From assembly GCA_019235715.1 (NCBI GenBank), contig JAFAKE010000048.1, positions 1 through 60,467 of the forward strand: a stretch of DNA of 60,467 nt, written 5' to 3'. Numbering within the stretch: the first letter of the stretch is position 1; every line of letters begins with the position of its first letter. The position numbers and the translations under genes are program-made. Positions 1 to 60,467 of this stretch are shown one piece after another. The stretch comes from Vulcanimicrobiota bacterium (GTDB taxonomy: Bacteria; Vulcanimicrobiota; Vulcanimicrobiia; Eremiobacterales; Eremiobacteraceae). The notes under the pieces were generated by a model. It had not been told where the DNA came from and searched no databases. It saw only the letters and a program-made list of their open reading frames with translations.

Positions 1-2190
1 TTGACGTTCGCCCCTGACACGCAAGTACCGCGCGACCAGATCACATCGATCTCCGTGCGCGATGCCGCCGGAGACGTCATCGCCTCGCTCGAGCGCGGTT
101 TGATCTCCGCGGGCGGCATCGACTGCACGGTCCAGCTCAGCTTCAAAGAGCCCATCATGGACGGCGCCGCGGTGCGCGGCTTCCTGGTGGCCTGCACCAT
201 CAAGAGCTTGAGCGCGACGGCCGGCCATTTCGCCCTGCAAGCCACCCCGCATCCGTCGCTGGAGTTCGTCGACGTCGCACCGGTCGCACTCGAACCCGGA
301 CAAACGCAAACCGTCGCCGTGCCCATCCTGTGGAACCGCGCGGTCAAAGACTCGCTCGGCAACAATCATCCGTTCGTCGTCGAGATCGGCGTCGCCGTTT
401 CGCAAGGTAAGCGGTCCGGGCGATTGCCGTGGGATACGATAGAGAGCAAACTTTCTCAGTACACGCCGCCACCGGCCGCACAGGCCGCGCCGGTTACGCC
501 GCCGCCGCTTGCACCTGCCGCGCAGCCCGCGCAGGCGCTGTACGAAGCGGCACCATATGAGCCCGATCCGCAGGAAGCGCTGCCTTTCTTTGAGACATCT
601 GCGCCCGCAGCGGCGCCCCCCGCACCACAACCGCCGCCCACCCCGCAACCGCCGCCCACCCCGCAAGCGCCGCCTGCACCATCTGTGCCTGCGCCGCCCC
701 CCGCGCCATACGTACAGCCAACGGCACAGGCGCCGTACGTTCAACCGCCCGCCGCACAGCCGCCGCCGGTTCAATATCCGTCGCCGCCGCCGGCGCCGTA
801 CTACTCCCTGCCTCCTGACGCAGCGCCCGCAGTTCCGCCATCATACGCGGACGCTCAACAGTACGCCTCAACGCCGCCTGCGCCGATGGCGCCGCCACCG
901 GCAGCCCCGCCTGATGTGCGCCCGCCGGAGACGGACGATGCGCTGATGTCACTGCTTGTCGGCAAACCTGTGTCGCCGCCGCCGGGCTGGCGCGGACCTG
1001 GGCGCGACGCACCGGATGCGCCGACACAACAGCCATCGATTTTCGCGCGCACGCCGCCAACGGTAGCGCGACCGACTCAACCTGGAGCGCAGGCGCCTGC
1101 ACCGCCAGCACCTATGCCTCCTCAGCCGACGCCGCCGCCATCGCCGCCGTCGCCTCGACCGCAACCGCCGCCGCCCGCGAATGCGCCGCCGGCGGGATCG
1201 GTGCCGCCGCCGTGGATGCCGCCGGTGGCGCCGCCGCGACCGGCCGCGCAATCAAGCGATGCTGCGCCGCAGCCATATCGCCGGACGTACACGCCGCCGA
1301 ACGCCGTCGCTGAAGAGCAACCCGCGGAAGCCCCTGCAGGCGAGGAAGAGGGGATCTTCGGCGAATCTCCGCTTGAGTCGTCAGTCGTCGGACCGCCGCC
1401 ATCGCTTGCGCGCGCGACCGAGATGAGCCGAGAGCAGCAACGAGTGAGTCCGCGCCGCACCATCGATATGCCCGAACCTCCGCCTCAGCGTTCGCACGAA
1501 GGACAGCTCGCGAGTCTCGTCATCGGCGGCACAGCGATCATCGCCATCGCGCTCATGGTATTCTTCTATCTGCGTTCGACAGTCGCGGCGCCGCCCGCGC
1601 AGGTGAGTGCGACCGCGACCGCGGCGTCAACCGTGCCGCCGGCAGTCGTGTTGGAAACGCCGCGGCCGGCGCCGAGCATCGTGCATCGTGCGAACACGTC
1701 CCCTGCGCCCAGCGCCCGCGCGCCTAGCGTCGTCCCGAGCGTCGCGCCGTCTGCCGCTGCGCACGCTGCAGCACAGGCCGCACAACAAGCGGTGTCGACG
1801 ACGGCGCCGACGCCGCGCCCCGCGCCGACCAGACAGGTCGCGCTTGCGCCGAAACCTGCGCACAAGCCCGCAGCGCGTCCGACCCGCCGTCCAATTCCGG
1901 CCAATCCAAACCTTATCGTCTCAATGCAAGGAATCGACGCGCACTACGGAATGGGCGGCCACGTCGTCCGCGTGCTGTGGGGCGCGGCCGGTCAAGCATC
2001 AGCGCTGGTGCAGCTCACGGACGAACATGGTTCGGTGCTCAGCCAAACAGACGTGCCTGGAACGAGACAAACGGCCGTGCTCTACGTCCCGCGCGCGTAC
2101 CGCGGTTCAGTCGTGGTGCAAGTCGTTTCCATAGGAGCCCAAGGGGAGCGCGTCACACAGTCGATGTCGTTGCCCGCCTTCGGGCGCTGA
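1..2190 (+). CDS. Proline-rich single-pass membrane protein, unknown function (5' end may be cut)
   Basis: I do not recognise the family. Residues 1-150 alternate hydrophobic and polar positions like a beta-sandwich domain. They are followed by about 340 residues of Pro/Ala-rich low-complexity sequence (about 155-490), one transmembrane helix at about 502-526 (LVIGGTAIIAIALMVFFYL), a second Ala/Pro linker, and a beta-rich C-terminal domain (about 630-729). The likely topology is a long disordered cytoplasmic N-terminal arm and an exported C-terminal domain, which is inference. The first codon is a TTG at base 1, so the real start may lie outside the window. The stop is followed 35 bases later by a DUF4126 gene on the same strand. 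The Pro-rich arm could be a scaffold or wall-spanning segment. Composition alone does not decide this. Confidence 0.6.
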   Translation: MTFAPDTQVPRDQITSISVRDAAGDVIASLERGLISAGGIDCTVQLSFKEPIMDGAAVRGFLVACTIKSLSATAGHFALQATPHPSLEFVDVAPVALEPGQTQTVAVPILWNRAVKDSLGNNHPFVVEIGVAVSQGKRSGRLPWDTIESKLSQYTPPPAAQAAPVTPPPLAPAAQPAQALYEAAPYEPDPQEALPFFETSAPAAAPPAPQPPPTPQPPPTPQAPPAPSVPAPPPAPYVQPTAQAPYVQPPAAQPPPVQYPSPPPAPYYSLPPDAAPAVPPSYADAQQYASTPPAPMAPPPAAPPDVRPPETDDALMSLLVGKPVSPPPGWRGPGRDAPDAPTQQPSIFARTPPTVARPTQPGAQAPAPPAPMPPQPTPPPSPPSPRPQPPPPANAPPAGSVPPPWMPPVAPPRPAAQSSDAAPQPYRRTYTPPNAVAEEQPAEAPAGEEEGIFGESPLESSVVGPPPSLARATEMSREQQRVSPRRTIDMPEPPPQRSHEGQLASLVIGGTAIIAIALMVFFYLRSTVAAPPAQVSATATAASTVPPAVVLETPRPAPSIVHRANTSPAPSARAPSVVPSVAPSAAAHAAAQAAQQAVSTTAPTPRPAPTRQVALAPKPAHKPAARPTRRPIPANPNLIVSMQGIDAHYGMGGHVVRVLWGAAGQASALVQLTDEHGSVLSQTDVPGTRQTAVLYVPRAYRGSVVVQVVSIGAQGERVTQSMSLPAFGR
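628..663 (+). repeat. Two tandem 18-bp repeats within the proline-rich ORF
   Basis: Two identical 18-base units (caaccgccgcccaccccg) lie head to tail at 628-645 and 646-663. A degenerate third copy starts at 664. Each unit encodes a QPPPTP hexapeptide. In-frame slippage at such units would change the length of the Pro-rich arm. Confidence 0.85.
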
Positions 2191-2225
2191 AACAGCGCAG
2201 GCCTGTCCAAGGTATTTGAAGTCTG

Positions 2226-2807
2226 ATGGATGCTGCGACTCAATACGCGCTCGCGTACGCGTTGACGACGACCGCCGGTCTACGCGGATTTCTCACGCTT
2301 TTCGCCGCGTCGGTTGCGGCGCACTATCACGTCATCCATCCGAGCCCTGCGTTCTTGTGGCTGGGCGATACGGGCACGGTCATCGTCTTGGGCGTTTTCG
2401 CGTTGCTCGAGCTCGCCGCCGACAAACTGCCGGTGCTCGATCACGCACTGCACGCGGTCTCGTTTGCGGCGCGGCCGGTCGCGGCGGCGATTCTCGTGGG
2501 CGGCACCGTCAACACGAGCAGTCCAGGCGAGCTGGCCGGCCTGATGGTCGCGGGTGCGCTCAACACGCTCGTGGTGCACACGTCCTCGGCGACGGCACGC
2601 GCGGCTTCGTCCGCGACGACGCTCGGAATTGCGAACCCTGCGCTGAGCATCATCGAAGACGTCATCGCGATCGGCGGATTGATCTTGTCGTTTGCCGCGC
2701 CGATCCTGGCCGCGATCTTGGCGCTGATCTTTGTGGTCTGCTTAATCCTGATCGGGAGGCGTTTATGGATGACCGCCCGCGAACGATCTACGTCAAAAGC
2801 TTATTGA
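2226..2807 (+). CDS. DUF4126 family membrane protein
   Basis: A 193-residue integral membrane protein with about five hydrophobic segments. It has the features I associate with DUF4126: an N-terminal TTAGLRGFLTLFAAS segment (small residues then GLR), ELAADKLPVLDHALH in the second helix region (E..ADK.P.D), a following ARPVAAAILVGG segment, and a short basic tail. The biochemical role of the family is unknown. The ATG at 2226 gives a start right at the first hydrophobic segment. The last 20 bases overlap, tail to tail, the end of the minus-strand acetyltransferase gene. Confidence 0.8.
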   Translation: MDAATQYALAYALTTTAGLRGFLTLFAASVAAHYHVIHPSPAFLWLGDTGTVIVLGVFALLELAADKLPVLDHALHAVSFAARPVAAAILVGGTVNTSSPGELAGLMVAGALNTLVVHTSSATARAASSATTLGIANPALSIIEDVIAIGGLILSFAAPILAAILALIFVVCLILIGRRLWMTARERSTSKAY

Positions 2808-3294
2808 AGTGGAATTCGACGCTGTTGCTGAGATCGTGCAGTTCTCGCGTGTCGGGTAGACGCGCGTAACCGAGCCGCTCGTAGAGCCGGTGCGCATCGA
2901 GAAAGCGCGTGTCGCTCCATAATTCGATGAAGCGCGCCTCGCGCCGCCTCGCCTCGTCTTCGATCAACCGCACGAACGCGGTCCCCAATCCCATGCGGCG
3001 CGCGCTCTTGGCGACGTAGAGATGCTTGAGCTCGATTCCCGGGCCCTCATGCGCCGGCGCTAGACCCCCGCAGCCGACAAGCACGCCATCGCGGTGCGCG
3101 GTCCAAAAGCGCCCATTCATCTCGGCGAAGGCGGATGCGATTGCGCGCAGCTGCGGCATCTCGCCGTCGACATCGAGCACGCAGCCTGGATACTCCGCGA
3201 ATGTCGCATCGATCAACTCGATGAGCCCGGCCGCATCGTCGTCGCGCGCGTCTCGTATCGTGAGCGAGGCATCGAGCGCTGGATGGTCTATCAT
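2788..3294 (-). CDS. GNAT family N-acetyltransferase
   Basis: A 168-residue GNAT-fold acetyltransferase. It begins with the usual LTIRDARDDDAAGLIEL strand/helix. The acetyl-CoA pyrophosphate loop is visible as SARRMGLGTAFV (R-x-x-G-x-G/A type), and RLYERLGY is the conserved C-terminal motif. I chose the ATG at 3294 because it overlaps the stop of the upstream Nudix/SixA gene (ATGA) and gives a family-length protein. It is the last gene of the ppk operon. The substrate is unknown, and GNATs of this size can act on small molecules, tRNA or protein N-termini. Confidence 0.85.
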   Translation of the reverse strand: MIDHPALDASLTIRDARDDDAAGLIELIDATFAEYPGCVLDVDGEMPQLRAIASAFAEMNGRFWTAHRDGVLVGCGGLAPAHEGPGIELKHLYVAKSARRMGLGTAFVRLIEDEARRREARFIELWSDTRFLDAHRLYERLGYARLPDTRELHDLSNSVEFHFNKLLT

Positions 3295-4217
3295 GGCGCG
3301 GGCAGGTAACGCCCGTACAGGAACGTATCGCCGTCCGACTCGAGCACCCACGTCGAGCCCTTCTCCCAACGCAGATCGCCCTCGGTCGCCAAGCCGTCGT
3401 TGACCAGACTGGTCATGAGATCGGCGATGACGTCGCCGTGGCTGCACAGCACCGCGGGTCGCGCGCCCAGCGTCTTTATGAATGCAAGCACGTCGTCCGC
3501 ATCCGTGTTCTCGGCCAGCTGCTCGGCGCTTTCCAGAGAAAGTTTGCGCTCGCGCGCCAGCGGCTCGACCGTCTCCTTGCAGCGTACGTGCGGACTCGAC
3601 ACGATGCGCGCAAACGAAAATGCGCTCAACCGTTGGACGAGCTCTTCGGCTTGCCGCCGTCCCACCTTGTTCAGCGGCCGCAATTCATCGGGCTCTGGCC
3701 ATTCGCCACGCGCCAGCGCCTTGGCATGGCGCACGAGATAGATCGTCGAGCTCGTCTGGTTGCGCAGCGACGCCCGGCCGCGGCGCTCGCCGCCCGCCGA
3801 GATCAAGGCGCCGTCGATCTCGCCTAAACCGCGCAGCAGCGCGCGATCGTGGTTGTAGCTGAGCAGCGACGAGGCTTGCTTTATCGTCACCCAGCGCAGC
3901 TCGTCGACCTCGCGGCTCGGACGGAAATGCCCCTCGAGCGCGCGCATGACCCAATAGTGAACGACTTTGCGGCGCCCGCGATGGTCGTCGTATTTCGTGC
4001 TGCCGAGCGCGCGCTCGAGCCGGCAGCGCAAGCCGGTCTCTTCTTCGACCTCGCGGATCGCGGTGTGCTCCTCGCGTTCGCCGACCTGCAGCTTGCCTTT
4101 GGGGAACGTCCAGTCATCATATGATGGACGGTGGACGACGACGAGTTCTACTTGACCTTCAGGTTGTTGACGGAGGATGATGCCGCCGGCTGCGCGGACG
4201 ACACCGTTCACATCCAC
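3291..4217 (-). CDS. Nudix hydrolase-histidine phosphatase fusion (MutT1-like)
   Basis: A two-domain protein of 308 aa. Residues 5-135 form a Nudix hydrolase with a complete Nudix box at about 41-63 (G-x5-E-x7-REVEEETGL), which binds the metal and cleaves nucleoside diphosphate-X substrates. Residues 155-308 form a SixA/phosphoglycerate-mutase-like histidine phosphatase, with the phosphoacceptor motif LVRHAKA (about 161-167) and the second catalytic SHGD (about 259-262). The same fusion, next to ppk, is known from mycobacterial MutT1, which hydrolyses 8-oxo-GTP and diadenosine polyphosphates. Those activities are inference here. The 5' end overlaps the CYTH-CHAD stop by 10 bases and the 3' end overlaps the GNAT start (ATGA), so translation is probably coupled. 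Confidence 0.9.
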   Translation of the reverse strand: MDVNGVVRAAGGIILRQQPEGQVELVVVHRPSYDDWTFPKGKLQVGEREEHTAIREVEEETGLRCRLERALGSTKYDDHRGRRKVVHYWVMRALEGHFRPSREVDELRWVTIKQASSLLSYNHDRALLRGLGEIDGALISAGGERRGRASLRNQTSSTIYLVRHAKALARGEWPEPDELRPLNKVGRRQAEELVQRLSAFSFARIVSSPHVRCKETVEPLARERKLSLESAEQLAENTDADDVLAFIKTLGARPAVLCSHGDVIADLMTSLVNDGLATEGDLRWEKGSTWVLESDGDTFLYGRYLPAP

Positions 4218-5692
4218 GCGCGCATCTTCTTCCGGTCAAACTTGCGCCAGCATTGCTGCCACTGGTTGCGCGCCTTGGTCGAGGCGGTATGCGCGAGCGC
4301 GCTGAAGTGGCCGGCGACAAACGTCAGATTGCCCGTGCACGCATGATCGCGGAGCCACTGCATCGCGACAACCGCGTCATGCTGCTCGCCGAGCACGCTT
4401 TGGAGATCGGCCGCCGCTTTGGCGAAGCTGCGTGCGCCCTTGCCGATGATCGGCGAGACCGCTTCGGCGGCATAACGGCAGCGTTTGGTGCGGATGCGCA
4501 GCTTATGCAGCTGCTTATCCTCCGGATCAGTGCCGAAGTCGTCGACTTTCGATTTCACGTTGCGCCACAGGCTTGCGACCAGCGGAGGCAAGGTCAGGGC
4601 GCCCGCCTCAGCAGCGATGGGCGCAAGCTGTGGGGTCCGGGCCGAATCGACAAGCCGCTTGAGCAGCTCGACATAGCGCGCGGCGTGGATGGTCTCTTTA
4701 AGGCGTTTCATCGCAGCATCGCGCTGAGCGGCGAGCAGCGCGAGGATCTTTGCACCGGCATTCCGGTCCTGCGGCGGCAATCCGTCCGCATATCGACGCA
4801 GCCGTTCCATAAGCACGTCGGCATCTCGCACGCCGCCTAACTCGTCGCCGAGCCAGCCGAGCTCCTGCCGCAACGAGACGGCCCACTCGATGTCCATCAG
4901 CGGCAGGAAGGTGCGCAGATGCGAGCGCAGCCGACGGACCGCGACGCGGGCTTGGTGCACGTCCTCCGTGTCGCTGGCCAAGCGGATGCCGGCGTCGTGA
5001 CGCAGCAGGCGCGTCGCCGACTGCACGAGCGCGCGCCGCAGTGCAGCGCCGGCGGTCGCCTCGGGCGCCAATTCCTCACATTCGAGTTCCGGCGCGCGTT
5101 GCGCGCGCGCTCCCAATGCACGCACGACCTTCGGCGTCGGATTGGGCGAGCCGGCGCCGGCGACCGACAGCCGCTCGACGATCGCCGGCAAGAGCGAGTC
5201 CGATGCGGCATCTTTGAGCTCGACCTCGATCTCGCGGAACCGTCCGGCGACCTTGCGCCCCTCGACGACGGCGACTTCATCTTTCACCGTTTCGGCCAAG
5301 GGCGATCCGTCGCTCCCCTTCAGCGTCACCATTTGCCGCTTGGTGCGCAGGCGCGCGACCGGGTGCACGGCGCTGCGCCGCAAGTAGGCGGTGAGCAGAT
5401 CGAGCGCTTCGGGCGGCGGAGTGTTCGGCGAGCCTTTGAATTCGTGCTCGCCGCGAACGAGCAGATCGCCGTTCGAGCTCTCCTCGCTCGGGAGTTTGAC
5501 GGTCCAACCCTGCCCGATGCGATAGCGCAAGCTGCAGCCCCAACGCGTCAGGCGCAAATCGCGCGTATCGAAATACGTCGTCTTGAGTTTTTCGACGCTC
5601 TCATCGGCGCTAGCGACGTCCGCCGTCACCTGGCGCAGATCAGGGAGCACAAAGCCTGGCGGGGCTTCTAGTTTAAGCTCGCGCTCAAGCAC
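4208..5692 (-). CDS. CYTH-CHAD domain protein (putative triphosphatase, polyphosphate-associated)
   Basis: A 494-residue protein. The N-terminal CYTH domain (about 1-205) opens with the signature E-x-E-x-K in MLERELKLE and has charged strands that would line a triphosphate-binding tunnel. The C-terminal CHAD domain (about 215-480) is helical and rich in conserved His/Arg, including DVHQARVAVRRLRSHLRTF and LHKLRIRTKRCRYAAE, which form the basic surface that binds polyphosphate. CYTH enzymes hydrolyse inorganic triphosphate or ThTP. CHAD proteins bind polyP granules. The start is GTG at 5692, overlapping the ppk stop by 8 bases. Its place directly after ppk supports a polyphosphate role. Confidence 0.92.
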   Translation of the reverse strand: MLERELKLEAPPGFVLPDLRQVTADVASADESVEKLKTTYFDTRDLRLTRWGCSLRYRIGQGWTVKLPSEESSNGDLLVRGEHEFKGSPNTPPPEALDLLTAYLRRSAVHPVARLRTKRQMVTLKGSDGSPLAETVKDEVAVVEGRKVAGRFREIEVELKDAASDSLLPAIVERLSVAGAGSPNPTPKVVRALGARAQRAPELECEELAPEATAGAALRRALVQSATRLLRHDAGIRLASDTEDVHQARVAVRRLRSHLRTFLPLMDIEWAVSLRQELGWLGDELGGVRDADVLMERLRRYADGLPPQDRNAGAKILALLAAQRDAAMKRLKETIHAARYVELLKRLVDSARTPQLAPIAAEAGALTLPPLVASLWRNVKSKVDDFGTDPEDKQLHKLRIRTKRCRYAAEAVSPIIGKGARSFAKAAADLQSVLGEQHDAVVAMQWLRDHACTGNLTFVAGHFSALAHTASTKARNQWQQCWRKFDRKKMRAWM

Positions 5693-7739
5693 TGACGTCG
5701 ACTGGCGTATGCGCTTGCAGGCGCGCGAGCGCGAGTTCCTGCAGCCGGCGATGCGTGTTGATGTTGTGCACGGTAGGTACCTTATGCCACACGCCGTCGG
5801 CGTCTAACGTCCATGCGAGCGCATCGTCGGCGAGGTTCACGTCGAGAATCTCTTGCAGCCGCGATTGCAGCAGCGGATCCGTCACGGGGATCACGGCTTC
5901 GACGCGGCGGTCGAGATTGCGCTGCATGACGTCGGCCGAGCCGATGAAGTAATCCGCGCCGCGTTCGTCGCTCCCGAAGCGCATGATGCGCGAATGTTCC
6001 AGGTAGCGCCCGACGATCGAGCGCACGCGGATGTTCTCCGACAGTCCCGGTACTCCAGGCTGCAGGCAGCAGATGCCGCGCACGACAGCGTCGATCTGCG
6101 TGCCGGCGGACGACGCGTTGTACAGCGCTTGAATGATGGTCGGATCGACGAGGTTGTTCACCTTGAGAACGATTCTGCCATCCGGTGCATCGGTTTCGCG
6201 CTTGATGAGCTCGAGCAGGGCAGGGCGCAGCGTTCCGGGCGCGACGAGCAGCTTTGTGTAGCGGCTTTGCTTGCTGTAACCCGTCAGATAATTGAAGAGC
6301 TCGGTGAGATCCGAACCGAGTGCGGGATCGGCCGACAGAATGCCGATGTCTTCGTACAGGCGCGCCGTCGTCGGATTGTAATTGCCCGTGCCCACGTGGC
6401 AGTAGCGCTTGATGCCCGAACGCTCTTGGCGCACGACGAGCGTGATCTTGGCGTGCGTCTTCAGTCCGACGATGCCGTACACGACGTGCACGCCTGCCTC
6501 TTCCAACGCGCGCGCGAAATTGATGTTCGTCGCCTCATCGAAGCGCGCGGTCACTTCCACCAACGCCACCACTTGTTTGCCGGCCTCGGCTGCGCGGATA
6601 AGCGATTTGATGATGGGGCTGTCGACGCCGGTCCGGTACAGCGTCTGCTTGATCGCCATGACGCGCGGGTCGCGCGCGGCTTGATCGACGAACGCTTCCA
6701 CCGACGTCAGAAACGAATCGTACGGATGATGGACCAGGATGTCGCCTTGGCGCAGCACGCGGAACAAGTGGGTCGCTTGATCGGGACTAGACGCGAGTTG
6801 CGGCGGAGTGAGCGGCAGCCACGGCTCGTACTTGAGCGCAGGCTTTTCAAGATCGGCGATTCCCCACAAGCCGCCCAGGTCCAGCGGACCGTTGACGACG
6901 TAGATGTCTGAGTCGTCAAGCTCGAGCTCGCGCGCCAACAGGTTGCGCACGCTGTCGGACATCGCCCCCTCGATCTCCAAGCGCACGGCGTCTGGCGAGC
7001 GCCGGCGCATGCGCAGCACGGATTCGACCGCCTCGAGCAGGTCTTCGGCCTCATCTTCTTTGAGCGCGAAGTCCGCGTTGCGCGTGATGCGAAAGACGTA
7101 ACGTTCGACGACTTCCATGCCGGGGAACAGCGCCGACAGGTGCGCGGCGATGATCTGCTCGATCGGCACGAAGCGCTCGCCGTCGGGCATGCGCACGAAG
7201 CGCGGCAGCAGCGGCGGGACCTTCAGGCGCGCGATGCGGGGTTCGGCTTGCGCGGGATCGGCGACGACGACCGCGAGGTTGAGCGACAGGTTCGAGATGT
7301 ACGGGAACGGATGGCCGGGATCGACCGCCAGCGGCGTGAGCACCGGGAAGATCTGGTCGTAGAACATCTTGTCGAGATGCTCGCGATCGGCATCGCCGAG
7401 CGCATCCCAATTCGTGAAGCGGATGCCCGCCTTTTCGAGCGCAGGCGTGAGCTGCTGCGTGAAGATGCGCGCGCTGCGCGCGACGAGCTCGTCGACCCGC
7501 GGCTTGACCAGGTCGAGCTGCTCGATGATGGTCAGACCGTCGGAGCTGACGGCGCCGACGCCGGCGCTCAGCTGCTCCTGCAGCCCGCCGATCCGCACCT
7601 GGAAGAACTCATCCAGATTGCGGCTGAAGATCGCGAGAAAGCGCACGCGCTCAAGCAGTGGCACTGCCTCATTCTCAGCCAGTGCCAGCACGCGATCGTC
7701 AAAATCAAGCCAGGAGAGGTCCCGATTGAGGTACTTCAT
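5685..7739 (-). CDS. ppk1: Polyphosphate kinase 1
   Basis: A 684-residue PPK1, full length for the family. PPK1 reversibly transfers the ATP gamma-phosphate to inorganic polyphosphate at the membrane face. Domains run in the usual order: N-terminal helical domain with YLNRDLSWLDFDDRVL, head domain, then two PLD-like C-terminal domains. The autophosphorylated histidine is in RYCHVGTGNYN (about residue 448). ERGADYFIGSADVMQRNLDRR lies in the last domain. The ATG at 7739 is preferred over the TTG one codon upstream because of the AGGA just 5' of it. It is the first gene of a four-gene coupled operon. The short AT-rich upstream region carries a tandem GGTTAA repeat, so phosphate control is possible. 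Confidence 0.97.
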   Translation of the reverse strand: MKYLNRDLSWLDFDDRVLALAENEAVPLLERVRFLAIFSRNLDEFFQVRIGGLQEQLSAGVGAVSSDGLTIIEQLDLVKPRVDELVARSARIFTQQLTPALEKAGIRFTNWDALGDADREHLDKMFYDQIFPVLTPLAVDPGHPFPYISNLSLNLAVVVADPAQAEPRIARLKVPPLLPRFVRMPDGERFVPIEQIIAAHLSALFPGMEVVERYVFRITRNADFALKEDEAEDLLEAVESVLRMRRRSPDAVRLEIEGAMSDSVRNLLARELELDDSDIYVVNGPLDLGGLWGIADLEKPALKYEPWLPLTPPQLASSPDQATHLFRVLRQGDILVHHPYDSFLTSVEAFVDQAARDPRVMAIKQTLYRTGVDSPIIKSLIRAAEAGKQVVALVEVTARFDEATNINFARALEEAGVHVVYGIVGLKTHAKITLVVRQERSGIKRYCHVGTGNYNPTTARLYEDIGILSADPALGSDLTELFNYLTGYSKQSRYTKLLVAPGTLRPALLELIKRETDAPDGRIVLKVNNLVDPTIIQALYNASSAGTQIDAVVRGICCLQPGVPGLSENIRVRSIVGRYLEHSRIMRFGSDERGADYFIGSADVMQRNLDRRVEAVIPVTDPLLQSRLQEILDVNLADDALAWTLDADGVWHKVPTVHNINTHRRLQELALARLQAHTPVDVSA

Positions 7740-7762
7740 CAAGTCCTAGACTACCAAGGGTT

Positions 7763-7774
7763 GGTTAAGGTTAA
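7763..7774 (-). promoter_or_regulatory. Tandem TTAACC repeat upstream of ppk1 (possible Pho-type operator)
   Basis: Reading towards ppk1 the sequence is GTTAACCTTAACCAACCC, two perfect head-to-tail TTAACC units in an AT-rich stretch otherwise rare in this high-GC window. The PyTTAAPyPy core resembles the repeat described for cyanobacterial Pho boxes, although the spacing here is 6 and not 11 bases. The position, about 25 bases before the ppk1 start, fits an operator or promoter element. Binding by a PhoB-like factor is inference. Confidence 0.35.
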
Positions 7775-7787
7775 CTAAACCCCGGCG

Positions 7788-7877
7788 CTAGTCCTCGGGT
7801 GCGTCCTCCAGCGCGACGTTGACGCGCAGCACGAGCGGCCCAAGCTTCATTTCGAATTTCGTTCCGGCCAGTTGCAT
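7788..7877 (-). CDS. Possible 29-aa small ORF at the end of the ABC operon
   Basis: An ATG-initiated ORF of 29 codons ending in TAG begins 4 bases after the permease stop codon (7882-7884). The predicted peptide begins MQLAGTKFEMKLG and ends in an acidic tail (ALEDAPED). It could be a short coupled gene, since the permease stop sits just upstream, or chance. I know no family. The length and the missing clear Shine-Dalgarno keep confidence low. Confidence 0.25.
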   Translation of the reverse strand: MQLAGTKFEMKLGPLVLRVNVALEDAPED

Positions 7878-7881
7878 GGCG

Positions 7882-8640
7882 TCATGCCTCCACGCGGCGC
7901 CAACGCGCTGCGGCGACACCGATGCCGACGAACGCGATCAGCGCGAGCGCGATGATATCTATTGAGATGCCGTATCCGAACGCGTAACGAACGTTGAATC
8001 GTTCGTCCATTGTCCAGAACGGGAAGTAGTTGATGGGATTCGCGAGGTTGAGGATTTTCAACGTCGTCAGTAACGGTGCGCTCAGAGGCAGCAGAGTCAG
8101 CGCGAAGAGCCCCTCGAGCACCGGCCACATCGGGCCGATGATGACGCCGCACTTCCCGCCCTGATACCCTGCGGTCAGCGCCTGCGTCAACCCGAACCAT
8201 GCCAACGGGAATGCGAGCGCGCGGACGTACGTGAGCCACGATCGCCCATCTGACGTCCACGGGATGGCATGGGTGCCGAGAATGCTTGCGACGACCCAGC
8301 CGGCCGCGAACAGAAGTACGAACACGACGACGACCGCGAGCGCGTCGAGCGCCATGATGCCCAGCGCTTGCGCGGTGCGGCCGATCGGCTTGGTCCACGT
8401 GAGCGGCAGATGGTCGTCGTTCTCGTACGAGAGGCTGCCGCCGAAGACTGATGCGAAGATCGCGCCGCCGAGCGCTGCGGCCCACGCGACCTCTGAGAGT
8501 ACGAGCGGCGCGTCGCTTGTGTCGACGCTCGTGCACCTGCACGCCAAGGCGGCGATTGCGGTGCCGATGATCACCAGCGCGCAACCGACAAGGGACCAGG
8601 CCAGCCCGGTACGGATGCGAAGCAGTTCGACAAAGAACAT
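7882..8640 (-). CDS. ABC-2 type transporter permease (second of two)
   Basis: A 252-residue integral membrane protein with about six hydrophobic segments. It starts MFFVELLRIRTGLAWSLVG and ends with a short basic tail WRRVEA. I chose the ATG at 8640, 5 bases after the preceding permease stop, because GGAGG lies just upstream inside that gene. The upstream permease has the same architecture, the same SYENDD/SQENDH-x-LTWTKP-like loop and an almost identical C-terminus (WRRLEA), so the two are paralogues from a tandem duplication. Together with the ATPase they should form a heterodimeric exporter. The substrate is unknown. In YtrA-type operons it is often a cell-envelope-active compound. Confidence 0.85.
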   Translation of the reverse strand: MFFVELLRIRTGLAWSLVGCALVIIGTAIAALACRCTSVDTSDAPLVLSEVAWAAALGGAIFASVFGGSLSYENDDHLPLTWTKPIGRTAQALGIMALDALAVVVVFVLLFAAGWVVASILGTHAIPWTSDGRSWLTYVRALAFPLAWFGLTQALTAGYQGGKCGVIIGPMWPVLEGLFALTLLPLSAPLLTTLKILNLANPINYFPFWTMDERFNVRYAFGYGISIDIIALALIAFVGIGVAAARWRRVEA

Positions 8641-8645
8641 ATGCG

Positions 8646-9434
8646 TTATGCCTCCAGCCGGCGCCACTGGTACGTCGCGGCGAACCAGCCCAGTACGACG
8701 AAGGCCACGAAGGCCAACGCTCCGACTCCAGCGCTGATCTCGAGCACCGTGCCTCCGGTGTCGATCACCATGCCCGAGCCGACGCTTCCCGCGTGATAGC
8801 TCGTATACAGAATCGGGTTCACGAAATTGATGACGCCGAAGATCTGGCGCCAGGGCGCAGGCAAGGCGATGAGACTACCCAGTCCAATTGCAACCGGCCA
8901 GATCAAACCTTGCACGATACCTGCGCGGTTGCGCAAGCTCGCCGAAAGCGCGACGATGACAGCATACCACGCAAGCGGGAACAGCGCGAAGCGCACGACG
9001 TTGAAAGCGTCATCGGGAGCGCTCGTAAGAGGCACGGACGAAGGACTGAGCACCTTGAAAAGCACGAGGATAACAGCGAACGCGACGAACTGCGTGATCA
9101 AGATCGCCGCGCCATCGATGAGCATCAGCGCCGTCGCGTAGGAGGTCCGCGAGCGCGGCTTCGTCCACGCCAGGGCGAGATGGTCGTTCTCTTGAGAGAG
9201 CGTTGAACCAAGAATCGTGGACATGATCGCCGCCACCCACGCGGCAGCCGCGAACCAGATCACCCATGGTATCGCAACGGTCTTGTGGATCTTCGTCGTT
9301 CCGTGGTCCAGCACGATCGTGGCGTGACCCGAGTGCGCCGCCGTGTTGATGATGAGGATGCCGAGAGCCGTGACGCCGATCGTGATCGCGAACCACATCA
9401 ACGCGTGACGTACGCGCAGGAACTCTTTGTACAT
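8646..9434 (-). CDS. ABC-2 type transporter permease (first of two)
   Basis: A permease of about 262 aa with six predicted membrane segments, a large loop between segments 1 and 2, and a C-terminal WRRLEA tail shared with the next gene. The ATG at 9434 overlaps the ATPase stop by one base (TGATG). A GTG one codon earlier is an equally close alternative. The loop SQENDHLALAWTKPRSRT is conserved with the paralogue (ENDDHLPLTWTKP) and probably contacts the ATPase as the coupling region, which is inference. It belongs to the GntR-ATPase-permease-permease operon. Confidence 0.85.
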   Translation of the reverse strand: MYKEFLRVRHALMWFAITIGVTALGILIINTAAHSGHATIVLDHGTTKIHKTVAIPWVIWFAAAAWVAAIMSTILGSTLSQENDHLALAWTKPRSRTSYATALMLIDGAAILITQFVAFAVILVLFKVLSPSSVPLTSAPDDAFNVVRFALFPLAWYAVIVALSASLRNRAGIVQGLIWPVAIGLGSLIALPAPWRQIFGVINFVNPILYTSYHAGSVGSGMVIDTGGTVLEISAGVGALAFVAFVVLGWFAATYQWRRLEA

Positions 9435-10363
9435 CACGCACCTTCCTGATTCAAGGTCGCCATCGTATCGCGCGCATCGTCGCCGACCGCGGCGAGGAAG
9501 ATGTCTTCGAGGTTCTGATTGAGGACGCGCAAACTGGCGGGCTTTGACTGTCCGATCAGATTGGCGACGCCGTTGCCGCCGTCGCGGATGTACGCGCGCA
9601 GCACACGCCCCTGGCGCATAACCCGGCGCACGTGCGGATCGGTATCAAGACCGCTGATCGGCGGCGCATCGCCGTCGAACGTCGCTTCGACGACCTTCTC
9701 GCCGGCGCGCAGCTCCTCGACGTCGCCGCTGATCAGCACGCGCCCCTTGTGCATGATCGCGACGTGATCGGCGGCGCGCTCGACTTGTCCGATCTGATGC
9801 GAGCTGAACAGGATCGCCGCGCCGCCGGCGGCTGCGTCGATCATGAGATCGAGCACGTGGCGTTGATGCACGGGATCAAGACCGCTGGATGGCTCGTCCA
9901 GCACCATGATGTCGGGCCGCATCGCGAACGCCATCGTCAGCGCGAGCGCGCTTTGCTGGCCTTTAGAAAGCTGCTTCACCCGCTTCTTGGGATCGAAGGC
10001 GAACAGCTCGACCAGCTTGCGCGCTCGCTCTGCGTCGTACCGGCGAAACGATCGCTTGGTCAGCTCAAGGTGATCGTAGCCGGTCATCCATCCGTAGAGC
10101 GCACTCGTCTCGGGCACGTACGCCATGCGCTCGAACAACTCGGGGCGCAGCGGCTCGCCGTCGAAGCGCACCTCGCCCGAATTCGGAAACGCCAGCCCGA
10201 GCACGCACTTGAACGTCGTCGTCTTGCCGGCGCCGTTGGTGCCGAGCAGGCCGAAGATCGAACCGCGCTCGACGGACAGCGAAAGGTCCTCGACCGCAAC
10301 GTTCGGGCCGTAGCGCTTCGAGAGCGCCTGAACTGAGATCATCGAGGTTTTTCCAGTGGTCAT
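9434..10363 (-). CDS. ABC transporter ATP-binding protein
   Basis: A 309-residue ABC ATPase. Walker A is GTNGAGKTT, the Q-loop is near AYVPETSALYGWMT, the signature is LSKGQQSAL, Walker B is PDIMVLDEPSSGLDP, and the H-loop is ILFSSHQIG. The C-terminal about 90 residues are the accessory domain seen in drug/antibiotic-type ABC-2 exporters. The ATG at 10363 overlaps the GntR stop as ATGA. It probably energises the two downstream permeases, giving a complete exporter with no periplasmic binding protein, typical of efflux or bacitracin/lantibiotic-type resistance systems regulated by YtrA-like repressors. Confidence 0.93.
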   Translation of the reverse strand: MTTGKTSMISVQALSKRYGPNVAVEDLSLSVERGSIFGLLGTNGAGKTTTFKCVLGLAFPNSGEVRFDGEPLRPELFERMAYVPETSALYGWMTGYDHLELTKRSFRRYDAERARKLVELFAFDPKKRVKQLSKGQQSALALTMAFAMRPDIMVLDEPSSGLDPVHQRHVLDLMIDAAAGGAAILFSSHQIGQVERAADHVAIMHKGRVLISGDVEELRAGEKVVEATFDGDAPPISGLDTDPHVRRVMRQGRVLRAYIRDGGNGVANLIGQSKPASLRVLNQNLEDIFLAAVGDDARDTMATLNQEGA

Positions 10364-10779
10364 GATGCTGCGTTCTCCTCTGACGCATCGGTGGGATACC
10401 AACGATCGAGCGCATGCTCGAACAAAACTTTCATCTCATCGCGCGCAAGGCCCATCGATTTGCCTTCGCGCACGGCTTGCACAATAGCTTGGTCGGCGAC
10501 GTCTGCGACGGCGCGCTTGGCGCCGGCGACGGTGCCGCTGCCGGCGATAAATGAGCCCCGGCCGGCCATGGTTTCGATGACTTGGTCGCGCTCAAGCTCG
10601 CGATACGCGCGCGCGACGGTGTTCGGATTGACGATGAGATCGGCTGCGAGCTGCTTGACGGTCGGCAGCTGCTCGCCTGGTGCGAGCACACCGAGCGCAA
10701 CGGAGCGCTTCACCTGCTCCATGATCTGGAGGTAGATCGGCACTCCGCTGCGGGGGTCGACCGTGAAGATTGCTGGCAT
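10360..10779 (-). CDS. GntR family regulator, YtrA subfamily
   Basis: A 139-residue repressor. The N-terminal winged helix-turn-helix (about 10-75: VPIYLQIMEQVKRSV, LPTVKQLAADLIVNPNTVAR, MAGRGSFIAG) is typical of GntR. The C-terminal helical part is only about 60 residues, too short for a FadR or HutC ligand domain, which is the mark of the YtrA subfamily that dimerises without a large effector domain. The ATG at 10779 lies 5 bases after the stop of the 40-codon leader gene, and the gene's own stop overlaps the ATPase start. It probably represses this operon through the palindrome at 10938-10953. Confidence 0.92.
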   Translation of the reverse strand: MPAIFTVDPRSGVPIYLQIMEQVKRSVALGVLAPGEQLPTVKQLAADLIVNPNTVARAYRELERDQVIETMAGRGSFIAGSGTVAGAKRAVADVADQAIVQAVREGKSMGLARDEMKVLFEHALDRWYPTDASEENAAS

Positions 10780-10784
10780 CGCTG

Positions 10785-10907
10785 TTAGATCCGCGGGCCC
10801 CAACCTTGGAACACGGTGCTGGGATTTGCGAGGGGAAGGCGCACGAACGGGTTCTTGATGTCGTCGATCGTCTGGGCGCCGTTTGCCTGGGTGTGGGTGC
10901 TAAGCAT
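10785..10907 (-). CDS. Small 40-aa protein, first gene of the YtrA/ABC operon
   Basis: A 40-codon ORF with ATG at 10907, a strong purine-rich ribosome binding site (AAAGGAAAGG, ending about 5 bases before the ATG) and a TAA stop 5 bases before the gntR start. The peptide begins MLSTHTQANGAQTIDDIKN and ends TVFQGWGPRI. It has no signal peptide or membrane segment. It is the first gene after a plausible promoter/operator, so it should be the best translated product of the operon. I recognise no family. It could be a translational leader, a peptide inducer or a substrate of the exporter. None of these is shown by sequence alone. Confidence 0.6.
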   Translation of the reverse strand: MLSTHTQANGAQTIDDIKNPFVRLPLANPSTVFQGWGPRI

Positions 10908-10933
10908 GGTTGCCTTTCCTTTCATCTTTTACT

Positions 10934-10962
10934 GTTATACTAGTGAACTAGTACAATATGTA
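10934..10962 (-). promoter_or_regulatory. Promoter and palindromic operator of the YtrA/ABC operon
   Basis: A perfect inverted repeat, TACTAGT-GA-ACTAGTA, lies at 10938-10953. On the minus strand a -10-like TATAAC (10934-10939) and a weak -35-like TACATA (10957-10962) are 17 bases apart and flank it, so a bound repressor would sit between them. A second AGTACAAT copy lies at 10966-10973. The arrangement fits autorepression by the YtrA-type GntR encoded downstream. The creatininase gene is read in the opposite direction from the same region. Confidence 0.6.
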
Positions 10963-11047
10963 TATAGTACAATTCCTCGAAGTTGTCAAGCACGTTTCTG
11001 TCCCGCGCATAGGGATTCTTGCGCTTTTTGGCCGAATTCCGCGGGCC

Positions 11048-11854
11048 ATGGCCAGTGAATACCATTACGGCTCTTTGACGTGGCCCCAGATCAAAGAGGC
11101 AGCGGCGGCGCGCAAGGTCGCGGTGGTGCCCGTCGCCGTTCTCGAGGACCATGGCCGGCATCTGCCGATCGACACCGACCTGCTGCTATGCAACGCCGTG
11201 TGCGAGCGTGCGGTTGCAAGCGCGCAGGATCGTGCCGTTCTCGTGCCGGCGATCAACCACGGTTTCACGCCCCATCACATGGATTTTCCAGGGCCGATCA
11301 CGATCGGCTGGCAGACGTTCGTCGCATACGGGGTCGACGTGTGCCGCAGCCTCGCCCATCACGGATTCCGCCGCATTCTCATCGTCAACGGCCACGGCAG
11401 CAATACGCCGTTCGTCGATATCATCGCCCGGCTTGCGGTGCTCGAGACAGAAGCGCTTGCCGCTGCCGTCAACTATTGGAATGCCCCCGGCGTGCACGAA
11501 GCGGCAGAAGCGTTGCGCGAATCGGACAAGATCGGCGGCATGAATCACGCATGTGAATTCGAGACATCGATTTACCTCGCGCTGCGCCCCGATCTCGTCG
11601 ACATGAGCAAGGCCGTGCGCGAGCTGTCGCACCAGCCGACGAAGAATTATTGGACCGATCTGGTCGGCGGCGACGGGCCGCTTGCGATGATGGAACATTG
11701 GAGCGCGCTCTCCGAGTCCGGCGTCATGGGTGATGCGACCAAGGCCAGTGCCGAAAAGGGCGAACGCCTGCTCGCCGCTGCCGCCGCGGGTATCGTCGAG
11801 TTGATCGACGAGTTGCGCGCGCGGCGCGACGCCGTGCGCAGGGACCACCATTGA
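11048..11854 (+). CDS. Creatininase family amidohydrolase
   Basis: A 268-residue metal-dependent amidohydrolase of the creatininase/MftE fold. Metal-ligand motifs are visible: VAVLEDHGRHLPIDTD (E-x-H-G-x-H-L-P, then D), LIVNGHGSNTPF, and MNHACEFETS (H and E). The family includes creatininase, MftE peptidase and formamidopyrimidine deformylases, so the substrate cannot be read from sequence. I chose the ATG at 11048 because the family starts about 10 residues before SLTWPQI. A longer ORF extends upstream into the operator region. Its TGA overlaps the TTG start of the next gene, so it is coupled to a peptide-binding lipoprotein and may act on an imported amide or peptide. Confidence 0.88.
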   Translation: MASEYHYGSLTWPQIKEAAAARKVAVVPVAVLEDHGRHLPIDTDLLLCNAVCERAVASAQDRAVLVPAINHGFTPHHMDFPGPITIGWQTFVAYGVDVCRSLAHHGFRRILIVNGHGSNTPFVDIIARLAVLETEALAAAVNYWNAPGVHEAAEALRESDKIGGMNHACEFETSIYLALRPDLVDMSKAVRELSHQPTKNYWTDLVGGDGPLAMMEHWSALSESGVMGDATKASAEKGERLLAAAAAGIVELIDELRARRDAVRRDHH

Positions 11855-13515
11855 AGCGCAACCTGCTCGTTCGCGTGAGTGCGCAGTCATGCATCGCGTT
11901 GATCATCCTGTTCGCTGCGGCGGGATGCACGAAGATCCAGTCCCAGACCGGGCCGCTCGCCGGCGGCCGCAACGCATGGACGATTCCAGGCACGCTGCGC
12001 ATCGCGAGCCGGCAAGAACCCGACAATCTCAACCCGATGCTCGGCACTGAAGTCATAGACAAAGACGTGTCGATGTTCTGGGGCGGCTACCTGTTCAATT
12101 GGAGCGATCAGAACCAATTGGTCCCAGAGATGGCGGCTGCCGTCCCCACAACGGCCAACGGCGGCATCTCAAAAGACGGACTCACGGTCACCTACCACCT
12201 GCGTAAGAACGTGCGGTGGCAAGACGGCGCGCCGTTTGGCGCAGACGACGTCATCTTCACATGGCAGCAGCAGCTCAACCCCGCCAACCCGGTCGTCAGC
12301 CGCCTAGGGTTTGACGACATCGCGCGCATCGACAAGCTCGACGACCACACGATCGCGGTCCACCTCAAGCGCCGCTTCTCGCCATTCGTGAACATGTTCT
12401 TCACGATGAGCAACAACCCAGTGACGATCTTGCCCAAGCACTTGTTGTCCGGCTATCGCGATCTCACGCGCGTGCCGTTCAACCTCAAACCGGTCGGCAC
12501 CGGGCCGTTCAAGGTCGTGGAGTTCGCACACGGTTCGCGCATCGTGCTCGAAGCGAATCCGTTGTACTGGCGCGGGCCGCCCAAGCTCAAGCGCATCGAA
12601 TGGGAGATCGTGGGCAACGACAACACGATTCTCACGCTGCTACAGTCGCATGGCATCGATTTCTATTACCGCGCCACTGAGTCGCTCGCGCCGAGCCTCC
12701 AGAACATTGAGGGTACGCGCATCGTGACGTATCCATTCACGCAATTCGCGGACATCGGCATCAACGCGTCGCACGCACCGCTCGACGATGTGCGGGTTCG
12801 TCAAGCGCTCGCATATGCGATCGACCGCCAGGAGCTCATCGCAAAGGTCAGCCACGGCATCAACGTGATCGGCGATACGGATCAACCTGCTTTTTTTTGG
12901 GCGTACGATCCCAATGCGCCCAAGTACCGTTACGATCCGAAGCGTGCGGGCGAGCTGCTTGACGCGGCCGGCTGGCGTATGGGCCCCGACGGCGTGCGCA
13001 TGAAAGACGGCAAACCGCTGCAGCTGCAGATGACAGGATTTACCGGCTCGTCGACGGTGAGCGGCGCCCAAGCTGTTATCCAGCAGCAGTGGCGTGCGGC
13101 CGGCATCGATACGCAGATCAAGAACTGGCCTTCAAACGAGCTGTATGCGACCCTTGCCAACAACGGCGTTGAGCAGTCAGGCAAATTCGATGTCGCATAT
13201 GAGGAGTGGGCGAATGGCATCGACCCCGATGAATCGATCCTCGTCGCGTGCGACATGGCGCCGCCCAACGGTTGGAACATCTACCATTTCTGCGACCAGC
13301 GGCTCGATGCGGCCGAATCAGACGCGCTGCAGACCTACGACCAAGGCAAGCGCAAAGCCGATTACGCGATCGTCCAGGAAGAGATGCAGAAGAACCTGCC
13401 GTTCATCATCATCTGGTATCTGCGCCGCCTCGACGTCATCAACACGGATTTCACCGGCTACAAGCCGGCCCACGCCGTGACCCCGTTCTGGAACACCTGG
13501 GAGTGGGCCATCTAG
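11851..13515 (+). CDS. Peptide/nickel-type ABC transporter substrate-binding lipoprotein (SBP family 5)
   Basis: A 554-residue periplasmic binding protein of the OppA/DppA class. It has a basic N-terminus, a hydrophobic segment and a lipobox (FAAAGC, Cys at about 26). The mature part has family signatures: SRQEPDNLNPML near the start, LRKNVRWQDGAPFGADDVIFTW, PVGTGPFKVVEF, and DDVRVRQALAYAIDRQELI. The start is TTG at 11851, overlapping the previous stop (TTGA). A start further downstream would lose the basic part of the signal. No permease or ATPase genes follow, so the partner transporter is elsewhere or the protein is an orphan receptor. Confidence 0.92.
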   Translation: MKRNLLVRVSAQSCIALIILFAAAGCTKIQSQTGPLAGGRNAWTIPGTLRIASRQEPDNLNPMLGTEVIDKDVSMFWGGYLFNWSDQNQLVPEMAAAVPTTANGGISKDGLTVTYHLRKNVRWQDGAPFGADDVIFTWQQQLNPANPVVSRLGFDDIARIDKLDDHTIAVHLKRRFSPFVNMFFTMSNNPVTILPKHLLSGYRDLTRVPFNLKPVGTGPFKVVEFAHGSRIVLEANPLYWRGPPKLKRIEWEIVGNDNTILTLLQSHGIDFYYRATESLAPSLQNIEGTRIVTYPFTQFADIGINASHAPLDDVRVRQALAYAIDRQELIAKVSHGINVIGDTDQPAFFWAYDPNAPKYRYDPKRAGELLDAAGWRMGPDGVRMKDGKPLQLQMTGFTGSSTVSGAQAVIQQQWRAAGIDTQIKNWPSNELYATLANNGVEQSGKFDVAYEEWANGIDPDESILVACDMAPPNGWNIYHFCDQRLDAAESDALQTYDQGKRKADYAIVQEEMQKNLPFIIIWYLRRLDVINTDFTGYKPAHAVTPFWNTWEWAI

Positions 13516-13570
13516 AGCGCCCGCACAGCGCTCCTGGATCGCAGCGCCGGCCTCGTGGGGCCGCGCTCTC

Positions 13571-14539
13571 TCATGGGATCAGCAAGATCTTGCCGGTCGT
13601 CTTACGTCCTTCGAGATCGCGCTGGGCTTGCGCCGCATCGCGCAAGGGATACACGTGCGCGATGCGCACGTGCAGCTCGCCGCGCTCGACCATCCCAAAG
13701 ACGTCTGCCGCGCGCTCGCGCAGTTCTTCCGCGGTGGTGATGTAATCCAAAAGCTTCGGACGCGTCAGATAGAGCGAACGGTTGACCAAGCGCAGCGGCT
13801 CGATCGCCGGCGCGTTGCCGCTGGACTGGCCGAAGCTGACCATGATGCCGCGCCTGCGCAGAACGTCGAGACCTTTTTCGAACGTAGTCTTGCCGACCGA
13901 GTCGTAGACCGCGTTGACGCCCGCGCCGCCCGTAAGGCGCATCGTCTCCGCAGCGAAATCCTGTGATGTATAAAGGATGATGTCTTCTGCGCCGGCGTCG
14001 CGAGCAAGCGCCGCCTTCTCCTCGGTCGAGACCGTGCCGATGACGCGGGCGCCCGCGCGCCGCGCCATCTGCGTGAGGAGTAATCCGACGCCGCCCGCCG
14101 CTGCGTGGACTAAAACGACGTCGCCTGGCCTGATGGGATACGTCGACTTCGATAGATACTGCGCGGTCATGCCCTGCAGCAGCAAGGCGGCTGCCGTGCG
14201 GTCGTCCACGTCGGCAGGCACCGGCACCAGGCGCTCCGCCGGCGCGACGACGTAGGCCGCATAGCTGCCGCGCACATCGCAAAAGGCGACACGATCGCCC
14301 GGCCGTAGCCCGGTCACGTCGGGGCTCACGGCCTCGACGGTCCCCGCACCCTCGCTGCCCGCGACGAATGGAAGAGTTCCAGGATACTTGCCCATCCGCT
14401 GATAGACATCGATGAAGTTGACGCCGACGGCGGCGAGTCGAACGAGCGCCTGGCCGCTTGGGCCGAGCGACGGAATCGGAAGATCTTCGAACGCCAAGCA
14501 TTCCGGGCCACCGTGGCTCTTGACGACGATCGCGTGCAT
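13571..14539 (-). CDS. qor: NADPH:quinone oxidoreductase (zinc-independent MDR family)
   Basis: A 322-residue medium-chain reductase of the zeta-crystallin/QOR type. The N-terminal GroES-like domain has GVNFIDVYQRMGKYP and GSEGAGTVEAV. The nucleotide-binding Rossmann motif is LVHAAAGGVGLLLTQMA. The structural and catalytic zinc ligands of alcohol dehydrogenases are absent, as in quinone reductases, which reduce quinones with NADPH. The ATG at 14539 has AGGAG about 5 bases upstream (14544-14550 on the plus strand). It is a single gene converging with the binding-protein gene. The exact electron acceptor is unknown. Confidence 0.93.
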   Translation of the reverse strand: MHAIVVKSHGGPECLAFEDLPIPSLGPSGQALVRLAAVGVNFIDVYQRMGKYPGTLPFVAGSEGAGTVEAVSPDVTGLRPGDRVAFCDVRGSYAAYVVAPAERLVPVPADVDDRTAAALLLQGMTAQYLSKSTYPIRPGDVVLVHAAAGGVGLLLTQMARRAGARVIGTVSTEEKAALARDAGAEDIILYTSQDFAAETMRLTGGAGVNAVYDSVGKTTFEKGLDVLRRRGIMVSFGQSSGNAPAIEPLRLVNRSLYLTRPKLLDYITTAEELRERAADVFGMVERGELHVRIAHVYPLRDAAQAQRDLEGRKTTGKILLIP

Positions 14540-14762
14540 AGCGTCTCCTAAAGACAGCGGTGCGTCGCGGCACCCTCGCCCGAGCCATCCCGCATATCCT
14601 GCCATGCGCCCGCTCGTCCCGAAGGCCCAATCAGTTCCGCGTGCAAGAACCCGGCAAAGATGCCGATAACCCTAGGGACGCAGCCACGTGCGTTTGTGCG
14701 TTGTAACGTGCGCGTTCGCGCGCCGGTCGTAGTAAGCAATAAGGGCAAAGGAGAGCTGCTCG

Positions 14763-15179
14763 ATGAGGAATTTCGCGCTGGTCGCCGGAGCCGCGATCGC
14801 CATCTCGGCGGCGCTGGCGCTGATGCCTGCAAAAGCGCAAGCGAGCTTTAAGGTGTGCAACGAATACAAAGACACTATCAGTACGGCGGTGGCATACTAC
14901 TCAAAAGATTATGATTATTTCATCTCCGAGGGTTGGTGGCGGCTCGATGTCGGTCAGTGCAAGACCGCCATCGGCGGCGATCTCAAAGACCGCTATATCT
15001 ATGTCTACGCGATGAACGACGGCCAGTCGTGGGAGTGGGCCGGCGATTACAAGATGTGCGTGAACCCGGACGATCCGTTCACCCTCTACAACGCGCAAAA
15101 TAAGTGTCCGTTTGTGTACAAGAACTTCCGCGAAGTGGACACCGGCGATTATAAGTCGTTCACATATACATTTAAGTGA
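14763..15179 (+). CDS. DUF1036 family secreted protein
   Basis: A 138-residue exported protein with a cleavable signal peptide (about 1-27, ending AKAQA). The mature part shows the DUF1036 pattern: KVCNEYKDTISTAVAYY near the start, EGWWRLDVGQCKT in the middle, RYIYVYAMND, and paired cysteines (KMCVNPDD, NKCPFVY) that could form disulfides in the periplasm. The role of DUF1036 is unknown. It is preceded by a good Shine-Dalgarno (AAAGGAG, 9 bases before the ATG) and followed by hairpins, so it is probably monocistronic. Confidence 0.85.
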   Translation: MRNFALVAGAAIAISAALALMPAKAQASFKVCNEYKDTISTAVAYYSKDYDYFISEGWWRLDVGQCKTAIGGDLKDRYIYVYAMNDGQSWEWAGDYKMCVNPDDPFTLYNAQNKCPFVYKNFREVDTGDYKSFTYTFK

Positions 15180-15184
15180 ACAGC

Positions 15185-15201
15185 GCCCGGCTCTGCCGGG
15201 C
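15185..15201 (+). other. Short GC-rich hairpin after the DUF1036 gene
   Basis: An inverted repeat GCCCGGC-TCT-GCCGGGC lies 6 bases after the stop codon. No T-run follows, so on its own it is not a standard intrinsic terminator. It may act as an mRNA 3' stabiliser ahead of the real terminator downstream. Confidence 0.55.
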
Positions 15202-15227
15202 TAGATGTCGCCACCGTGAGCACAAAG

Positions 15228-15260
15228 AACCGGGGCCTTCCGCAGGGACCCCGGTTTCTT
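15228..15260 (+). terminator. Rho-independent terminator after the DUF1036 gene
   Basis: Eight-base arms AACCGGGG (15228-15235) and CCCCGGTT (15249-15256) enclose a 13-base loop and are followed by a T-rich tract TCTTCTT. It ends the DUF1036 transcript just before the aldo/keto reductase gene. Confidence 0.75.
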
Positions 15261-15280
15261 CTTGAAGAACGCGCCGGGCC

Positions 15281-16126
15281 GTGCGCACTCATCTCTTTGG
15301 ATCGACCTCCCGCCAAGCGCCCGTCATCGGCCAGGGCACGTGGCAGATCTCCGATCGCGGAGCGGGCGCAAAGCGCTCGCTGGAGTCGCTGCGCTTGGGC
15401 ATCAGCCTGGGGATGACGCACATCGACACCGCCGAGTTGTACGGCGATGCGGAACTGGTCGTGGGCGAAGCGATCAAAGGTGTGCCGCGCGAGTCGCTCT
15501 TCATCGTCTCCAAGGTGCTGCCGCAGAATGCCAGCTATAACGGCACGATCAAAGCGTGCAAACGCTCACTGCAGCGCATCGGCACCGACTATCTCGACGT
15601 GTACTTGATCCACTGGCGCGGGCGCTATCCGCTGGCAGACACCCTGGGAGCCCTCGAGCAGCTGGTCGACGATGGCCTCATCCGCGCGCTTGGCGTCAGT
15701 AATTTCGACGTCGAAGATATGGAAGAGTCGCTGGCAGCGCTGCGCCGCCATCCGATCGCCTGCAATCAAGTGCTCTACCACTTGGAAGAGCGATCGATCG
15801 AGCACGCGGTGTTGCCGTTCTGCCTGCAGCACGATGTCGCAGTCGTCGCGTACAGCCCCTTCGGGCATGGCGAATTTCTGCGCCGCGGCTCTCGAGGGTT
15901 GCGCGTGTTAGAAGAGATCGCCGCGCGGCATGAGGCGACGCCACGACAGATCACCCTCGCGTTTCTCACGCGTCACGAGCAGTCGTTTGCGATTCCCAAG
16001 GCGACCGGCGACGAGCACGTGCGCGAAAATGCGGCGGCGGGCGATGTGAAGCTGACGCGCGAGGACGTCGCGGCGATCGAGGCGGCGTTTCCGCTCGGCC
16101 GCCGCGGACCGTTGGCGACGGCTTAG
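15281..16126 (+). CDS. Aldo/keto reductase
   Basis: A 281-residue NADPH-dependent oxidoreductase with the AKR (beta/alpha)8 fold. The catalytic tetrad is visible: Asp and Tyr in THIDTAELYGDAE, Lys in IVSKVLP, and His in VYLIHWRG. The cofactor-binding C-terminal region is FAIPKATGDEHVREN. It reduces aldehydes or ketones, and the closest functional analogues are bacterial 2,5-diketo-D-gluconate reductase-like proteins. The start is GTG at 15281, just after a terminator. Its 3' end overlaps the end of the minus-strand DUF4097 gene by 4 bases. Confidence 0.93.
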   Translation: MRTHLFGSTSRQAPVIGQGTWQISDRGAGAKRSLESLRLGISLGMTHIDTAELYGDAELVVGEAIKGVPRESLFIVSKVLPQNASYNGTIKACKRSLQRIGTDYLDVYLIHWRGRYPLADTLGALEQLVDDGLIRALGVSNFDVEDMEESLAALRRHPIACNQVLYHLEERSIEHAVLPFCLQHDVAVVAYSPFGHGEFLRRGSRGLRVLEEIAARHEATPRQITLAFLTRHEQSFAIPKATGDEHVRENAAAGDVKLTREDVAAIEAAFPLGRRGPLATA

Positions 16127-16989
16127 AGCGAGCGCAGCACGACGTCGCCTGAGAGCGTGCTCACGTTGATCTTCACACGCCCATCACCGATCGTCCGCTC
16201 GAGCTTGACGCCGGCAAAACCCTGACGCGCGGATGTGCTCAGATCACCGCTGATCTCACCCGACAGCGTCGACGCCGCGATCGATGCGCCCGCATTGCGC
16301 GGAATCCCCAACGTCACCGAGCCGTTTGCAGTGCCGAGCGCGATCGCGCCGACCGATGCGAGATCGCTGAATTGGGCATTCAAATCGCCGGAGGCCGCGT
16401 GCGCATCGACGTTGCCGCGCGCACCGCTGATCTCGATGTTCCCGGACGACGTTTTGCTGTGTACCGCGCCGCCCGCGTTCTCGATGCGGATGCTGCCGCT
16501 CGCGCTCTCGGTATCGACCGTACCGCCGCTGTTGGTGACGCGGATGTTCCCATTCGAAGTGGCGACGTCGACACTGCCCGCGATCTCGCTGACTCTCACC
16601 TCGCCGTTTGCGGTGTGCGCGCTGACGCGCACGCCGCGCGGCGCTCGCACTTCGTACGACAGCTCGCATTCACTGCAGGTTCTCGGGAACTCGCTCTTGA
16701 CATAGACATTTCCGTTCTCGACGTTGACGTCGACCTTGAGCTTGTCAAGTTCGACCTTTGTGGTGGCGCGCTTGTCGGCGGCGACTTCAACCGTTGGACC
16801 ATCCCACGCGGTGACATGGATATCACCGTTCGGCGTTGACACCGTAAGGGTGCCTTGGGCAGCGATCGGATAGCTCGATGTGATACTTTGACTGACGCTT
16901 TGCGACCACGTCGCAAGCGCCAGAGCGCTCGTCAGCGCGAGGGCACTGGCGTTAAGCATTATTCGTCCTCCAAGCCGTGACATGGTCAT
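16123..16989 (-). CDS. DUF4097 family beta-helix-like exported protein
   Basis: A 288-residue protein with an N-terminal signal or anchor segment (about 8-32) followed by repeated short beta-strands with the recurring pattern (S/T)xNGxIxVxxxxGxVxxxTxxG, for example VSTPNGDIHVTAW, TANGEVRVSEIAG and TSSGNIEISGARG. This is the DUF4097 (putative adhesin) pattern, predicted to form a right-handed beta-helix. Its function is unknown. Such proteins are exported or membrane-linked and often sit near envelope-stress genes. Three possible starts lie close together (16989, 16983, and the ATG ten codons in). The hydrophobic segment is kept by all. Confidence 0.8.
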   Translation of the reverse strand: MTMSRLGGRIMLNASALALTSALALATWSQSVSQSITSSYPIAAQGTLTVSTPNGDIHVTAWDGPTVEVAADKRATTKVELDKLKVDVNVENGNVYVKSEFPRTCSECELSYEVRAPRGVRVSAHTANGEVRVSEIAGSVDVATSNGNIRVTNSGGTVDTESASGSIRIENAGGAVHSKTSSGNIEISGARGNVDAHAASGDLNAQFSDLASVGAIALGTANGSVTLGIPRNAGASIAASTLSGEISGDLSTSARQGFAGVKLERTIGDGRVKINVSTLSGDVVLRSL

Positions 16990-17024
16990 CTACCGGCCAC
17001 ACGCGCTGCGTGTTTCGTTTCATG

Positions 17025-17057
17025 AAAAGAAAAGGTCCGGGCTCAAGGGCCCGGACC
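17025..17057 (-). terminator. Rho-independent terminator of groESL
   Basis: Perfect nine-base arms (GGTCCGGGC and GCCCGGACC, 17034-17042 and 17049-17057) enclose a 6-base loop. On the minus strand they are followed by TTTTCTTTT. It lies about 45 bases beyond the groL stop. Confidence 0.88.
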
Positions 17058-17101
17058 CACGCGAGGCGTTCTGTTGATCTCGATGTATCGCCGCGAGGCG
17101 A

Positions 17102-19076
<1,975 letters not shown>

Positions 19077-19212
19077 GGTTGGGACCTCCTACGGACTTTG
19101 CAGAACGGGCCGGAACCGACGCCGGCGCGGCGACCCGAAAGCGGGGCGCATGCGCGCGTGCGTGAAACCCTGGACCCGAGATATGCCCCGAAATGGGGCT
19201 GTTCTTAGCGGA

Positions 19213-19239
19213 TTAGCAGTCTTAGCACTTGAGTGCTAA
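19213..19239 (-). promoter_or_regulatory. CIRCE-type HrcA operator of groESL (compound form)
   Basis: On the plus strand the sequence is TTAGCAGTC-N9-GAGTGCTAA, an 8/9 match to the left CIRCE arm, a perfect right arm and exactly 9 bases between them. The spacer is itself TTAGCACTT, a near-copy of the left arm that pairs directly with the right arm (TTAGCACT-TG-AGTGCTAA). The element lies just downstream of the groESL -10 box, covering the expected transcription start, the standard place for HrcA repression. Confidence 0.88.
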
Positions 19240-19243
19240 CCCC

Positions 19244-19272
19244 AGTATAGCGGGAGGTTCCGGCTTTGACAA
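19244..19272 (-). promoter_or_regulatory. Sigma-70-type promoter of groESL
   Basis: On the minus strand, TTGTCA (19267-19272) and TATACT (19244-19249) are separated by exactly 17 bases. The CIRCE element begins 4 bases beyond the -10 box. Confidence 0.85.
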
Positions 19273-20385
19273 GTGGTTCCTGCCCGGCCGGGCGTGGCTG
19301 TGCCTGAGACGGCATCCTGGCTTGAGATCGACCGTGCGACCATTGTCGCGAACGCGCGCGCCCTGGCCGCAAAGGCGGCTCCGGCGGCCCTGTGCGCGGT
19401 CGTCAAGTCCAACGCGTACGGGCATGGGATGGTGCCGGTCGCTCAGGCGCTGGCGGACGCGCAGATACCCGGCCTGCGTCTGGGCGTCTTCACGATTGAA
19501 GAGGCGTTCGGGCTGCGCGGGCACGGCATTTCACTGCCGATTTTCGTGGTGGGTCCAGTCGGGCGCGAAAACCTAGCGGAAGCGGCGGCCGAGAATATCG
19601 AGCTGGCGATGCTCGACGAACGGGATTGTGAGGCGTTCGCCGCTGCCCGCGTGGCCGCACATCTTAAAGTAGAGTCCGGCACGAATCGCTTTGGCGTCGC
19701 CGCCGCACGGGCTCCACAGGCGCTCGAACGCTGTGAGCAGCTCGGGCTACGTCTCACCGGGCTGTACTCGCATCTGGCCAATGCCGAGGACATCGACAAG
19801 CCGTTCGCGCTGCAGCAGTTGGACGCGCTCAAGCGCGTGGCGGGCGCGGCGAAGTCGCGGCCGATGTTGCACATCGCGGCGTCAGCGGCAGCGATGATGT
19901 GGCCGGAGATGCGCCTGGACATGGTGCGTTGCGGCATCGCGATCTATGGTGCGTGGCCGTCGCCCGCGGTCGAAGCGGTGATGGCGGGCGAAGATCCGAG
20001 CTTTGTGCTGCGCCCGGCGCTGCGCTGGTTCGCGCCGATCGTGCAGATCCGCGACGCGCATCCGGGCGAGACCGTCGGGTATGGACGCACCTTTGCGGTG
20101 ACACGCGAAAGCAAGATCGCGGTGCTCGCGGTCGGCTACGACGACGGCTTGCCGCGCGCGGCTGGCGAGGGCCGCATGCGCGTGCGCATCGGCGATGCGC
20201 GCGCCCCGATCGTCGGGCGGATCGCGATGAACACGTGTGTGATCGACGTGACCGACGTGGCGCCGTGGCCGGCGCCGGGCGACATCGTCGAGTTCGAGAT
20301 CGAGCCGCTCGCGCGCGCGGCCGGCACCATCAACTACGAAGTCCTCGCCCGTTTGCCCGAACATCTGCAGCGTCGCTATCTGTGA
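19273..20385 (+). CDS. alr: Alanine racemase
   Basis: A PLP enzyme of up to 370 aa that converts L-Ala to D-Ala for peptidoglycan, feeding the Ddl encoded at 30 kb. The PLP-binding lysine is in VVKSNAYGHG (about K45). The C-terminal domain has VGYGRTFA and AVGYDDGLPR, and VGRIAMNTCVIDVTD carries the family GR-x-x-M. The GTG at 19273 abuts the -35 box of the divergent groESL promoter. GTG codons at 19294 and 19300 are plausible alternative starts and would free that region. Its stop overlaps the GTG start of the antiporter gene (GTGA). Confidence 0.94.
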   Translation: MVPARPGVAVPETASWLEIDRATIVANARALAAKAAPAALCAVVKSNAYGHGMVPVAQALADAQIPGLRLGVFTIEEAFGLRGHGISLPIFVVGPVGRENLAEAAAENIELAMLDERDCEAFAAARVAAHLKVESGTNRFGVAAARAPQALERCEQLGLRLTGLYSHLANAEDIDKPFALQQLDALKRVAGAAKSRPMLHIAASAAAMMWPEMRLDMVRCGIAIYGAWPSPAVEAVMAGEDPSFVLRPALRWFAPIVQIRDAHPGETVGYGRTFAVTRESKIAVLAVGYDDGLPRAAGEGRMRVRIGDARAPIVGRIAMNTCVIDVTDVAPWPAPGDIVEFEIEPLARAAGTINYEVLARLPEHLQRRYL

Positions 20386-21605
20386 CGCATCTGCCCGGCG
20401 CCGGCACGCTCGCGCTGATGCTGGGCATCGTCGTGGCGATGGCGGTCGTCACCGCGCGCCTGCGCATCCCGTACACGGTGGGTCTGGTCCTCGCGGGGCT
20501 CATCATCGGGTTGATCCCGCACCAGCACCACATCGAGCTGACACCAGGCTTGGTTCTGTTCGTGTTCTTGCCGCCGCTGCTCTTCGACGGCGGTTGGAAC
20601 GGCGACACGAAGCAGTTCGCGCGCAACTGGGCGCCGATCACGTTGCTGGCGACGCTCGGCGTGCTGATGATGATCGCGCTTTCCTACGTGTTCTTGGTCT
20701 TCGGCGCGCATCTCGCGCCGCAAACGGCGGTGATCTTCGGCGCCGCGGTCGCCGCGACGGACCCAGTCGCCGTTCTCGCGCTGTTCAAAGCGCTACGCAT
20801 CGATCCGGGCTTGCTGTCGATCGTCGAAGGTGAAAGCCTGTTCAACGACGGCACGTCGGTCGTCGCGTTCAGCGCGATCGTCTCCGTGATCACGGCAGAA
20901 GGTCCGGGCTTGCAGCCGCATCACGTGCTGTGGACCTTCATTCTGATGACCGCCGGGGGCATCGCCGTCGGTGCGGTGGCCGGCTATCTGTCGCGCCTGG
21001 TCATCCGGCTCATCGCCACACAGGTGATGGTCGTCGCGGTGCTCACCGTCGCCGTCGCGTATGGGTCGTATTTCATCGCCGACGAGCTCGGCGTCTCGGG
21101 CATCATGGCCGTCATCTTCGCCGCGATCGTCATCTCGGGCTCGACGAGCTTGGCGAACTTGCCGCAAGCGGATCGCGACACGATCGGCAACTTCTGGTCG
21201 GTCGTCGCGTTCTTGGCGAACACCGTGCTGTTCGTGCTCATCGGCGCATCGATCGATCTGCGCGAGATCGAGTTCGGATGGCGCGATGCGGTCTGGGCGA
21301 TCGTCGCGGTCATCCTCGGGCGGGTGCTCGTCGTCCGTGGGCTGGCGCCGGTCTCGGGCTGGATGGGGCGGCCGCTCTCGCGCACCTGGCAGAATGCGAT
21401 CGCGCTGGCAGGCATGCGCGGCGCCCTCTCAATGGCGCTCGTGCTGAGCCTTCCCGACACGTTCCCGGACAAGCCGCTCTTGATCTCGATGGTGTTTTCG
21501 GTCGTGCTGTTCACGGTGGTCATCCAGGGCGCGCTGCTCGAGCCGTTGCTGCGCATGATGGGACTGATCGCGGCCATCGGAGGCGCAAGACCGGCGACGG
21601 CTTGA
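20382..21605 (+). CDS. CPA1-family Na+/H+ antiporter (NhaP/NhaK-like)
   Basis: A 407-residue polytopic membrane protein with about 12 helices. CPA1 signatures are visible: FLPPLLFDGGW early in the chain, the ion-binding unwound helix AAVAATDPVAVLALF (TDP motif), and VEGESLFNDGTSVV (E-x-E-S-x-x-N-D), then ALAGMRGALSMALVLSLP near the C-terminus. It exchanges Na+ or K+ for H+ at the inner membrane. I set the start at the GTG at 20382 (GTGA overlap with alr), since it immediately precedes the first hydrophobic helix. There is no long cytoplasmic C-terminal domain. Confidence 0.92.
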   Translation: MTHLPGAGTLALMLGIVVAMAVVTARLRIPYTVGLVLAGLIIGLIPHQHHIELTPGLVLFVFLPPLLFDGGWNGDTKQFARNWAPITLLATLGVLMMIALSYVFLVFGAHLAPQTAVIFGAAVAATDPVAVLALFKALRIDPGLLSIVEGESLFNDGTSVVAFSAIVSVITAEGPGLQPHHVLWTFILMTAGGIAVGAVAGYLSRLVIRLIATQVMVVAVLTVAVAYGSYFIADELGVSGIMAVIFAAIVISGSTSLANLPQADRDTIGNFWSVVAFLANTVLFVLIGASIDLREIEFGWRDAVWAIVAVILGRVLVVRGLAPVSGWMGRPLSRTWQNAIALAGMRGALSMALVLSLPDTFPDKPLLISMVFSVVLFTVVIQGALLEPLLRMMGLIAAIGGARPATA

Positions 21606-21633
21606 CACGGGGCGGCCGTAAGTGTTAACTTAC
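21602..21633 (+). promoter_or_regulatory. Promoter and palindromic operator of the arsR-like operon
   Basis: TTGACA (21602-21607, overlapping the antiporter stop) is 17 bases from TTAACT (21625-21630). The inverted repeat GTAAGT-GTTA-ACTTAC (21618-21633) covers the -10 box, and a partial repeat (GTTAGTGCAAACTTAC) runs on through the start codon. The layout fits autorepression by the ArsR-family protein encoded immediately downstream. Confidence 0.65.
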
Positions 21634-21638
21634 CGTTA

Positions 21639-21965
21639 GTGCAAACTTACGGACAGATCCTCGATGCACTCGGCGACCCGACTCGGCGCGCGATCCTCGA
21701 TGCGCTGAGGCGGGGACCGCGGCCGGTCGGGGAGCTCGCAACGAGGCTGCCGGTGAGCCGGCCGGCGGTCTCGCAACATCTCAAGATACTGAAAGAAGCC
21801 GGGCTCGTGACGGATAGGCGCAATGGCACGCAGCGGTTGTACCAGCTCGATGCAGCTGGGCTGGCCGGGCTGCGCGCGTATCTCGAGGCCTACTGGAGCG
21901 CCGCTCTCGGCAACCTCAAAGTGGCCGTTGAACGCGACCACCGCATTCGCAGGAGAACGAAATGA
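21639..21965 (+). CDS. ArsR family transcriptional regulator (metal-site-free type)
   Basis: A 108-residue winged-helix repressor. The recognition region is LATRLPVSRPAVSQHLKILKEA, followed by a beta-wing (VTDRRNGTQRLYQLD). There is no ELCVC metal motif, so it is not an arsenic sensor of the classic kind. It belongs to the group found next to SRPBCC/AHSA1 proteins. The start is GTG at 21639, and its stop overlaps the ATG of the SRPBCC gene. It most likely autorepresses through the palindrome in front of it. Confidence 0.93.
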   Translation: MQTYGQILDALGDPTRRAILDALRRGPRPVGELATRLPVSRPAVSQHLKILKEAGLVTDRRNGTQRLYQLDAAGLAGLRAYLEAYWSAALGNLKVAVERDHRIRRRTK

Positions 21966-22393
21966 TCAAGGATGCCTCAAAGCTCGTCGACGTGTCGATC
22001 CACATCGACGCACCGCAAGAGACCGTCTTCAAATACCTTGTCGATCCCGAGCTGCAAAAACGCTGGCAGCCCATCGATTTCTTCGATCCACGCATCGGGG
22101 GCAGGTACCAGTTCAGCAAAGGCGAGTGGATTTCGACCGGTGAGATCATCGAGCTGAATCCTCCGACGAGCCTCGCCTATACGTGGGACTGGAAGAACGC
22201 GCCACTCGGCGCGCGCACCGTCGTCAAGTTCGAGCTGTCCAAGGATGGCAATGGGACGCTCGTGCGCTTGACGCATGTCGGCATCCCAGACGAGGAGCGC
22301 GTCAAGAACCACGCCGAGGGTTGGGCCTACTACGCGAAGCGGCTCAAGATCGTCGCCGAGGGTGGCGATGCCGGCCCGGACGAGATGAAATAG
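21962..22393 (+). CDS. SRPBCC (AHSA1-like) domain protein
   Basis: A 143-residue single-domain protein of the START/Bet v1-like superfamily. The pattern includes VSIHIDAPQETVFKYLVDPE, the KRWQPIDFFDPRIGGRY loop, ELNPPTSLAYTWDW, and the long C-terminal helix (NHAEGWAYYAKRLKIVAE). These small helix-grip proteins bind hydrophobic ligands. No catalytic residues can be named. The gene overlaps the ArsR stop (ATGA), the standard ArsR-SRPBCC pairing, and is followed 2 bases later by a second SRPBCC gene. Confidence 0.9.
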   Translation: MIKDASKLVDVSIHIDAPQETVFKYLVDPELQKRWQPIDFFDPRIGGRYQFSKGEWISTGEIIELNPPTSLAYTWDWKNAPLGARTVVKFELSKDGNGTLVRLTHVGIPDEERVKNHAEGWAYYAKRLKIVAEGGDAGPDEMK

Positions 22394-22395
22394 AC

Positions 22396-22869
22396 GTGGC
22401 GACGACACAGAGGGCGAACGGCGTCACGCAGCGCGACTACATGCGCTGCGTGACGATCCGGGCGCCGCGACAACGCGTGGCCGATGCGCTGACCACGCTC
22501 GAGGGGCTGCGCGCCTGGTGGACGCCGCTGGTCAGCGGCTCCCCGGCTCCAGGTGGCCACGTGCGCTTCGATTTCGCTGCCGCGGGCCAGCATATCGTTA
22601 TCCACGTCGATGCCGCAAGTCCGAGCTCCGTGCAGTGGACGTGCGTCGAGCACAGCCCGTTTGCCGAGTGGAATGGCACAAAAATCGCGTTCGACCTTTT
22701 CGATCTCGGGCCGGACGCGAGCGAGATCTGGTTCCGCCATGCCGGCCTCACGCCGGTGCTCGCCTGTTATGACGACTGCTCGTCGGGCTGGGACTATTTT
22801 CTCGATAGCCTCGTCGCGCTCGCCGAGCACGGCAAGGGCACGCCGTTTAGCGAATCGCGCCCATCGTAA
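22396..22869 (+). CDS. Second SRPBCC-fold protein
   Basis: A 157-residue protein. Its start MRCVTIRAPRQRVADALTT followed by LRAWWTPLVSGSPAPGGHVRF matches the AHSA1/SRPBCC opening (ligand-pocket helix, then WWT). The end (GWDYFLDSLVALAEHGKGTP) is the typical C-terminal helix and short tail. Divergence from the preceding SRPBCC protein is high, so this is an old duplication or a separate acquisition. The GTG at 22396 is used because it follows the previous stop closely. An ATG at 22441 is the alternative and would remove only non-conserved residues. Confidence 0.85.
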   Translation: MATTQRANGVTQRDYMRCVTIRAPRQRVADALTTLEGLRAWWTPLVSGSPAPGGHVRFDFAAAGQHIVIHVDAASPSSVQWTCVEHSPFAEWNGTKIAFDLFDLGPDASEIWFRHAGLTPVLACYDDCSSGWDYFLDSLVALAEHGKGTPFSESRPS

Positions 22870-22875
22870 CGATTG

Positions 22876-24303
22876 TCAGCAGTTCAAGCTGCACACAGCG
22901 ACCGTCTTTCCGAGGATCGCGCCGAAGCGCGGGTCGTTGCGCACGGCGTCCAGACGCGGGTCGAGCCGCAAGAACACCGCGGCGAACGAATCTGAGGTCG
23001 AGCGTTTGATCCAATCGATCGCTCGATCGCGCTGGCCCAGCGCGATCAGCGCGACCGCGATCGCGAGCGGCTCGACCTTTTCGCCACCCTTTGGCACGCG
23101 CTGCGACTCGACAAGTCTTATGTTCGCCTCCCGAGTCAAGCCCATCAATGCCAGCGTACGTGCTTCCAAGGCAAGCGGCATGACGCAGCTGCAGATCTTT
23201 TCCGCGCGTTTGAAACTGCGCAGTGCCGCGGGATAGTCGTGCATCCCTTCGTATGCGAGTCCGAGCATCACCGCGGCCTCGTCGTCGCTGGGGCTGAGGT
23301 CGAGGGTCTGGCGGTACAATGCGATCGCCCGCTCGTAGCGGCGATTGAGGTAATCATCCATCGCCAGCCAGCGGCTCACCGCTGGCGCGGTCGGATCTAA
23401 CTGTTCGGCTGCTTCGAGTTGGTCGTGCCCCGCTGCGACTTGATCCTCGCGATACAGCAGCACTCCATACCACAGGTGGGCCACGGCGTTGGATGGATTG
23501 AGCTCGATCGCGCGCTCGTACTCGGCGCGCGCCGCTTTGACGTCTTTGTGCACCTGATCGAAAATGTTGGCGCGCGAGGTTCGCACCTCGGACAGATCTG
23601 GATCTAGCGCGTAGGCCTTGTCGGCGTTGCGGCTTGCCCAGCGGTAATACGTCTGCTCTTTTTGTGTGCCGTAATGGTACTCGCCGAGGATGAAATACGC
23701 GTCGGACAACCCGGTGTACCCGAGCGCGTTGCGCGGCTCTGCGCTCGCGACGAGCCGGAAGTATTTCACAGACTTCAGAAGTCCGTCGCGCGTGCGCGTA
23801 TCCCAATAGTAGCGTCCGAGCGCGTAGAGGCGCGCGTCCTGAGCGTTCAATGAAACGGGCGCGACCCTGGCGGGGCCCGACGAGTGGGTCACGCCGATCG
23901 CGAGCACGACGCACGCAGCAAGCGCGGACATGCGCACCAACGGCCACCGCAGGAACGGAATAGCGCCAGGCGTGGCGTTTGGTTCCGGTGCCGGAGCAGT
24001 GCGCAATCGAGCGACGAATCGATAGCCGGTGCGCGGAACGTTTTCGATGACCGGCTGGTCCCAATGCTCGCGCAGGAGCTTGCGTAAGATGTAGACGTTT
24101 TGCCGAAGGCTGGCGGGGTCGGTGTAGCCCTCAGGCCAGATGCGGTCGAGCAGTTGCTGCGTCGTACAGACATGTCCCGCGCGTTCGACGAGCGCGAGCA
24201 ACGTGTCGACCAGCTTGGAGCCGACGGCCAAATCCTTTGCGCCGAGGCTAAGCGAGCGTCGTTCGGTGTCGAGCTGATAGGGGCCGAAGAGGTAGGTGGC
24301 CAT
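22876..24303 (-). CDS. CadC-like membrane regulator: winged helix, one TM, TPR domain
   Basis: A 475-residue one-component regulator. Residues 1-100 are an OmpR/PhoB-type DNA-binding domain (YLFGPYQLDTERRSL, then DPASLRQNVYILRKLL and PRTGYRFVARL). A transmembrane segment lies at about 125-145 (ALAACVVLAIGV). Residues about 165-440 carry several TPR units (for example NALGYTGLSDAYFILGEY, AEYERAIELNPSNAVAHLWY) that would face the periplasm. No receiver domain is present, so it should sense directly with the periplasmic part. ATG at 24303 follows a GTG one codon earlier. It is divergent from the barrel-protein gene and may control it. Confidence 0.88.
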   Translation of the reverse strand: MATYLFGPYQLDTERRSLSLGAKDLAVGSKLVDTLLALVERAGHVCTTQQLLDRIWPEGYTDPASLRQNVYILRKLLREHWDQPVIENVPRTGYRFVARLRTAPAPEPNATPGAIPFLRWPLVRMSALAACVVLAIGVTHSSGPARVAPVSLNAQDARLYALGRYYWDTRTRDGLLKSVKYFRLVASAEPRNALGYTGLSDAYFILGEYHYGTQKEQTYYRWASRNADKAYALDPDLSEVRTSRANIFDQVHKDVKAARAEYERAIELNPSNAVAHLWYGVLLYREDQVAAGHDQLEAAEQLDPTAPAVSRWLAMDDYLNRRYERAIALYRQTLDLSPSDDEAAVMLGLAYEGMHDYPAALRSFKRAEKICSCVMPLALEARTLALMGLTREANIRLVESQRVPKGGEKVEPLAIAVALIALGQRDRAIDWIKRSTSDSFAAVFLRLDPRLDAVRNDPRFGAILGKTVAVCSLNC

Positions 24304-24365
24304 CACCGTTCTCGTGGCCGTAAGAATTTGATGCGCTTGTGATTCTTTCCCGGGTGCCGTAGCCG

Positions 24366-24371
24366 TATAAT
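24366..24371 (+). promoter_or_regulatory. Candidate -10 box of the DUF5916-type gene
   Basis: A perfect TATAAT ends 6 bases before the in-frame GTG at 24378. A transcript starting there would be leaderless. No convincing -35 is seen, so an activator such as the divergent CadC-like protein may be needed. Confidence 0.5.
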
Positions 24372-24401
24372 CCGGCCGTGTTGGTGCCGGTTAGCGCGTT
24401 T

Positions 24402-26573
24402 ATGAAATATGACATCGGCCTCGCGCGGAGTGTCGGCATTACGCTTGCCTTGATCGCCGTCGCGCTGGCCCTGTGCGTTGCCCCTGCTCGCGCCGCGGTG
24501 GGCGCCTCGAAAACCTTTCCCGCAACCCGGGTCAATGCGCCGCCCAGGTTCGATCCGACGCTGTCAGACCCGCTCTGGCAACAGGGAGTGACGGCAACCA
24601 GCTTTCAGAACCTCACAACCCGAGCCTCCGCGAAGCTGGAGACCACGGCGTATCTGCTCTACGACGAGAAGAACGTCTACGTCGCGTTCCGCGTGAAGCA
24701 GCCGGGTGTTCCGATCCACGCGCAAGAGACCACCAACAACGTCGGCTTTGGCCAAGACGATCTCGTCGGCGTAGGGCTCGATACCAGCGGCGTCAACTCC
24801 AATGTCTACTTCTTCGAGACGACACCGCGCGGCGTGCGCTACCAACAGAGCGTTGAGTCCACCCGGTACGCACCCGAGTGGAAGGCGCAGACGGCCGTCG
24901 ACGGATCGAGCTGGGTCGCCATGCTCACGATTCCGCTCAAAGATCTGCGCGCCACAGGCGGCAAGAACAAATCGTGGCGCATCAACTTCATCCGCAACGT
25001 GGCAGGCGAGGCGGAGCATTACACGTGGGCCTATGACGGTCTCATGCAGGACGGGCAGCCGCCGAACTGGCCTGCGCTCACCGACGCACGTTGGTGGCCC
25101 ACGTGGAATGGGCTCGATATCGCGGCAAGCGGGGCCCGGCCGAAGCCACGCGCGGAGATCTACGGGCTGTCGAGCATCGGCGGCAGCCGCGATATCTTCC
25201 AGCAGCCCAATCTCGTGTTCGCGCCTGAACCGGTGCGCAACGTCGGACTCGACTTCGTCTATCCGTTCACGAGCACGATCGCTGCTGTGGGTACACTCAA
25301 TCCCGACTTCTCGAACGTCGAGATCGACCAGCAGACGATCGTGCCTCAGGAATTCCCGCGTGCGCTCGTGGAGTACCGTCCATTTTTCGCGCAAGGCGCG
25401 CAGTACTTCTCGAACAACCTGTACGTGTCTGGCGGACCGACGCAGCCGCCCAATGAGATTCTCTACACGCCGAACATCGGCACCTTCGATCGCGGCCTCA
25501 AAGTAGAAGGCACGTACGGGCTGGAGTCGATCGGCGCGATGACGATACGAGGCACGACGCCCGATCAGCAGTTTGACGATCAAGCGTTCTTTTTCAAACA
25601 CGCGCTTGCGGATCACTCGTTCGTGTACTGGGTGAACAGCGTGCTGGCGCACGAGCCGATCGGCAACGACTCGACGCTCGAGACCGGAGTCGACTGGCAT
25701 GACCTCAAGTCAGGATTCGTGTCAGCCTACGACCAGGTGCTCGAGCAAAGCAACCTCCCGACGAGCCCGCATGAATTCGCGTACAGCCGCACGGGCCTTG
25801 CCGACGTGCACCGGGCGAATTATGAAGTCGGTGTCGGGTACCAGGACATCAGCCCCGGTTACGGCCCCATCGCCGGCTTCACCAATGTCAATGACGAGCG
25901 CGGACCATACGCGTTCACGGATTTTACGACGTCGGCGTTAGACTTGAAGAATTGGACGGGCTTCTTCGCTGTCGACCGGTTCCTCACACACGCCGGCACC
26001 GTGCACCAAGCCGATTTCTTCGGCACGACCGATCTCTATACCAAGGCGCTGCTGCACCTCAATCTGACACAGACGACGAGCTCGCTCGACGATCCGGCGC
26101 TCACGAATGGCGTCATGCTGCCGTTCAACCAATCAGCCTTCACCCTGGGCTACCGCGACGGAACGCCGACGCCGCTAGACTTCACGTTCAGCGCGGGGCC
26201 GTTCTCGACGTACTACTTACAGCAATTCAACTTCACGACGAGCCGGCCGCTGGGCACGCATTTCAACATCGCCTTCACATACGCTGGAACGCACGAGCGC
26301 TCTCTTGAGATGGGAATCAACGGGCAGATCCTGCGCAGCATCGGCGTCGGTGAATCGCTCGGACCAACGACGAATATGTCGCTGGCCCTGCGTGCGATCA
26401 ACGGCACGGGCGGTTTCGCGACGCCCGGCGTGAATTTTTCGGCCGGCCTCCATCACATATTCAACAACGGCAGCGAATTGTATGCGAACTGGGGCTCGCC
26501 ATCGTCGCCGACGATGCTCGATCGCTTCATCCTGAAGTACGTGTTGCGCATCGGCGGTGGGGCGGGGACGTAA
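24402..26573 (+). CDS. DUF5916-type outer-membrane protein with carbohydrate-binding-like N-terminal domain
   Basis: A 723-residue exported protein. A signal peptide (about 1-31, ending APARA) leads into a CBM9-like beta-sandwich (about 45-240: PRFDPTLSDPLWQQ, YLLYDEKNVYVAFRV, WVAMLTIPLKDL). Then comes the DUF5916 linker LNPDFSNVEIDQQ ... EYRPFFAQGAQYF, and a C-terminal region of alternating aromatic/polar strands that suggests a beta-barrel. Similar proteins are found next to surface peptidases or sugar systems. Their function is unproven. The ATG at 24402 gives the cleanest signal peptide. A GTG at 24378, near a TATAAT box, would add eight residues. Confidence 0.82.
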   Translation: MKYDIGLARSVGITLALIAVALALCVAPARAAVGASKTFPATRVNAPPRFDPTLSDPLWQQGVTATSFQNLTTRASAKLETTAYLLYDEKNVYVAFRVKQPGVPIHAQETTNNVGFGQDDLVGVGLDTSGVNSNVYFFETTPRGVRYQQSVESTRYAPEWKAQTAVDGSSWVAMLTIPLKDLRATGGKNKSWRINFIRNVAGEAEHYTWAYDGLMQDGQPPNWPALTDARWWPTWNGLDIAASGARPKPRAEIYGLSSIGGSRDIFQQPNLVFAPEPVRNVGLDFVYPFTSTIAAVGTLNPDFSNVEIDQQTIVPQEFPRALVEYRPFFAQGAQYFSNNLYVSGGPTQPPNEILYTPNIGTFDRGLKVEGTYGLESIGAMTIRGTTPDQQFDDQAFFFKHALADHSFVYWVNSVLAHEPIGNDSTLETGVDWHDLKSGFVSAYDQVLEQSNLPTSPHEFAYSRTGLADVHRANYEVGVGYQDISPGYGPIAGFTNVNDERGPYAFTDFTTSALDLKNWTGFFAVDRFLTHAGTVHQADFFGTTDLYTKALLHLNLTQTTSSLDDPALTNGVMLPFNQSAFTLGYRDGTPTPLDFTFSAGPFSTYYLQQFNFTTSRPLGTHFNIAFTYAGTHERSLEMGINGQILRSIGVGESLGPTTNMSLALRAINGTGGFATPGVNFSAGLHHIFNNGSELYANWGSPSSPTMLDRFILKYVLRIGGGAGT

Positions 26574-26615
26574 GTCCACCGCCTCACGCGCCGTGCAAGT
26601 CAGTGCTGGCTGCGA

Positions 26616-27374
26616 TTACAGCCCTTTAGCAGCGCTCGCGATGAAATCCGCGACCTTTTGCGGCTGCTCGAGCATCGGCACGTGGCCTGAATCGACCTCG
26701 AGCACTTTGGCATTCATGCGCTTGGCCCACGCGCGCTCGGCGTCAGGCCAGATCATCTGGTCTTTTGTTCCGATGACGCTCCACGCAGGCTTTGTCTTCC
26801 ATGCCGCGGCCGTCACTTTGGCTCCCAAGCTCGCAGCAGCGAACGGGCCTTGAGTCGCCCAAACCACATCAGCGTCGCTTTTTGAAAGTCCCGGCACGAA
26901 GTATTGCTCGACGCCTGCTTGTGACAGCCACAGGAATCCGTTGCTCGGGCCCGTCACGCCCTTCAAACCCGGCGGCGGCGGTGCTCCTTGCGAAAGATCG
27001 TTGACCGATTGTCCGACATCAGGCGTAAACGCGTCGACGTACACCAATCCGACCACTTTGGGATCGGTGCCTGCTTGCGTGATGACCACGCCGGCCCACG
27101 AATGGCCGACGAGCAACACGGGGCCATTCTGCAGATCGAGCGCGCGCTTCGTCGCTGCAACGTCGTCGTCAAGGCCCGTCAAAGGGTTTTGAACGGCGGT
27201 GACGTTGTAGCCCTGCGCTTGTAAGAGCGGAATCACTTTGGCCCAACTCGAGCCGTCGGCCCATGCGCCATGAACGAGCACGATGTTCTTCACTGCGGCG
27301 TACGCAGGCGCATTGACCGCGGCAAAAACAAGCGCGATGACCGCAGCCGTCGCCAGCGCCTTGGTTCGTAGTGT
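26616..27374 (-). CDS. Exported alpha/beta hydrolase (esterase type)
   Basis: A protein of about 253 aa with an N-terminal signal peptide (about 1-27, ending APAYA). The alpha/beta hydrolase core begins NIVLVHGAWADGSSW (oxyanion HGAW). The nucleophile elbow is LLVGHSWAG, the acid is probably Asp in VIGTKDQMIWPDAE, and the histidine is in DSGHVPMLEQP. It is in the same subgroup as secreted EstC-like/pyrethroid-esterase-like hydrolases, but the substrate is unknown. A GGAGG ribosome site lies 6 bases before the ATG. It is divergent from a second exported alpha/beta hydrolase, sharing an intergenic region of about 125 bases. Confidence 0.9.
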   Translation of the reverse strand, partial: TLRTKALATAAVIALVFAAVNAPAYAAVKNIVLVHGAWADGSSWAKVIPLLQAQGYNVTAVQNPLTGLDDDVAATKRALDLQNGPVLLVGHSWAGVVITQAGTDPKVVGLVYVDAFTPDVGQSVNDLSQGAPPPPGLKGVTGPSNGFLWLSQAGVEQYFVPGLSKSDADVVWATQGPFAAASLGAKVTAAAWKTKPAWSVIGTKDQMIWPDAERAWAKRMNAKVLEVDSGHVPMLEQPQKVADFIASAAKGL

Positions 27375-27504
27375 CATGTCGATACCTCCTCAAATCGGGG
27401 CGCGAACCTTGGAGTTCTTGCATATTACTCCTGTTTTCATGACACGGAACAGGTGATGCGCGCGCGCGCAGACTACCGTGCAACACCGTGATGGGAGGCA
27501 TGCA

Positions 27505-28578
27505 ATGGAAAAGACGTTCAGCCTCGACCGCCGAGGCTTTTTCGGCACCGCAGCCATGACGATCGTCGCCGCCGAGCTCGGCATGCTCAAGCCTGCGAGC
27601 GCTCAATCGAGCGGCACGGTCGCCGCAGCTTCCGCGAGTGACTCGAGTCAAACGCAAGACCTCACTCCGGCGACTCCGCAGCATACGTCGTTCGCGGCGC
27701 TCAAACAAGTCAAAGCCGGGGTTCTCGACATCGGGTACGCCGAAGAAGGACCGGCCGACGGCCAGCCGGTGATCCTGCTGCACGGGTGGCCGTTCGACAT
27801 CCACGCGTACGTCGACGTCGCGCCGATTTTGGCGAAGGCCGGTTACCGCGTGATCGTTCCCTTCCAGCGCGGCTATGGCTCGACGACGTTCCTTTCCGCC
27901 GGCTCGTTCCGCACGGCGCAGCAATCGGTCTGCGGTGAAGACGTCGTCAACCTGATGGATGCGCTCAAGATCAAACAGGCGATCCTCGGCGGGTTCGATA
28001 TCGGATCGCGCACGGCGGCGGTCACCGCGCTGCTCTGGCCCGATCGCGTGAAGGCACTCGTGTTGGTGAGCGGCTACTTGATCGCAAACGTGCCGGCAAA
28101 TAAGCAGCCGGCCCCGCCAAAGGCTGAGTACGCGTTTTGGTATCAGTGGTATTTCTCGACGCAGCGCGGCCTCTTAGGCTACACGCAGTACACCTACGAC
28201 TTCAACAAGCTCGTCTGGTCGCTGCAGTCGCCGAAATGGCATTTCACCGATGCGACGTACGATCGCACGGCCGAATCGTTCAAGAACCCCGATCACGTCG
28301 CGATGGTGATTCACAACTACCGCTGGCGCATCGGCCTCGCGCCGGGCGACCCGAAATACGACAACCTAGAGAACAAGCTCTACGCGGGCCCGCCGGTCAC
28401 GCAGCCCACGATCACGATCGCGAGCGATTTCGACGGCGCGAATGCGCCCGGTACCGCATATCGCAGCAAGTTCACGGGCAAATACGCGCATCAAATACTC
28501 AACGGCATCGGTCACGACGTGCCGCAAGAGGCGCCGCAGGCATATGCCGACGCGATTCTCGCGGTCGCGAAGTATTAG
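27505..28578 (+). CDS. Tat-exported alpha/beta hydrolase with Asp nucleophile (epoxide hydrolase/dehalogenase-like)
   Basis: A 357-residue protein. The N-terminus has a twin-arginine signal (LDRRGFFGTAAMTIVAA) with cleavage near PASAQ. The hydrolase core has ILLHGWPFDIHAY, where the HGxP oxyanion motif is typical of epoxide hydrolases. The nucleophile elbow is LGGFDIGSRTA, placing Asp where serine esterases have Ser. The C-terminal histidine is in NGIGHDVPQEAP. This pattern is that of epoxide hydrolases and haloacid/haloalkane dehalogenases. The exact reaction is inference. GGGAGG lies 7 bases upstream of the ATG at 27505. Confidence 0.9.
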   Translation: MEKTFSLDRRGFFGTAAMTIVAAELGMLKPASAQSSGTVAAASASDSSQTQDLTPATPQHTSFAALKQVKAGVLDIGYAEEGPADGQPVILLHGWPFDIHAYVDVAPILAKAGYRVIVPFQRGYGSTTFLSAGSFRTAQQSVCGEDVVNLMDALKIKQAILGGFDIGSRTAAVTALLWPDRVKALVLVSGYLIANVPANKQPAPPKAEYAFWYQWYFSTQRGLLGYTQYTYDFNKLVWSLQSPKWHFTDATYDRTAESFKNPDHVAMVIHNYRWRIGLAPGDPKYDNLENKLYAGPPVTQPTITIASDFDGANAPGTAYRSKFTGKYAHQILNGIGHDVPQEAPQAYADAILAVAKY

Positions 28579-28581
28579 CGC

Positions 28582-29328
28582 CTACGTGTAGGGCGACGCA
28601 GCGAGCCGGTCGATCAGCCAGAGGGTCCCGGTACCGCTCAGCGGCGTGTTGCAATACGGACACGTGGCCGTCCCCGGCTCGATCGGCGCGCCGCACGATG
28701 GGCAGTGGGTCGGAGCGTTCGCACCGGTGGGCGGCGTCGTCGTGCCTGACGGACGCGTGAACGTCGCGAACTCGGTGAAGAAAGCGGGCTGCGCGCCGCC
28801 GTCCGTGACGACGCCGGTGGAATCGTTGGACGTGTAGCGCACCGATCGACCGGTGAAGCGCACGACGATCGACTCGCACGCGCCGTCGGTTGTGACTTTG
28901 AAGATCATCGGCGAGTCGATGGTCACGCCGGTCACGTGACGCACGAGGTTGGCGGCACGCCACGTCGTTATGCAGTTCGCCAGCTGCTCGGTATACGATT
29001 GCGTGGCGATACCTTGCAGCGCCCCCGCGTCCATATGATCTTCGGCATCGAGAGCGGCTAAGTACGTCTTTGACGCCTGCGTCAAGAACGAGACCTCCGA
29101 AAAACCCGGATCGATCTTTTGCAGCGACGCGATTTGATCGCGCGCCTGCTGCCACATCGGTTTCGGAGGTGTGGCCAACCCGCTGCCCGCACCCAGCGCC
29201 GCGGCCGGATCGTCGAGCATACCATCGGCCATCGTCGGATCGTCGGAGGACCATACGCGCGACCATACCGTCGTTTTGACGCGCACATCGCCGCCCAGGA
29301 GCCAAGAGATGAAGTTCAGCAATCCCAT
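28582..29328 (-). CDS. Tim44-like domain protein with C-terminal zinc ribbon
   Basis: A 248-residue protein. A short N-terminal segment (MGLLNFISWLLGGD) leads into a Tim44-like/NTF2-like fold (about 55-190), seen as DPGFSEVSFLTQASKTYLAAL and a strand-rich region ending FTRPSG. It finishes with a double-cysteine zinc ribbon, CPSCG and CPYCN (about 210-230). The function is unknown. Tim44-like domains in bacteria often sit in membrane-associated stress proteins. I chose the ATG at 29328, 11 bases after the stop of the HAD phosphatase gene. It is the last gene of the ddl-HAD run. Confidence 0.75.
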   Translation of the reverse strand: MGLLNFISWLLGGDVRVKTTVWSRVWSSDDPTMADGMLDDPAAALGAGSGLATPPKPMWQQARDQIASLQKIDPGFSEVSFLTQASKTYLAALDAEDHMDAGALQGIATQSYTEQLANCITTWRAANLVRHVTGVTIDSPMIFKVTTDGACESIVVRFTGRSVRYTSNDSTGVVTDGGAQPAFFTEFATFTRPSGTTTPPTGANAPTHCPSCGAPIEPGTATCPYCNTPLSGTGTLWLIDRLAASPYT

Positions 29329-29338
29329 CGTCGTCGTA

Positions 29339-30043
29339 TCAGCCCGCTTCTTCGACGGCACGCTCGCCGTGTGCGCCGTGCCGCCACCCCTCTAAGATAT
29401 CGGCCGCTTCGTCAGGCGTGCGCGCGTACGCGTCGGGTTCCCACTGGGCGAACGCCTCCACGGCGACCGGGCGCCACAGCGCAGCCACTGCCCGCACGCC
29501 GGCGCCGCGCGCGGCTTCGACGTCGAGCGGCGTGTCGCCGACATACGCGCACTCGCGCGCATCGGCTTCGAACGCCGCGAGCGCGTACAGCAGCGGCTCA
29601 CAATCGGGCTTGTGCCGGGCGGTGTCTTCCTTGGCGACTACTACCTCGAACGGCCGGTCTAAGTGACAGAGGATCAGGCCGCGCCGCGCCGTGTCCCTTA
29701 ATTTCGACGTCACGACGCCGAGGCGCAGTCCCGCGTCCTTAAGGCGGCGTACGAGGTGCGCGACGCCCGCCATCTGACGCACGCCGGCGTCATGGCGTTC
29801 CAGATTGTAGTCGATGTACGCGGCCATCGCACGCTCAAGTTCATCGCCGGCGAAATAGCGCTGCAGCGTATCGCGCAACGGCATGCCGAGATCGGCGAGG
29901 ATCTGCTCGGCCGGCATGAGCCTGCCCATCTTGCGATACGTATGGTCAAAGGATGAGACGATGAGATCGGTCGAGTCGATGAGCGTGCCGTCGAGATCGA
30001 AAAGCACAATGCGCAACGGCCGCCCTTGCTCACTGCCGCGCAT
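29339..30043 (-). CDS. HAD-superfamily phosphatase (phosphoglycolate/pyrophosphatase PpaX-like)
   Basis: A 234-residue HAD hydrolase. Motif I is VLFDLDGTLIDS (nucleophile Asp at about 16, general acid at about 18), motif II is GVVTSKL, motif III is the lysine in ARHKPDCEP, and motif IV is CAYVGDTPLDVEAARGAG. The four-helix cap between motifs I and II marks subfamily IA, as in Gph and PpaX. It dephosphorylates a small phospho-substrate such as 2-phosphoglycolate or pyrophosphate, which sequence cannot separate. It starts one base after the ddl stop. Confidence 0.9.
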   Translation of the reverse strand: MRGSEQGRPLRIVLFDLDGTLIDSTDLIVSSFDHTYRKMGRLMPAEQILADLGMPLRDTLQRYFAGDELERAMAAYIDYNLERHDAGVRQMAGVAHLVRRLKDAGLRLGVVTSKLRDTARRGLILCHLDRPFEVVVAKEDTARHKPDCEPLLYALAAFEADARECAYVGDTPLDVEAARGAGVRAVAALWRPVAVEAFAQWEPDAYARTPDEAADILEGWRHGAHGERAVEEAG

Positions 30044-30044
30044 T

Positions 30045-30977
30045 CTAGGACGCCTTCACCGCCGCGCGCGAAAGCGCGGCTTGGATGAGTTGCTCGATCA
30101 CGGCGTTGTACGGGATGCCGTCGGCTGCGGCCGCTTCCGGAAATAAGCTGAGCGGTGTGAGCCCCGGCAACGTGTTGCACTCGAGCACGTAGGACGAATT
30201 CGCCACCGTCATCAGAACATCGACGCGCGAATAGTCGCGGCAGCCGAGCGCGCGGTGCAGTGCAAGCGCATGGCGCTGCATGCCGGCAGCTGCGCCTGCC
30301 GGTACGTGCGCCGGCACGACGTGCGTGCTCGCGCCGGGCGTATATTTCGCGTGATAGGTGTAGAAGTCGTCATGCGGCGTAATCTCGATGACCGGTAGCG
30401 CGCGTTCGCCCAAAATGGCGACCGTGAACTCGCGGCCCTCGATGTATTCCTCAACGACGACCCACGGGCCGAACGCGCTCGCCTCTTCAACCGCGTCTTC
30501 CCATCGCTCGGCGAAGTGCACGATGCTGACGCCGACGGCGGAACCTTCAGCGCGCGGCTTGACGACGCACGGCAACCCGATCGCCTCGGGTGGACGCGCC
30601 GCCGCGTCGCCGCTCGCATCGAGCAGGACGCCGCGCGGCGTCGGAATGTCGAGCGAACGCGCCAATGCTTTGGTGATCCACTTGTCCATCGCGATCGCGC
30701 TCGCGCGCGATCCGGATCCCTGATATGGGACCTGCAGCCAATCGAGCAACGCTTGCACGGTGCCGTCCTCGCCCGCGCCGCCGTGCAGCGCATTGAAGAC
30801 CGCATCGGGCCGCATCTGCGCAAGCGTTTCGATGAAGCGCTCGTCGGCGTCCAGCGTCGTACACGGATAGCCAAGGTCTTGCAGCGCGGCGCTGACTCCC
30901 GCGCCGGTCTGCAGGCTGATCTCGCGCTCGGCGGATCGACCGCCCGCGATCACCGCAATCGCCGGCTTGTTCGCCAT
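30045..30977 (-). CDS. ddl: D-alanine-D-alanine ligase
   Basis: A 310-residue ATP-grasp enzyme that joins two D-Ala for the peptidoglycan pentapeptide, supplying MurF. Signatures are AVIAGGRSAEREISLQTG at the N-terminus, FNALHGGAGEDGTVQALLD, KPRAEGSAVGVSIV in the ATP-grasp core, VLECNTLPGLTPLSLFPEAA at the C-terminal metal/substrate loop. The Tyr in YHAKYTPGASTH lies in the omega-loop region that in many Ddl enzymes selects D-Ala over D-Lac. It is followed by the HAD gene with one base between them. Confidence 0.96.
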   Translation of the reverse strand: MANKPAIAVIAGGRSAEREISLQTGAGVSAALQDLGYPCTTLDADERFIETLAQMRPDAVFNALHGGAGEDGTVQALLDWLQVPYQGSGSRASAIAMDKWITKALARSLDIPTPRGVLLDASGDAAARPPEAIGLPCVVKPRAEGSAVGVSIVHFAERWEDAVEEASAFGPWVVVEEYIEGREFTVAILGERALPVIEITPHDDFYTYHAKYTPGASTHVVPAHVPAGAAAGMQRHALALHRALGCRDYSRVDVLMTVANSSYVLECNTLPGLTPLSLFPEAAAADGIPYNAVIEQLIQAALSRAAVKAS

Positions 30978-31052
30978 CCTGCGCTCACATCATAAAGTGA
31001 AACGGCGGCGCGAGAACCGTGCCGCCGCTCGTTCAAAGTCTGCGAACCTCGC

Positions 31053-31433
31053 TCACATGCCTCCAGGGCAATGCACCTGGAAGGTGCCCTTGTCGGAGAC
31101 CGCGCTTTGTGGGGTCAGGACGTGCAGCCGTGCCCAGTACGCGCCGCTCTTGCTCGTCGTCCACACGTCGGAGACTTGCTTCGAACCGCCTGCCGGAATC
31201 GTCGTCGAATGCGTCGCGAGATATCCGTTGCTGCGCTCCCAGCGATATGTGATCGGTGTGTTGGCCGGACCGTGGATCGTGCCCGTGAAGTTCTCGGCAA
31301 ACGGGCAGGCAAGGCCGGCTACATTGCTATTGTGTATGTGGACCGTGATATTCGTCGATGCCGCGGTGGCCGCCGCCGCGCACAGCACGCCGAAGGCAAC
31401 GGTGAATACGAGAAGCTTTGACAAGAGTCGCAT
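31053..31433 (-). CDS. Small secreted protein, unknown function
   Basis: A 126-residue protein with a signal peptide (about 1-25, ending AATAA). The mature part is a small beta-sandwich-like domain (NITVHIHNSNVAGLACPF, ITYRWERSNGYLATHS, GAYWARLHVLTP) with two cysteines that could bridge (LAC and HCPGGM). I know no matching family. The ATG at 31433 is chosen over a TTG two codons upstream because AAGGAGG is 9 bases in front of it. It lies between murB and ddl in the cell-wall run, so an envelope role is possible but unproven. Confidence 0.65.
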   Translation of the reverse strand: MRLLSKLLVFTVAFGVLCAAAATAASTNITVHIHNSNVAGLACPFAENFTGTIHGPANTPITYRWERSNGYLATHSTTIPAGGSKQVSDVWTTSKSGAYWARLHVLTPQSAVSDKGTFQVHCPGGM

Positions 31434-31546
31434 CGTCAAGGGCCTCCTTCATGCCGGCGTGCGAACAAGGACGCACCCGGTGATGGGCGGTTATCGGCGC
31501 AATCAGCATCATCCTCTTACGGGACGGGCGTGCGAGCGCACGCTTG

Positions 31547-32440
31547 CTACGAGAGGACGTGTACTTCCAGTTCGAGCTGGACGCCGCTCTTCTCTTTGAC
31601 CGCTTCGCGCACGCGCGCGGCCAGCGCGAGGACGTCAGCGCACGTCGCGCCGCCACGGTTGACGATGAAATTCGCGTGTTTTTCGGACACCTGTGCGCCG
31701 CCGACTTCCCAGCCCTTGCATCCTGCGGCTTCGATCAACCGGCCGGCGTGGTTGCCGCGCGGGTTGCGGAACATGCTGCCGGAATTGGGCAGCTCGAGCG
31801 GCTGCGTCGCATTGCGCCGCGCGATGCGGCGTTTCAGCTCCGCCTGCAGCGCAGCCGGATCGCCGGGTGTGAGCTCGAGCTCGGCCGCGGTGACCACCGC
31901 GCGCTGATCCAACGACGAGCGGCGATAGGAGAACTCCGGGGTCGTGAACGTCTGCAGCGGCTCGCCGGCGACGAGCACCTCAACGCGCTTGATGATGTCG
32001 CCGATCTCGACGTCGGTGCCGGCGTTCATGCGCACCGCGCCGCCGATCGTTCCGGGAATTCCGACGAGCGCTTCGGCGCCGCTCAGTCCCGCCAACGCCG
32101 CTTCGCGACATAACGAGACGATCGGCGTCGCCGCGCCCGCGCGTACGCGCGTGCCGTTGATGACGACCTTGGTGAAATCGCCGACGAGGCGCACGACCAG
32201 CCCCGGATATCCCTCATCGCGCACCAGCAGATTGCTGCCGAAACCGATGATCGCCCACGGGATTGAAAGTTGCTGCGCGAGGCTCAAGGTCGCAGCAAGG
32301 TTGACGATGCTGCTGATCTCCGCGTATGCAGCCGCCGGGCCGCCGACCTTCATCGACGTCTTGGGCGCGAGCGGCATGTCGAATTCGAGATTCTTGCCGG
32401 CGGTGCTGCGCAAGGCGGCGCGTTGCGCCTCGCTCAGCAC
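31547..32440 (-). CDS. murB: UDP-N-acetylenolpyruvoylglucosamine reductase
   Basis: A 297-residue flavoenzyme that reduces UDP-GlcNAc-enolpyruvate to UDP-MurNAc. It is of the type IIb length. FAD-binding motifs are IIGFGSNLLVRDEGYPGLVV and EALVGIPGTIGGAVRMNAG. The catalytic Ser/Glu region is LELPNSGSMFRNPRGNHAG, with a catalytic glutamate near ELEVHVLS. It starts with GTG at 32440 inside the murC stop region (7-base overlap), so the two are coupled. Confidence 0.96.
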   Translation of the reverse strand: MLSEAQRAALRSTAGKNLEFDMPLAPKTSMKVGGPAAAYAEISSIVNLAATLSLAQQLSIPWAIIGFGSNLLVRDEGYPGLVVRLVGDFTKVVINGTRVRAGAATPIVSLCREAALAGLSGAEALVGIPGTIGGAVRMNAGTDVEIGDIIKRVEVLVAGEPLQTFTTPEFSYRRSSLDQRAVVTAAELELTPGDPAALQAELKRRIARRNATQPLELPNSGSMFRNPRGNHAGRLIEAAGCKGWEVGGAQVSEKHANFIVNRGGATCADVLALAARVREAVKEKSGVQLELEVHVLS

Positions 32441-33888
32441 GCAGACTGACCGATTCCGGCGTCGGCGGCCGACAGCGTCGCGGCGAGCTCGTGCGCGACG
32501 CCGCCGATATCGCCCGCTCCAAGCGTGAGCGCGAGATCACCCGGTCCGAGCGTGCGTTGGAGGTACGCGAGCACGTCCGCGCCCTTCGGCAGATACGTCA
32601 CGTTCTTCGCCGCGTCGAGATCGCGCACGCACTCGACGATCGCTTCGGCGCGCACGCCGGGCAACGCGACTTCGCCGGCAGGGTAGATGTCGGTCACGAG
32701 GATCTCGTCGGCGCCGAGCAGCGCGTGTGCGAAATCGCGGAACAGATAGGCCGTGCGGCTGTAGCGGTGCGGCTGAAATGCGGCGACGATATGGCCCGGC
32801 CAGTACGCACGCGCTGCCGCGATCGTCTCTTGCACTGCCGTGGGATGGTGCGCGTAGTCGTCCACGATCTTCATATCGGGGCGGTCGTACAAGATCTGGA
32901 ACCGGCGCGCAACGCCGCGGAAGCGCCCGAGCGCATCGGCGATGCGCTCGAAGGGCACCCCGAATTCGAGGCCGACGGCGAGTGCGCACAGCGCGTTGTG
33001 GACGTTGATGCGGCCGGGCACGCGCAGGCGCACGCTGCCCAGCGGTGCGCCGCGATGCGAGACTGCGAATGCGGATCCGAAATCGGCCAACTGCATGTCC
33101 TCTGCGCGCACCGTCGCCGCAGCGTCGAAGCCCGCGGTGATGACCTTCGGGTCGCCCAACAGCTTCGGCGATTGATTGAAGCGGCGGATCAGTTCGTTGA
33201 CCGCCGGACAGTCTGCCGATGCGACGATGCAGCCGTTAGGCGGCACGCGATTGATGAACAGCGAGAACGTATCGATGAGATGCTCGAGGTCGCGGTAATA
33301 GCCGAGATGATCGTTCTCGATGTTCGTCACGACTGCGCACGTCGGCGTCAGGCGTAGGAACGAGGCGTCGCTTTCGTCGGCTTCTGCGACGACGACGTCC
33401 CCCGAACCCAAACGCGCGTTCGCGCCAAGATCGTTGACTTCACCGCCGATCAAGACGGTCGACTCGAATCCGCCGGCATCCAGCACCAGCGAGATCATCG
33501 AAGTCGTCGTCGTCTTGCCGTGGGTCCCCGAAACGGCGACCGCCCGCTTGTCCGCCATGATCTGCGCGAGCATCTCAGCCCGCTGGAGCACCGGCACGCG
33601 CGCGCGCTGCGCGGCGATGACTTCGGGGTTGTCCAACGGGATCGCGGACGAGATGATGACGGCGTCGGCGCCCTTGATATTAGCCGAGGCATGCCCCAGG
33701 AACACTTTGGCGCCGAGTGCGCGCAATTTTTCGATGGTGTTGTTCTTGGCCAGATCCGAGCCGGAAACTGTGATGCCCATCGCAATCAGCACGCGCGCGA
33801 TAGCGCTCATGCCAACACCGCCGATACCTACGAAGTGAACGTGCCGGTATGCAACCATCCCGGAATTATGTTTTATGTGTCCCGACAT
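32434..33888 (-). CDS. murC: UDP-N-acetylmuramate-L-alanine ligase
   Basis: A 484-residue Mur ligase that adds L-Ala to UDP-MurNAc. The N-terminal domain has VHFVGIGGVGMSAIARVL. The ATP loop is AVSGTHGKTTTTSMISLVL. The substrate motif is AVVTNIENDHLGYY, and the C-terminal domain has VDDYAHHPTAVQETI. The ATG at 33888 gives a normal length. It overlaps the 5' end of no other coding gene, although an alternative start (33858) lies ten codons in. murC and murB form their own short unit, separated from murG by two unrelated genes. Confidence 0.95.
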   Translation of the reverse strand: MSGHIKHNSGMVAYRHVHFVGIGGVGMSAIARVLIAMGITVSGSDLAKNNTIEKLRALGAKVFLGHASANIKGADAVIISSAIPLDNPEVIAAQRARVPVLQRAEMLAQIMADKRAVAVSGTHGKTTTTSMISLVLDAGGFESTVLIGGEVNDLGANARLGSGDVVVAEADESDASFLRLTPTCAVVTNIENDHLGYYRDLEHLIDTFSLFINRVPPNGCIVASADCPAVNELIRRFNQSPKLLGDPKVITAGFDAAATVRAEDMQLADFGSAFAVSHRGAPLGSVRLRVPGRINVHNALCALAVGLEFGVPFERIADALGRFRGVARRFQILYDRPDMKIVDDYAHHPTAVQETIAAARAYWPGHIVAAFQPHRYSRTAYLFRDFAHALLGADEILVTDIYPAGEVALPGVRAEAIVECVRDLDAAKNVTYLPKGADVLAYLQRTLGPGDLALTLGAGDIGGVAHELAATLSAADAGIGQSAC

Positions 33889-34000
33889 TGGGCCCCTTTG
33901 CTCGTTGCCAGGACTCACGCACCCGGCCGCCTTATTCCGATTTTGTTCTTCCCTATTTTGCGATAGCCGTGTCCGCACCATCGGCAAAAGGAGACGTTTA

Positions 34001-34933
34001 ATGAAGCGTTTGTCGCTGCTCGCTGCCCTCGTTGTGATGTGGGCGACGTCCGGCTGCTCGTCAAGCTCGACCTCTACACCACCGACGCCCGCTCCACAGG
34101 CGATTTACGTGAGCAGCTTTACCTCGCCGGGCGAACTGGCCAAGGTCGCACTGCCTATGACGGCAAGCTCGAGCGTCACTTATCTAACCCCGACTGGGCT
34201 TGTGAATTCGATCTCGTTGCGCTTCGATCACGCCGGCAACCTGTGGTCCGGAAACGACTTCACTACCGGCGTCGCCACAGGCTATGCGGCCCCGATCACA
34301 AATGCGAGCACTCCTTTCGCGACGATCAACATCGTCGGAGCGATGAACCCTGAGGCGGTCGCCTTTGACGCTGCCGGCAACCTGTGGGTCGCCGATGGTG
34401 GCGCCGGCAAGGTTTACGAATTCACGCCGCCGTTCAGCGGCAGCATCACTCCGGCCCCAGCGCTCACGATCTCAAGCATTGCGGCCCCGACCGGACTGGC
34501 GTTTGATTCCGCCGGTAATCTCTACATATCCAGTGAGTCGACTGGTACGATACAGATCTTCAATCCGCCGTTTGCGGCCGCGACAGCCTCGCCGATCACC
34601 GGGCTTAGCTCGCCGAAGGGGCTCGCATTCGACGCAACGGGCAACCTTTACATCGCCGACTTCTCAGGCAAAGTCAGTCGCATGAACGCGCCGACGGCGG
34701 GCGGTGGCGCGATCAGCACCATCGACACGGCGACCGGAATCACGAGTCCAGAAGATGTGGCGGTTGACAGTGCCGGAAACGTGTATGTGACGGATCTCCA
34801 GTTTCCGACCGTCTCTATGTTCCCGACCGCGACGACCCCATTCAGCGCGACCCTGGCTCCGAGTGTCGTGCTGACGCTGAGCGGCTTTCCCGCGGGCGTG
34901 CACGCGGGCGGCGTAGCGGTTGGAGCGCCCTAA
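34001..34933 (+). CDS. Beta-propeller (NHL-like) lipoprotein
   Basis: A 310-residue lipoprotein. The signal and lipobox are MKRLSLLAALVVMWATSGC. The mature part has about five blades with the repeat (A/G)xAFDxxGNL(Y/W)(I/V)AD or close, for example AFDAAGNLWVAD, AFDSAGNLYISS, AFDATGNLYIADF and AVDSAGNVYVTDL, like NHL or vgb/SMP-30-type propellers. A clear AAAAGGAG lies 7 bases before the ATG. It is the only plus-strand gene inside the cell-wall region, converging with the S9 peptidase and divergent from murC. Its role is unknown. Its base composition is lower in GC than the mur genes. Confidence 0.8.
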   Translation: MKRLSLLAALVVMWATSGCSSSSTSTPPTPAPQAIYVSSFTSPGELAKVALPMTASSSVTYLTPTGLVNSISLRFDHAGNLWSGNDFTTGVATGYAAPITNASTPFATINIVGAMNPEAVAFDAAGNLWVADGGAGKVYEFTPPFSGSITPAPALTISSIAAPTGLAFDSAGNLYISSESTGTIQIFNPPFAAATASPITGLSSPKGLAFDATGNLYIADFSGKVSRMNAPTAGGGAISTIDTATGITSPEDVAVDSAGNVYVTDLQFPTVSMFPTATTPFSATLAPSVVLTLSGFPAGVHAGGVAVGAP

Positions 34934-34954
34934 GCCGCCGGCTGCGCGATCGGA

Positions 34955-36844
34955 TCAAGGCGCGTGCAGATAGCGGTCGAGAAAGGCCGCTATCTGCGTA
35001 TATGCGGTGATGCGGTTCGCGTCGCGGGCGATACCGTGGCCTTCATCTGAGAACACGGTGAGTTCGACCGGAACGCCTTTGGCCTTGAGCGCGTCGGCCA
35101 TCTGGCGGCCCTCTGAGGCGGGCACGCGGGGGTCGTTCTCGCCCATGAAGATGATCAGCGGGGCCTTGATGCGGTCGACATGGTTGAGCGGCGAGATCGA
35201 CTCGAGATAGTCGCGGTCGTTGGCGAGCGACCCATACACCGCCTCGCGATTCGCCCGCCGGTACGAGCTCGTGTGCTCGAGGAACGTGACGAAGTTGGAG
35301 ATCCCGACGACGTCGACGCCCGCCGCCCAATCGTCCGGAAATTGCGTCAACCCAGCAAGGACCATGTAGCCGCCGTAGGAGCCGCCGTACAGCGCGATCC
35401 GCTTCGCATCCGCGCCGCCGGACTTGATGAGCCACTCGTGCGCCGCATGCAGGTCCTTGACCGAATCAAGGCGTTTGCGCACGTCGGCGAGGTGCAGATA
35501 GGTGTTGCCGTAGCCGAAACTGCCGCGCACGTTGGGCACGAACACGGCATAGCCGCTCGCGACGAAGAATTGCACGATCGGATTGAAGACCGGCCGTGCT
35601 TGCGCTTCAGGGCCGCCGTGGACGTCGATGACCACCGGCAACCGGCCGCGCGCGCCGCGCGGCGTGTAATACCACGCGGGAATTCGCAAACCGTCGAATG
35701 AGGTGAACGAGACGAGCCGCGGCGCGACGAACGTCGCGGCGTCGATGCCGGCGAGCTGAGGCATCGTCACTTGCGAAGTCTTCTTGTCATCGAAGCCGTA
35801 GGTCCAGATGGCGCTGGGATGCGCGGGGCCGGAGAACTCAAAGGCCAGCATGCGGCCGTCGTCAGAGAATGTCGGTACTGCAGCGACGCCGTCGGGCAGC
35901 GCGGGAGTCGCGATCGTCGCACCGCTGGCGACGTCCAGCACGCCGAGCCGCCCGTAGCCGTCGCGGTTGCGCACGTATGCAAGCCTGCTGCCATCGCGTG
36001 ACATCTCGATCGCGTCAAGGTCGTACGGTTCGTCGGCGACGAATCTGATCGGCTGTGCAGCGCCGGCGTCGATGACGGCAAGCCCGCGGTGCTCGCGCCC
36101 GCCATAATCGCTGATACAATAGATCTGCGCGTCGTCGCGCGTGAACGCGCAGCTCTCGAAATCCGCGTTGCCCGTGTGTGCGGTGAGCAAGCGCGGCGTG
36201 CTGCCGGGTCTGTCGATGTCGCTCAGCAACAGATCGTTGTTGAAGTTGTCAGTGCGCGCGCTGATCAGCACGTGCTTGCCGTCATGCGACCACGCCACCG
36301 GCCGGTTGTCGCCATCCGCCTGATAGATCAGATGCGTATCGGACGCATCCGCCGCATCCGCGCGCATTGTGTAGACGTCGAAATACTGCTTATCGCGCGC
36401 GTTCGACGCGTATGCGATCTGCGCGCCGTCGAATGAGAAGCCGCCCCAGTTGTTCTGCACGCCGGGCTGATCGAGCAGCGCATGCAAGCGTTCGCCTGCC
36501 GGGTCGACCGACCAGATGCCCCAGTTCTCGTCACCGCCGCGATCGCGCCCGAAGAGGATGACGTCCGGATCGCGCGGCGACCACGCTTTGAAGTCCGCGC
36601 GCTGCGGACCGGCCGTGATCTCGCGCGGCGCTCCGCCGCGCAAGGGTGCGACCCATACTTCGGACAGCCCTGACCCTGCAAAACTGAACGCGACCGATGA
36701 GCCGTCCGGCGAGAGCGACGGTCCGCTCTGACCTTTGATCTGCAGATAGGGCCTGACGTCGAGCGGAGCGGCAAGCGCTGCGACGGGCACGAGCAGCGGC
36801 GCAAGCGCGAGCAGCCCCAGCATTTGAACGGTAGTGGCGTACAT
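34955..36844 (-). CDS. Exported S9 family peptidase (prolyl oligopeptidase/acyl-aminoacyl-peptidase type)
   Basis: A 629-residue protein with a signal peptide (about 1-25). The N-terminal part (about 30-360) is a WD40/PD40-like beta-propeller with repeats such as SPDGSSVAFSFAGSG and MSRDGSRLAYVRNRDG. The C-terminal alpha/beta-hydrolase domain has the catalytic Ser489 in LYGGSYGGYMVL, the Asp in MGENDPRVPAS and the His in SDEGHGIARDANR. It cleaves or trims short peptides in the periplasm. It starts 10 bases after the murG stop, with AGGAG overlapping that stop, so it is co-transcribed with the mur genes. Confidence 0.93.
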   Translation of the reverse strand: MYATTVQMLGLLALAPLLVPVAALAAPLDVRPYLQIKGQSGPSLSPDGSSVAFSFAGSGLSEVWVAPLRGGAPREITAGPQRADFKAWSPRDPDVILFGRDRGGDENWGIWSVDPAGERLHALLDQPGVQNNWGGFSFDGAQIAYASNARDKQYFDVYTMRADAADASDTHLIYQADGDNRPVAWSHDGKHVLISARTDNFNNDLLLSDIDRPGSTPRLLTAHTGNADFESCAFTRDDAQIYCISDYGGREHRGLAVIDAGAAQPIRFVADEPYDLDAIEMSRDGSRLAYVRNRDGYGRLGVLDVASGATIATPALPDGVAAVPTFSDDGRMLAFEFSGPAHPSAIWTYGFDDKKTSQVTMPQLAGIDAATFVAPRLVSFTSFDGLRIPAWYYTPRGARGRLPVVIDVHGGPEAQARPVFNPIVQFFVASGYAVFVPNVRGSFGYGNTYLHLADVRKRLDSVKDLHAAHEWLIKSGGADAKRIALYGGSYGGYMVLAGLTQFPDDWAAGVDVVGISNFVTFLEHTSSYRRANREAVYGSLANDRDYLESISPLNHVDRIKAPLIIFMGENDPRVPASEGRQMADALKAKGVPVELTVFSDEGHGIARDANRITAYTQIAAFLDRYLHAP

Positions 36845-36854
36845 CGTTCGTCTC

Positions 36855-38069
36855 CTAGACGCGTGCGCGTGACGCGGCGGACGGCGCGCCGCTCTTACGG
36901 CCGATCTGTCCTTTGACGATCCGCTCGATCATCGTCTGCAGCGCACGCGGATGAGCGAGCGAGGTCGCGGCAAACCGCATCGCCGACAGGCGCTCCGGCT
37001 TGAGCACGTCGATGAGCGACCAGTAGAGCGTATCGGCATCCAGTTTTTTGTCTTCGAGCAGCGCTGAGGCGCTGTGCCGCGTGAATACTTCGGCGTTTTT
37101 GCGTTGGTGATCGTCGGCCGCGTGCGGATACGGGATGAGGATCGACGGTAATCCGACGACTGCGAGCTCGGCGAGCGTCGACGCGCCTGCGCGGCACACG
37201 GCGATGTCGGCCGCGGCGTACGCGAGTTCCATCTTATCGATGTACGCGACGAGGCGGTAGCGGTTGTCGTTGGCCTCCACCTTGCGCTCGGCCGCCATCC
37301 ATTCGTAGTCGCGCTCTCCCGCGATGTGCAGCAGTTGGAAACCCGGCGGCAGACGCCTGCGCGCCACCATGCCGCTCGTCGCGACGTTGATGGAGCGCGC
37401 GCCCTGGCTGCCGCCGAACACGATGGCGGTCATCAGCTTGGCATCGAGGCCCAGGCTGCGGCGCGCTTCGACCTGCGTCGGACGCGCGGCGATCTCCGGC
37501 CTGACGGGCATGCCGGTGACGACGAACTTGCGTCCGAAGAATGCCGCCGTTTCTGCGAACGCGCCCCACACCTCATCGGCGACGCCGGCCATGAAGCGAT
37601 TCGCACGGCCGGGTTCGACGTTGGGCTCGAGCAGGACGATGCGCGCTTTGCGCAGGACCGCCGACGCGCGCAGCGTCGCTGCCGCCATGACGACGGGAAC
37701 GCTTGCATACCCGCCGGTGGCGATGATGACGTCGGGCTTGAATGCCTGCACGATGGGAAGCGCCTCGGTAGTGCCGACGACGTTTGCGGCCACACCGCCG
37801 GCAGCGGCTGCAAGCGAACTGCGGCTGAGCGGACGGCTGCGCACGTAGCGCGCCGCCACGCCCGCGCGCTCGACGATCTGCGTTTCCATGCCGCCGCGCG
37901 TTCCGACGAAGAGCAGCTCGTGCGCGTCGTTGGGGAACACAAAGCGCGGCTCGCCGTCGTCCGGCGCGCAGACGCCCGGGTCAGCGGGCGCGCCGGAGAG
38001 CGCCCGTGCTAGTGACAGCGCGGGGTAGAGATGGCCGCCCGTGCCGCCGCCGGTTAACAGGATGCGCAC
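36855..38069 (-). CDS. murG: UDP-GlcNAc:undecaprenyl-PP-MurNAc-pentapeptide transferase
   Basis: A 404-residue GT-B glycosyltransferase that makes lipid II from lipid I at the inner-membrane face. The N-terminal glycine loop MRILLTGGGTGGHLYPALSL is intact, LEPNVEPGRANRFMA follows, and the donor site includes IVFGGSQGARSINVA. The C-terminal GRAGASTLAEL motif is present as CRAGASTLAELAVVG. The protein is longer than usual (about 360) because of extra residues near 30-45 and a basic C-terminal tail. Its first 89 bases overlap the end of ftsW in another frame. Confidence 0.96.
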   Translation of the reverse strand: MRILLTGGGTGGHLYPALSLARALSGAPADPGVCAPDDGEPRFVFPNDAHELLFVGTRGGMETQIVERAGVAARYVRSRPLSRSSLAAAAGGVAANVVGTTEALPIVQAFKPDVIIATGGYASVPVVMAAATLRASAVLRKARIVLLEPNVEPGRANRFMAGVADEVWGAFAETAAFFGRKFVVTGMPVRPEIAARPTQVEARRSLGLDAKLMTAIVFGGSQGARSINVATSGMVARRRLPPGFQLLHIAGERDYEWMAAERKVEANDNRYRLVAYIDKMELAYAAADIAVCRAGASTLAELAVVGLPSILIPYPHAADDHQRKNAEVFTRHSASALLEDKKLDADTLYWSLIDVLKPERLSAMRFAATSLAHPRALQTMIERIVKGQIGRKSGAPSAASRARV

Positions 38070-39204
38070 TATGAGAGTCCCTGATGCGTTCGTCGGCGGC
38101 GACCGCCGCTCGCGACCGACCGCGCGAGATGCTGGCTAAAATGCCCACACCGAACAAGCTCATGACCAGCGACGTGCCGCCGTAGCTGATGAAAGGCAGC
38201 GGCACGCCGGTAACCGGCCATGTCGACGTCACGACACCGATGTTGATGAATGCCTGAAGAGCGATCGCGGTCGTGATGCCGACCGCGAGGAAGAAGCCGA
38301 AGCGATCCTGCGCCGCCATCGCGATGCGCAGTCCGCGGTACGTGAACAAAAGGAACAGCACGATGATGGCCGCTGCGCCGATGAAGCCAAGCTCTTCGCC
38401 CAATACTGAGAAGATGAAGTCGGTGTACTGCTCCGGCAGGTAGCCGAACTTCTGACGGCTCTCGCCCAGACCGACGCCGAAGATTCCGCCCGAACCCAAC
38501 CCATAGAGCGACTGCAGGATATGATAGCCCGTGCCTTTCGGATCCGCATTCGGGTCCAAGAACGCGGTGAAGCGCGCACGCCGGTAAGGGCTTGCGTACA
38601 CGAATGCGAGCAATGCGGGGACGGCGACGGCGATACCGATCGCGAGATGCCGCAGCCGCGCGCCCGCCGAGAACAGCATGACGAATGCGATCATCAAGAA
38701 GAGCGTCGCCGTGCCGAGGTCCGGCTGGCGCAACACGAGCATGAAGAGCACGCCGACCGCGAGCAGTGCGGGGAAACCGATCGTGTTGAAATCGCGCGCG
38801 CTCTCTTCGCGCTCGGCGAGCAGGCCGGCGAGGAAGACGATGATCGCGATCTTCGCGAACTCGGACGGCTCGAATGAGAACGAGCCGAACTCGTACCAGC
38901 GCCGCGCGCCGCCTTCGATCGCGCCGAAGTGCGGGAACAGCACGCCGACGAGCAGCACGACGGCGGTGCCGAGCAGCCACGGCGCCGCACGGCGCAGCGC
39001 ACCGTAGTCCAGCTTGACGCCGATCCAGCATGCGAGCGCGCCGAGCGCGACCCAGACGAGTTCGCGTTTGAAGAAATGCGCGGCGTCGTGATAGCGCGTG
39101 ATGCCGACCACCGAGGATGCGGAGAACACCATGATCGCGCCGGCTGCGGTGAGCAGCGCCGCGGTGATCAGCAGCGTCGCATCGGGAGCGCGCCGTTGCG
39201 TCAT
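37981..39204 (-). CDS. ftsW: FtsW-type lipid II polymerase/SEDS protein
   Basis: A 407-residue SEDS glycosyltransferase with ten predicted helices that polymerises lipid II with a class B PBP at the septum. Conserved sequence: FKRELVWVALG, GGARRWYEFGSFSFEPSEFAK, LRQPDLGTATLFLMI, and VTGVPLPFISYGGTSLVMS. The last about 30 residues (from SHSAHPVNRRR) come from reading through the start of murG and are unlikely to be conserved. Its ATG overlaps the murD stop (ATGA). The genomic partner is probably the PBP at 45.3-47.1 kb. Confidence 0.95.
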   Translation of the reverse strand: MTQRRAPDATLLITAALLTAAGAIMVFSASSVVGITRYHDAAHFFKRELVWVALGALACWIGVKLDYGALRRAAPWLLGTAVVLLVGVLFPHFGAIEGGARRWYEFGSFSFEPSEFAKIAIIVFLAGLLAEREESARDFNTIGFPALLAVGVLFMLVLRQPDLGTATLFLMIAFVMLFSAGARLRHLAIGIAVAVPALLAFVYASPYRRARFTAFLDPNADPKGTGYHILQSLYGLGSGGIFGVGLGESRQKFGYLPEQYTDFIFSVLGEELGFIGAAAIIVLFLLFTYRGLRIAMAAQDRFGFFLAVGITTAIALQAFINIGVVTSTWPVTGVPLPFISYGGTSLVMSLFGVGILASISRGRSRAAVAADERIRDSHSAHPVNRRRHGRPSLPRAVTSTGALRRAR

Positions 39205-40634
39205 GTCGCGTTCGCCGTTTCGTTCAAGCCGCGCACTGCGGCGGCGAACGCGTCGCCGCGCGCTTCGGCGCTCTCGAACATGTCGAAGGACGCACAGCCC
39301 GGCGATAGCAGCACGACGTCGCCGCGCCGTGCTTGCGCGGCGGCGGTGGCGACGGCCTCTTCCATTGACTGCGCGTAGCGCACGCGCGCGGCTGGCAGCA
39401 GGGCGCCGAGCTCGCGCGCGCTTTCGCCGATCAGCACGACCATTTTTGCGCGCGTTCGGGCCGCCTTGGCCATGACGCTGAAGTCGGTGCGCTTGCTGCG
39501 TCCGCCTGCGATCAGGATCACGGGAGAGTCGTAGACCGCGAGCGCTTTGAGCACAGCGTCAGGCGTGCTCGCCTTGCTGTCGTCGACGAACCGCACACCG
39601 CCATGGTCGGCGACAGTTTGCAGCCGGTGGGGCAGCGGCGCGAACGTGCGCAGGCCGTCGATGAACGCGTCGTCAGACGTGCCGATCTCCGTGCCGCGCA
39701 GCAGCGCAAGCGACGCCGCCAGGTATGCGGCCATCGCGTTGGCGACGTTGTGCATGCCTTTGATCTGCAGATCGGCGACCGCGATAAGGGGCACGAATGG
39801 CCCGGCTTCGCGCACGCTGCGCGCGCGGCGCACGATCCAGCCGCCTTTGCGCAAGACGTCCGCGCGCTCTGAACCCAGCACTGAGAACCAGGCATCGCCC
39901 GATGGGATGCGCCGCTGCGGGCCGTCGCGCAGTTCGACGACGCTCGGATCGTCTTCGTTGCCGACGAACCAATCGTCGCTGCCCTGGTTAGCGAAGATAC
40001 GGAATTTGGCTTCGCGGTACTCGTCCATCGAAGGATAACGATCGAGGTGATCGGGCGAGATGTTCAGCAGAACGCCGATGCGCGGCCGAAACGCGTTGAT
40101 GCCCTCCAGCTGGAAGCTGGACACTTCTGCGACGAGCCATTCATCGCGGCCGGCGGCGGCGGCTTCGCGGATCAGCGGATTGCCGATGTTGCCGCCGGTG
40201 CGCGCCTTTGCGCCCGCGCGACGCAAGAGGTGGCCGATGAGCGCAGTGGTCGTCGACTTGCCCTTGGTGCCGGTCACAGCGATCAGCGGCGCCTGTGCGA
40301 TGCGATAGGCGGCTTCGATCTCGGAGATGACAGGGATGCCCGCGCGCCGCAACTCGAGCACAGCGGGGTTGTTGAGCGGCACACCAGGGGAGAGAACGGC
40401 GACGTCCGTGCTCTTGGCGGCCGACGCGAGTCCGGAACCATCGGTCAACTCGACGCCGAGCTCTGCAAGCACTGCATGCTGCGCGCGCAGGCGCTCGCGC
40501 GGCTGGTCATCGTAGGCGGTGACGGTAAGGCCGCGGTCGCGCAGCACGGCGGCGGTGGCCATGCCGCTGCGCCCGACGCCGATGATCAACGCGCGGTCGC
40601 CGGCAGCGAGCTTCACTGCATCGTCGTTCGGCAT
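39201..40634 (-). CDS. murD: UDP-N-acetylmuramoylalanine-D-glutamate ligase
   Basis: A 477-residue Mur ligase that adds D-Glu to UDP-MurNAc-L-Ala. The N-terminal Rossmann part is ALIIGVGRSGMATAAVL. The ATP loop is IAVTGTKGKSTTTALIGHLL. GVLLNISPDHLDRYPSMDEY is the metal/substrate motif, and RFVDDSKASTPDAVLKAL the C-terminal one (SKAST). It begins directly after the mraY stop and its own stop overlaps ftsW, so it is part of the coupled operon. Confidence 0.96.
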   Translation of the reverse strand: MPNDDAVKLAAGDRALIIGVGRSGMATAAVLRDRGLTVTAYDDQPRERLRAQHAVLAELGVELTDGSGLASAAKSTDVAVLSPGVPLNNPAVLELRRAGIPVISEIEAAYRIAQAPLIAVTGTKGKSTTTALIGHLLRRAGAKARTGGNIGNPLIREAAAAGRDEWLVAEVSSFQLEGINAFRPRIGVLLNISPDHLDRYPSMDEYREAKFRIFANQGSDDWFVGNEDDPSVVELRDGPQRRIPSGDAWFSVLGSERADVLRKGGWIVRRARSVREAGPFVPLIAVADLQIKGMHNVANAMAAYLAASLALLRGTEIGTSDDAFIDGLRTFAPLPHRLQTVADHGGVRFVDDSKASTPDAVLKALAVYDSPVILIAGGRSKRTDFSVMAKAARTRAKMVVLIGESARELGALLPAARVRYAQSMEEAVATAAAQARRGDVVLLSPGCASFDMFESAEARGDAFAAAVRGLNETANAT

Positions 40635-41603
40635 CTAATTCTGTGCGCCTGGCGCGAAGAGCAGCAGACCGAACGTCACGAGTACTGCGCAGAACGATGC
40701 CGCGATGAAAACACCGGTCACGCGGCCTTCGGGCCAGCCCGACAACTCGAAATGATGATGCAGCGGCGTCATTTTGAACACGCGCTTGCCGGTCGATTTG
40801 AAGCTCACCACCTGAATGATGACCGAAAGCGCCTCCAGCACGAACACGAGGCCGGCGATCGGCAGTATCAAGAGAAAGTTGTATTCGATCGCAAGGCCGC
40901 CGAGCAGTGCGCCCAGGGCGAGCGAGCCGGTATCGCCCATGAAGATGCGCGCCGGATGGCGATTATAATAAAGGAAGCTCGCGCACGCGCCCAGCACCGC
41001 CGCGGGTAGCGTGTCGACGAAGAGGAAGCTGAACAGCGAGAGCGGCGCCAGCGCGGTCCCGGCGGCAAGGCCGTCCAAACCGTCCGTAAGATTGACCGCG
41101 TTCGCCGCCCCGACGATCGCGCAAACACCCAAGAACCACCACAGCCACTGCGGCAAGACGACGATGCCGCTGAACCATTGCGCAGCGAAGACGCGCTGGG
41201 TCGAGGCCCAGGCGACGAACGCGATGGCGACGATGAGCAGCAGCGCGAATTTTGCGCGGGCGCGCAAGCCGAGCGCACGCCGGCCAGTGACTTTGAGGTA
41301 ATCGTCGGCAAAGCCGATGGCGGCGCTTGCGATCACGAGACAGACGACCGGCAGCGCCCATGCCTTCGCGCCGACGTACGCCGGTGCGATGAGCGCTCCG
41401 GCGATCGCGGCGAGGACGAACGCGATCCCGCCCATCGTCGGCGTGCCCGCCTTTCCAGCGTGGCTGGCTGGTCCATCTTCATAGATCTGCTGACCGACGG
41501 CCAGCCGGCGCTGCCAGCCGATCAAGATCGGAATCACGATCGCCGCGACGATCGCACCGGCGCCGAACGCAAGCGTGAGCGCGATGAAAGGCGTGAGTAT
41601 CAT
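40635..41603 (-). CDS. mraY: Phospho-N-acetylmuramoyl-pentapeptide transferase
   Basis: A 322-residue inner-membrane enzyme with about ten helices that transfers phospho-MurNAc-pentapeptide to undecaprenyl phosphate (lipid I). The catalytic aspartates are in ASAAIGFADDYLKV and VNLTDGLDGLAAGT. IFMGDTGSLALGALLG and the histidine cluster FKMTPLHHHFELSGW are present. The start overlaps the murF stop (ATGA). Confidence 0.97.
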   Translation of the reverse strand: MILTPFIALTLAFGAGAIVAAIVIPILIGWQRRLAVGQQIYEDGPASHAGKAGTPTMGGIAFVLAAIAGALIAPAYVGAKAWALPVVCLVIASAAIGFADDYLKVTGRRALGLRARAKFALLLIVAIAFVAWASTQRVFAAQWFSGIVVLPQWLWWFLGVCAIVGAANAVNLTDGLDGLAAGTALAPLSLFSFLFVDTLPAAVLGACASFLYYNRHPARIFMGDTGSLALGALLGGLAIEYNFLLILPIAGLVFVLEALSVIIQVVSFKSTGKRVFKMTPLHHHFELSGWPEGRVTGVFIAASFCAVLVTFGLLLFAPGAQN

Positions 41604-43852
41604 CCGTGCAGCGGCGATGCGCCGGCCGCGCCGCCGCTTGCGGCTGCGCGATACTTAAGGACCACGACGGGCGTCTGCTGGTCGCCGTTGCCGTGCGGAT
41701 TGCCCATCAGGCACAAACGAACTGTTTCAACGTTGACAAGCGCGCTGGCGCCCAACACCTCGGCTTTGTGCAGGTCGTTGGCGTCGACGACGGCGGCGTG
41801 CGCACCGCACTCGCGCGCGATCGCCTCGGCGACGGCTTGCGGCTGTTCGGGGCCGAGCACGATGTGCCGTTCGAATGGAGGCATGGTGCCCGTGTAGCCG
41901 TCGATCTCAGCGACCGCCGCTCCGAGCATGCGATAGAAATCGCCGCGCCGTCCGATCAGCCGCCCGGCTGCACCCGCGATCGCCGCGGCGACGACTTTGG
42001 CAGCGCCTACATTTTCGATGACGAGCTGCACAGACTCGGGCTGGCTCATCGTCGCATACGAGCCCGCCTGATCGGCGAGCACGCGCGCCAGCAAGCTCGG
42101 GCGAATCGCCTCGGCGCGAATCGACCGGCCTTGCGCGATCGCAACCGCTGTCTCTGACACGCACACGACGTCGTCGGGCCCTGCGATGCCGCGCACGCTG
42201 TCGGCGACAAGGCGCGCGATGTCGTCGCCGGACTCGATGAGCGGCGTACGCACCGGCAACGCGACGACGCCCTCGGGCGCGCCATCGCCCTCAACGTGAA
42301 ACGACGCGCCTTGATGTCCGGGCAGAGTGCGAACGGCCGGCCGGCCAACGCCCAAAGCGGCGCCCTCTGAGGCGGCGAAAGCCACCGAAGGAGCGGCGAG
42401 AGGAGACTCTCCCGATATCTCGCCGCGCGGCGCAGCGCGGGCGTTGGCCGTCGGCAGCGCGCTCGGCCGCGCTGACAGGAGCGCGTTGAGTATCTCCTCC
42501 ATGCGCTGCACGCGCGATCCTTTAAGCAAGACCATGTCGCCATTGCGCAGCCGCTCGTTGAGCGTCTGCGCGATCTCAGCATTCGTCACGTACGTGTGAA
42601 CCGCAGTGGGTGCCAGCCCGGCAGCGAGCGCGCCTTGGGCGATCGTCTGCGCGTGATCGCCCCCGCAATACAACTCGTCGACGCCGGCGCGCGCCGCTTC
42701 CGCACCGGTGCTCTCGTGCCCGATGCGCGCAGCCGAACCGAGTTCGGCCATGCTGCCGAGCACCGCGATGTGGCGCGACGCCGGCAAGGAGGCAAACGTG
42801 TGCAGCGCGTGCTTCATCGAGGTCGGGCTCGCGTTGTATGCGTCGTAGACCGCGGTCGCCCCCTGGGGCAGCGTGTGCAGCTCGAACCGCCCGGGTGGCA
42901 AGCGCAGATCTCCGAGTCCTTCGATCGCCTCCTCAAAACGCAGTCCGCACTGAATCGCCGCACCCGCGGCGAGCAGCGCATCGCGCAAATGATGCTCGCC
43001 CACAAGATGCCAGTGCGCGAACGCGTGCGATGCGCCCAGCGACAATGCTACGGCGCCGTCGCGCGGCTCGCCGGCTTCGAGCATCAATCCATCGGTCCCG
43101 GGCTCGCCGCACAAGCGCACCCATAACGCGCGTTCGCTCAGGCCGGCTTCGCTCGCGAGACGCCTGGTCCAGTCGTCGCCCGCATTGCAGACCGCGCGAG
43201 CGCCGCCCGCAAAGATCGCGAACTTCGTGCGCGCGAGCTGCTCGGAACTTTCAAAGAACTCAAGATGCGCTTCGCCGATATTGACGAGCACCCCGACGTC
43301 CGGCGCCGCGATCTCGACGAGCTGCGCGATCTCGCCTGGATGACGCGCGCCGAATTCGGCGACGGCGACATCGACGTCATCGCCGATCGCGTAACACAAG
43401 TGCGCGACGCCGAGTTCGTTGTTCTCGTTGTATGGCGCCGCGACAACGCGGCGATAGCGCCCGATCAATTGCGCCGCGAACGCCTTGGTCGTCGTCTTGC
43501 CGACGCTGCCGGTGATGGCGACGACCGTCGTGTGCGTCGCGCGGCGGCGTGCGGCCGCGGCGCCGCTCAGGTACGCGGCTTTCGCGTCACCGACCAACAC
43601 CACGGGAACGGTGACGCCCGCAGGCACCGCCTCGGCGCGGTCGACCACGAGCGCGGCGGCGCCGGCATCCAGCGCGGCCTGTATATAATGATGGCCGTCG
43701 AAATTCTCACCACGCAGCGCCACAAAAGTTTGGCCGGCGCGGAGCAAGCGGCTGTCGGTGCTCGGCACGAACGGCAACTCGTCGACGGGCGCCGGCCGAA
43801 CCAGTGCGCCGCCTGCAGCGTCGATGAAGCGCGCGAGCGTCAGGCGGCTCAT
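41600..43852 (-). CDS. murF: MurF ligase fused to a CofE-like (F420-0:gamma-glutamyl ligase family) domain
   Basis: A 750-residue protein, about 300 longer than a normal MurF. Residues 1-460 are UDP-MurNAc-tripeptide:D-Ala-D-Ala ligase: ATP loop VVAITGSVGKTTTKAF (about 112-127), VLVNIGEAHLEFF, VYDAYNASPTSMKHAL, and MVLLKGSRVQRMEEIL near the end. After an Ala/Pro/Gly-rich linker (about 462-515), residues about 517-735 match the CofE family of GTP-dependent gamma-glutamyl ligases: LPVRTPLIESGDDIARL, VCVSETAVAIAQGRSI, RRGDFYRMLGAAVAEIDG, AAVVDANDLHKAEVLGAS, MGNPHGNGDQQTPVVVLK. CofE adds gamma-linked glutamate to coenzyme F420-0, and no other F420 gene is in the window. ATGA overlaps join it to murE and mraY. 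Confidence 0.9.
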   Translation of the reverse strand: MSRLTLARFIDAAGGALVRPAPVDELPFVPSTDSRLLRAGQTFVALRGENFDGHHYIQAALDAGAAALVVDRAEAVPAGVTVPVVLVGDAKAAYLSGAAAARRRATHTTVVAITGSVGKTTTKAFAAQLIGRYRRVVAAPYNENNELGVAHLCYAIGDDVDVAVAEFGARHPGEIAQLVEIAAPDVGVLVNIGEAHLEFFESSEQLARTKFAIFAGGARAVCNAGDDWTRRLASEAGLSERALWVRLCGEPGTDGLMLEAGEPRDGAVALSLGASHAFAHWHLVGEHHLRDALLAAGAAIQCGLRFEEAIEGLGDLRLPPGRFELHTLPQGATAVYDAYNASPTSMKHALHTFASLPASRHIAVLGSMAELGSAARIGHESTGAEAARAGVDELYCGGDHAQTIAQGALAAGLAPTAVHTYVTNAEIAQTLNERLRNGDMVLLKGSRVQRMEEILNALLSARPSALPTANARAAPRGEISGESPLAAPSVAFAASEGAALGVGRPAVRTLPGHQGASFHVEGDGAPEGVVALPVRTPLIESGDDIARLVADSVRGIAGPDDVVCVSETAVAIAQGRSIRAEAIRPSLLARVLADQAGSYATMSQPESVQLVIENVGAAKVVAAAIAGAAGRLIGRRGDFYRMLGAAVAEIDGYTGTMPPFERHIVLGPEQPQAVAEAIARECGAHAAVVDANDLHKAEVLGASALVNVETVRLCLMGNPHGNGDQQTPVVVLKYRAAASGGAAGASPLHG

Positions 43853-45336
43853 GCGCCCACCCTGCGGATTGCGGCTTGCGCAGTGCTGACGTCGGAGAAT
43901 GGGAGGCGCTCGCCGCGCACGAGCTGATACGCCTCGTGTCCCTTGCCCGCGATGACGACGACGTCGCCCGGTTCGGCGAGCGCGATCGCGCTTTCGATCG
44001 CCGAGGCGCGGTCCGGCACGACCGTATGCGTCGCGCCCGCACCCTGCATGCCGGCCAAGACGTCAGCGATGATCGCCTGCGGATCCTCAAAGCGCGGATT
44101 ATCGTTGGTCAGCACCACGTGGTCGGCGAGTTCGCGAGCGATGCGGCCCATGACGGGACGCTTGAGCGGATCGCGATCGCCGCCGCAGCCGAACACGCAC
44201 AGCACGCGATGCGCGGTCAACGCGCGCGCCGCTTGTAACACGTTGCGCAGTCCGTCGGGCGTGTGCGCGTAGTCGACATAGACGCCGATGCGCTCGGCCG
44301 GCACTTGCGTCATGCGACCAGGCACTGCGTTGATCGAAAGCAGGCCATCCGCGATCGCTTCCACATCGATCTCGAGCGCCGTCGCGATCGCCATCGCCGC
44401 CAGCGCATTGGCGACGTTGAACGGCCCCGGCAGCCGAACCGTGAATTTCTCGGACGACAGCGTGGGTACCGCGAAGCGCGACCCGTCAGCGAACAATTCC
44501 ACGTCGACCGCGCGCAGCGCAGCGTCGCTGCTCTGCATCGAATAGGTCAGCGCCGACGGAGCTTCTGACGCAAGCCGCCTGCCTTCGGCGTCGTCGAGGT
44601 TAAGCACCGCGATACCCGGACGCTTGCTGCGATTGTGCTGAACGAGATCGAACAGACGGCGCTTCGTCTTCGCGTACTCCTCGAAGTTGCCGTGGAAATC
44701 GAGATGATCGTGCGTCACGTTCGTCAGCGCGGCGACGTCGAACTCGACGTCGTCCACGCGGTGCATGGCGAGCGCGTGGCTTGAGACCTCGAGCACGGCG
44801 CCGGCGGCACCAGCGGCGCGGAAGCGCGCGAGCAGTTCCTGCAAATCGTGTGCGTACGGCGTCGTATGTTCGAGGTCGACGGCGAATTTGTCGTTCAACC
44901 GGGCGCCGAGCGTCCCGATAAGTCCGAATTGACGGCCTGCGGCTTTAGCAATCGCCTCGACGATGTGCGTGGTCGTCGTTTTGCCGTTCGTGCCGGTAAC
45001 GCCGACGCACGCCAATGCGCTGCTCGGACGGCCCCATAGCTCGGCAGCAACCGGGGACAGCGCGGCGAGCACCGATGGCACGACGACCAGCGGTACGCTG
45101 CCGATGTCGATATCGCGCTCGGCGAGCACCGCGCCTGCACCCGCCGCGACTGCTTCCGCGGCATGCGCGTGGCCGTCGTCGCGCAGGCCGCGCAGGCACG
45201 CGAACAAACCGCCGCGTTCGATGCGCCGGGAGTCGATGGAGAGCGACGTGATGAGGACGTCCGGGTCGCCGCTTACGCGCATGTCGCCGACGCCGGCGAG
45301 CAGACGCCGGAGCAGTGTCGGCATCGAGTGTGTCAT
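43849..45336 (-). CDS. murE: UDP-MurNAc-L-Ala-D-Glu:meso-diaminopimelate ligase
   Basis: A 495-residue Mur ligase adding the third residue of the stem peptide. ATP loop: VGVTGTNGKTTTTHIVEAI. Carbamylated-lysine and metal region: ALTNVTHDHLDFHGNFEEYAK. The amino-acid specificity motif is DNPR, in VVLTNDNPRFEDP, which is the meso-DAP signature (lysine-adding MurE enzymes have other residues here). ATG at 45336 overlaps the PBP stop (ATGA) and gives the family length. The longer frame upstream lies inside the PBP gene. Confidence 0.96.
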   Translation of the reverse strand: MTHSMPTLLRRLLAGVGDMRVSGDPDVLITSLSIDSRRIERGGLFACLRGLRDDGHAHAAEAVAAGAGAVLAERDIDIGSVPLVVVPSVLAALSPVAAELWGRPSSALACVGVTGTNGKTTTTHIVEAIAKAAGRQFGLIGTLGARLNDKFAVDLEHTTPYAHDLQELLARFRAAGAAGAVLEVSSHALAMHRVDDVEFDVAALTNVTHDHLDFHGNFEEYAKTKRRLFDLVQHNRSKRPGIAVLNLDDAEGRRLASEAPSALTYSMQSSDAALRAVDVELFADGSRFAVPTLSSEKFTVRLPGPFNVANALAAMAIATALEIDVEAIADGLLSINAVPGRMTQVPAERIGVYVDYAHTPDGLRNVLQAARALTAHRVLCVFGCGGDRDPLKRPVMGRIARELADHVVLTNDNPRFEDPQAIIADVLAGMQGAGATHTVVPDRASAIESAIALAEPGDVVVIAGKGHEAYQLVRGERLPFSDVSTAQAAIRRVGA

Positions 45337-47096
45337 TGTTGTACCGGGGACGTATTCACCCGAGCAGGCGGACGCGCCTCGGTCGCGACGCGCCGCGCCA
45401 GAATGCCCTCGCGCCACAGCACGCGTCCAGCCAATTCGCGGAAAGCAGGCGCCGCGACGAGTCCGCCATAGTACAGCCCACGCGGGCGCTCGACGTTGAT
45501 GAGCACGACGTATTGCGGCTTATCGGCCGGCACGATGCCGATGAACGACGCGACGTATTCGCCGGTCCGATACTGTCCGTTTTCCACAATCTCGGCGGTG
45601 CCCGTTTTCCCGGCAACCGCGTAGCCTGGTATTTGCGCGTTGGTGCCGGTGCCGCGTTTGACGACGTTGCGCAGCATTGTGAGCAGCACCGCAGCGGTTT
45701 GCGGATGCATCACGCGCCGCACGATCTGCGGCTCGTAGCGGCGCACGACGCGTCCTTGCGGATCGACGATCTCGCGCACGATCAGCGGGCGCATCAACAT
45801 GCCGCCATTCGCGATCGCCGCGTACGCACGCGCGAGCGAGAGCGCCGTCACGGAGACGCCTTGACCGAAGGCGATCGTCGCGACGCGCGAGCCGTACCAT
45901 TGATCGGGCGGATCGATGATGCCCGGACTTTCACCCGGCAGATCGACGCCGGTCACGTCGTCAAGACCGTAACGGCGGATGTACTCGGCCATCGTGCGCT
46001 TGCCGACGCGCATCGCGACTTCCGCGGCGCCGACGTTATGCGAGTAAGTGACGATATCCGAGAGCGTCTCGCGCATGTGGCCTGACGACATGAGACCGTC
46101 GTCTGCGTTGTGTATCACATAGCCGCCGATGTCGATCGCATTCTCCGCTGGAAACGTGTCGTCGAGGCTTACGCGCCCGGAGTCGATCGCGGCGGTCGCG
46201 GTGACGAGCTTGAAGGTCGAACCCGGTTCGTAGGGATCGGCGATGGCGCGATCTTTGTACGAGTCCTGCGAAAAAGCCGCATAGCGGTTGGGGTCGTAGT
46301 TGGGCCAGTTGGCGAGCGCGAGGATCTCGCCCGTGTCGGCGCGCAGCACGATCGCGCTTGCGCTGCGCGCGCTGTATTGCGCCGCCGTTTTCGCAAGCAC
46401 GTCTTCGGCCGCGAGCTGCAGCGCGCGGTCGAGCGTCAGCATGACGGTGTCCCCGGTGACCGCTGCTTCGACGACGCGCCGTCCGAAGGGCAGCGGACGG
46501 GATTGGCTGTCGGTCTCCTCGACGACCTGCCCCGCTTTGCCGGAAAGCACGTCGTTGAAGGCGACCTCGATGCCGGCAAGCCCCTGATTGTCGATGCCCG
46601 TGAAACCGATGACGGTCGAACCGATGCGCCCTTGTGGATCGACGCGCAAGCCGGTCGGCTCGTCGCTTGTGCCCACGCCAAGGAGGCCAAGACCGTCGAT
46701 GCGGTCGCCCAACGCCTTGGGGCGCATGCGGTCGAGATAGATAAAGGTTGAATGCGAAGTGAGCTCGCGTTCGAGCGCTGGGGCAGGACGGTGCAGGAGC
46801 GGGGCGAGCGCGAGCGCGGTGCTGTGCGCGTTTTCGATGTCGGGCGGCTGCGCGAAGATCTGCACTGCCGGCGACGTGCCCGCGAAGACGACGCCGAAGC
46901 GGTCGACGATGCGACCGCGCTTGCCGCTGACCGGATATTCGGCGCGGTGCTGGTCGACAGCGATGGATGCGAGCGCGGCGCCGTCGCGTACTTGCACGCG
47001 GTAGAGGCGCGCGACGAGCAGTCCGGCGACGACGAAGAAGACCCAGAACACGAGGATGGCGCGCGCGCGCAGGCGGCTGCGTTCTTTCTCTTTCAC
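45333..47096 (-). CDS. ftsI: Class B penicillin-binding protein (FtsI/PBP2-like transpeptidase)
   Basis: A 587-residue protein with one N-terminal membrane helix (about 12-32: ILVFWVFFVVAGLLVARLY), a PBP dimerisation domain and a transpeptidase domain. Catalytic motifs: SxxK in EPGSTFKLV (Ser293), SxN in TYSHNVGAAE, and KTG in VAGKTGTAEI (Lys497). It cross-links stem peptides at the division septum and should pair with the SEDS protein encoded at 38-39 kb. There is no C-terminal PASTA domain. The start is GTG at 47096, 16 bases after ftsL. Confidence 0.95.
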   Translation of the reverse strand: MKEKERSRLRARAILVFWVFFVVAGLLVARLYRVQVRDGAALASIAVDQHRAEYPVSGKRGRIVDRFGVVFAGTSPAVQIFAQPPDIENAHSTALALAPLLHRPAPALERELTSHSTFIYLDRMRPKALGDRIDGLGLLGVGTSDEPTGLRVDPQGRIGSTVIGFTGIDNQGLAGIEVAFNDVLSGKAGQVVEETDSQSRPLPFGRRVVEAAVTGDTVMLTLDRALQLAAEDVLAKTAAQYSARSASAIVLRADTGEILALANWPNYDPNRYAAFSQDSYKDRAIADPYEPGSTFKLVTATAAIDSGRVSLDDTFPAENAIDIGGYVIHNADDGLMSSGHMRETLSDIVTYSHNVGAAEVAMRVGKRTMAEYIRRYGLDDVTGVDLPGESPGIIDPPDQWYGSRVATIAFGQGVSVTALSLARAYAAIANGGMLMRPLIVREIVDPQGRVVRRYEPQIVRRVMHPQTAAVLLTMLRNVVKRGTGTNAQIPGYAVAGKTGTAEIVENGQYRTGEYVASFIGIVPADKPQYVVLINVERPRGLYYGGLVAAPAFRELAGRVLWREGILARRVATEARPPARVNTSPVQQ

Positions 47097-47112
47097 GGCG
47101 GCGGCCGCGCCT

Positions 47113-47553
47113 TTACCGGGTATGGAACAAGCGCTTGAAGCTCGCGAAGCCTGCTGCGAAGGCTGTGGTCTCGGGCTTGGTGCTTGTGGACGGCAATGTG
47201 ATGACCGCGATGCTCGCGGGCTCTTTCATGTGCAGCGCGCTGGCGGCCGCTTCAAGCCGCGTCACCGATTGCGCCTGCGCCAACCGCTGGCGCAATGCGT
47301 CGTCGGTCTGCACGAGCTGCGCCTGCGTTTGCTGGTCGGCGCTCAGCCGATAGGTCTGCGCGACCAGCTCTGCGTTTAACCCGACGTAGCCGCACAGCAA
47401 CATCAGCGGAATGCTGCCGAGCAGCACGACGCGCGCGACCGACGCCGTCTTGCGGCGCACGGCCTTGGCCGTGGGCGCGTTGCGTTGCATGCTGTGCGGC
47501 GGCGGTTTCAGGCGCCGGTCGAATTCAAGCTTGAACGCGGTCGCAGCGCGCAC
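47113..47553 (-). CDS. ftsL: FtsL-like cell division protein
   Basis: A 146-residue bitopic protein in the ftsL position between rsmH and the class B PBP. A basic cytoplasmic part (about 1-40), one transmembrane helix (about 43-62: VVLLGSIPLMLLCGYVGL), then a coiled-coil-like stretch rich in Q/L/A (about 65-110: LSADQQTQAQLVQTDD) and a short tail. The sequence is too divergent for a firm family match, and the call rests on length, topology and order. The start is GTG at 47553, just after the rsmH stop. FtsL recruits and holds FtsI/FtsW in the divisome. Confidence 0.85.
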   Translation of the reverse strand: MRAATAFKLEFDRRLKPPPHSMQRNAPTAKAVRRKTASVARVVLLGSIPLMLLCGYVGLNAELVAQTYRLSADQQTQAQLVQTDDALRQRLAQAQSVTRLEAAASALHMKEPASIAVITLPSTSTKPETTAFAAGFASFKRLFHTR

Positions 47554-47556
47554 GTC

Positions 47557-48492
47557 TCATGCGCTCCGGCGCAGCGCGTCGCGCGTGCGTTCCGCAGCGC
47601 GCAGTTTCGCGCTTCGGCTGCGCGGATTTGCCGCGATCTCTGTTTGCGTCGGCGTGAGCGGTTTGCGCGTCAGCGTCTGCGCCTCGCCGCCGCGCCGCCA
47701 GCCGGCGAACTGGTGCTTGACCACGCGGTCCTCGCCGGAATGAAAGCTGATGACGACGATGCGCCCGCCCGGCTTGACGCAGGCTATCGCTTCTTGCAAG
47801 CTTTGCCTGAGCCGGTCGAGATCTTCGTTCACTGCGATGCGCAGCGCGAGAAATGTGCGCGTCGCCGGGTGGATGCCGCCGCGCCGCCCGCGCGCGTTGC
47901 GCGGCTGCGCGGCGAGCACTGCGGCGACGAGATCGGACGTCGTGCGCAACGGCGAGCGTTCGCGCCGCTTGACGATCTCTCGCGCGATGCGGCGCGCATT
48001 GCGCTCGTCACCGAATTCAAAGATGATATCCGCGATCTCGCCTTCGCGCGCGGTCGCCAACAGCTGCGCCGCGGTGGCCGCGTCGGAGGTTGGATCGAGG
48101 CGCATGTCCAGATCGCCTTCGCCGGCGAACGCAAAACCGCGCGCTGCGTCGGCGAGCTGCAGCGACGACAGCCCGAGGTCGTAGGCGATGCCGCTCACGC
48201 CGCCCATCTCAAGCTCCGCGAGCACGTCGCGCAGGCGCGCGAAGTTGGCGTGGACCGGGGTGACGCGGCGGGGGTACTCGAGTGCGAGCGCCTCCGCCCG
48301 CGCCACTGCGTGAGGATCGGCATCGAGCGCGATGACGCGCGAGCCGGGTATGCGCTGCAAAATCGCACGCGACAAGCCGCCGGCGCCGAACGTGCAGTCG
48401 ACGAAGAGCGGAACCGCACTTTCGCGCGCTGCCGGGGCCAGCAGGTCGAGCGTCTCGTCGAGCATGACGGGCGCATGATCAGTAGAGTCCAA
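47557..48492 (-). CDS. rsmH: 16S rRNA (cytosine(1402)-N(4))-methyltransferase
   Basis: A 311-residue SAM-dependent methyltransferase (MraW) that modifies C1402 of 16S rRNA. It starts HAPVMLDETLDLL, then the SAM-binding DCTFGAGGLSRAIL, YDLGLSSLQLADAARGF, and the C-terminal PGGRIVVISFHSGEDRVVKH. It is the second gene of the dcw operon and overlaps the end of mraZ by 14 bases, so translation is probably coupled. Confidence 0.97.
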   Translation of the reverse strand: MDSTDHAPVMLDETLDLLAPAARESAVPLFVDCTFGAGGLSRAILQRIPGSRVIALDADPHAVARAEALALEYPRRVTPVHANFARLRDVLAELEMGGVSGIAYDLGLSSLQLADAARGFAFAGEGDLDMRLDPTSDAATAAQLLATAREGEIADIIFEFGDERNARRIAREIVKRRERSPLRTTSDLVAAVLAAQPRNARGRRGGIHPATRTFLALRIAVNEDLDRLRQSLQEAIACVKPGGRIVVISFHSGEDRVVKHQFAGWRRGGEAQTLTRKPLTPTQTEIAANPRSRSAKLRAAERTRDALRRSA

Positions 48493-48919
48493 GTTCGGTC
48501 ATCAGGTCGGCCATGCGCTCCGGTGCGCCGCTCGCGGCGCGCCATGCGGCCGCCGACCACAACTCGACGCGCGTCAGCGCGCCGACCAGCACCGCGTCGC
48601 GATCCAGTTGCGCGTACTCGCGCAGCGCCGGCGGGATGAGAAGACGCCCTTGTCCGTCGAGGCTCGCCTCTTCTGTGTGGGCGAAAAGATGACGCACGAA
48701 GTTGCGGTACTGCACGTCCTTGCGCGGCGCGCTCTCTAGCTTGGCGCAGAAGTCCGACCATGCGGCTTCCGGATACAGGGCAAGACAGGGATCGGGCGGC
48801 GCGATTGTGAGAACGAAGTGGTCGCCGAGGCGCGCGCGCAAACGAGCGGGGATCGTCAATCGACCCTTCTCGTCGAGAGAATGCTCGTACTGTCCCGTAA
48901 ATTTCGGGAGACCGCTCAT
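48479..48919 (-). CDS. mraZ: Transcriptional regulator MraZ
   Basis: A 146-residue DNA-binding protein with two SpoVT-AbrB-like repeats: FTGQYEHSLDEKGRLTIPARLR and the second EEASLDGQGRLLIPPALREY. It forms a ring that binds the tandem GTGG repeats in front of its own gene and controls the dcw operon. The ATG at 48919 is set from the conserved start LPKFTGQYEHS. A longer frame continues into the promoter region and is not supported. Confidence 0.96.
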   Translation of the reverse strand: MSGLPKFTGQYEHSLDEKGRLTIPARLRARLGDHFVLTIAPPDPCLALYPEAAWSDFCAKLESAPRKDVQYRNFVRHLFAHTEEASLDGQGRLLIPPALREYAQLDRDAVLVGALTRVELWSAAAWRAASGAPERMADLMTELGLY

Positions 48920-48935
48920 AACAGAGGTACCAAGC

Positions 48936-48970
48936 CCCACAGTGAGCCACTTTGACCCACTATACCCCAC
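48936..48970 (-). promoter_or_regulatory. MraZ-binding box: four GTGG(G/C) repeats at 10-bp spacing
   Basis: On the minus strand, GTGGG, GTGGG, GTGGC and GTGGG units recur with an exact 10-base period (plus-strand positions 48966-48970, 48956-48960, 48946-48950 and 48936-48940). This matches the known MraZ-box architecture (TGGGN repeats with 5-base spacers). The third unit has C in place of the last G. The units run from the -10 box to about 17 bases before the mraZ start. Confidence 0.92.
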
Positions 48971-48988
48971 TTATCGGCTGCTTGTAAA
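48959..48988 (-). promoter_or_regulatory. Promoter of the mraZ/dcw operon
   Basis: On the minus strand, TTTACA (48983-48988) and TATAGT (48959-48964) are 18 bases apart. The -10 box overlaps the first two MraZ repeats, so MraZ bound there would block RNA polymerase. Confidence 0.7.
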
Positions 48989-49096
48989 GTGGGACACACG
49001 TGTTCGAGCCCCTGAGGTTGAGGCGCAGATTTATGCCCGTGAGGAATAGAGCCGCGACACCAAAGCGCCCGTGCCAGGCCGCGCGGTCAAATTAGG

Positions 49097-49798
49097 CTAG
49101 CAGGATCCGCCGATGCTCGTCTTTGACGCACCCGGGGACGTCAAGCCATCCGGGCCGTTGAGTGTTAGGTAGATGTCGACTTCTTCGGCACTATCTATGT
49201 TAGCAAACGTTCCCGAGGCGGCATATGTGAACGGTCCAGCTGTGCCTTGGTAGCCATTAGAGCCGGCATACTCGACCCAATTGACTGTATATTGCGCGCC
49301 GCCCCAAGATGAAGGCGCATGAAAATGAACGATCAACGCTCCCTGGCTGAAAACAACTCCCGTGACAACTCCCGTGTATGACGAGCTGGCACCACAATTG
49401 GTGCTTGAGCCTCCGCCACTGTCACTACCGCCACTCTCGTTAGTTCCGCTCGACATCGGATGAAGTTGCGTCATTGGCGGCAGCTTTATGGGCTTGCCAA
49501 ATCGGTCGAGAATCTCAAAACCGGGAGAGGTTTGCGTTCGACCACTGCCATCGGTGAAGGCAACACCCTTGCTGATCCATCGTATGCGACTGGGGCGCGC
49601 AACCACAAAGTAGTGTGGTCCCTCAGCGACTACTCTCGGCTCATCAGCTTTAGTGTTGGAAGCGATTTGCGCAGGGTGAACTTGGGTTACCGGAGATCCT
49701 CCCACCCCGCAGCCCGCCAGGGCTCCGGATAACAAGATAAGGGTGATTGCGGTGGCAGTCAATCTTGATCGCTGTTTTCTTCGCTGAGCGGTTGACAT
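49097..49798 (-). CDS. Predicted lipoprotein, unknown function
   Basis: A 233-residue lipoprotein with a basic start and lipobox LSGALAGC (Cys at about 30). The mature part has a beta-rich region (about 60-110), a Ser/Gly-rich linker (about 117-132), and a C-terminal fibronectin/Ig-like region (VTGVVFSQGALIVHFHAP, YTVNWVEYAG). I know no family. Its GC content and codon choice are visibly lower than those of the neighbouring mur and lpt genes, which suggests recent gain or weak constraint. It is 36 bases downstream of the TlpA-TPR gene on the same strand and may be co-transcribed with it. Confidence 0.6.
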   Translation of the reverse strand: MSTAQRRKQRSRLTATAITLILLSGALAGCGVGGSPVTQVHPAQIASNTKADEPRVVAEGPHYFVVARPSRIRWISKGVAFTDGSGRTQTSPGFEILDRFGKPIKLPPMTQLHPMSSGTNESGGSDSGGGSSTNCGASSSYTGVVTGVVFSQGALIVHFHAPSSWGGAQYTVNWVEYAGSNGYQGTAGPFTYAASGTFANIDSAEEVDIYLTLNGPDGLTSPGASKTSIGGSC

Positions 49799-49834
49799 TT
49801 CAGTGCCCGCTTCTGCCCTTGAGCTTCGAACCGC

Positions 49835-51520
49835 CTAGGAGGCGAGGACGGTGATGCTTGCCTTCGTCGATTTGCCGTCGACGGTGACGTCCATCTGATC
49901 GACTCCACCCGGCGACAGTTGCATGTTCCAGCTGCCCGCGACCGGCGCGAGCGGCACCACCTGAAGCTCGACGCGCCGCGTGCCATTCGCGGCCAGCGAC
50001 ACGTCGCTCTTGTAAGGATCGCACACTTTATCGTAGCAGAACGAGAGCACCCACTTCTTGGGCACATTCATCGCCGCAAGGTGCACGGTGCGCGGCTGCG
50101 CCGCCGGGTTACGCACGGTCACCCATAGCTTTGCGGGCTGCGAACCATTGGTCATCACGCGGTTCGAACCCGACACGGCTACATAGACCGGCTGCGGCGA
50201 AAGCGCCGCGAACTGCTCCTGCGCCTGCTGCGCGACGATCGTGCCGGGCGCCAAGATCGACGAGCTCGCCAGCGAGAGCTTGGCGTCATCGTTCTTGCCC
50301 GCCATGATCTGCGTGCGGCCGGTCTTGAGGAAGACGCGGCCGACCTCGTACGCCGCGCCCTTCTTCAAAGGATGCGCGCCGTATGCGTTCGCGGCGAGCA
50401 CGAGCGCCTGCTGCTCGGCTGCCAACGCGTCGTCATACTGCTTGAGCGAGTTGAGCGCAGACGCAAGCGTCAGCCAGCTTTCCGGATCTTTCGGCGCGAT
50501 TTTCGTTTCGGTCCGCGCCGCCGCGCTTGACGCCGCGTAGTCGCGCAGCTCGTATGCGGCCAGGTAGATCCCGTCGTACGCCTTCGTGTCTTTCGGTTCG
50601 AGCTGTGCGGCTTGCTTGTAGTAGTTCTCGGCTTGCGCGAACCGCTCTTGATCCTCTGCGTTTTGCCCGCGCAACAGCGCCGCTTGCTCCATGTCGCTGT
50701 CCGCTTTGGCGTGCGACTTCTGAAGCTTCGCGCTCATGTCGTAGGCGCCGGCAAGCGCGAGGCCGAGCGCGTCGCGCTCGTTCACCGCTTCCCAGAAGTT
50801 GATCGACGATTGGTCGTCGGAGTTCTGCAAATCGTCGAGCGATTTATTCGCAGCCGTGCCTGCCGCGATCGCGCGGTCCAGATCTGCGCGTTTCGTGGCG
50901 GCATCGGTTGCCGAGCGCGCCGCGTTTACCGACTGCGTCACCGCCTGCGTACCCTGCGCCGCAGTCGCCGCGAAGCGGCGCCCAAGTTCGGACTGGTTCG
51001 GCACCCGTCCGGCGAGCACGTCGTTGAGCGCCGATGCCAGCACCGCCCCAGACAGCTGATCGACCTGGCGATAGAGTATCTTGCCGTCGCGGTCGACGAT
51101 GTACGTCGTCGGAATCGCGCGCACGTCGTAGGATTCGTTGACCTTGCCGTCGTGGTCCAGCACGACGGTGTACCGGATGCCCTTGGCTGCGGCGAATTCT
51201 TGCACGAGCGCGCCGGGTTCTTTGGAGTCCACGCCGACGAAGACCACGCCGCGCTGCGCGAACGACGCCTCTTGGCTGATCAGGTCCGGTGTCTCCGCGC
51301 GGCACGGCGGACACCAGGTCGCGAAGAAGTTGACGACGACGACCTTGCCACGCAGCGATGACAGCCGCACGGCCGTCCCCTCGGGCGTCAAGAGCGTGAA
51401 GTCGGGAGCGCGCGTGCCGACGGCAGGTGGTGCTGCCAATGCCGGTATGGCGTTAAGGGCGAGCGCGGCAACGCAGGCCGCGAGGGCTCCGATCGTTGCG
51501 CGAGACGTGGACGCAATCAT
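49835..51520 (-). CDS. Exported TlpA-like thioredoxin-TPR-beta domain protein
   Basis: A 561-residue exported protein with a signal peptide (about 1-29). Residues 35-165 are a TlpA/ResA-type thioredoxin domain: APDFTLLTPEGTAVRLSSL, the redox pair in FFATWCPPCRAE, cis-proline region AIPTTYIVDRDG. Then come about 250 residues with TPR-like helices (AQAENYYKQAAQLEPKD, DPESWLTLASALNSL). A C-terminal beta-sandwich (about 455-561: PAKLWVTVRNPAAQPRTVHL) contains two cysteines (FCYDKVCDP). It may reduce or isomerise disulfides of envelope proteins bound by the TPR part, which is inference. Confidence 0.85.
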   Translation of the reverse strand: MIASTSRATIGALAACVAALALNAIPALAAPPAVGTRAPDFTLLTPEGTAVRLSSLRGKVVVVNFFATWCPPCRAETPDLISQEASFAQRGVVFVGVDSKEPGALVQEFAAAKGIRYTVVLDHDGKVNESYDVRAIPTTYIVDRDGKILYRQVDQLSGAVLASALNDVLAGRVPNQSELGRRFAATAAQGTQAVTQSVNAARSATDAATKRADLDRAIAAGTAANKSLDDLQNSDDQSSINFWEAVNERDALGLALAGAYDMSAKLQKSHAKADSDMEQAALLRGQNAEDQERFAQAENYYKQAAQLEPKDTKAYDGIYLAAYELRDYAASSAAARTETKIAPKDPESWLTLASALNSLKQYDDALAAEQQALVLAANAYGAHPLKKGAAYEVGRVFLKTGRTQIMAGKNDDAKLSLASSSILAPGTIVAQQAQEQFAALSPQPVYVAVSGSNRVMTNGSQPAKLWVTVRNPAAQPRTVHLAAMNVPKKWVLSFCYDKVCDPYKSDVSLAANGTRRVELQVVPLAPVAGSWNMQLSPGGVDQMDVTVDGKSTKASITVLAS

Positions 51521-51673
51521 AGGCTCATGCTGTTACGCGCGGACGTGCGGTGCGGCCTGCACGGTTGCTTGGGACCTGAGTTTGTGCTAGAGTTTTTTCA
51601 CGCTTCGCGGCCCTCTCACCATGGCAGCGAGGTTTTCAACGTTTTTCCGGATGGTGGAACTGCGAGACATTAA

Positions 51674-51973
51674 GTGGCACTGCAAGATCGCACGTTGACC
51701 TGCCGCGATTGTGGTTCAGAGTTCATCTTCACGGTGGGCGAGCAAGAATTCTACTCACAAAAAGGCTTCGAGCACGAACCTGCCCGTTGCCCAGGCTGCA
51801 GGCAGGCACGCAAGCGGGATCGCTCGTCGGGCGGCGGCGAGCGCACGATGTACGATGCGATCTGTTCGCAATGCGGCGTCGCGACGCAAGTCCCGTTCTC
51901 GCCGCGCGCGGACAAACCGGTGTATTGCCAGGACTGCTACAAGACGGTTGCCGGCCGGCGGACCAGGACGTAG
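51674..51973 (+). CDS. Zinc-ribbon protein with two CxxC pairs per half
   Basis: A 99-residue cytoplasmic protein. Cysteine pairs are CRDCG (about 10-13), CPGC (about 39-42), CSQCG (about 64-67) and CQDC (about 85-88), so it should form two treble-clef/zinc-ribbon units, each binding one zinc. The pattern (TCRDCGSEFIFTVGEQEFY, then a second PVYCQDCY unit) is found in short bacterial proteins annotated only as zinc-ribbon or CxxC-x17-CxxC proteins, with a possible nucleic-acid role. The start is GTG at 51674. It is monocistronic, divergent from the TlpA-TPR gene. Confidence 0.85.
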   Translation: MALQDRTLTCRDCGSEFIFTVGEQEFYSQKGFEHEPARCPGCRQARKRDRSSGGGERTMYDAICSQCGVATQVPFSPRADKPVYCQDCYKTVAGRRTRT

Positions 51974-52133
51974 CAAAGCCCCAACCCCAGCGCAATCCGT
52001 CCACCTCGCGCGGCGATTCGTTGCCGGAGTGTGAGGTGGATTAAGCCTTTGCGTGCAGCCGATAAGTAAGATGTAGAGCCTGGCGGGACGTGGAACTGTC
52101 ATCGCCACAGATCCGGAAAGGAGTGCTCGGCCG

Positions 52134-52643
52134 TTGGCGGATTCCATACGCGCGTTCGTGCGGACGTTGCCCGTCGTCGCGGCAGCGGTCCTCGCGGGCT
52201 GCAGCGGCGGCGGTTTCCTGCCGTTCGGCGAGGGTCCGCACAGCATGGCGGCCTCGCGCCTCGAGCACATCGTGAACCAACAGGCGAAGGTCAATCACGT
52301 CGATCCGAATCTCGTGAAGGCGGTCATCGCTGTCGAGTCGGGCGGCGATCCTTCGGCCGTTTCGACGGCGGGAGCTATGGGACTGATGCAGCTCATGCCC
52401 GGCACCGCGAAGTCGCTCGGCGTCACCAATCCATGGGATCCAGAGCAGAACGTCGCCGGCGGCGCCAAGCACCTGAGCGACCTGCTGCGCGAATATAATG
52501 GAAATATCTCGCTTGCGCTCGCCGCGTACAACGCAGGGTCGGGCGCAGTTGCGCATTACAAGGGCATCCCGCCGTATGCCGAGACCGGCGCGTATGTCAG
52601 CAACGTCCTCACGCTGTACCGCGCGCCGGCAGCGAACAAGTAG
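52134..52643 (+). CDS. Lytic transglycosylase (SLT family) lipoprotein
   Basis: A 169-residue lipoprotein. Lipobox VLAGC (Cys at about 22). The SLT domain has the catalytic glutamate in KAVIAVESGGDPSAVS, then GAMGLMQLMPGTAKSLG, NVAGGAKHLSDLL and LALAAYNAGSGAV. It cleaves glycan strands to 1,6-anhydroMurNAc ends. The start is TTG at 52134, with AAAGGAG about 10 bases upstream, and gives the lipoprotein signal. It heads the lpt gene run, with 13 bases before the permease gene. Confidence 0.93.
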   Translation: MADSIRAFVRTLPVVAAAVLAGCSGGGFLPFGEGPHSMAASRLEHIVNQQAKVNHVDPNLVKAVIAVESGGDPSAVSTAGAMGLMQLMPGTAKSLGVTNPWDPEQNVAGGAKHLSDLLREYNGNISLALAAYNAGSGAVAHYKGIPPYAETGAYVSNVLTLYRAPAANK

Positions 52644-52656
52644 GTAAGGGCGCCTC

Positions 52657-53877
52657 ATGTTCGGCGCCTCTGAACGATCTCTCACGCGTTCGACCGCGCT
52701 GCGCGAGACGGAGCCGGCTCCGCACGTCGACACGCAGCAGCGGCTCGATTGGCTTTCCGCCGGGCACGGCGCGCCGCAACCCGCGCGCGGTCGCACCTAC
52801 CTCGCGCTGTCCATCCTCGACCGCTACATGGCCCGCGAGCTGCTCGCGCCGTTCGGCTTCGCCATCGCCGCATTCACGCTGTTCATGCTCATCAATTCGC
52901 TCTTCTTGGCGGCGGAATACGTCATCAACAAGGGCGTGCCGGCATTTCTGATCGCGAAGTATCTCGCGCTGCAGCTGCCCGCGCTGATGTATCTGATCCT
53001 GCCGTTCTCGTGCTTGTTCGGCATCCTGCTCGGCATCGGACGCCTGGCCGCAGACAACGAGATCGCTGCGATGCGCACGAGCGGCATCAGCCTGCGACGC
53101 ATCGCACTGCCATGTTTCGTCCTTGGCGTCATCATGACCATCATCGCGTTCGCGATCAATGAAGAGATCGCGCCGCGCTCGCAAGCCAAGTCGGTCGAAT
53201 TGTTCAGGCAGATCGCGTTCCACTCGACACAGGCGATCATCCAGCCATATCAATTCTTCCGTACGACCGACGGCCAGCACGTCATCTACATCCAGTCGGT
53301 CGACTCCGGCACGGGCGTGATGCACAACGTGCAAGTGTTCAACATAGGATCCGGTTATTGGCCCGAGACGCTGACGGCACGCATCGGACGTCAGGTGGGG
53401 GGCAAGCTCGTCCTCGAGGACGGCGTCGTGACGACGACCGGCTATCAGGGAACGGTCACGCAGGTCAAGCATTTCAACACGCTTGAGTTCCCGCTGGGCG
53501 ACACGAGTTTGCTCTACTCGCCGCAAAGCGCATTCGAGACGAATTCGCGCGAGCTGCGCTTGCAGATCCAGAACTTGAAGACCGGCGGGCAGGACGTCAC
53601 CCAGCTCGAGATGTCGCTGCAGCAGAAGTACGCGATGCCGGCGGCGTGTCTCATCGGCGTGCTCATCGCGCTGCCGATGGGCATCCGTTTCGGCAAGCGC
53701 GGGCGCGGCGTCGCCGCCATTTTCGCCATCGTCATCCTGCTTGGGTACTATCTCATCATGGCCGCAACGAATGCTTTGGGCAAGAGCGGGGCGATGCCGC
53801 CCGTGCTCGCTGCATGGGCGCCCAACATCATCATGGGTTCGGCCGGCCTCGTCTTGCTGCTGCTCGAGGAACGTTAA
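52657..53877 (+). CDS. LptF/LptG family lipopolysaccharide export permease
   Basis: A 406-residue YjgP/YjgQ permease. It starts with an unusual hydrophilic extension of about 50 residues, then LDRYMARELLAPFGFA (the family start), TM helices 1-3, a periplasmic jellyroll domain (about 180-300), and C-terminal TM helices (PAACLIGVLIALPMGI, PNIIMGSAGLVLLLLEE). With LptB it extracts lipopolysaccharide from the inner membrane. Only one F/G-type gene is present here and it cannot be assigned to F or G. A homodimer, or a second gene elsewhere, is needed. Confidence 0.92.
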   Translation: MFGASERSLTRSTALRETEPAPHVDTQQRLDWLSAGHGAPQPARGRTYLALSILDRYMARELLAPFGFAIAAFTLFMLINSLFLAAEYVINKGVPAFLIAKYLALQLPALMYLILPFSCLFGILLGIGRLAADNEIAAMRTSGISLRRIALPCFVLGVIMTIIAFAINEEIAPRSQAKSVELFRQIAFHSTQAIIQPYQFFRTTDGQHVIYIQSVDSGTGVMHNVQVFNIGSGYWPETLTARIGRQVGGKLVLEDGVVTTTGYQGTVTQVKHFNTLEFPLGDTSLLYSPQSAFETNSRELRLQIQNLKTGGQDVTQLEMSLQQKYAMPAACLIGVLIALPMGIRFGKRGRGVAAIFAIVILLGYYLIMAATNALGKSGAMPPVLAAWAPNIIMGSAGLVLLLLEER

Positions 53878-53884
53878 CCACCCG

Positions 53885-56317
53885 TTGCGGCGCGGACGCA
53901 ACGGCCTATTCGGAGCTGCTTGCGCGATCCTCGCTGCGGCGTTGTTCGTCGTGCCCGCGCGCACGCTCGCGCAACCCGAGAACTTGCCGCCGACGTTGCC
54001 ACCGACACCGCAGCCGTTCGCGACTTCGTCGCCGTTGCCGGGCGCGTCGATGTCGCCGTTGCCCGGCGGTGCTGCCAGCGCGACGCCGATGCTCATGAAC
54101 CAGCCGACCGTCGTTCCGCAAACGCCTGCGGCGACGCCGACGGGCATTCCCGATCCCGACTCGTATCCCACGCTCGTGCGCCCGTTCTTGACGCCTGCGC
54201 CCGGCGGCTCGGAAGCGCCCGTCATCCAAGAAACCGCGGCGCCGCCGTCGCCGCCACCCGGCTTCGGCCGGCTCACGGCAGACCGCTTGTACGGCAACGC
54301 CGCAGGCGACATGGATGCCGACGGCCATGTGCTCATCGTATCGGGCGACTCGAGCATCACTGCGGAACGCGCGCACTACGATTCTGCCTCGCGCACCATA
54401 CGCGCGATCGGCGACGTCCATTATGTGTCGGCCAACGGCGATACGGCGAGTGCCGCGGCGCTCGATTACGACGTCGCGCACGACCGCACGATCATGGACG
54501 GCGTGCAAGGACAGACATCGGCCGTCGCGTTCCAGTCCGAACGCATCCACGGCTACGTCTACTACAAAGGCGAGCGCATCACGATCGACCACAACGGACA
54601 CGCGATCCTCGAGCGCGGCTGGGTCACGACGTGCGCGCTCAATCACGTCGCCTACCACATCACCGGCAAAGAGATCGAGATCCGGCCCAACGACCGGCTG
54701 ATCGCGCACGGCCCGGCGCTATATCTCGGCAAGTATTTGGTGGCAGGCCTCGGCATTTTGGTCGTGCCGCTGACCCCCCAAGGGCAGCGCCGTCCGACGG
54801 CGATCGCGCCGCGCATCGGATACAACTCGATCTACGGCGTCTTTCTGAAGAACTACATCAATTTCTATTCGAGCCCGTACTTCTACGGCACGTATCACGT
54901 CGATTTCTATCAGAAGGCGGGCATCGGGTTAGGTGCTGACTTGTACTTCGCGCGGCGCGACGGCATGGGCTCGGGCGAGTTCTCGATCTACGACCTGCAC
55001 AGCAACAACTATCAGTTCGAAAACACGGGCGTGCGCAACTCGCTGACGTCCAACCTGACGTACGAGCGCGTATTTTCGCATCACGTCACGCTCTCGGCGA
55101 ACGCGAGCTACGTCAGCCAGTCGCTCATCACGTCGATTCCGCCGACGCTGTCGGCGAACATCAACGTCGTCCACACCGGTGCGCGCAGCACAACGAGCTA
55201 CGGCGGCACGATCACCTCGACCGGACCCTCAAGCTCGATCGGCGCGCTCTTCAACCACAACATCTCGTTTTCGCCGGTCTTCTCGGAGAACGTGTCGCTG
55301 CAGCTGCAGTACAACAACTCGGTGTTCGGCTCAGGCACGCCCGCCGAATCGACGTCATATTCGCGTTCGACGATCTTCCAAAGCGACACGCGCTATTCGG
55401 CGCACGCATTCGACGCCGACTTGCTGATCTCGACCGACCACGGTCAGACCAGCGATACATCACCGCTCTCCGGAACGACGACGCAACCCGTTGTCGGATT
55501 GCAGAAAGTCCCCGAGCTGACGATCCGCAGCCGCCCGTTCAACGTCACGTCGCTGCGCTTGCCGCTGCAGCTCAGCCTCATCGACGGAATCTACGACGAC
55601 GGCTACGACAACATCACGACGGCGCGCTACGAGCTCAACGGACAGGCGGGAACCGCGTTGTACCGCGTTGGGGAGAGCGTGACGCTTTCAGGACTGGTCG
55701 GCGTGCGCCAGGACATCTACGGCACGGGCGACGAGCGCGGCGCCATCACCGAACAGTTCTCGATGCAGAAATTCTTCGGCACGCACGCCGACAACACGCT
55801 CGCGTACCAGATGCAAAGCGTACGCGGTTACACGCCGATGCCCGCCTACGATCTGCTCGTCGGCTACGACCAGATCAACGAGAACCTCAACATATACAAT
55901 GGAAGCGCGTATCGCTTCACCGCGACCACGAACTACGATTTCAAGAACAAGTTCTTGGGTTCGATCAACTATCAGCTCAACGTCGCGCCCTCGCCGTATG
56001 CGAACGTGCTGCTCGGCGATTCATACGATCCGCACGGCACCGGATATGGTCCGCTGCAGATCACGCTCTCGACGCCGCTCGGGCGCGACGACTACCTGCA
56101 GTTCTTAGGCAATTACGACTTCAAGCTGCACGGATTGCAAGGCCAGAACTACTTCCTGACGCACACCGTCAACGATTGTTATGAGATCCGCCTCGCATAC
56201 CGTCAAGCGCTTCACGAGTTCGATGTGTCGTTCGCGCTGCTCGCTTTCCCGTCGCAGGCGGTCAATTTCGGCCTGACGGGCAATTCGATTTTACCGCAGA
56301 GCTTCGGCTCGCCCTAG
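53885..56317 (+). CDS. LptD/OstA-like outer-membrane LPS assembly protein
   Basis: An 810-residue exported protein with a signal peptide (about 1-29). A Pro-rich linker (about 30-125) leads into an N-terminal OstA/LptA-like beta-jellyroll (about 128-270: GDSSITAERAHYDSASRTIR, the HYVSANGDTASAAALDYD repeat). The C-terminal two thirds are alternating amphipathic strands with terminal aromatic residues, typical of a large beta-barrel. It should receive LPS from the periplasmic bridge and insert it in the outer membrane. I take TTG at 53885, 8 bases after the permease stop, since longer readings run into that gene out of frame. No ATG is nearby. Confidence 0.85.
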   Translation: MRRGRNGLFGAACAILAAALFVVPARTLAQPENLPPTLPPTPQPFATSSPLPGASMSPLPGGAASATPMLMNQPTVVPQTPAATPTGIPDPDSYPTLVRPFLTPAPGGSEAPVIQETAAPPSPPPGFGRLTADRLYGNAAGDMDADGHVLIVSGDSSITAERAHYDSASRTIRAIGDVHYVSANGDTASAAALDYDVAHDRTIMDGVQGQTSAVAFQSERIHGYVYYKGERITIDHNGHAILERGWVTTCALNHVAYHITGKEIEIRPNDRLIAHGPALYLGKYLVAGLGILVVPLTPQGQRRPTAIAPRIGYNSIYGVFLKNYINFYSSPYFYGTYHVDFYQKAGIGLGADLYFARRDGMGSGEFSIYDLHSNNYQFENTGVRNSLTSNLTYERVFSHHVTLSANASYVSQSLITSIPPTLSANINVVHTGARSTTSYGGTITSTGPSSSIGALFNHNISFSPVFSENVSLQLQYNNSVFGSGTPAESTSYSRSTIFQSDTRYSAHAFDADLLISTDHGQTSDTSPLSGTTTQPVVGLQKVPELTIRSRPFNVTSLRLPLQLSLIDGIYDDGYDNITTARYELNGQAGTALYRVGESVTLSGLVGVRQDIYGTGDERGAITEQFSMQKFFGTHADNTLAYQMQSVRGYTPMPAYDLLVGYDQINENLNIYNGSAYRFTATTNYDFKNKFLGSINYQLNVAPSPYANVLLGDSYDPHGTGYGPLQITLSTPLGRDDYLQFLGNYDFKLHGLQGQNYFLTHTVNDCYEIRLAYRQALHEFDVSFALLAFPSQAVNFGLTGNSILPQSFGSP

Positions 56318-56339
56318 CCTCAGCGACTTCGGGCCGGGC

Positions 56340-57119
56340 CTACGGTGGCGTGACGATGATCTGGCCGCCGGTGATGAAAAGGTTCGGGTTGTTCGGGCCC
56401 TGTTTTGTCGGCGGCGAGGTGAGCTGGTTGAAGTACGTCGCCTTCACCGTGAGGTCGACAGGCAAGTCATAGCCGCTCGTCAGCAGGCTGCAGCATCCGA
56501 GTTGATCCTGAGGCGTATGATTCGCAGAGTTGTCGGTCGTGATGTAATTGACGTGCAAGAGAACGGCCGGCGGCGTCAAGACGGTCGGCGGATTCGTGCC
56601 GTTGGGGTTCGAGCGGATCGAGAAGTCGCTGATCGGCAGCTGAATGGACATCGTGTTGTTGACGCCGCTGCCCGTCGAGATCTGCGGATTGAAGATGAAC
56701 TGCTGGCTCGTCAAGATGATCGGGATGAAGGTGACGACGCCGCCCGTACCCACCGTCTTGTATGAGTAGTTGAAGCCGTTCGGCTGGGCCACGGTGTCGA
56801 AGCCGTAGACGAATTCCTGGTCCCAATGGGTGAACGAGCCGGCCTGCGCCTCGGCGACGGTCGGCATGCCCGCGGGCTCGCCGGGGTTCACGCTGGTGCC
56901 CGATGACGTCACCGCGTTGACGGCGATGATATAGTCGCCTTGCGATTGCGTGATCTGACCCGCGACGGTGAACTGGAACTGAATCGTGCCGCCGGCCGTG
57001 GTGATAAGCGGCGGCGTCAGTGGCCCGCGGCCGCATGACGCCATGAACGCCGCCGCCACGAGGGCGGACGCAGCGCGCAGTGGCGCGAACGATGAGCGGC
57101 GTGGCTGAGCGGAATTCAT
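56340..57119 (-). CDS. Predicted lipoprotein, unknown function
   Basis: A 259-residue lipoprotein. Lipobox AAAFMASC (Cys at about 29). The mature part is a single beta-rich domain (TIQFQFTVAGQITQSQGDY, SYKTVGTGGVVTFIPI, PAVLLHVNYITTD) with a Cys pair (LGCCSLL). I recognise no family. It is on the opposite strand to the lpt genes, between the LptD-like gene and lnt, and its 5' end overlaps the start of lnt by 28 bases, an unusual divergent overlap. Confidence 0.6.
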   Translation of the reverse strand: MNSAQPRRSSFAPLRAASALVAAAFMASCGRGPLTPPLITTAGGTIQFQFTVAGQITQSQGDYIIAVNAVTSSGTSVNPGEPAGMPTVAEAQAGSFTHWDQEFVYGFDTVAQPNGFNYSYKTVGTGGVVTFIPIILTSQQFIFNPQISTGSGVNNTMSIQLPISDFSIRSNPNGTNPPTVLTPPAVLLHVNYITTDNSANHTPQDQLGCCSLLTSGYDLPVDLTVKATYFNQLTSPPTKQGPNNPNLFITGGQIIVTPP

Positions 57120-58609
57120 TCCTTTTACGCTTGGTGGTGGCGATCGCATGCCCGGTGGCCGCTGCGGCTGCATTTCCTAAAACGAATGCGTGGCCGCTCG
57201 CGTTCATCGCCTTCGCGCCCCTGTTCTGGTTGTGGTCCACCTCGTCCTGGAAAGCGGCGCTTGGCTGGTGCGCGCTCTCGTGCACCATCTTCTACGTGCT
57301 CGTCGACAAGTGGATGATCTATTCTCTGGGCGACGAGGTCGGCAACGCGCGCTTTGTCGCGATCGGGTTGCTCGCGTTTATCGAAAGTCTGTTCATGGCG
57401 CTCGGCGCGATCGCGATCTCACTCGTCGCGCGCCGGCGTTTCGGCTGGCCCATGGTGCTTGCCGCGCCCGCCGCGTGGCTCATCGCCGAATCCATCCGCA
57501 CCAACGGTGAAGCGAGCATGCCGTTCGCGCAAGCCGGCGCCATCGCACCGCATGTGAATTGGCTGCTGCCCATGGCCGCGTACGCGGGCATTTACGGCCT
57601 CACCGCGATCGTCATGCTCGCCAATGGCGCGATCGCAGGTCTCGTGTTCGGAGACCGCTTCGCGCGCATCGCCGGTGCGGTGATCTTAGGCGCGCTCGTG
57701 GTCGTCGTCGCGATCGGCGATGCGGTGCGCGCGACGGTCGTCGTGCCGCCCGCCGGCACCCGCATCGCGATCGTCCAAGGCAACATCTCGCAGCGCGTCA
57801 AGTGGTCGCCTGCGCGTTTCGCGCAGACGATGTCGACGTACACGTCGCTGACGCGCCAGGCCGCGGCAGCCGGCGCGCGCATCGTCGTTTGGCCCGAGAC
57901 GGCGATCACCGACTTTCCGCTCGAAAAGCCTGAGATCTTCGGTCAGCTGCAATACGTCGTGCGCGAGCAGCAGGTGTGGCTGCTCGCGGGGACGGTCGAA
58001 TCTCCGGCAAAGGGCGAGATCTACAACATCGTCATGACGATGGATCCGCAAGGCCATCTCGGCGACGTGTATCGCAAGCACATCCTTGTGCCGTTCGCCG
58101 AGTATCTGCCGCTCGATTGGCTGTTCCGCAACATCCCCGGGTTCGACCAGGCCTCGAACTTCACGCACGGTCCTGGCGCGGGACTGCTGCACGTTGAACA
58201 CTACGCGTTCGGCGCGCTGATCTGCTTCGAGTCAGCGTACTCGTCGTACGCGCGACAGACCGCTTTACTGGGAGCGACATCGCTGCTCATCATCACCGAC
58301 GACGCATGGTTCGGCAACACATCTGGTCCGCTGATCCACGCAGACCTCGCAGCGATCGATGCCGTCGAAACCGGCCGGTGGGTCGTGCGCGGTGCTGACA
58401 CCGGTATCTCGCAGTTCATCGATCCGCGCGGCAGAGTCGTCGCGCAGCTGCCGCTGGATACGCAAGGCGTGCTCGCGGCGGACATCGGCGCGCCGATCGT
58501 CACTCCGTATGTGCGCTATGGCGCCGGATGGCTTGAGGCGCTTGCGCTGTGCGCGCTGCTCATCGCAGCGGTCGCGCGGCCGGCGGCGGAGAAAAGAGTC
58601 CGCAGATGA
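57092..58609 (+). CDS. lnt: Apolipoprotein N-acyltransferase
   Basis: A 505-residue inner-membrane enzyme that adds the third acyl chain to lipoproteins. Eight or so N-terminal helices precede a nitrilase-like domain with the E-K-C triad: Glu in VVWPETAITD, Lys in YRKHILVPFAEYLPL, and Cys at about 378 in ALICFESAYSSYA. The many lipoprotein genes in this window would be substrates. ATG at 57092 is one of three possible starts (GTG at 57080 and 57101). Any of them overlaps the divergent lipoprotein gene. Confidence 0.94.
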   Translation: MSGVAERNSFLLRLVVAIACPVAAAAAFPKTNAWPLAFIAFAPLFWLWSTSSWKAALGWCALSCTIFYVLVDKWMIYSLGDEVGNARFVAIGLLAFIESLFMALGAIAISLVARRRFGWPMVLAAPAAWLIAESIRTNGEASMPFAQAGAIAPHVNWLLPMAAYAGIYGLTAIVMLANGAIAGLVFGDRFARIAGAVILGALVVVVAIGDAVRATVVVPPAGTRIAIVQGNISQRVKWSPARFAQTMSTYTSLTRQAAAAGARIVVWPETAITDFPLEKPEIFGQLQYVVREQQVWLLAGTVESPAKGEIYNIVMTMDPQGHLGDVYRKHILVPFAEYLPLDWLFRNIPGFDQASNFTHGPGAGLLHVEHYAFGALICFESAYSSYARQTALLGATSLLIITDDAWFGNTSGPLIHADLAAIDAVETGRWVVRGADTGISQFIDPRGRVVAQLPLDTQGVLAADIGAPIVTPYVRYGAGWLEALALCALLIAAVARPAAEKRVRR

Positions 58610-59220
58610 ACCCGCGCATCCATGAGTTTTTCGAATATGCGTCCAAGCGCTGGCCGGTGTGGGTCGGCGTGGGCGGCGCCCTGTTCGGCCTCACATTTAT
58701 CTTCTTCTTAGTAGCGGGGTTGATGACGCCCGACCTCGTGCCCGCCAACGGCGACGCGAAGATCGTCATCAAGGGCATCTCCGGTCAAGGCGAACACGAG
58801 GGCAAGACGAGCTGGCTGTTCGCCGCTGACAAGGCGGAGTTCAGCACGGACGGAGCCGTGCAGACCTACCACAACGCGACGGCGACGTACTATTTCCGTG
58901 GGCGACCGATGTATCGCGTCGTCGCGGGCGAGATCACGGTCGATACGCGCAGCCTCAACTATTCAGCGGATAGGGGCGTGCGCGTGTGGTCGCTTGGACT
59001 GCCCGAGAAACAACACTTCTACACCGAATCTCTGGTATGGAACAACGGCACGCAGATGCTCAACTGTCCGGGCGATACCGATCTGCTCTATCAGGGGGTA
59101 CAGACCAAGACCAACCACCTGACCGCGAACCTCGTGACCGGGATGATCACGACCGGTCAGTCGATCGCTAAGGTCGGCCAGCCTTCGACAACTCGCCCTT
59201 CAACCAGTCGATCACCTTGA
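58606..59220 (+). CDS. lptC: LptC-like LPS transport protein
   Basis: A 204-residue single-pass protein. A membrane helix (about 15-43: VGVGGALFGLTFIFFLVAGL) anchors a beta-jellyroll domain of the LptC/OstA class (KTSWLFAADKAEFSTDGAV, ATYYFRGRPMYRVVAGEI). It would form the first part of the periplasmic bridge above the LptF/G permease. ATG at 58606 overlaps the lnt stop (ATGA). The last 53 bases overlap, tail to tail, the end of the isomerase gene on the minus strand. Confidence 0.85.
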   Translation: MNPRIHEFFEYASKRWPVWVGVGGALFGLTFIFFLVAGLMTPDLVPANGDAKIVIKGISGQGEHEGKTSWLFAADKAEFSTDGAVQTYHNATATYYFRGRPMYRVVAGEITVDTRSLNYSADRGVRVWSLGLPEKQHFYTESLVWNNGTQMLNCPGDTDLLYQGVQTKTNHLTANLVTGMITTGQSIAKVGQPSTTRPSTSRSP

Positions 59221-60250
59221 CGGGCGTCGGGTCCTCGCCGTACGCATACGCCAAGTAGCACGACGCGAAATCGCCGGTATAGACGAGCGAAAGCGTTCGC
59301 GCTAGCGCGCTGTCACCTTGCGCCCAGACTTCGCTGACGCTCGCTGCATGCTTTTCGACGATCGTCTTCGTCAGTTCGGCGCGGCGTTTGATCGCTGTGG
59401 GTTCGCGGTCGTCGCGTAGAAAGACGACCGCCAGCTCGGCTGCTGGGCGCGCCTGCCCGTGCTCACCGCTCCAGCCGACCGACTCGTTATGATCGAGTTC
59501 GGGCAATACGTTTGCGATGGCTATGGCCTTGGCGTTCTCATTGATCTGCGTCTTCCAGCGATAGGCGACGACGCCGCGCTCGCCTTGCGAACCGTAAATG
59601 ACCGGAAGCATGTCCTTCCAGCGCGCCGCGAGCCCCTTCGCCCGGTTGTTCTCTTGCGCGACGTCCGGCGCGCAATCCGTGCGCACGCCCTCAAGCGTCG
59701 CGATCATGCCATCGATGTCATCGAGCAGCGTGTCTGGCATCAGCCCCGCGCGCACGGCGATGACGATCAGGGGAACGAACGAGTAGCCGAGCGCCGCCCG
59801 CGGTTGGAGGCCGCCTGGTATGAGGATCGTCGAAACCTTGTCGCGTTGCGCGCGCGTGGCCAGCTCACCGCCGGTCGTCACCGCCACGATCGTCGCGCCC
59901 GCTTTACGTGCTGCGTCGTACGAAGCCAGCGTCTCCTCGGTATTGCCCGAGTAGCTGGCGGCGATGACCAGCGAGCGCTTATCGACGTAACCGGGCAGAT
60001 GGTAGTCGCGCGACACTTCGACCGGCGCGCGCAATAGCGGCTGATAGATCGCACGCAAGAGGTCGCCGCCGATCGCTGACCCGCCCATGCCGGTGATGAC
60101 GGCGTTGCCGAAGGCCGCGTTGACGGGCAGCTCGAGATCGGTGTTGAGGGCGATGTCTTTGGCGCGCTGGCACTGCTCGGGCAGCGAGAGGATCGCGCCC
60201 ATCATGTCCTTGGGATCGGCGGCTTTGGTGTCGACCGAGTCGAGCGTCAT
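59168..60250 (-). CDS. SIS-domain phosphoglucose/phosphomannose isomerase
   Basis: A 360-residue enzyme of the bifunctional PGI/PMI family. The first SIS domain has VITGMGGSAIGGDLLRAIY and the catalytic/sugar-binding SYSGNTEETLASYDAA. The second includes LPELDHNESVGW (family motif P-E-x-x-H-N-E), with the catalytic Glu/His. It interconverts glucose-6-phosphate or mannose-6-phosphate with fructose-6-phosphate, so it supplies sugar nucleotides for LPS or glycogen. Its 3' end overlaps lptC. It lies downstream of the KGG gene terminator and probably has its own promoter. Confidence 0.93.
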   Translation of the reverse strand: MTLDSVDTKAADPKDMMGAILSLPEQCQRAKDIALNTDLELPVNAAFGNAVITGMGGSAIGGDLLRAIYQPLLRAPVEVSRDYHLPGYVDKRSLVIAASYSGNTEETLASYDAARKAGATIVAVTTGGELATRAQRDKVSTILIPGGLQPRAALGYSFVPLIVIAVRAGLMPDTLLDDIDGMIATLEGVRTDCAPDVAQENNRAKGLAARWKDMLPVIYGSQGERGVVAYRWKTQINENAKAIAIANVLPELDHNESVGWSGEHGQARPAAELAVVFLRDDREPTAIKRRAELTKTIVEKHAASVSEVWAQGDSALARTLSLVYTGDFASCYLAYAYGEDPTPVKVIDWLKGELSKAGRP

Positions 60251-60273
60251 GCGGGCACCCTTATACCCTTATA

Positions 60274-60307
60274 GAAAGAGAAAGTGCGAGGACCCGTCGG
60301 TCCTCGC
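60274..60307 (-). terminator. Rho-independent terminator of the KGG gene
   Basis: Perfect nine-base arms GCGAGGACC (60286-60294) and GGTCCTCGC (60299-60307) enclose a 4-base loop. On the minus strand they are followed by TTTCTCTTTC. It lies 20 bases beyond the stop codon. Confidence 0.85.
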
Positions 60308-60326
60308 GCCGCGCTTCGACCCGCTC

Positions 60327-60467
60327 TTAGGAGGCCGCCGTCTTGGCCTCTTCGATCAGGCGCTTGACTTTCTGCCCGCCTTTGTGGCCGATCTCTTCAT
60401 AGAAGCCGGTCCCATACTTGTCTTTGACGGCGTTGCCGCCTTTCTGGCCGATAGCGCCGTAAAAACC
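60327..60467 (-). CDS. KGG-motif general stress protein (GsiB-like), partial
   Basis: Only the last 46 codons are in the window, and the gene continues past base 60467. The visible part shows two KGG-repeat units, GFYGAIGQKGGNAVKDKYG and GFYEEIGHKGGQKVKRLIEE, ending in a short Ala-rich tail. This is the stress-induced repeat of GsiB/YciG-type hydrophilic proteins, linked to desiccation and general stress in other bacteria. It is likely monocistronic, with the terminator just downstream. Confidence 0.88.
   Translation of the reverse strand, partial: GFYGAIGQKGGNAVKDKYGTGFYEEIGHKGGQKVKRLIEEAKTAAS

Follow-up and report, generated by a model that had tools for sequence, protein, structure and literature searches.

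The F420-0:glutamate ligase CofE uses GTP and two metal ions to turn a carboxylate into an acyl phosphate, which is then attacked by the amine of glutamate, and the chemistry of the enzyme has been likened by the same authors to that of MurD; a domain-swapped hairpin contacts F420, while F92, G153-C155 and R234 hold the deazaflavin (PMC10861534). Bacterial homologues have been described in other settings. CT611 of Chlamydia complements an E. coli folC mutant (PMC1971073), and an operon for wall modification in Streptococcus pyogenes includes the CofE homologue qimC, whose role there is unproven (PMC13059722). By analogy, qimC may be a precedent for a link between a CofE homologue and the cell envelope, and it is the only one that we found. 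Our search of the literature returned no publication naming MurF and CofE together.

The window, by which we mean the whole 60,467-nucleotide stretch of Vulcanimicrobiota DNA analysed here (genome G000), carries on its reverse strand a 750-codon open reading frame (41600-43852) in which MurF is followed by a linker and a CofE-superfamily domain. The MurF part (residues 1-458; 42479-43852, reverse strand), the D-Ala-D-Ala-adding ligase, contains the Mur_ligase N, M and C domains, and its residues 32-458 match the murF model TIGR01143 with 328.5 bits against a cut-off of 288.6. This bears out an earlier sequence-only reading, which had described a 750-codon murF with an intact Mur-ligase portion. 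The linker of about 57 residues (459-515; 42308-42478, reverse strand) is rich in Ala, Gly, Ser and Pro and differs in sequence among the three genomes of the genus. The C-terminal domain (residues 516-750; 41603-42307, reverse strand) is the short, dcw-encoded form of the family. The stop codon of the fused gene overlaps the start of mraY (40635-41603, reverse strand) in an ATGA at 41600-41603, and the 3' end of murE (43849-45417, reverse strand) overlaps the start of murF. A ddl gene (30045-30977, reverse strand; PF07478 match G000:C67:30081-30596) is also in the window, so MurF can draw its dipeptide substrate from the usual enzyme and the domain can be ruled out as a replacement for a missing Ddl. 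Elsewhere in the cluster, this genus has a gene for a 629-residue S9-type peptidase (34955-36844, reverse strand) inserted between murG and murC; in same-family relatives outside the genus murC directly follows murG, with no such gene between them. Beside murC, and opposite to the direction of the cluster, is a 352-residue open reading frame with repeated NHL-like segments (33875-34933, forward strand).

The fusion is not a product of assembly. A second genome of the genus (G002) has the identical in-frame fusion with a different linker sequence, and in the third (G001), whose contig begins inside the end of MurF, the frame stays open through its own linker into the CofE-like domain. GC content by codon position is coding-like on either side of the junction and flatter within the linker. 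Since the junction is in frame in all three genomes, a joining artefact is excluded, and the frameshift or assembly error that could have undone the sequence-only reading is ruled out by these independent genomes together with the coding-like GC.

Residues 534-681 match PF01996 with 53.4 bits (cut-off 25, E 3e-14), and the same model is above its cut-off in all 15 members scanned, the dcw form of the domain scoring 53-57 bits. An AlphaFold2 model of the domain, based on a 54-sequence alignment, has a pLDDT of 90.9. Searched against the PDB with Foldseek, it gave CofE of A. fulgidus (2phn) as the only significant match (E 1.5e-10, TM 0.57-0.60 over 251 columns), and profile comparison with genuine CofE of the same phylum gave a probability of 97.6, covering mainly the first two thirds. 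Given that the CofE-like family is present in 80 of the phylum's 85 good genomes, and that CofE is the sole significant PDB match, this resemblance is not a chance one. The C-terminal CofE-family motifs of the sequence-only reading, namely GDD near the start, VAIAQGR, RRGDFYR, VVDANDLHK and NPHG-x-G-x-QQTP, are likewise present, and among 15 sequences from the same class most of them vary little or not at all. By sequence and predicted fold, the domain is a complete but divergent member of the superfamily, which shares with CofE (TIGR01916; PDB 2PHN, 7ULD) the PF01996 assignment, the whole-chain fold and an alignable N-terminal GDD...GD region. The CofE hallmarks SKAEGR, NAGxDxSN and DSFGR are not kept in it. 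In place of NAGxDxSN and DxxGR it has DGYTGT and DANDL, and in the model D136 of DGYTGT and D175, N177 and D178 of VVDANDL look to be located at apparently equivalent strand ends of CofE. Beyond DANDL, the following segment has about half the length of its CofE counterpart, the shortened part probably being the missing F420-contacting hairpin. The nucleotide and metal motifs of CofE are only partly recognisable in the domain, and we infer the use of a nucleoside triphosphate from the fold and the superfamily.

Surveying MurF architecture in relatives, we find that the fusion is a late event restricted to one genus, whereas the location between murF and mraY is class-wide and the gene is separate elsewhere in the class. 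All 20 genomes read, from three families, have the CofE-like gene between murF and mraY, the G001 contig beginning at the junction. Among 80 public loci, 77 have murF upstream of the gene and 76 have mraY downstream of it, the exceptions being one locus from another lineage (L131) and otherwise contig edges; none of the public loci that have murF shows the fusion. In 16 of 18 unfused relatives the start of the gene overlaps the murF stop by 4 bp. Among the genomes in which the gene was not found, seven were inspected, and in each the contig on the Ddl side breaks off in or beside murD, ftsW or murG, short of the site, so that no true exception to the murF-mraY position was seen in the class. 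No relatives were found on plasmids.

Between families, the CofE-like protein is 57.9% identical to that of the window, compared with 42.4-55.3% for nine other dcw proteins. It is therefore the best conserved protein of the cluster, above MurF itself, and is under strong constraint. The 54-sequence alignment has 25 invariant columns, all intact in the fused domain and including D136, D175, N177, D178, N203 and N207; its common core motifs are G-F, D---GT-PP, D-NDL, NP-GN and TP.

Other classes of the phylum (Eremiobacterota, or Vulcanimicrobiota) have a long form of about 400-450 residues (G101-G148), which belongs to the same subfamily (34-42% identity, with D---GT-PP, D-NDL and NP-GN in common). 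It differs from the short form in having an N-terminal transmembrane helix and a beta-sandwich before the CofE-like domain, in being located outside dcw and in 11 residues. Relatives of the long form presumably exist in cyanobacteria too. A split-off N-terminal domain was not found elsewhere in the genome in any of 15 same-class genomes searched. Short and long forms make up separate, fully supported clades with 11 clade-specific positions (for example Q89 and E91 in the short form against S and Y in the long), eight of these lying within residues 81-96 and 137-138. The pattern is one that a change of substrate would produce, though it does not prove such a change. The protein of L131, which is short and has a long branch, clusters with the long forms. 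It comes from a tight three-gene operon (L131 9992-12673) in a metagenome-assembled genome titled Actinobacteria, in which the CofE-like gene overlaps a gene for an Orn/Lys/Arg decarboxylase-like protein and a membrane beta-sandwich protein, corresponding to the N-terminal part of the long form, is encoded separately. Family f4 encodes, just after the long form, a protein of 755-828 residues (L143 3034-5520, L144 7402-9669, L145 4582-6990) with no confident Pfam match and a weak DUF2157 match in one case.

We suggest, with confidence a little below even, that the domain, a member of the CofE superfamily, acts as a nucleotide-dependent amide ligase and was recruited to wall-precursor synthesis in the ancestor of the class Eremiobacteria. 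Ligase chemistry is likely, and a link of the gene to the cell envelope is reasonably likely; that the enzyme acts on UDP-MurNAc-peptide is a more tentative suggestion, which falls somewhat short of an even chance. The short form, lacking the anchor and beta-sandwich, with its gene between murF and mraY and its clade-specific residues altered, would by the logic of CofE use GTP and two metal ions to phosphorylate a carboxylate, and an amine would then attack the acyl phosphate to yield an amide. UDP-MurNAc-pentapeptide has free carboxylates on D-iGlu (alpha-COOH), on DAP (epsilon-COOH) and on the terminal D-Ala. As the ligase would stand between MurF and MraY, this pentapeptide would be its simplest substrate: an amino acid or other amine would be joined to a free carboxylate, the candidates being the alpha-COOH of D-iGlu or the epsilon-COOH of DAP, after MurF and before MraY, and where the ligase is fused to MurF, in a single genus, the product would be channelled. 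A reaction like that proposed, amide formation on a free carboxylate of the stem peptide, is carried out by MurT/GatD and other ligases that amidate or branch this peptide, with folds unrelated to the CofE-like domain. It is possible, though doubtful, that peptidoglycan synthesis has a new step throughout the class, at which UDP-MurNAc-pentapeptide is modified on a free carboxylate between MurF and MraY by a ligase of CofE fold that has no relationship to the Mur ligases and is joined to MurF in one genus.

A wall role is supported by the fixed position, the 4-bp overlaps, the fusion, the conservation and invariant columns, the separation of the clades, the lack of CofD and the presence of FolC and FolP (both described below). 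It also finds support in precedents: the MurD-like chemistry of CofE, qimC, and a long form that overlaps ddl in one genome (G114). QimC resembles our domain as a CofE-fold protein in an envelope-modification context and differs, by its description, in belonging to a streptococcal operon and in being far closer to 2PHN (RMSD 0.97, PMC13059722). Weighing against a wall role, gene position and fusion are guilt by association, and a dcw location may serve expression; moreover long forms are found outside dcw, three of them adjoining folate or C1 genes (FolD twice, MTHFR once), and the match to the nucleotide and metal motifs of CofE is partial. The sequence-only reading had argued from the fusion to a gamma-glutamyl or similar modification of the UDP-MurNAc-peptide. 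Its wall-precursor role is the best supported of the readings and, through the class-wide murF-mraY position, the translational coupling, the top conservation and the clade-specific changes, stands on firmer ground than the fusion gave it; a gamma-glutamyl modification in particular is one possibility, as the motifs that define the substrate in CofE are not conserved in the domain. The cultured species of the phylum has been described as having an ordinary thin peptidoglycan layer, without its composition (PMC9758169).

It is unlikely, but worth serious consideration, that the protein is a ligase of some small molecule or envelope component, such as a polyamine conjugate or a lipid or polymer precursor, which is co-expressed with the wall genes and does not act on UDP-MurNAc-peptide. 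The transmembrane helix and beta-sandwich of the long form suggest a membrane-proximal substrate and its neighbours are varied, and in L131 the anchor domain is a separate gene and a decarboxylase-like gene is overlapped. Such a ligase would leave the fixed murF-mraY position and the MurF fusion unexplained. In Negativicutes, attachment of polyamine to D-Glu serves as an anchor for SLH proteins (PMC10628300), and together with the L131 operon this raised the idea of a similar anchor here. That idea is weakened, since CsaB is nearly universal alongside SLH proteins and SLH tethering need not use a polyamine-modified wall. A match to ornithine/lysine decarboxylase was absent from G000, with one each in G001 and G002. 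G000 encodes an SLH-domain protein (G000:C30:2989-3120, open frame of 974 residues) and CsaB (G000:C50:7040-7963), as expected for SLH-based outer-membrane tethering.

That the protein is a gamma-glutamyl ligase of folate or another C1 carrier, like Chlamydia CT611/FolC2, with an incidental dcw position, seems improbable. CT611 (COG1478; compare TIGR04132) is likewise a bacterial CofE homologue from a genome without F420 synthesis, and its complementation of folC speaks for this reading (PMC1971073). Long forms overlap folD in two f16 genera (L157 and L158), f16 genomes being without FolC, and one lies just before MTHFR (L149, in G110); genomes of f4, f5 and f14-f16 have no FolC, and the majority of them carry the long form. 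However, these genomes also lack a convincing FolP, so that a folate role there would be one of salvage. Whole families (G101-G105, G134-G148) are without FolC or DHPS matches, though some have FolD. Within the class, FolC is encoded in full length in nearly all genomes in addition to the CofE-like protein, and G000 has the C-terminal half of FolC at the edge of a contig, with FolP after it. Folate therefore need not depend on the domain, and a substitute for a missing FolC can be ruled out for the class. Unlike CT611/FolC2, going by its description, the dcw form coexists with FolC, has no match to TIGR04132 (NCBIfam, putative folate gamma-glutamate ligase) at E 0.001, and has wall genes and no folate gene as neighbours; the clade-specific positions, too, separate it from the long form. 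We thus keep a folate role among the rivals, with a better case for the long form than for the short one in dcw.

A role without catalysis, as a partner by which MurF or MraY is stabilised or regulated, would fit the fusion, the fixed position and the incomplete match to the CofE nucleotide motifs, but is quite improbable, given that the 25 invariant columns over deeply diverged homologues, the conservation above that of MurF and the free-standing relatives outside dcw all favour an enzyme.

Despite its PF01996 membership and CofE as its closest solved structure, the domain is almost certainly not an F420 ligase, and a genuine F420-0:glutamate ligase supplying an F420 step is barely credible: unlike CofE, it is dcw-encoded and without the hallmark motifs and putative F420-hairpin segment, it scores 36.3 bits against the CofE equivalog model TIGR01916 (cut-off 180.65; 247 bits for the genuine CofE of G131, same phylum), G000 has no CofD, the sole homologue being YvcK (TIGR01826, 374 bits, cut-off 196), and in other classes a true CofE is found beside CofD (296.6 bits in G145), encoded by a gene distinct from that of the long form, which is present as well. 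True CofE and the long form coexist in several genomes and are therefore paralogues with separate roles. The moonlighting in cofactor synthesis that the sequence-only reading had allowed for is thereby largely excluded for F420 and, with FolC and FolP present, not needed for folate.

What began as a fusion read from a single genome has become a class-wide dcw gene in a class of little-known soil bacteria. The proposed role as a wall-precursor ligase is directly testable, since one species of the phylum, Vulcanimicrobium alpinus (PMC9758169), is in culture and the domain is of small size and without a membrane anchor. If real, this role would assign a function to a divergent COG1478/PF01996 branch that bears the name of an F420 ligase in genomes without F420, and it would add an extra cytoplasmic step to peptidoglycan synthesis in a diderm phylum, by means of a fold so far tied to cofactor glutamylation.
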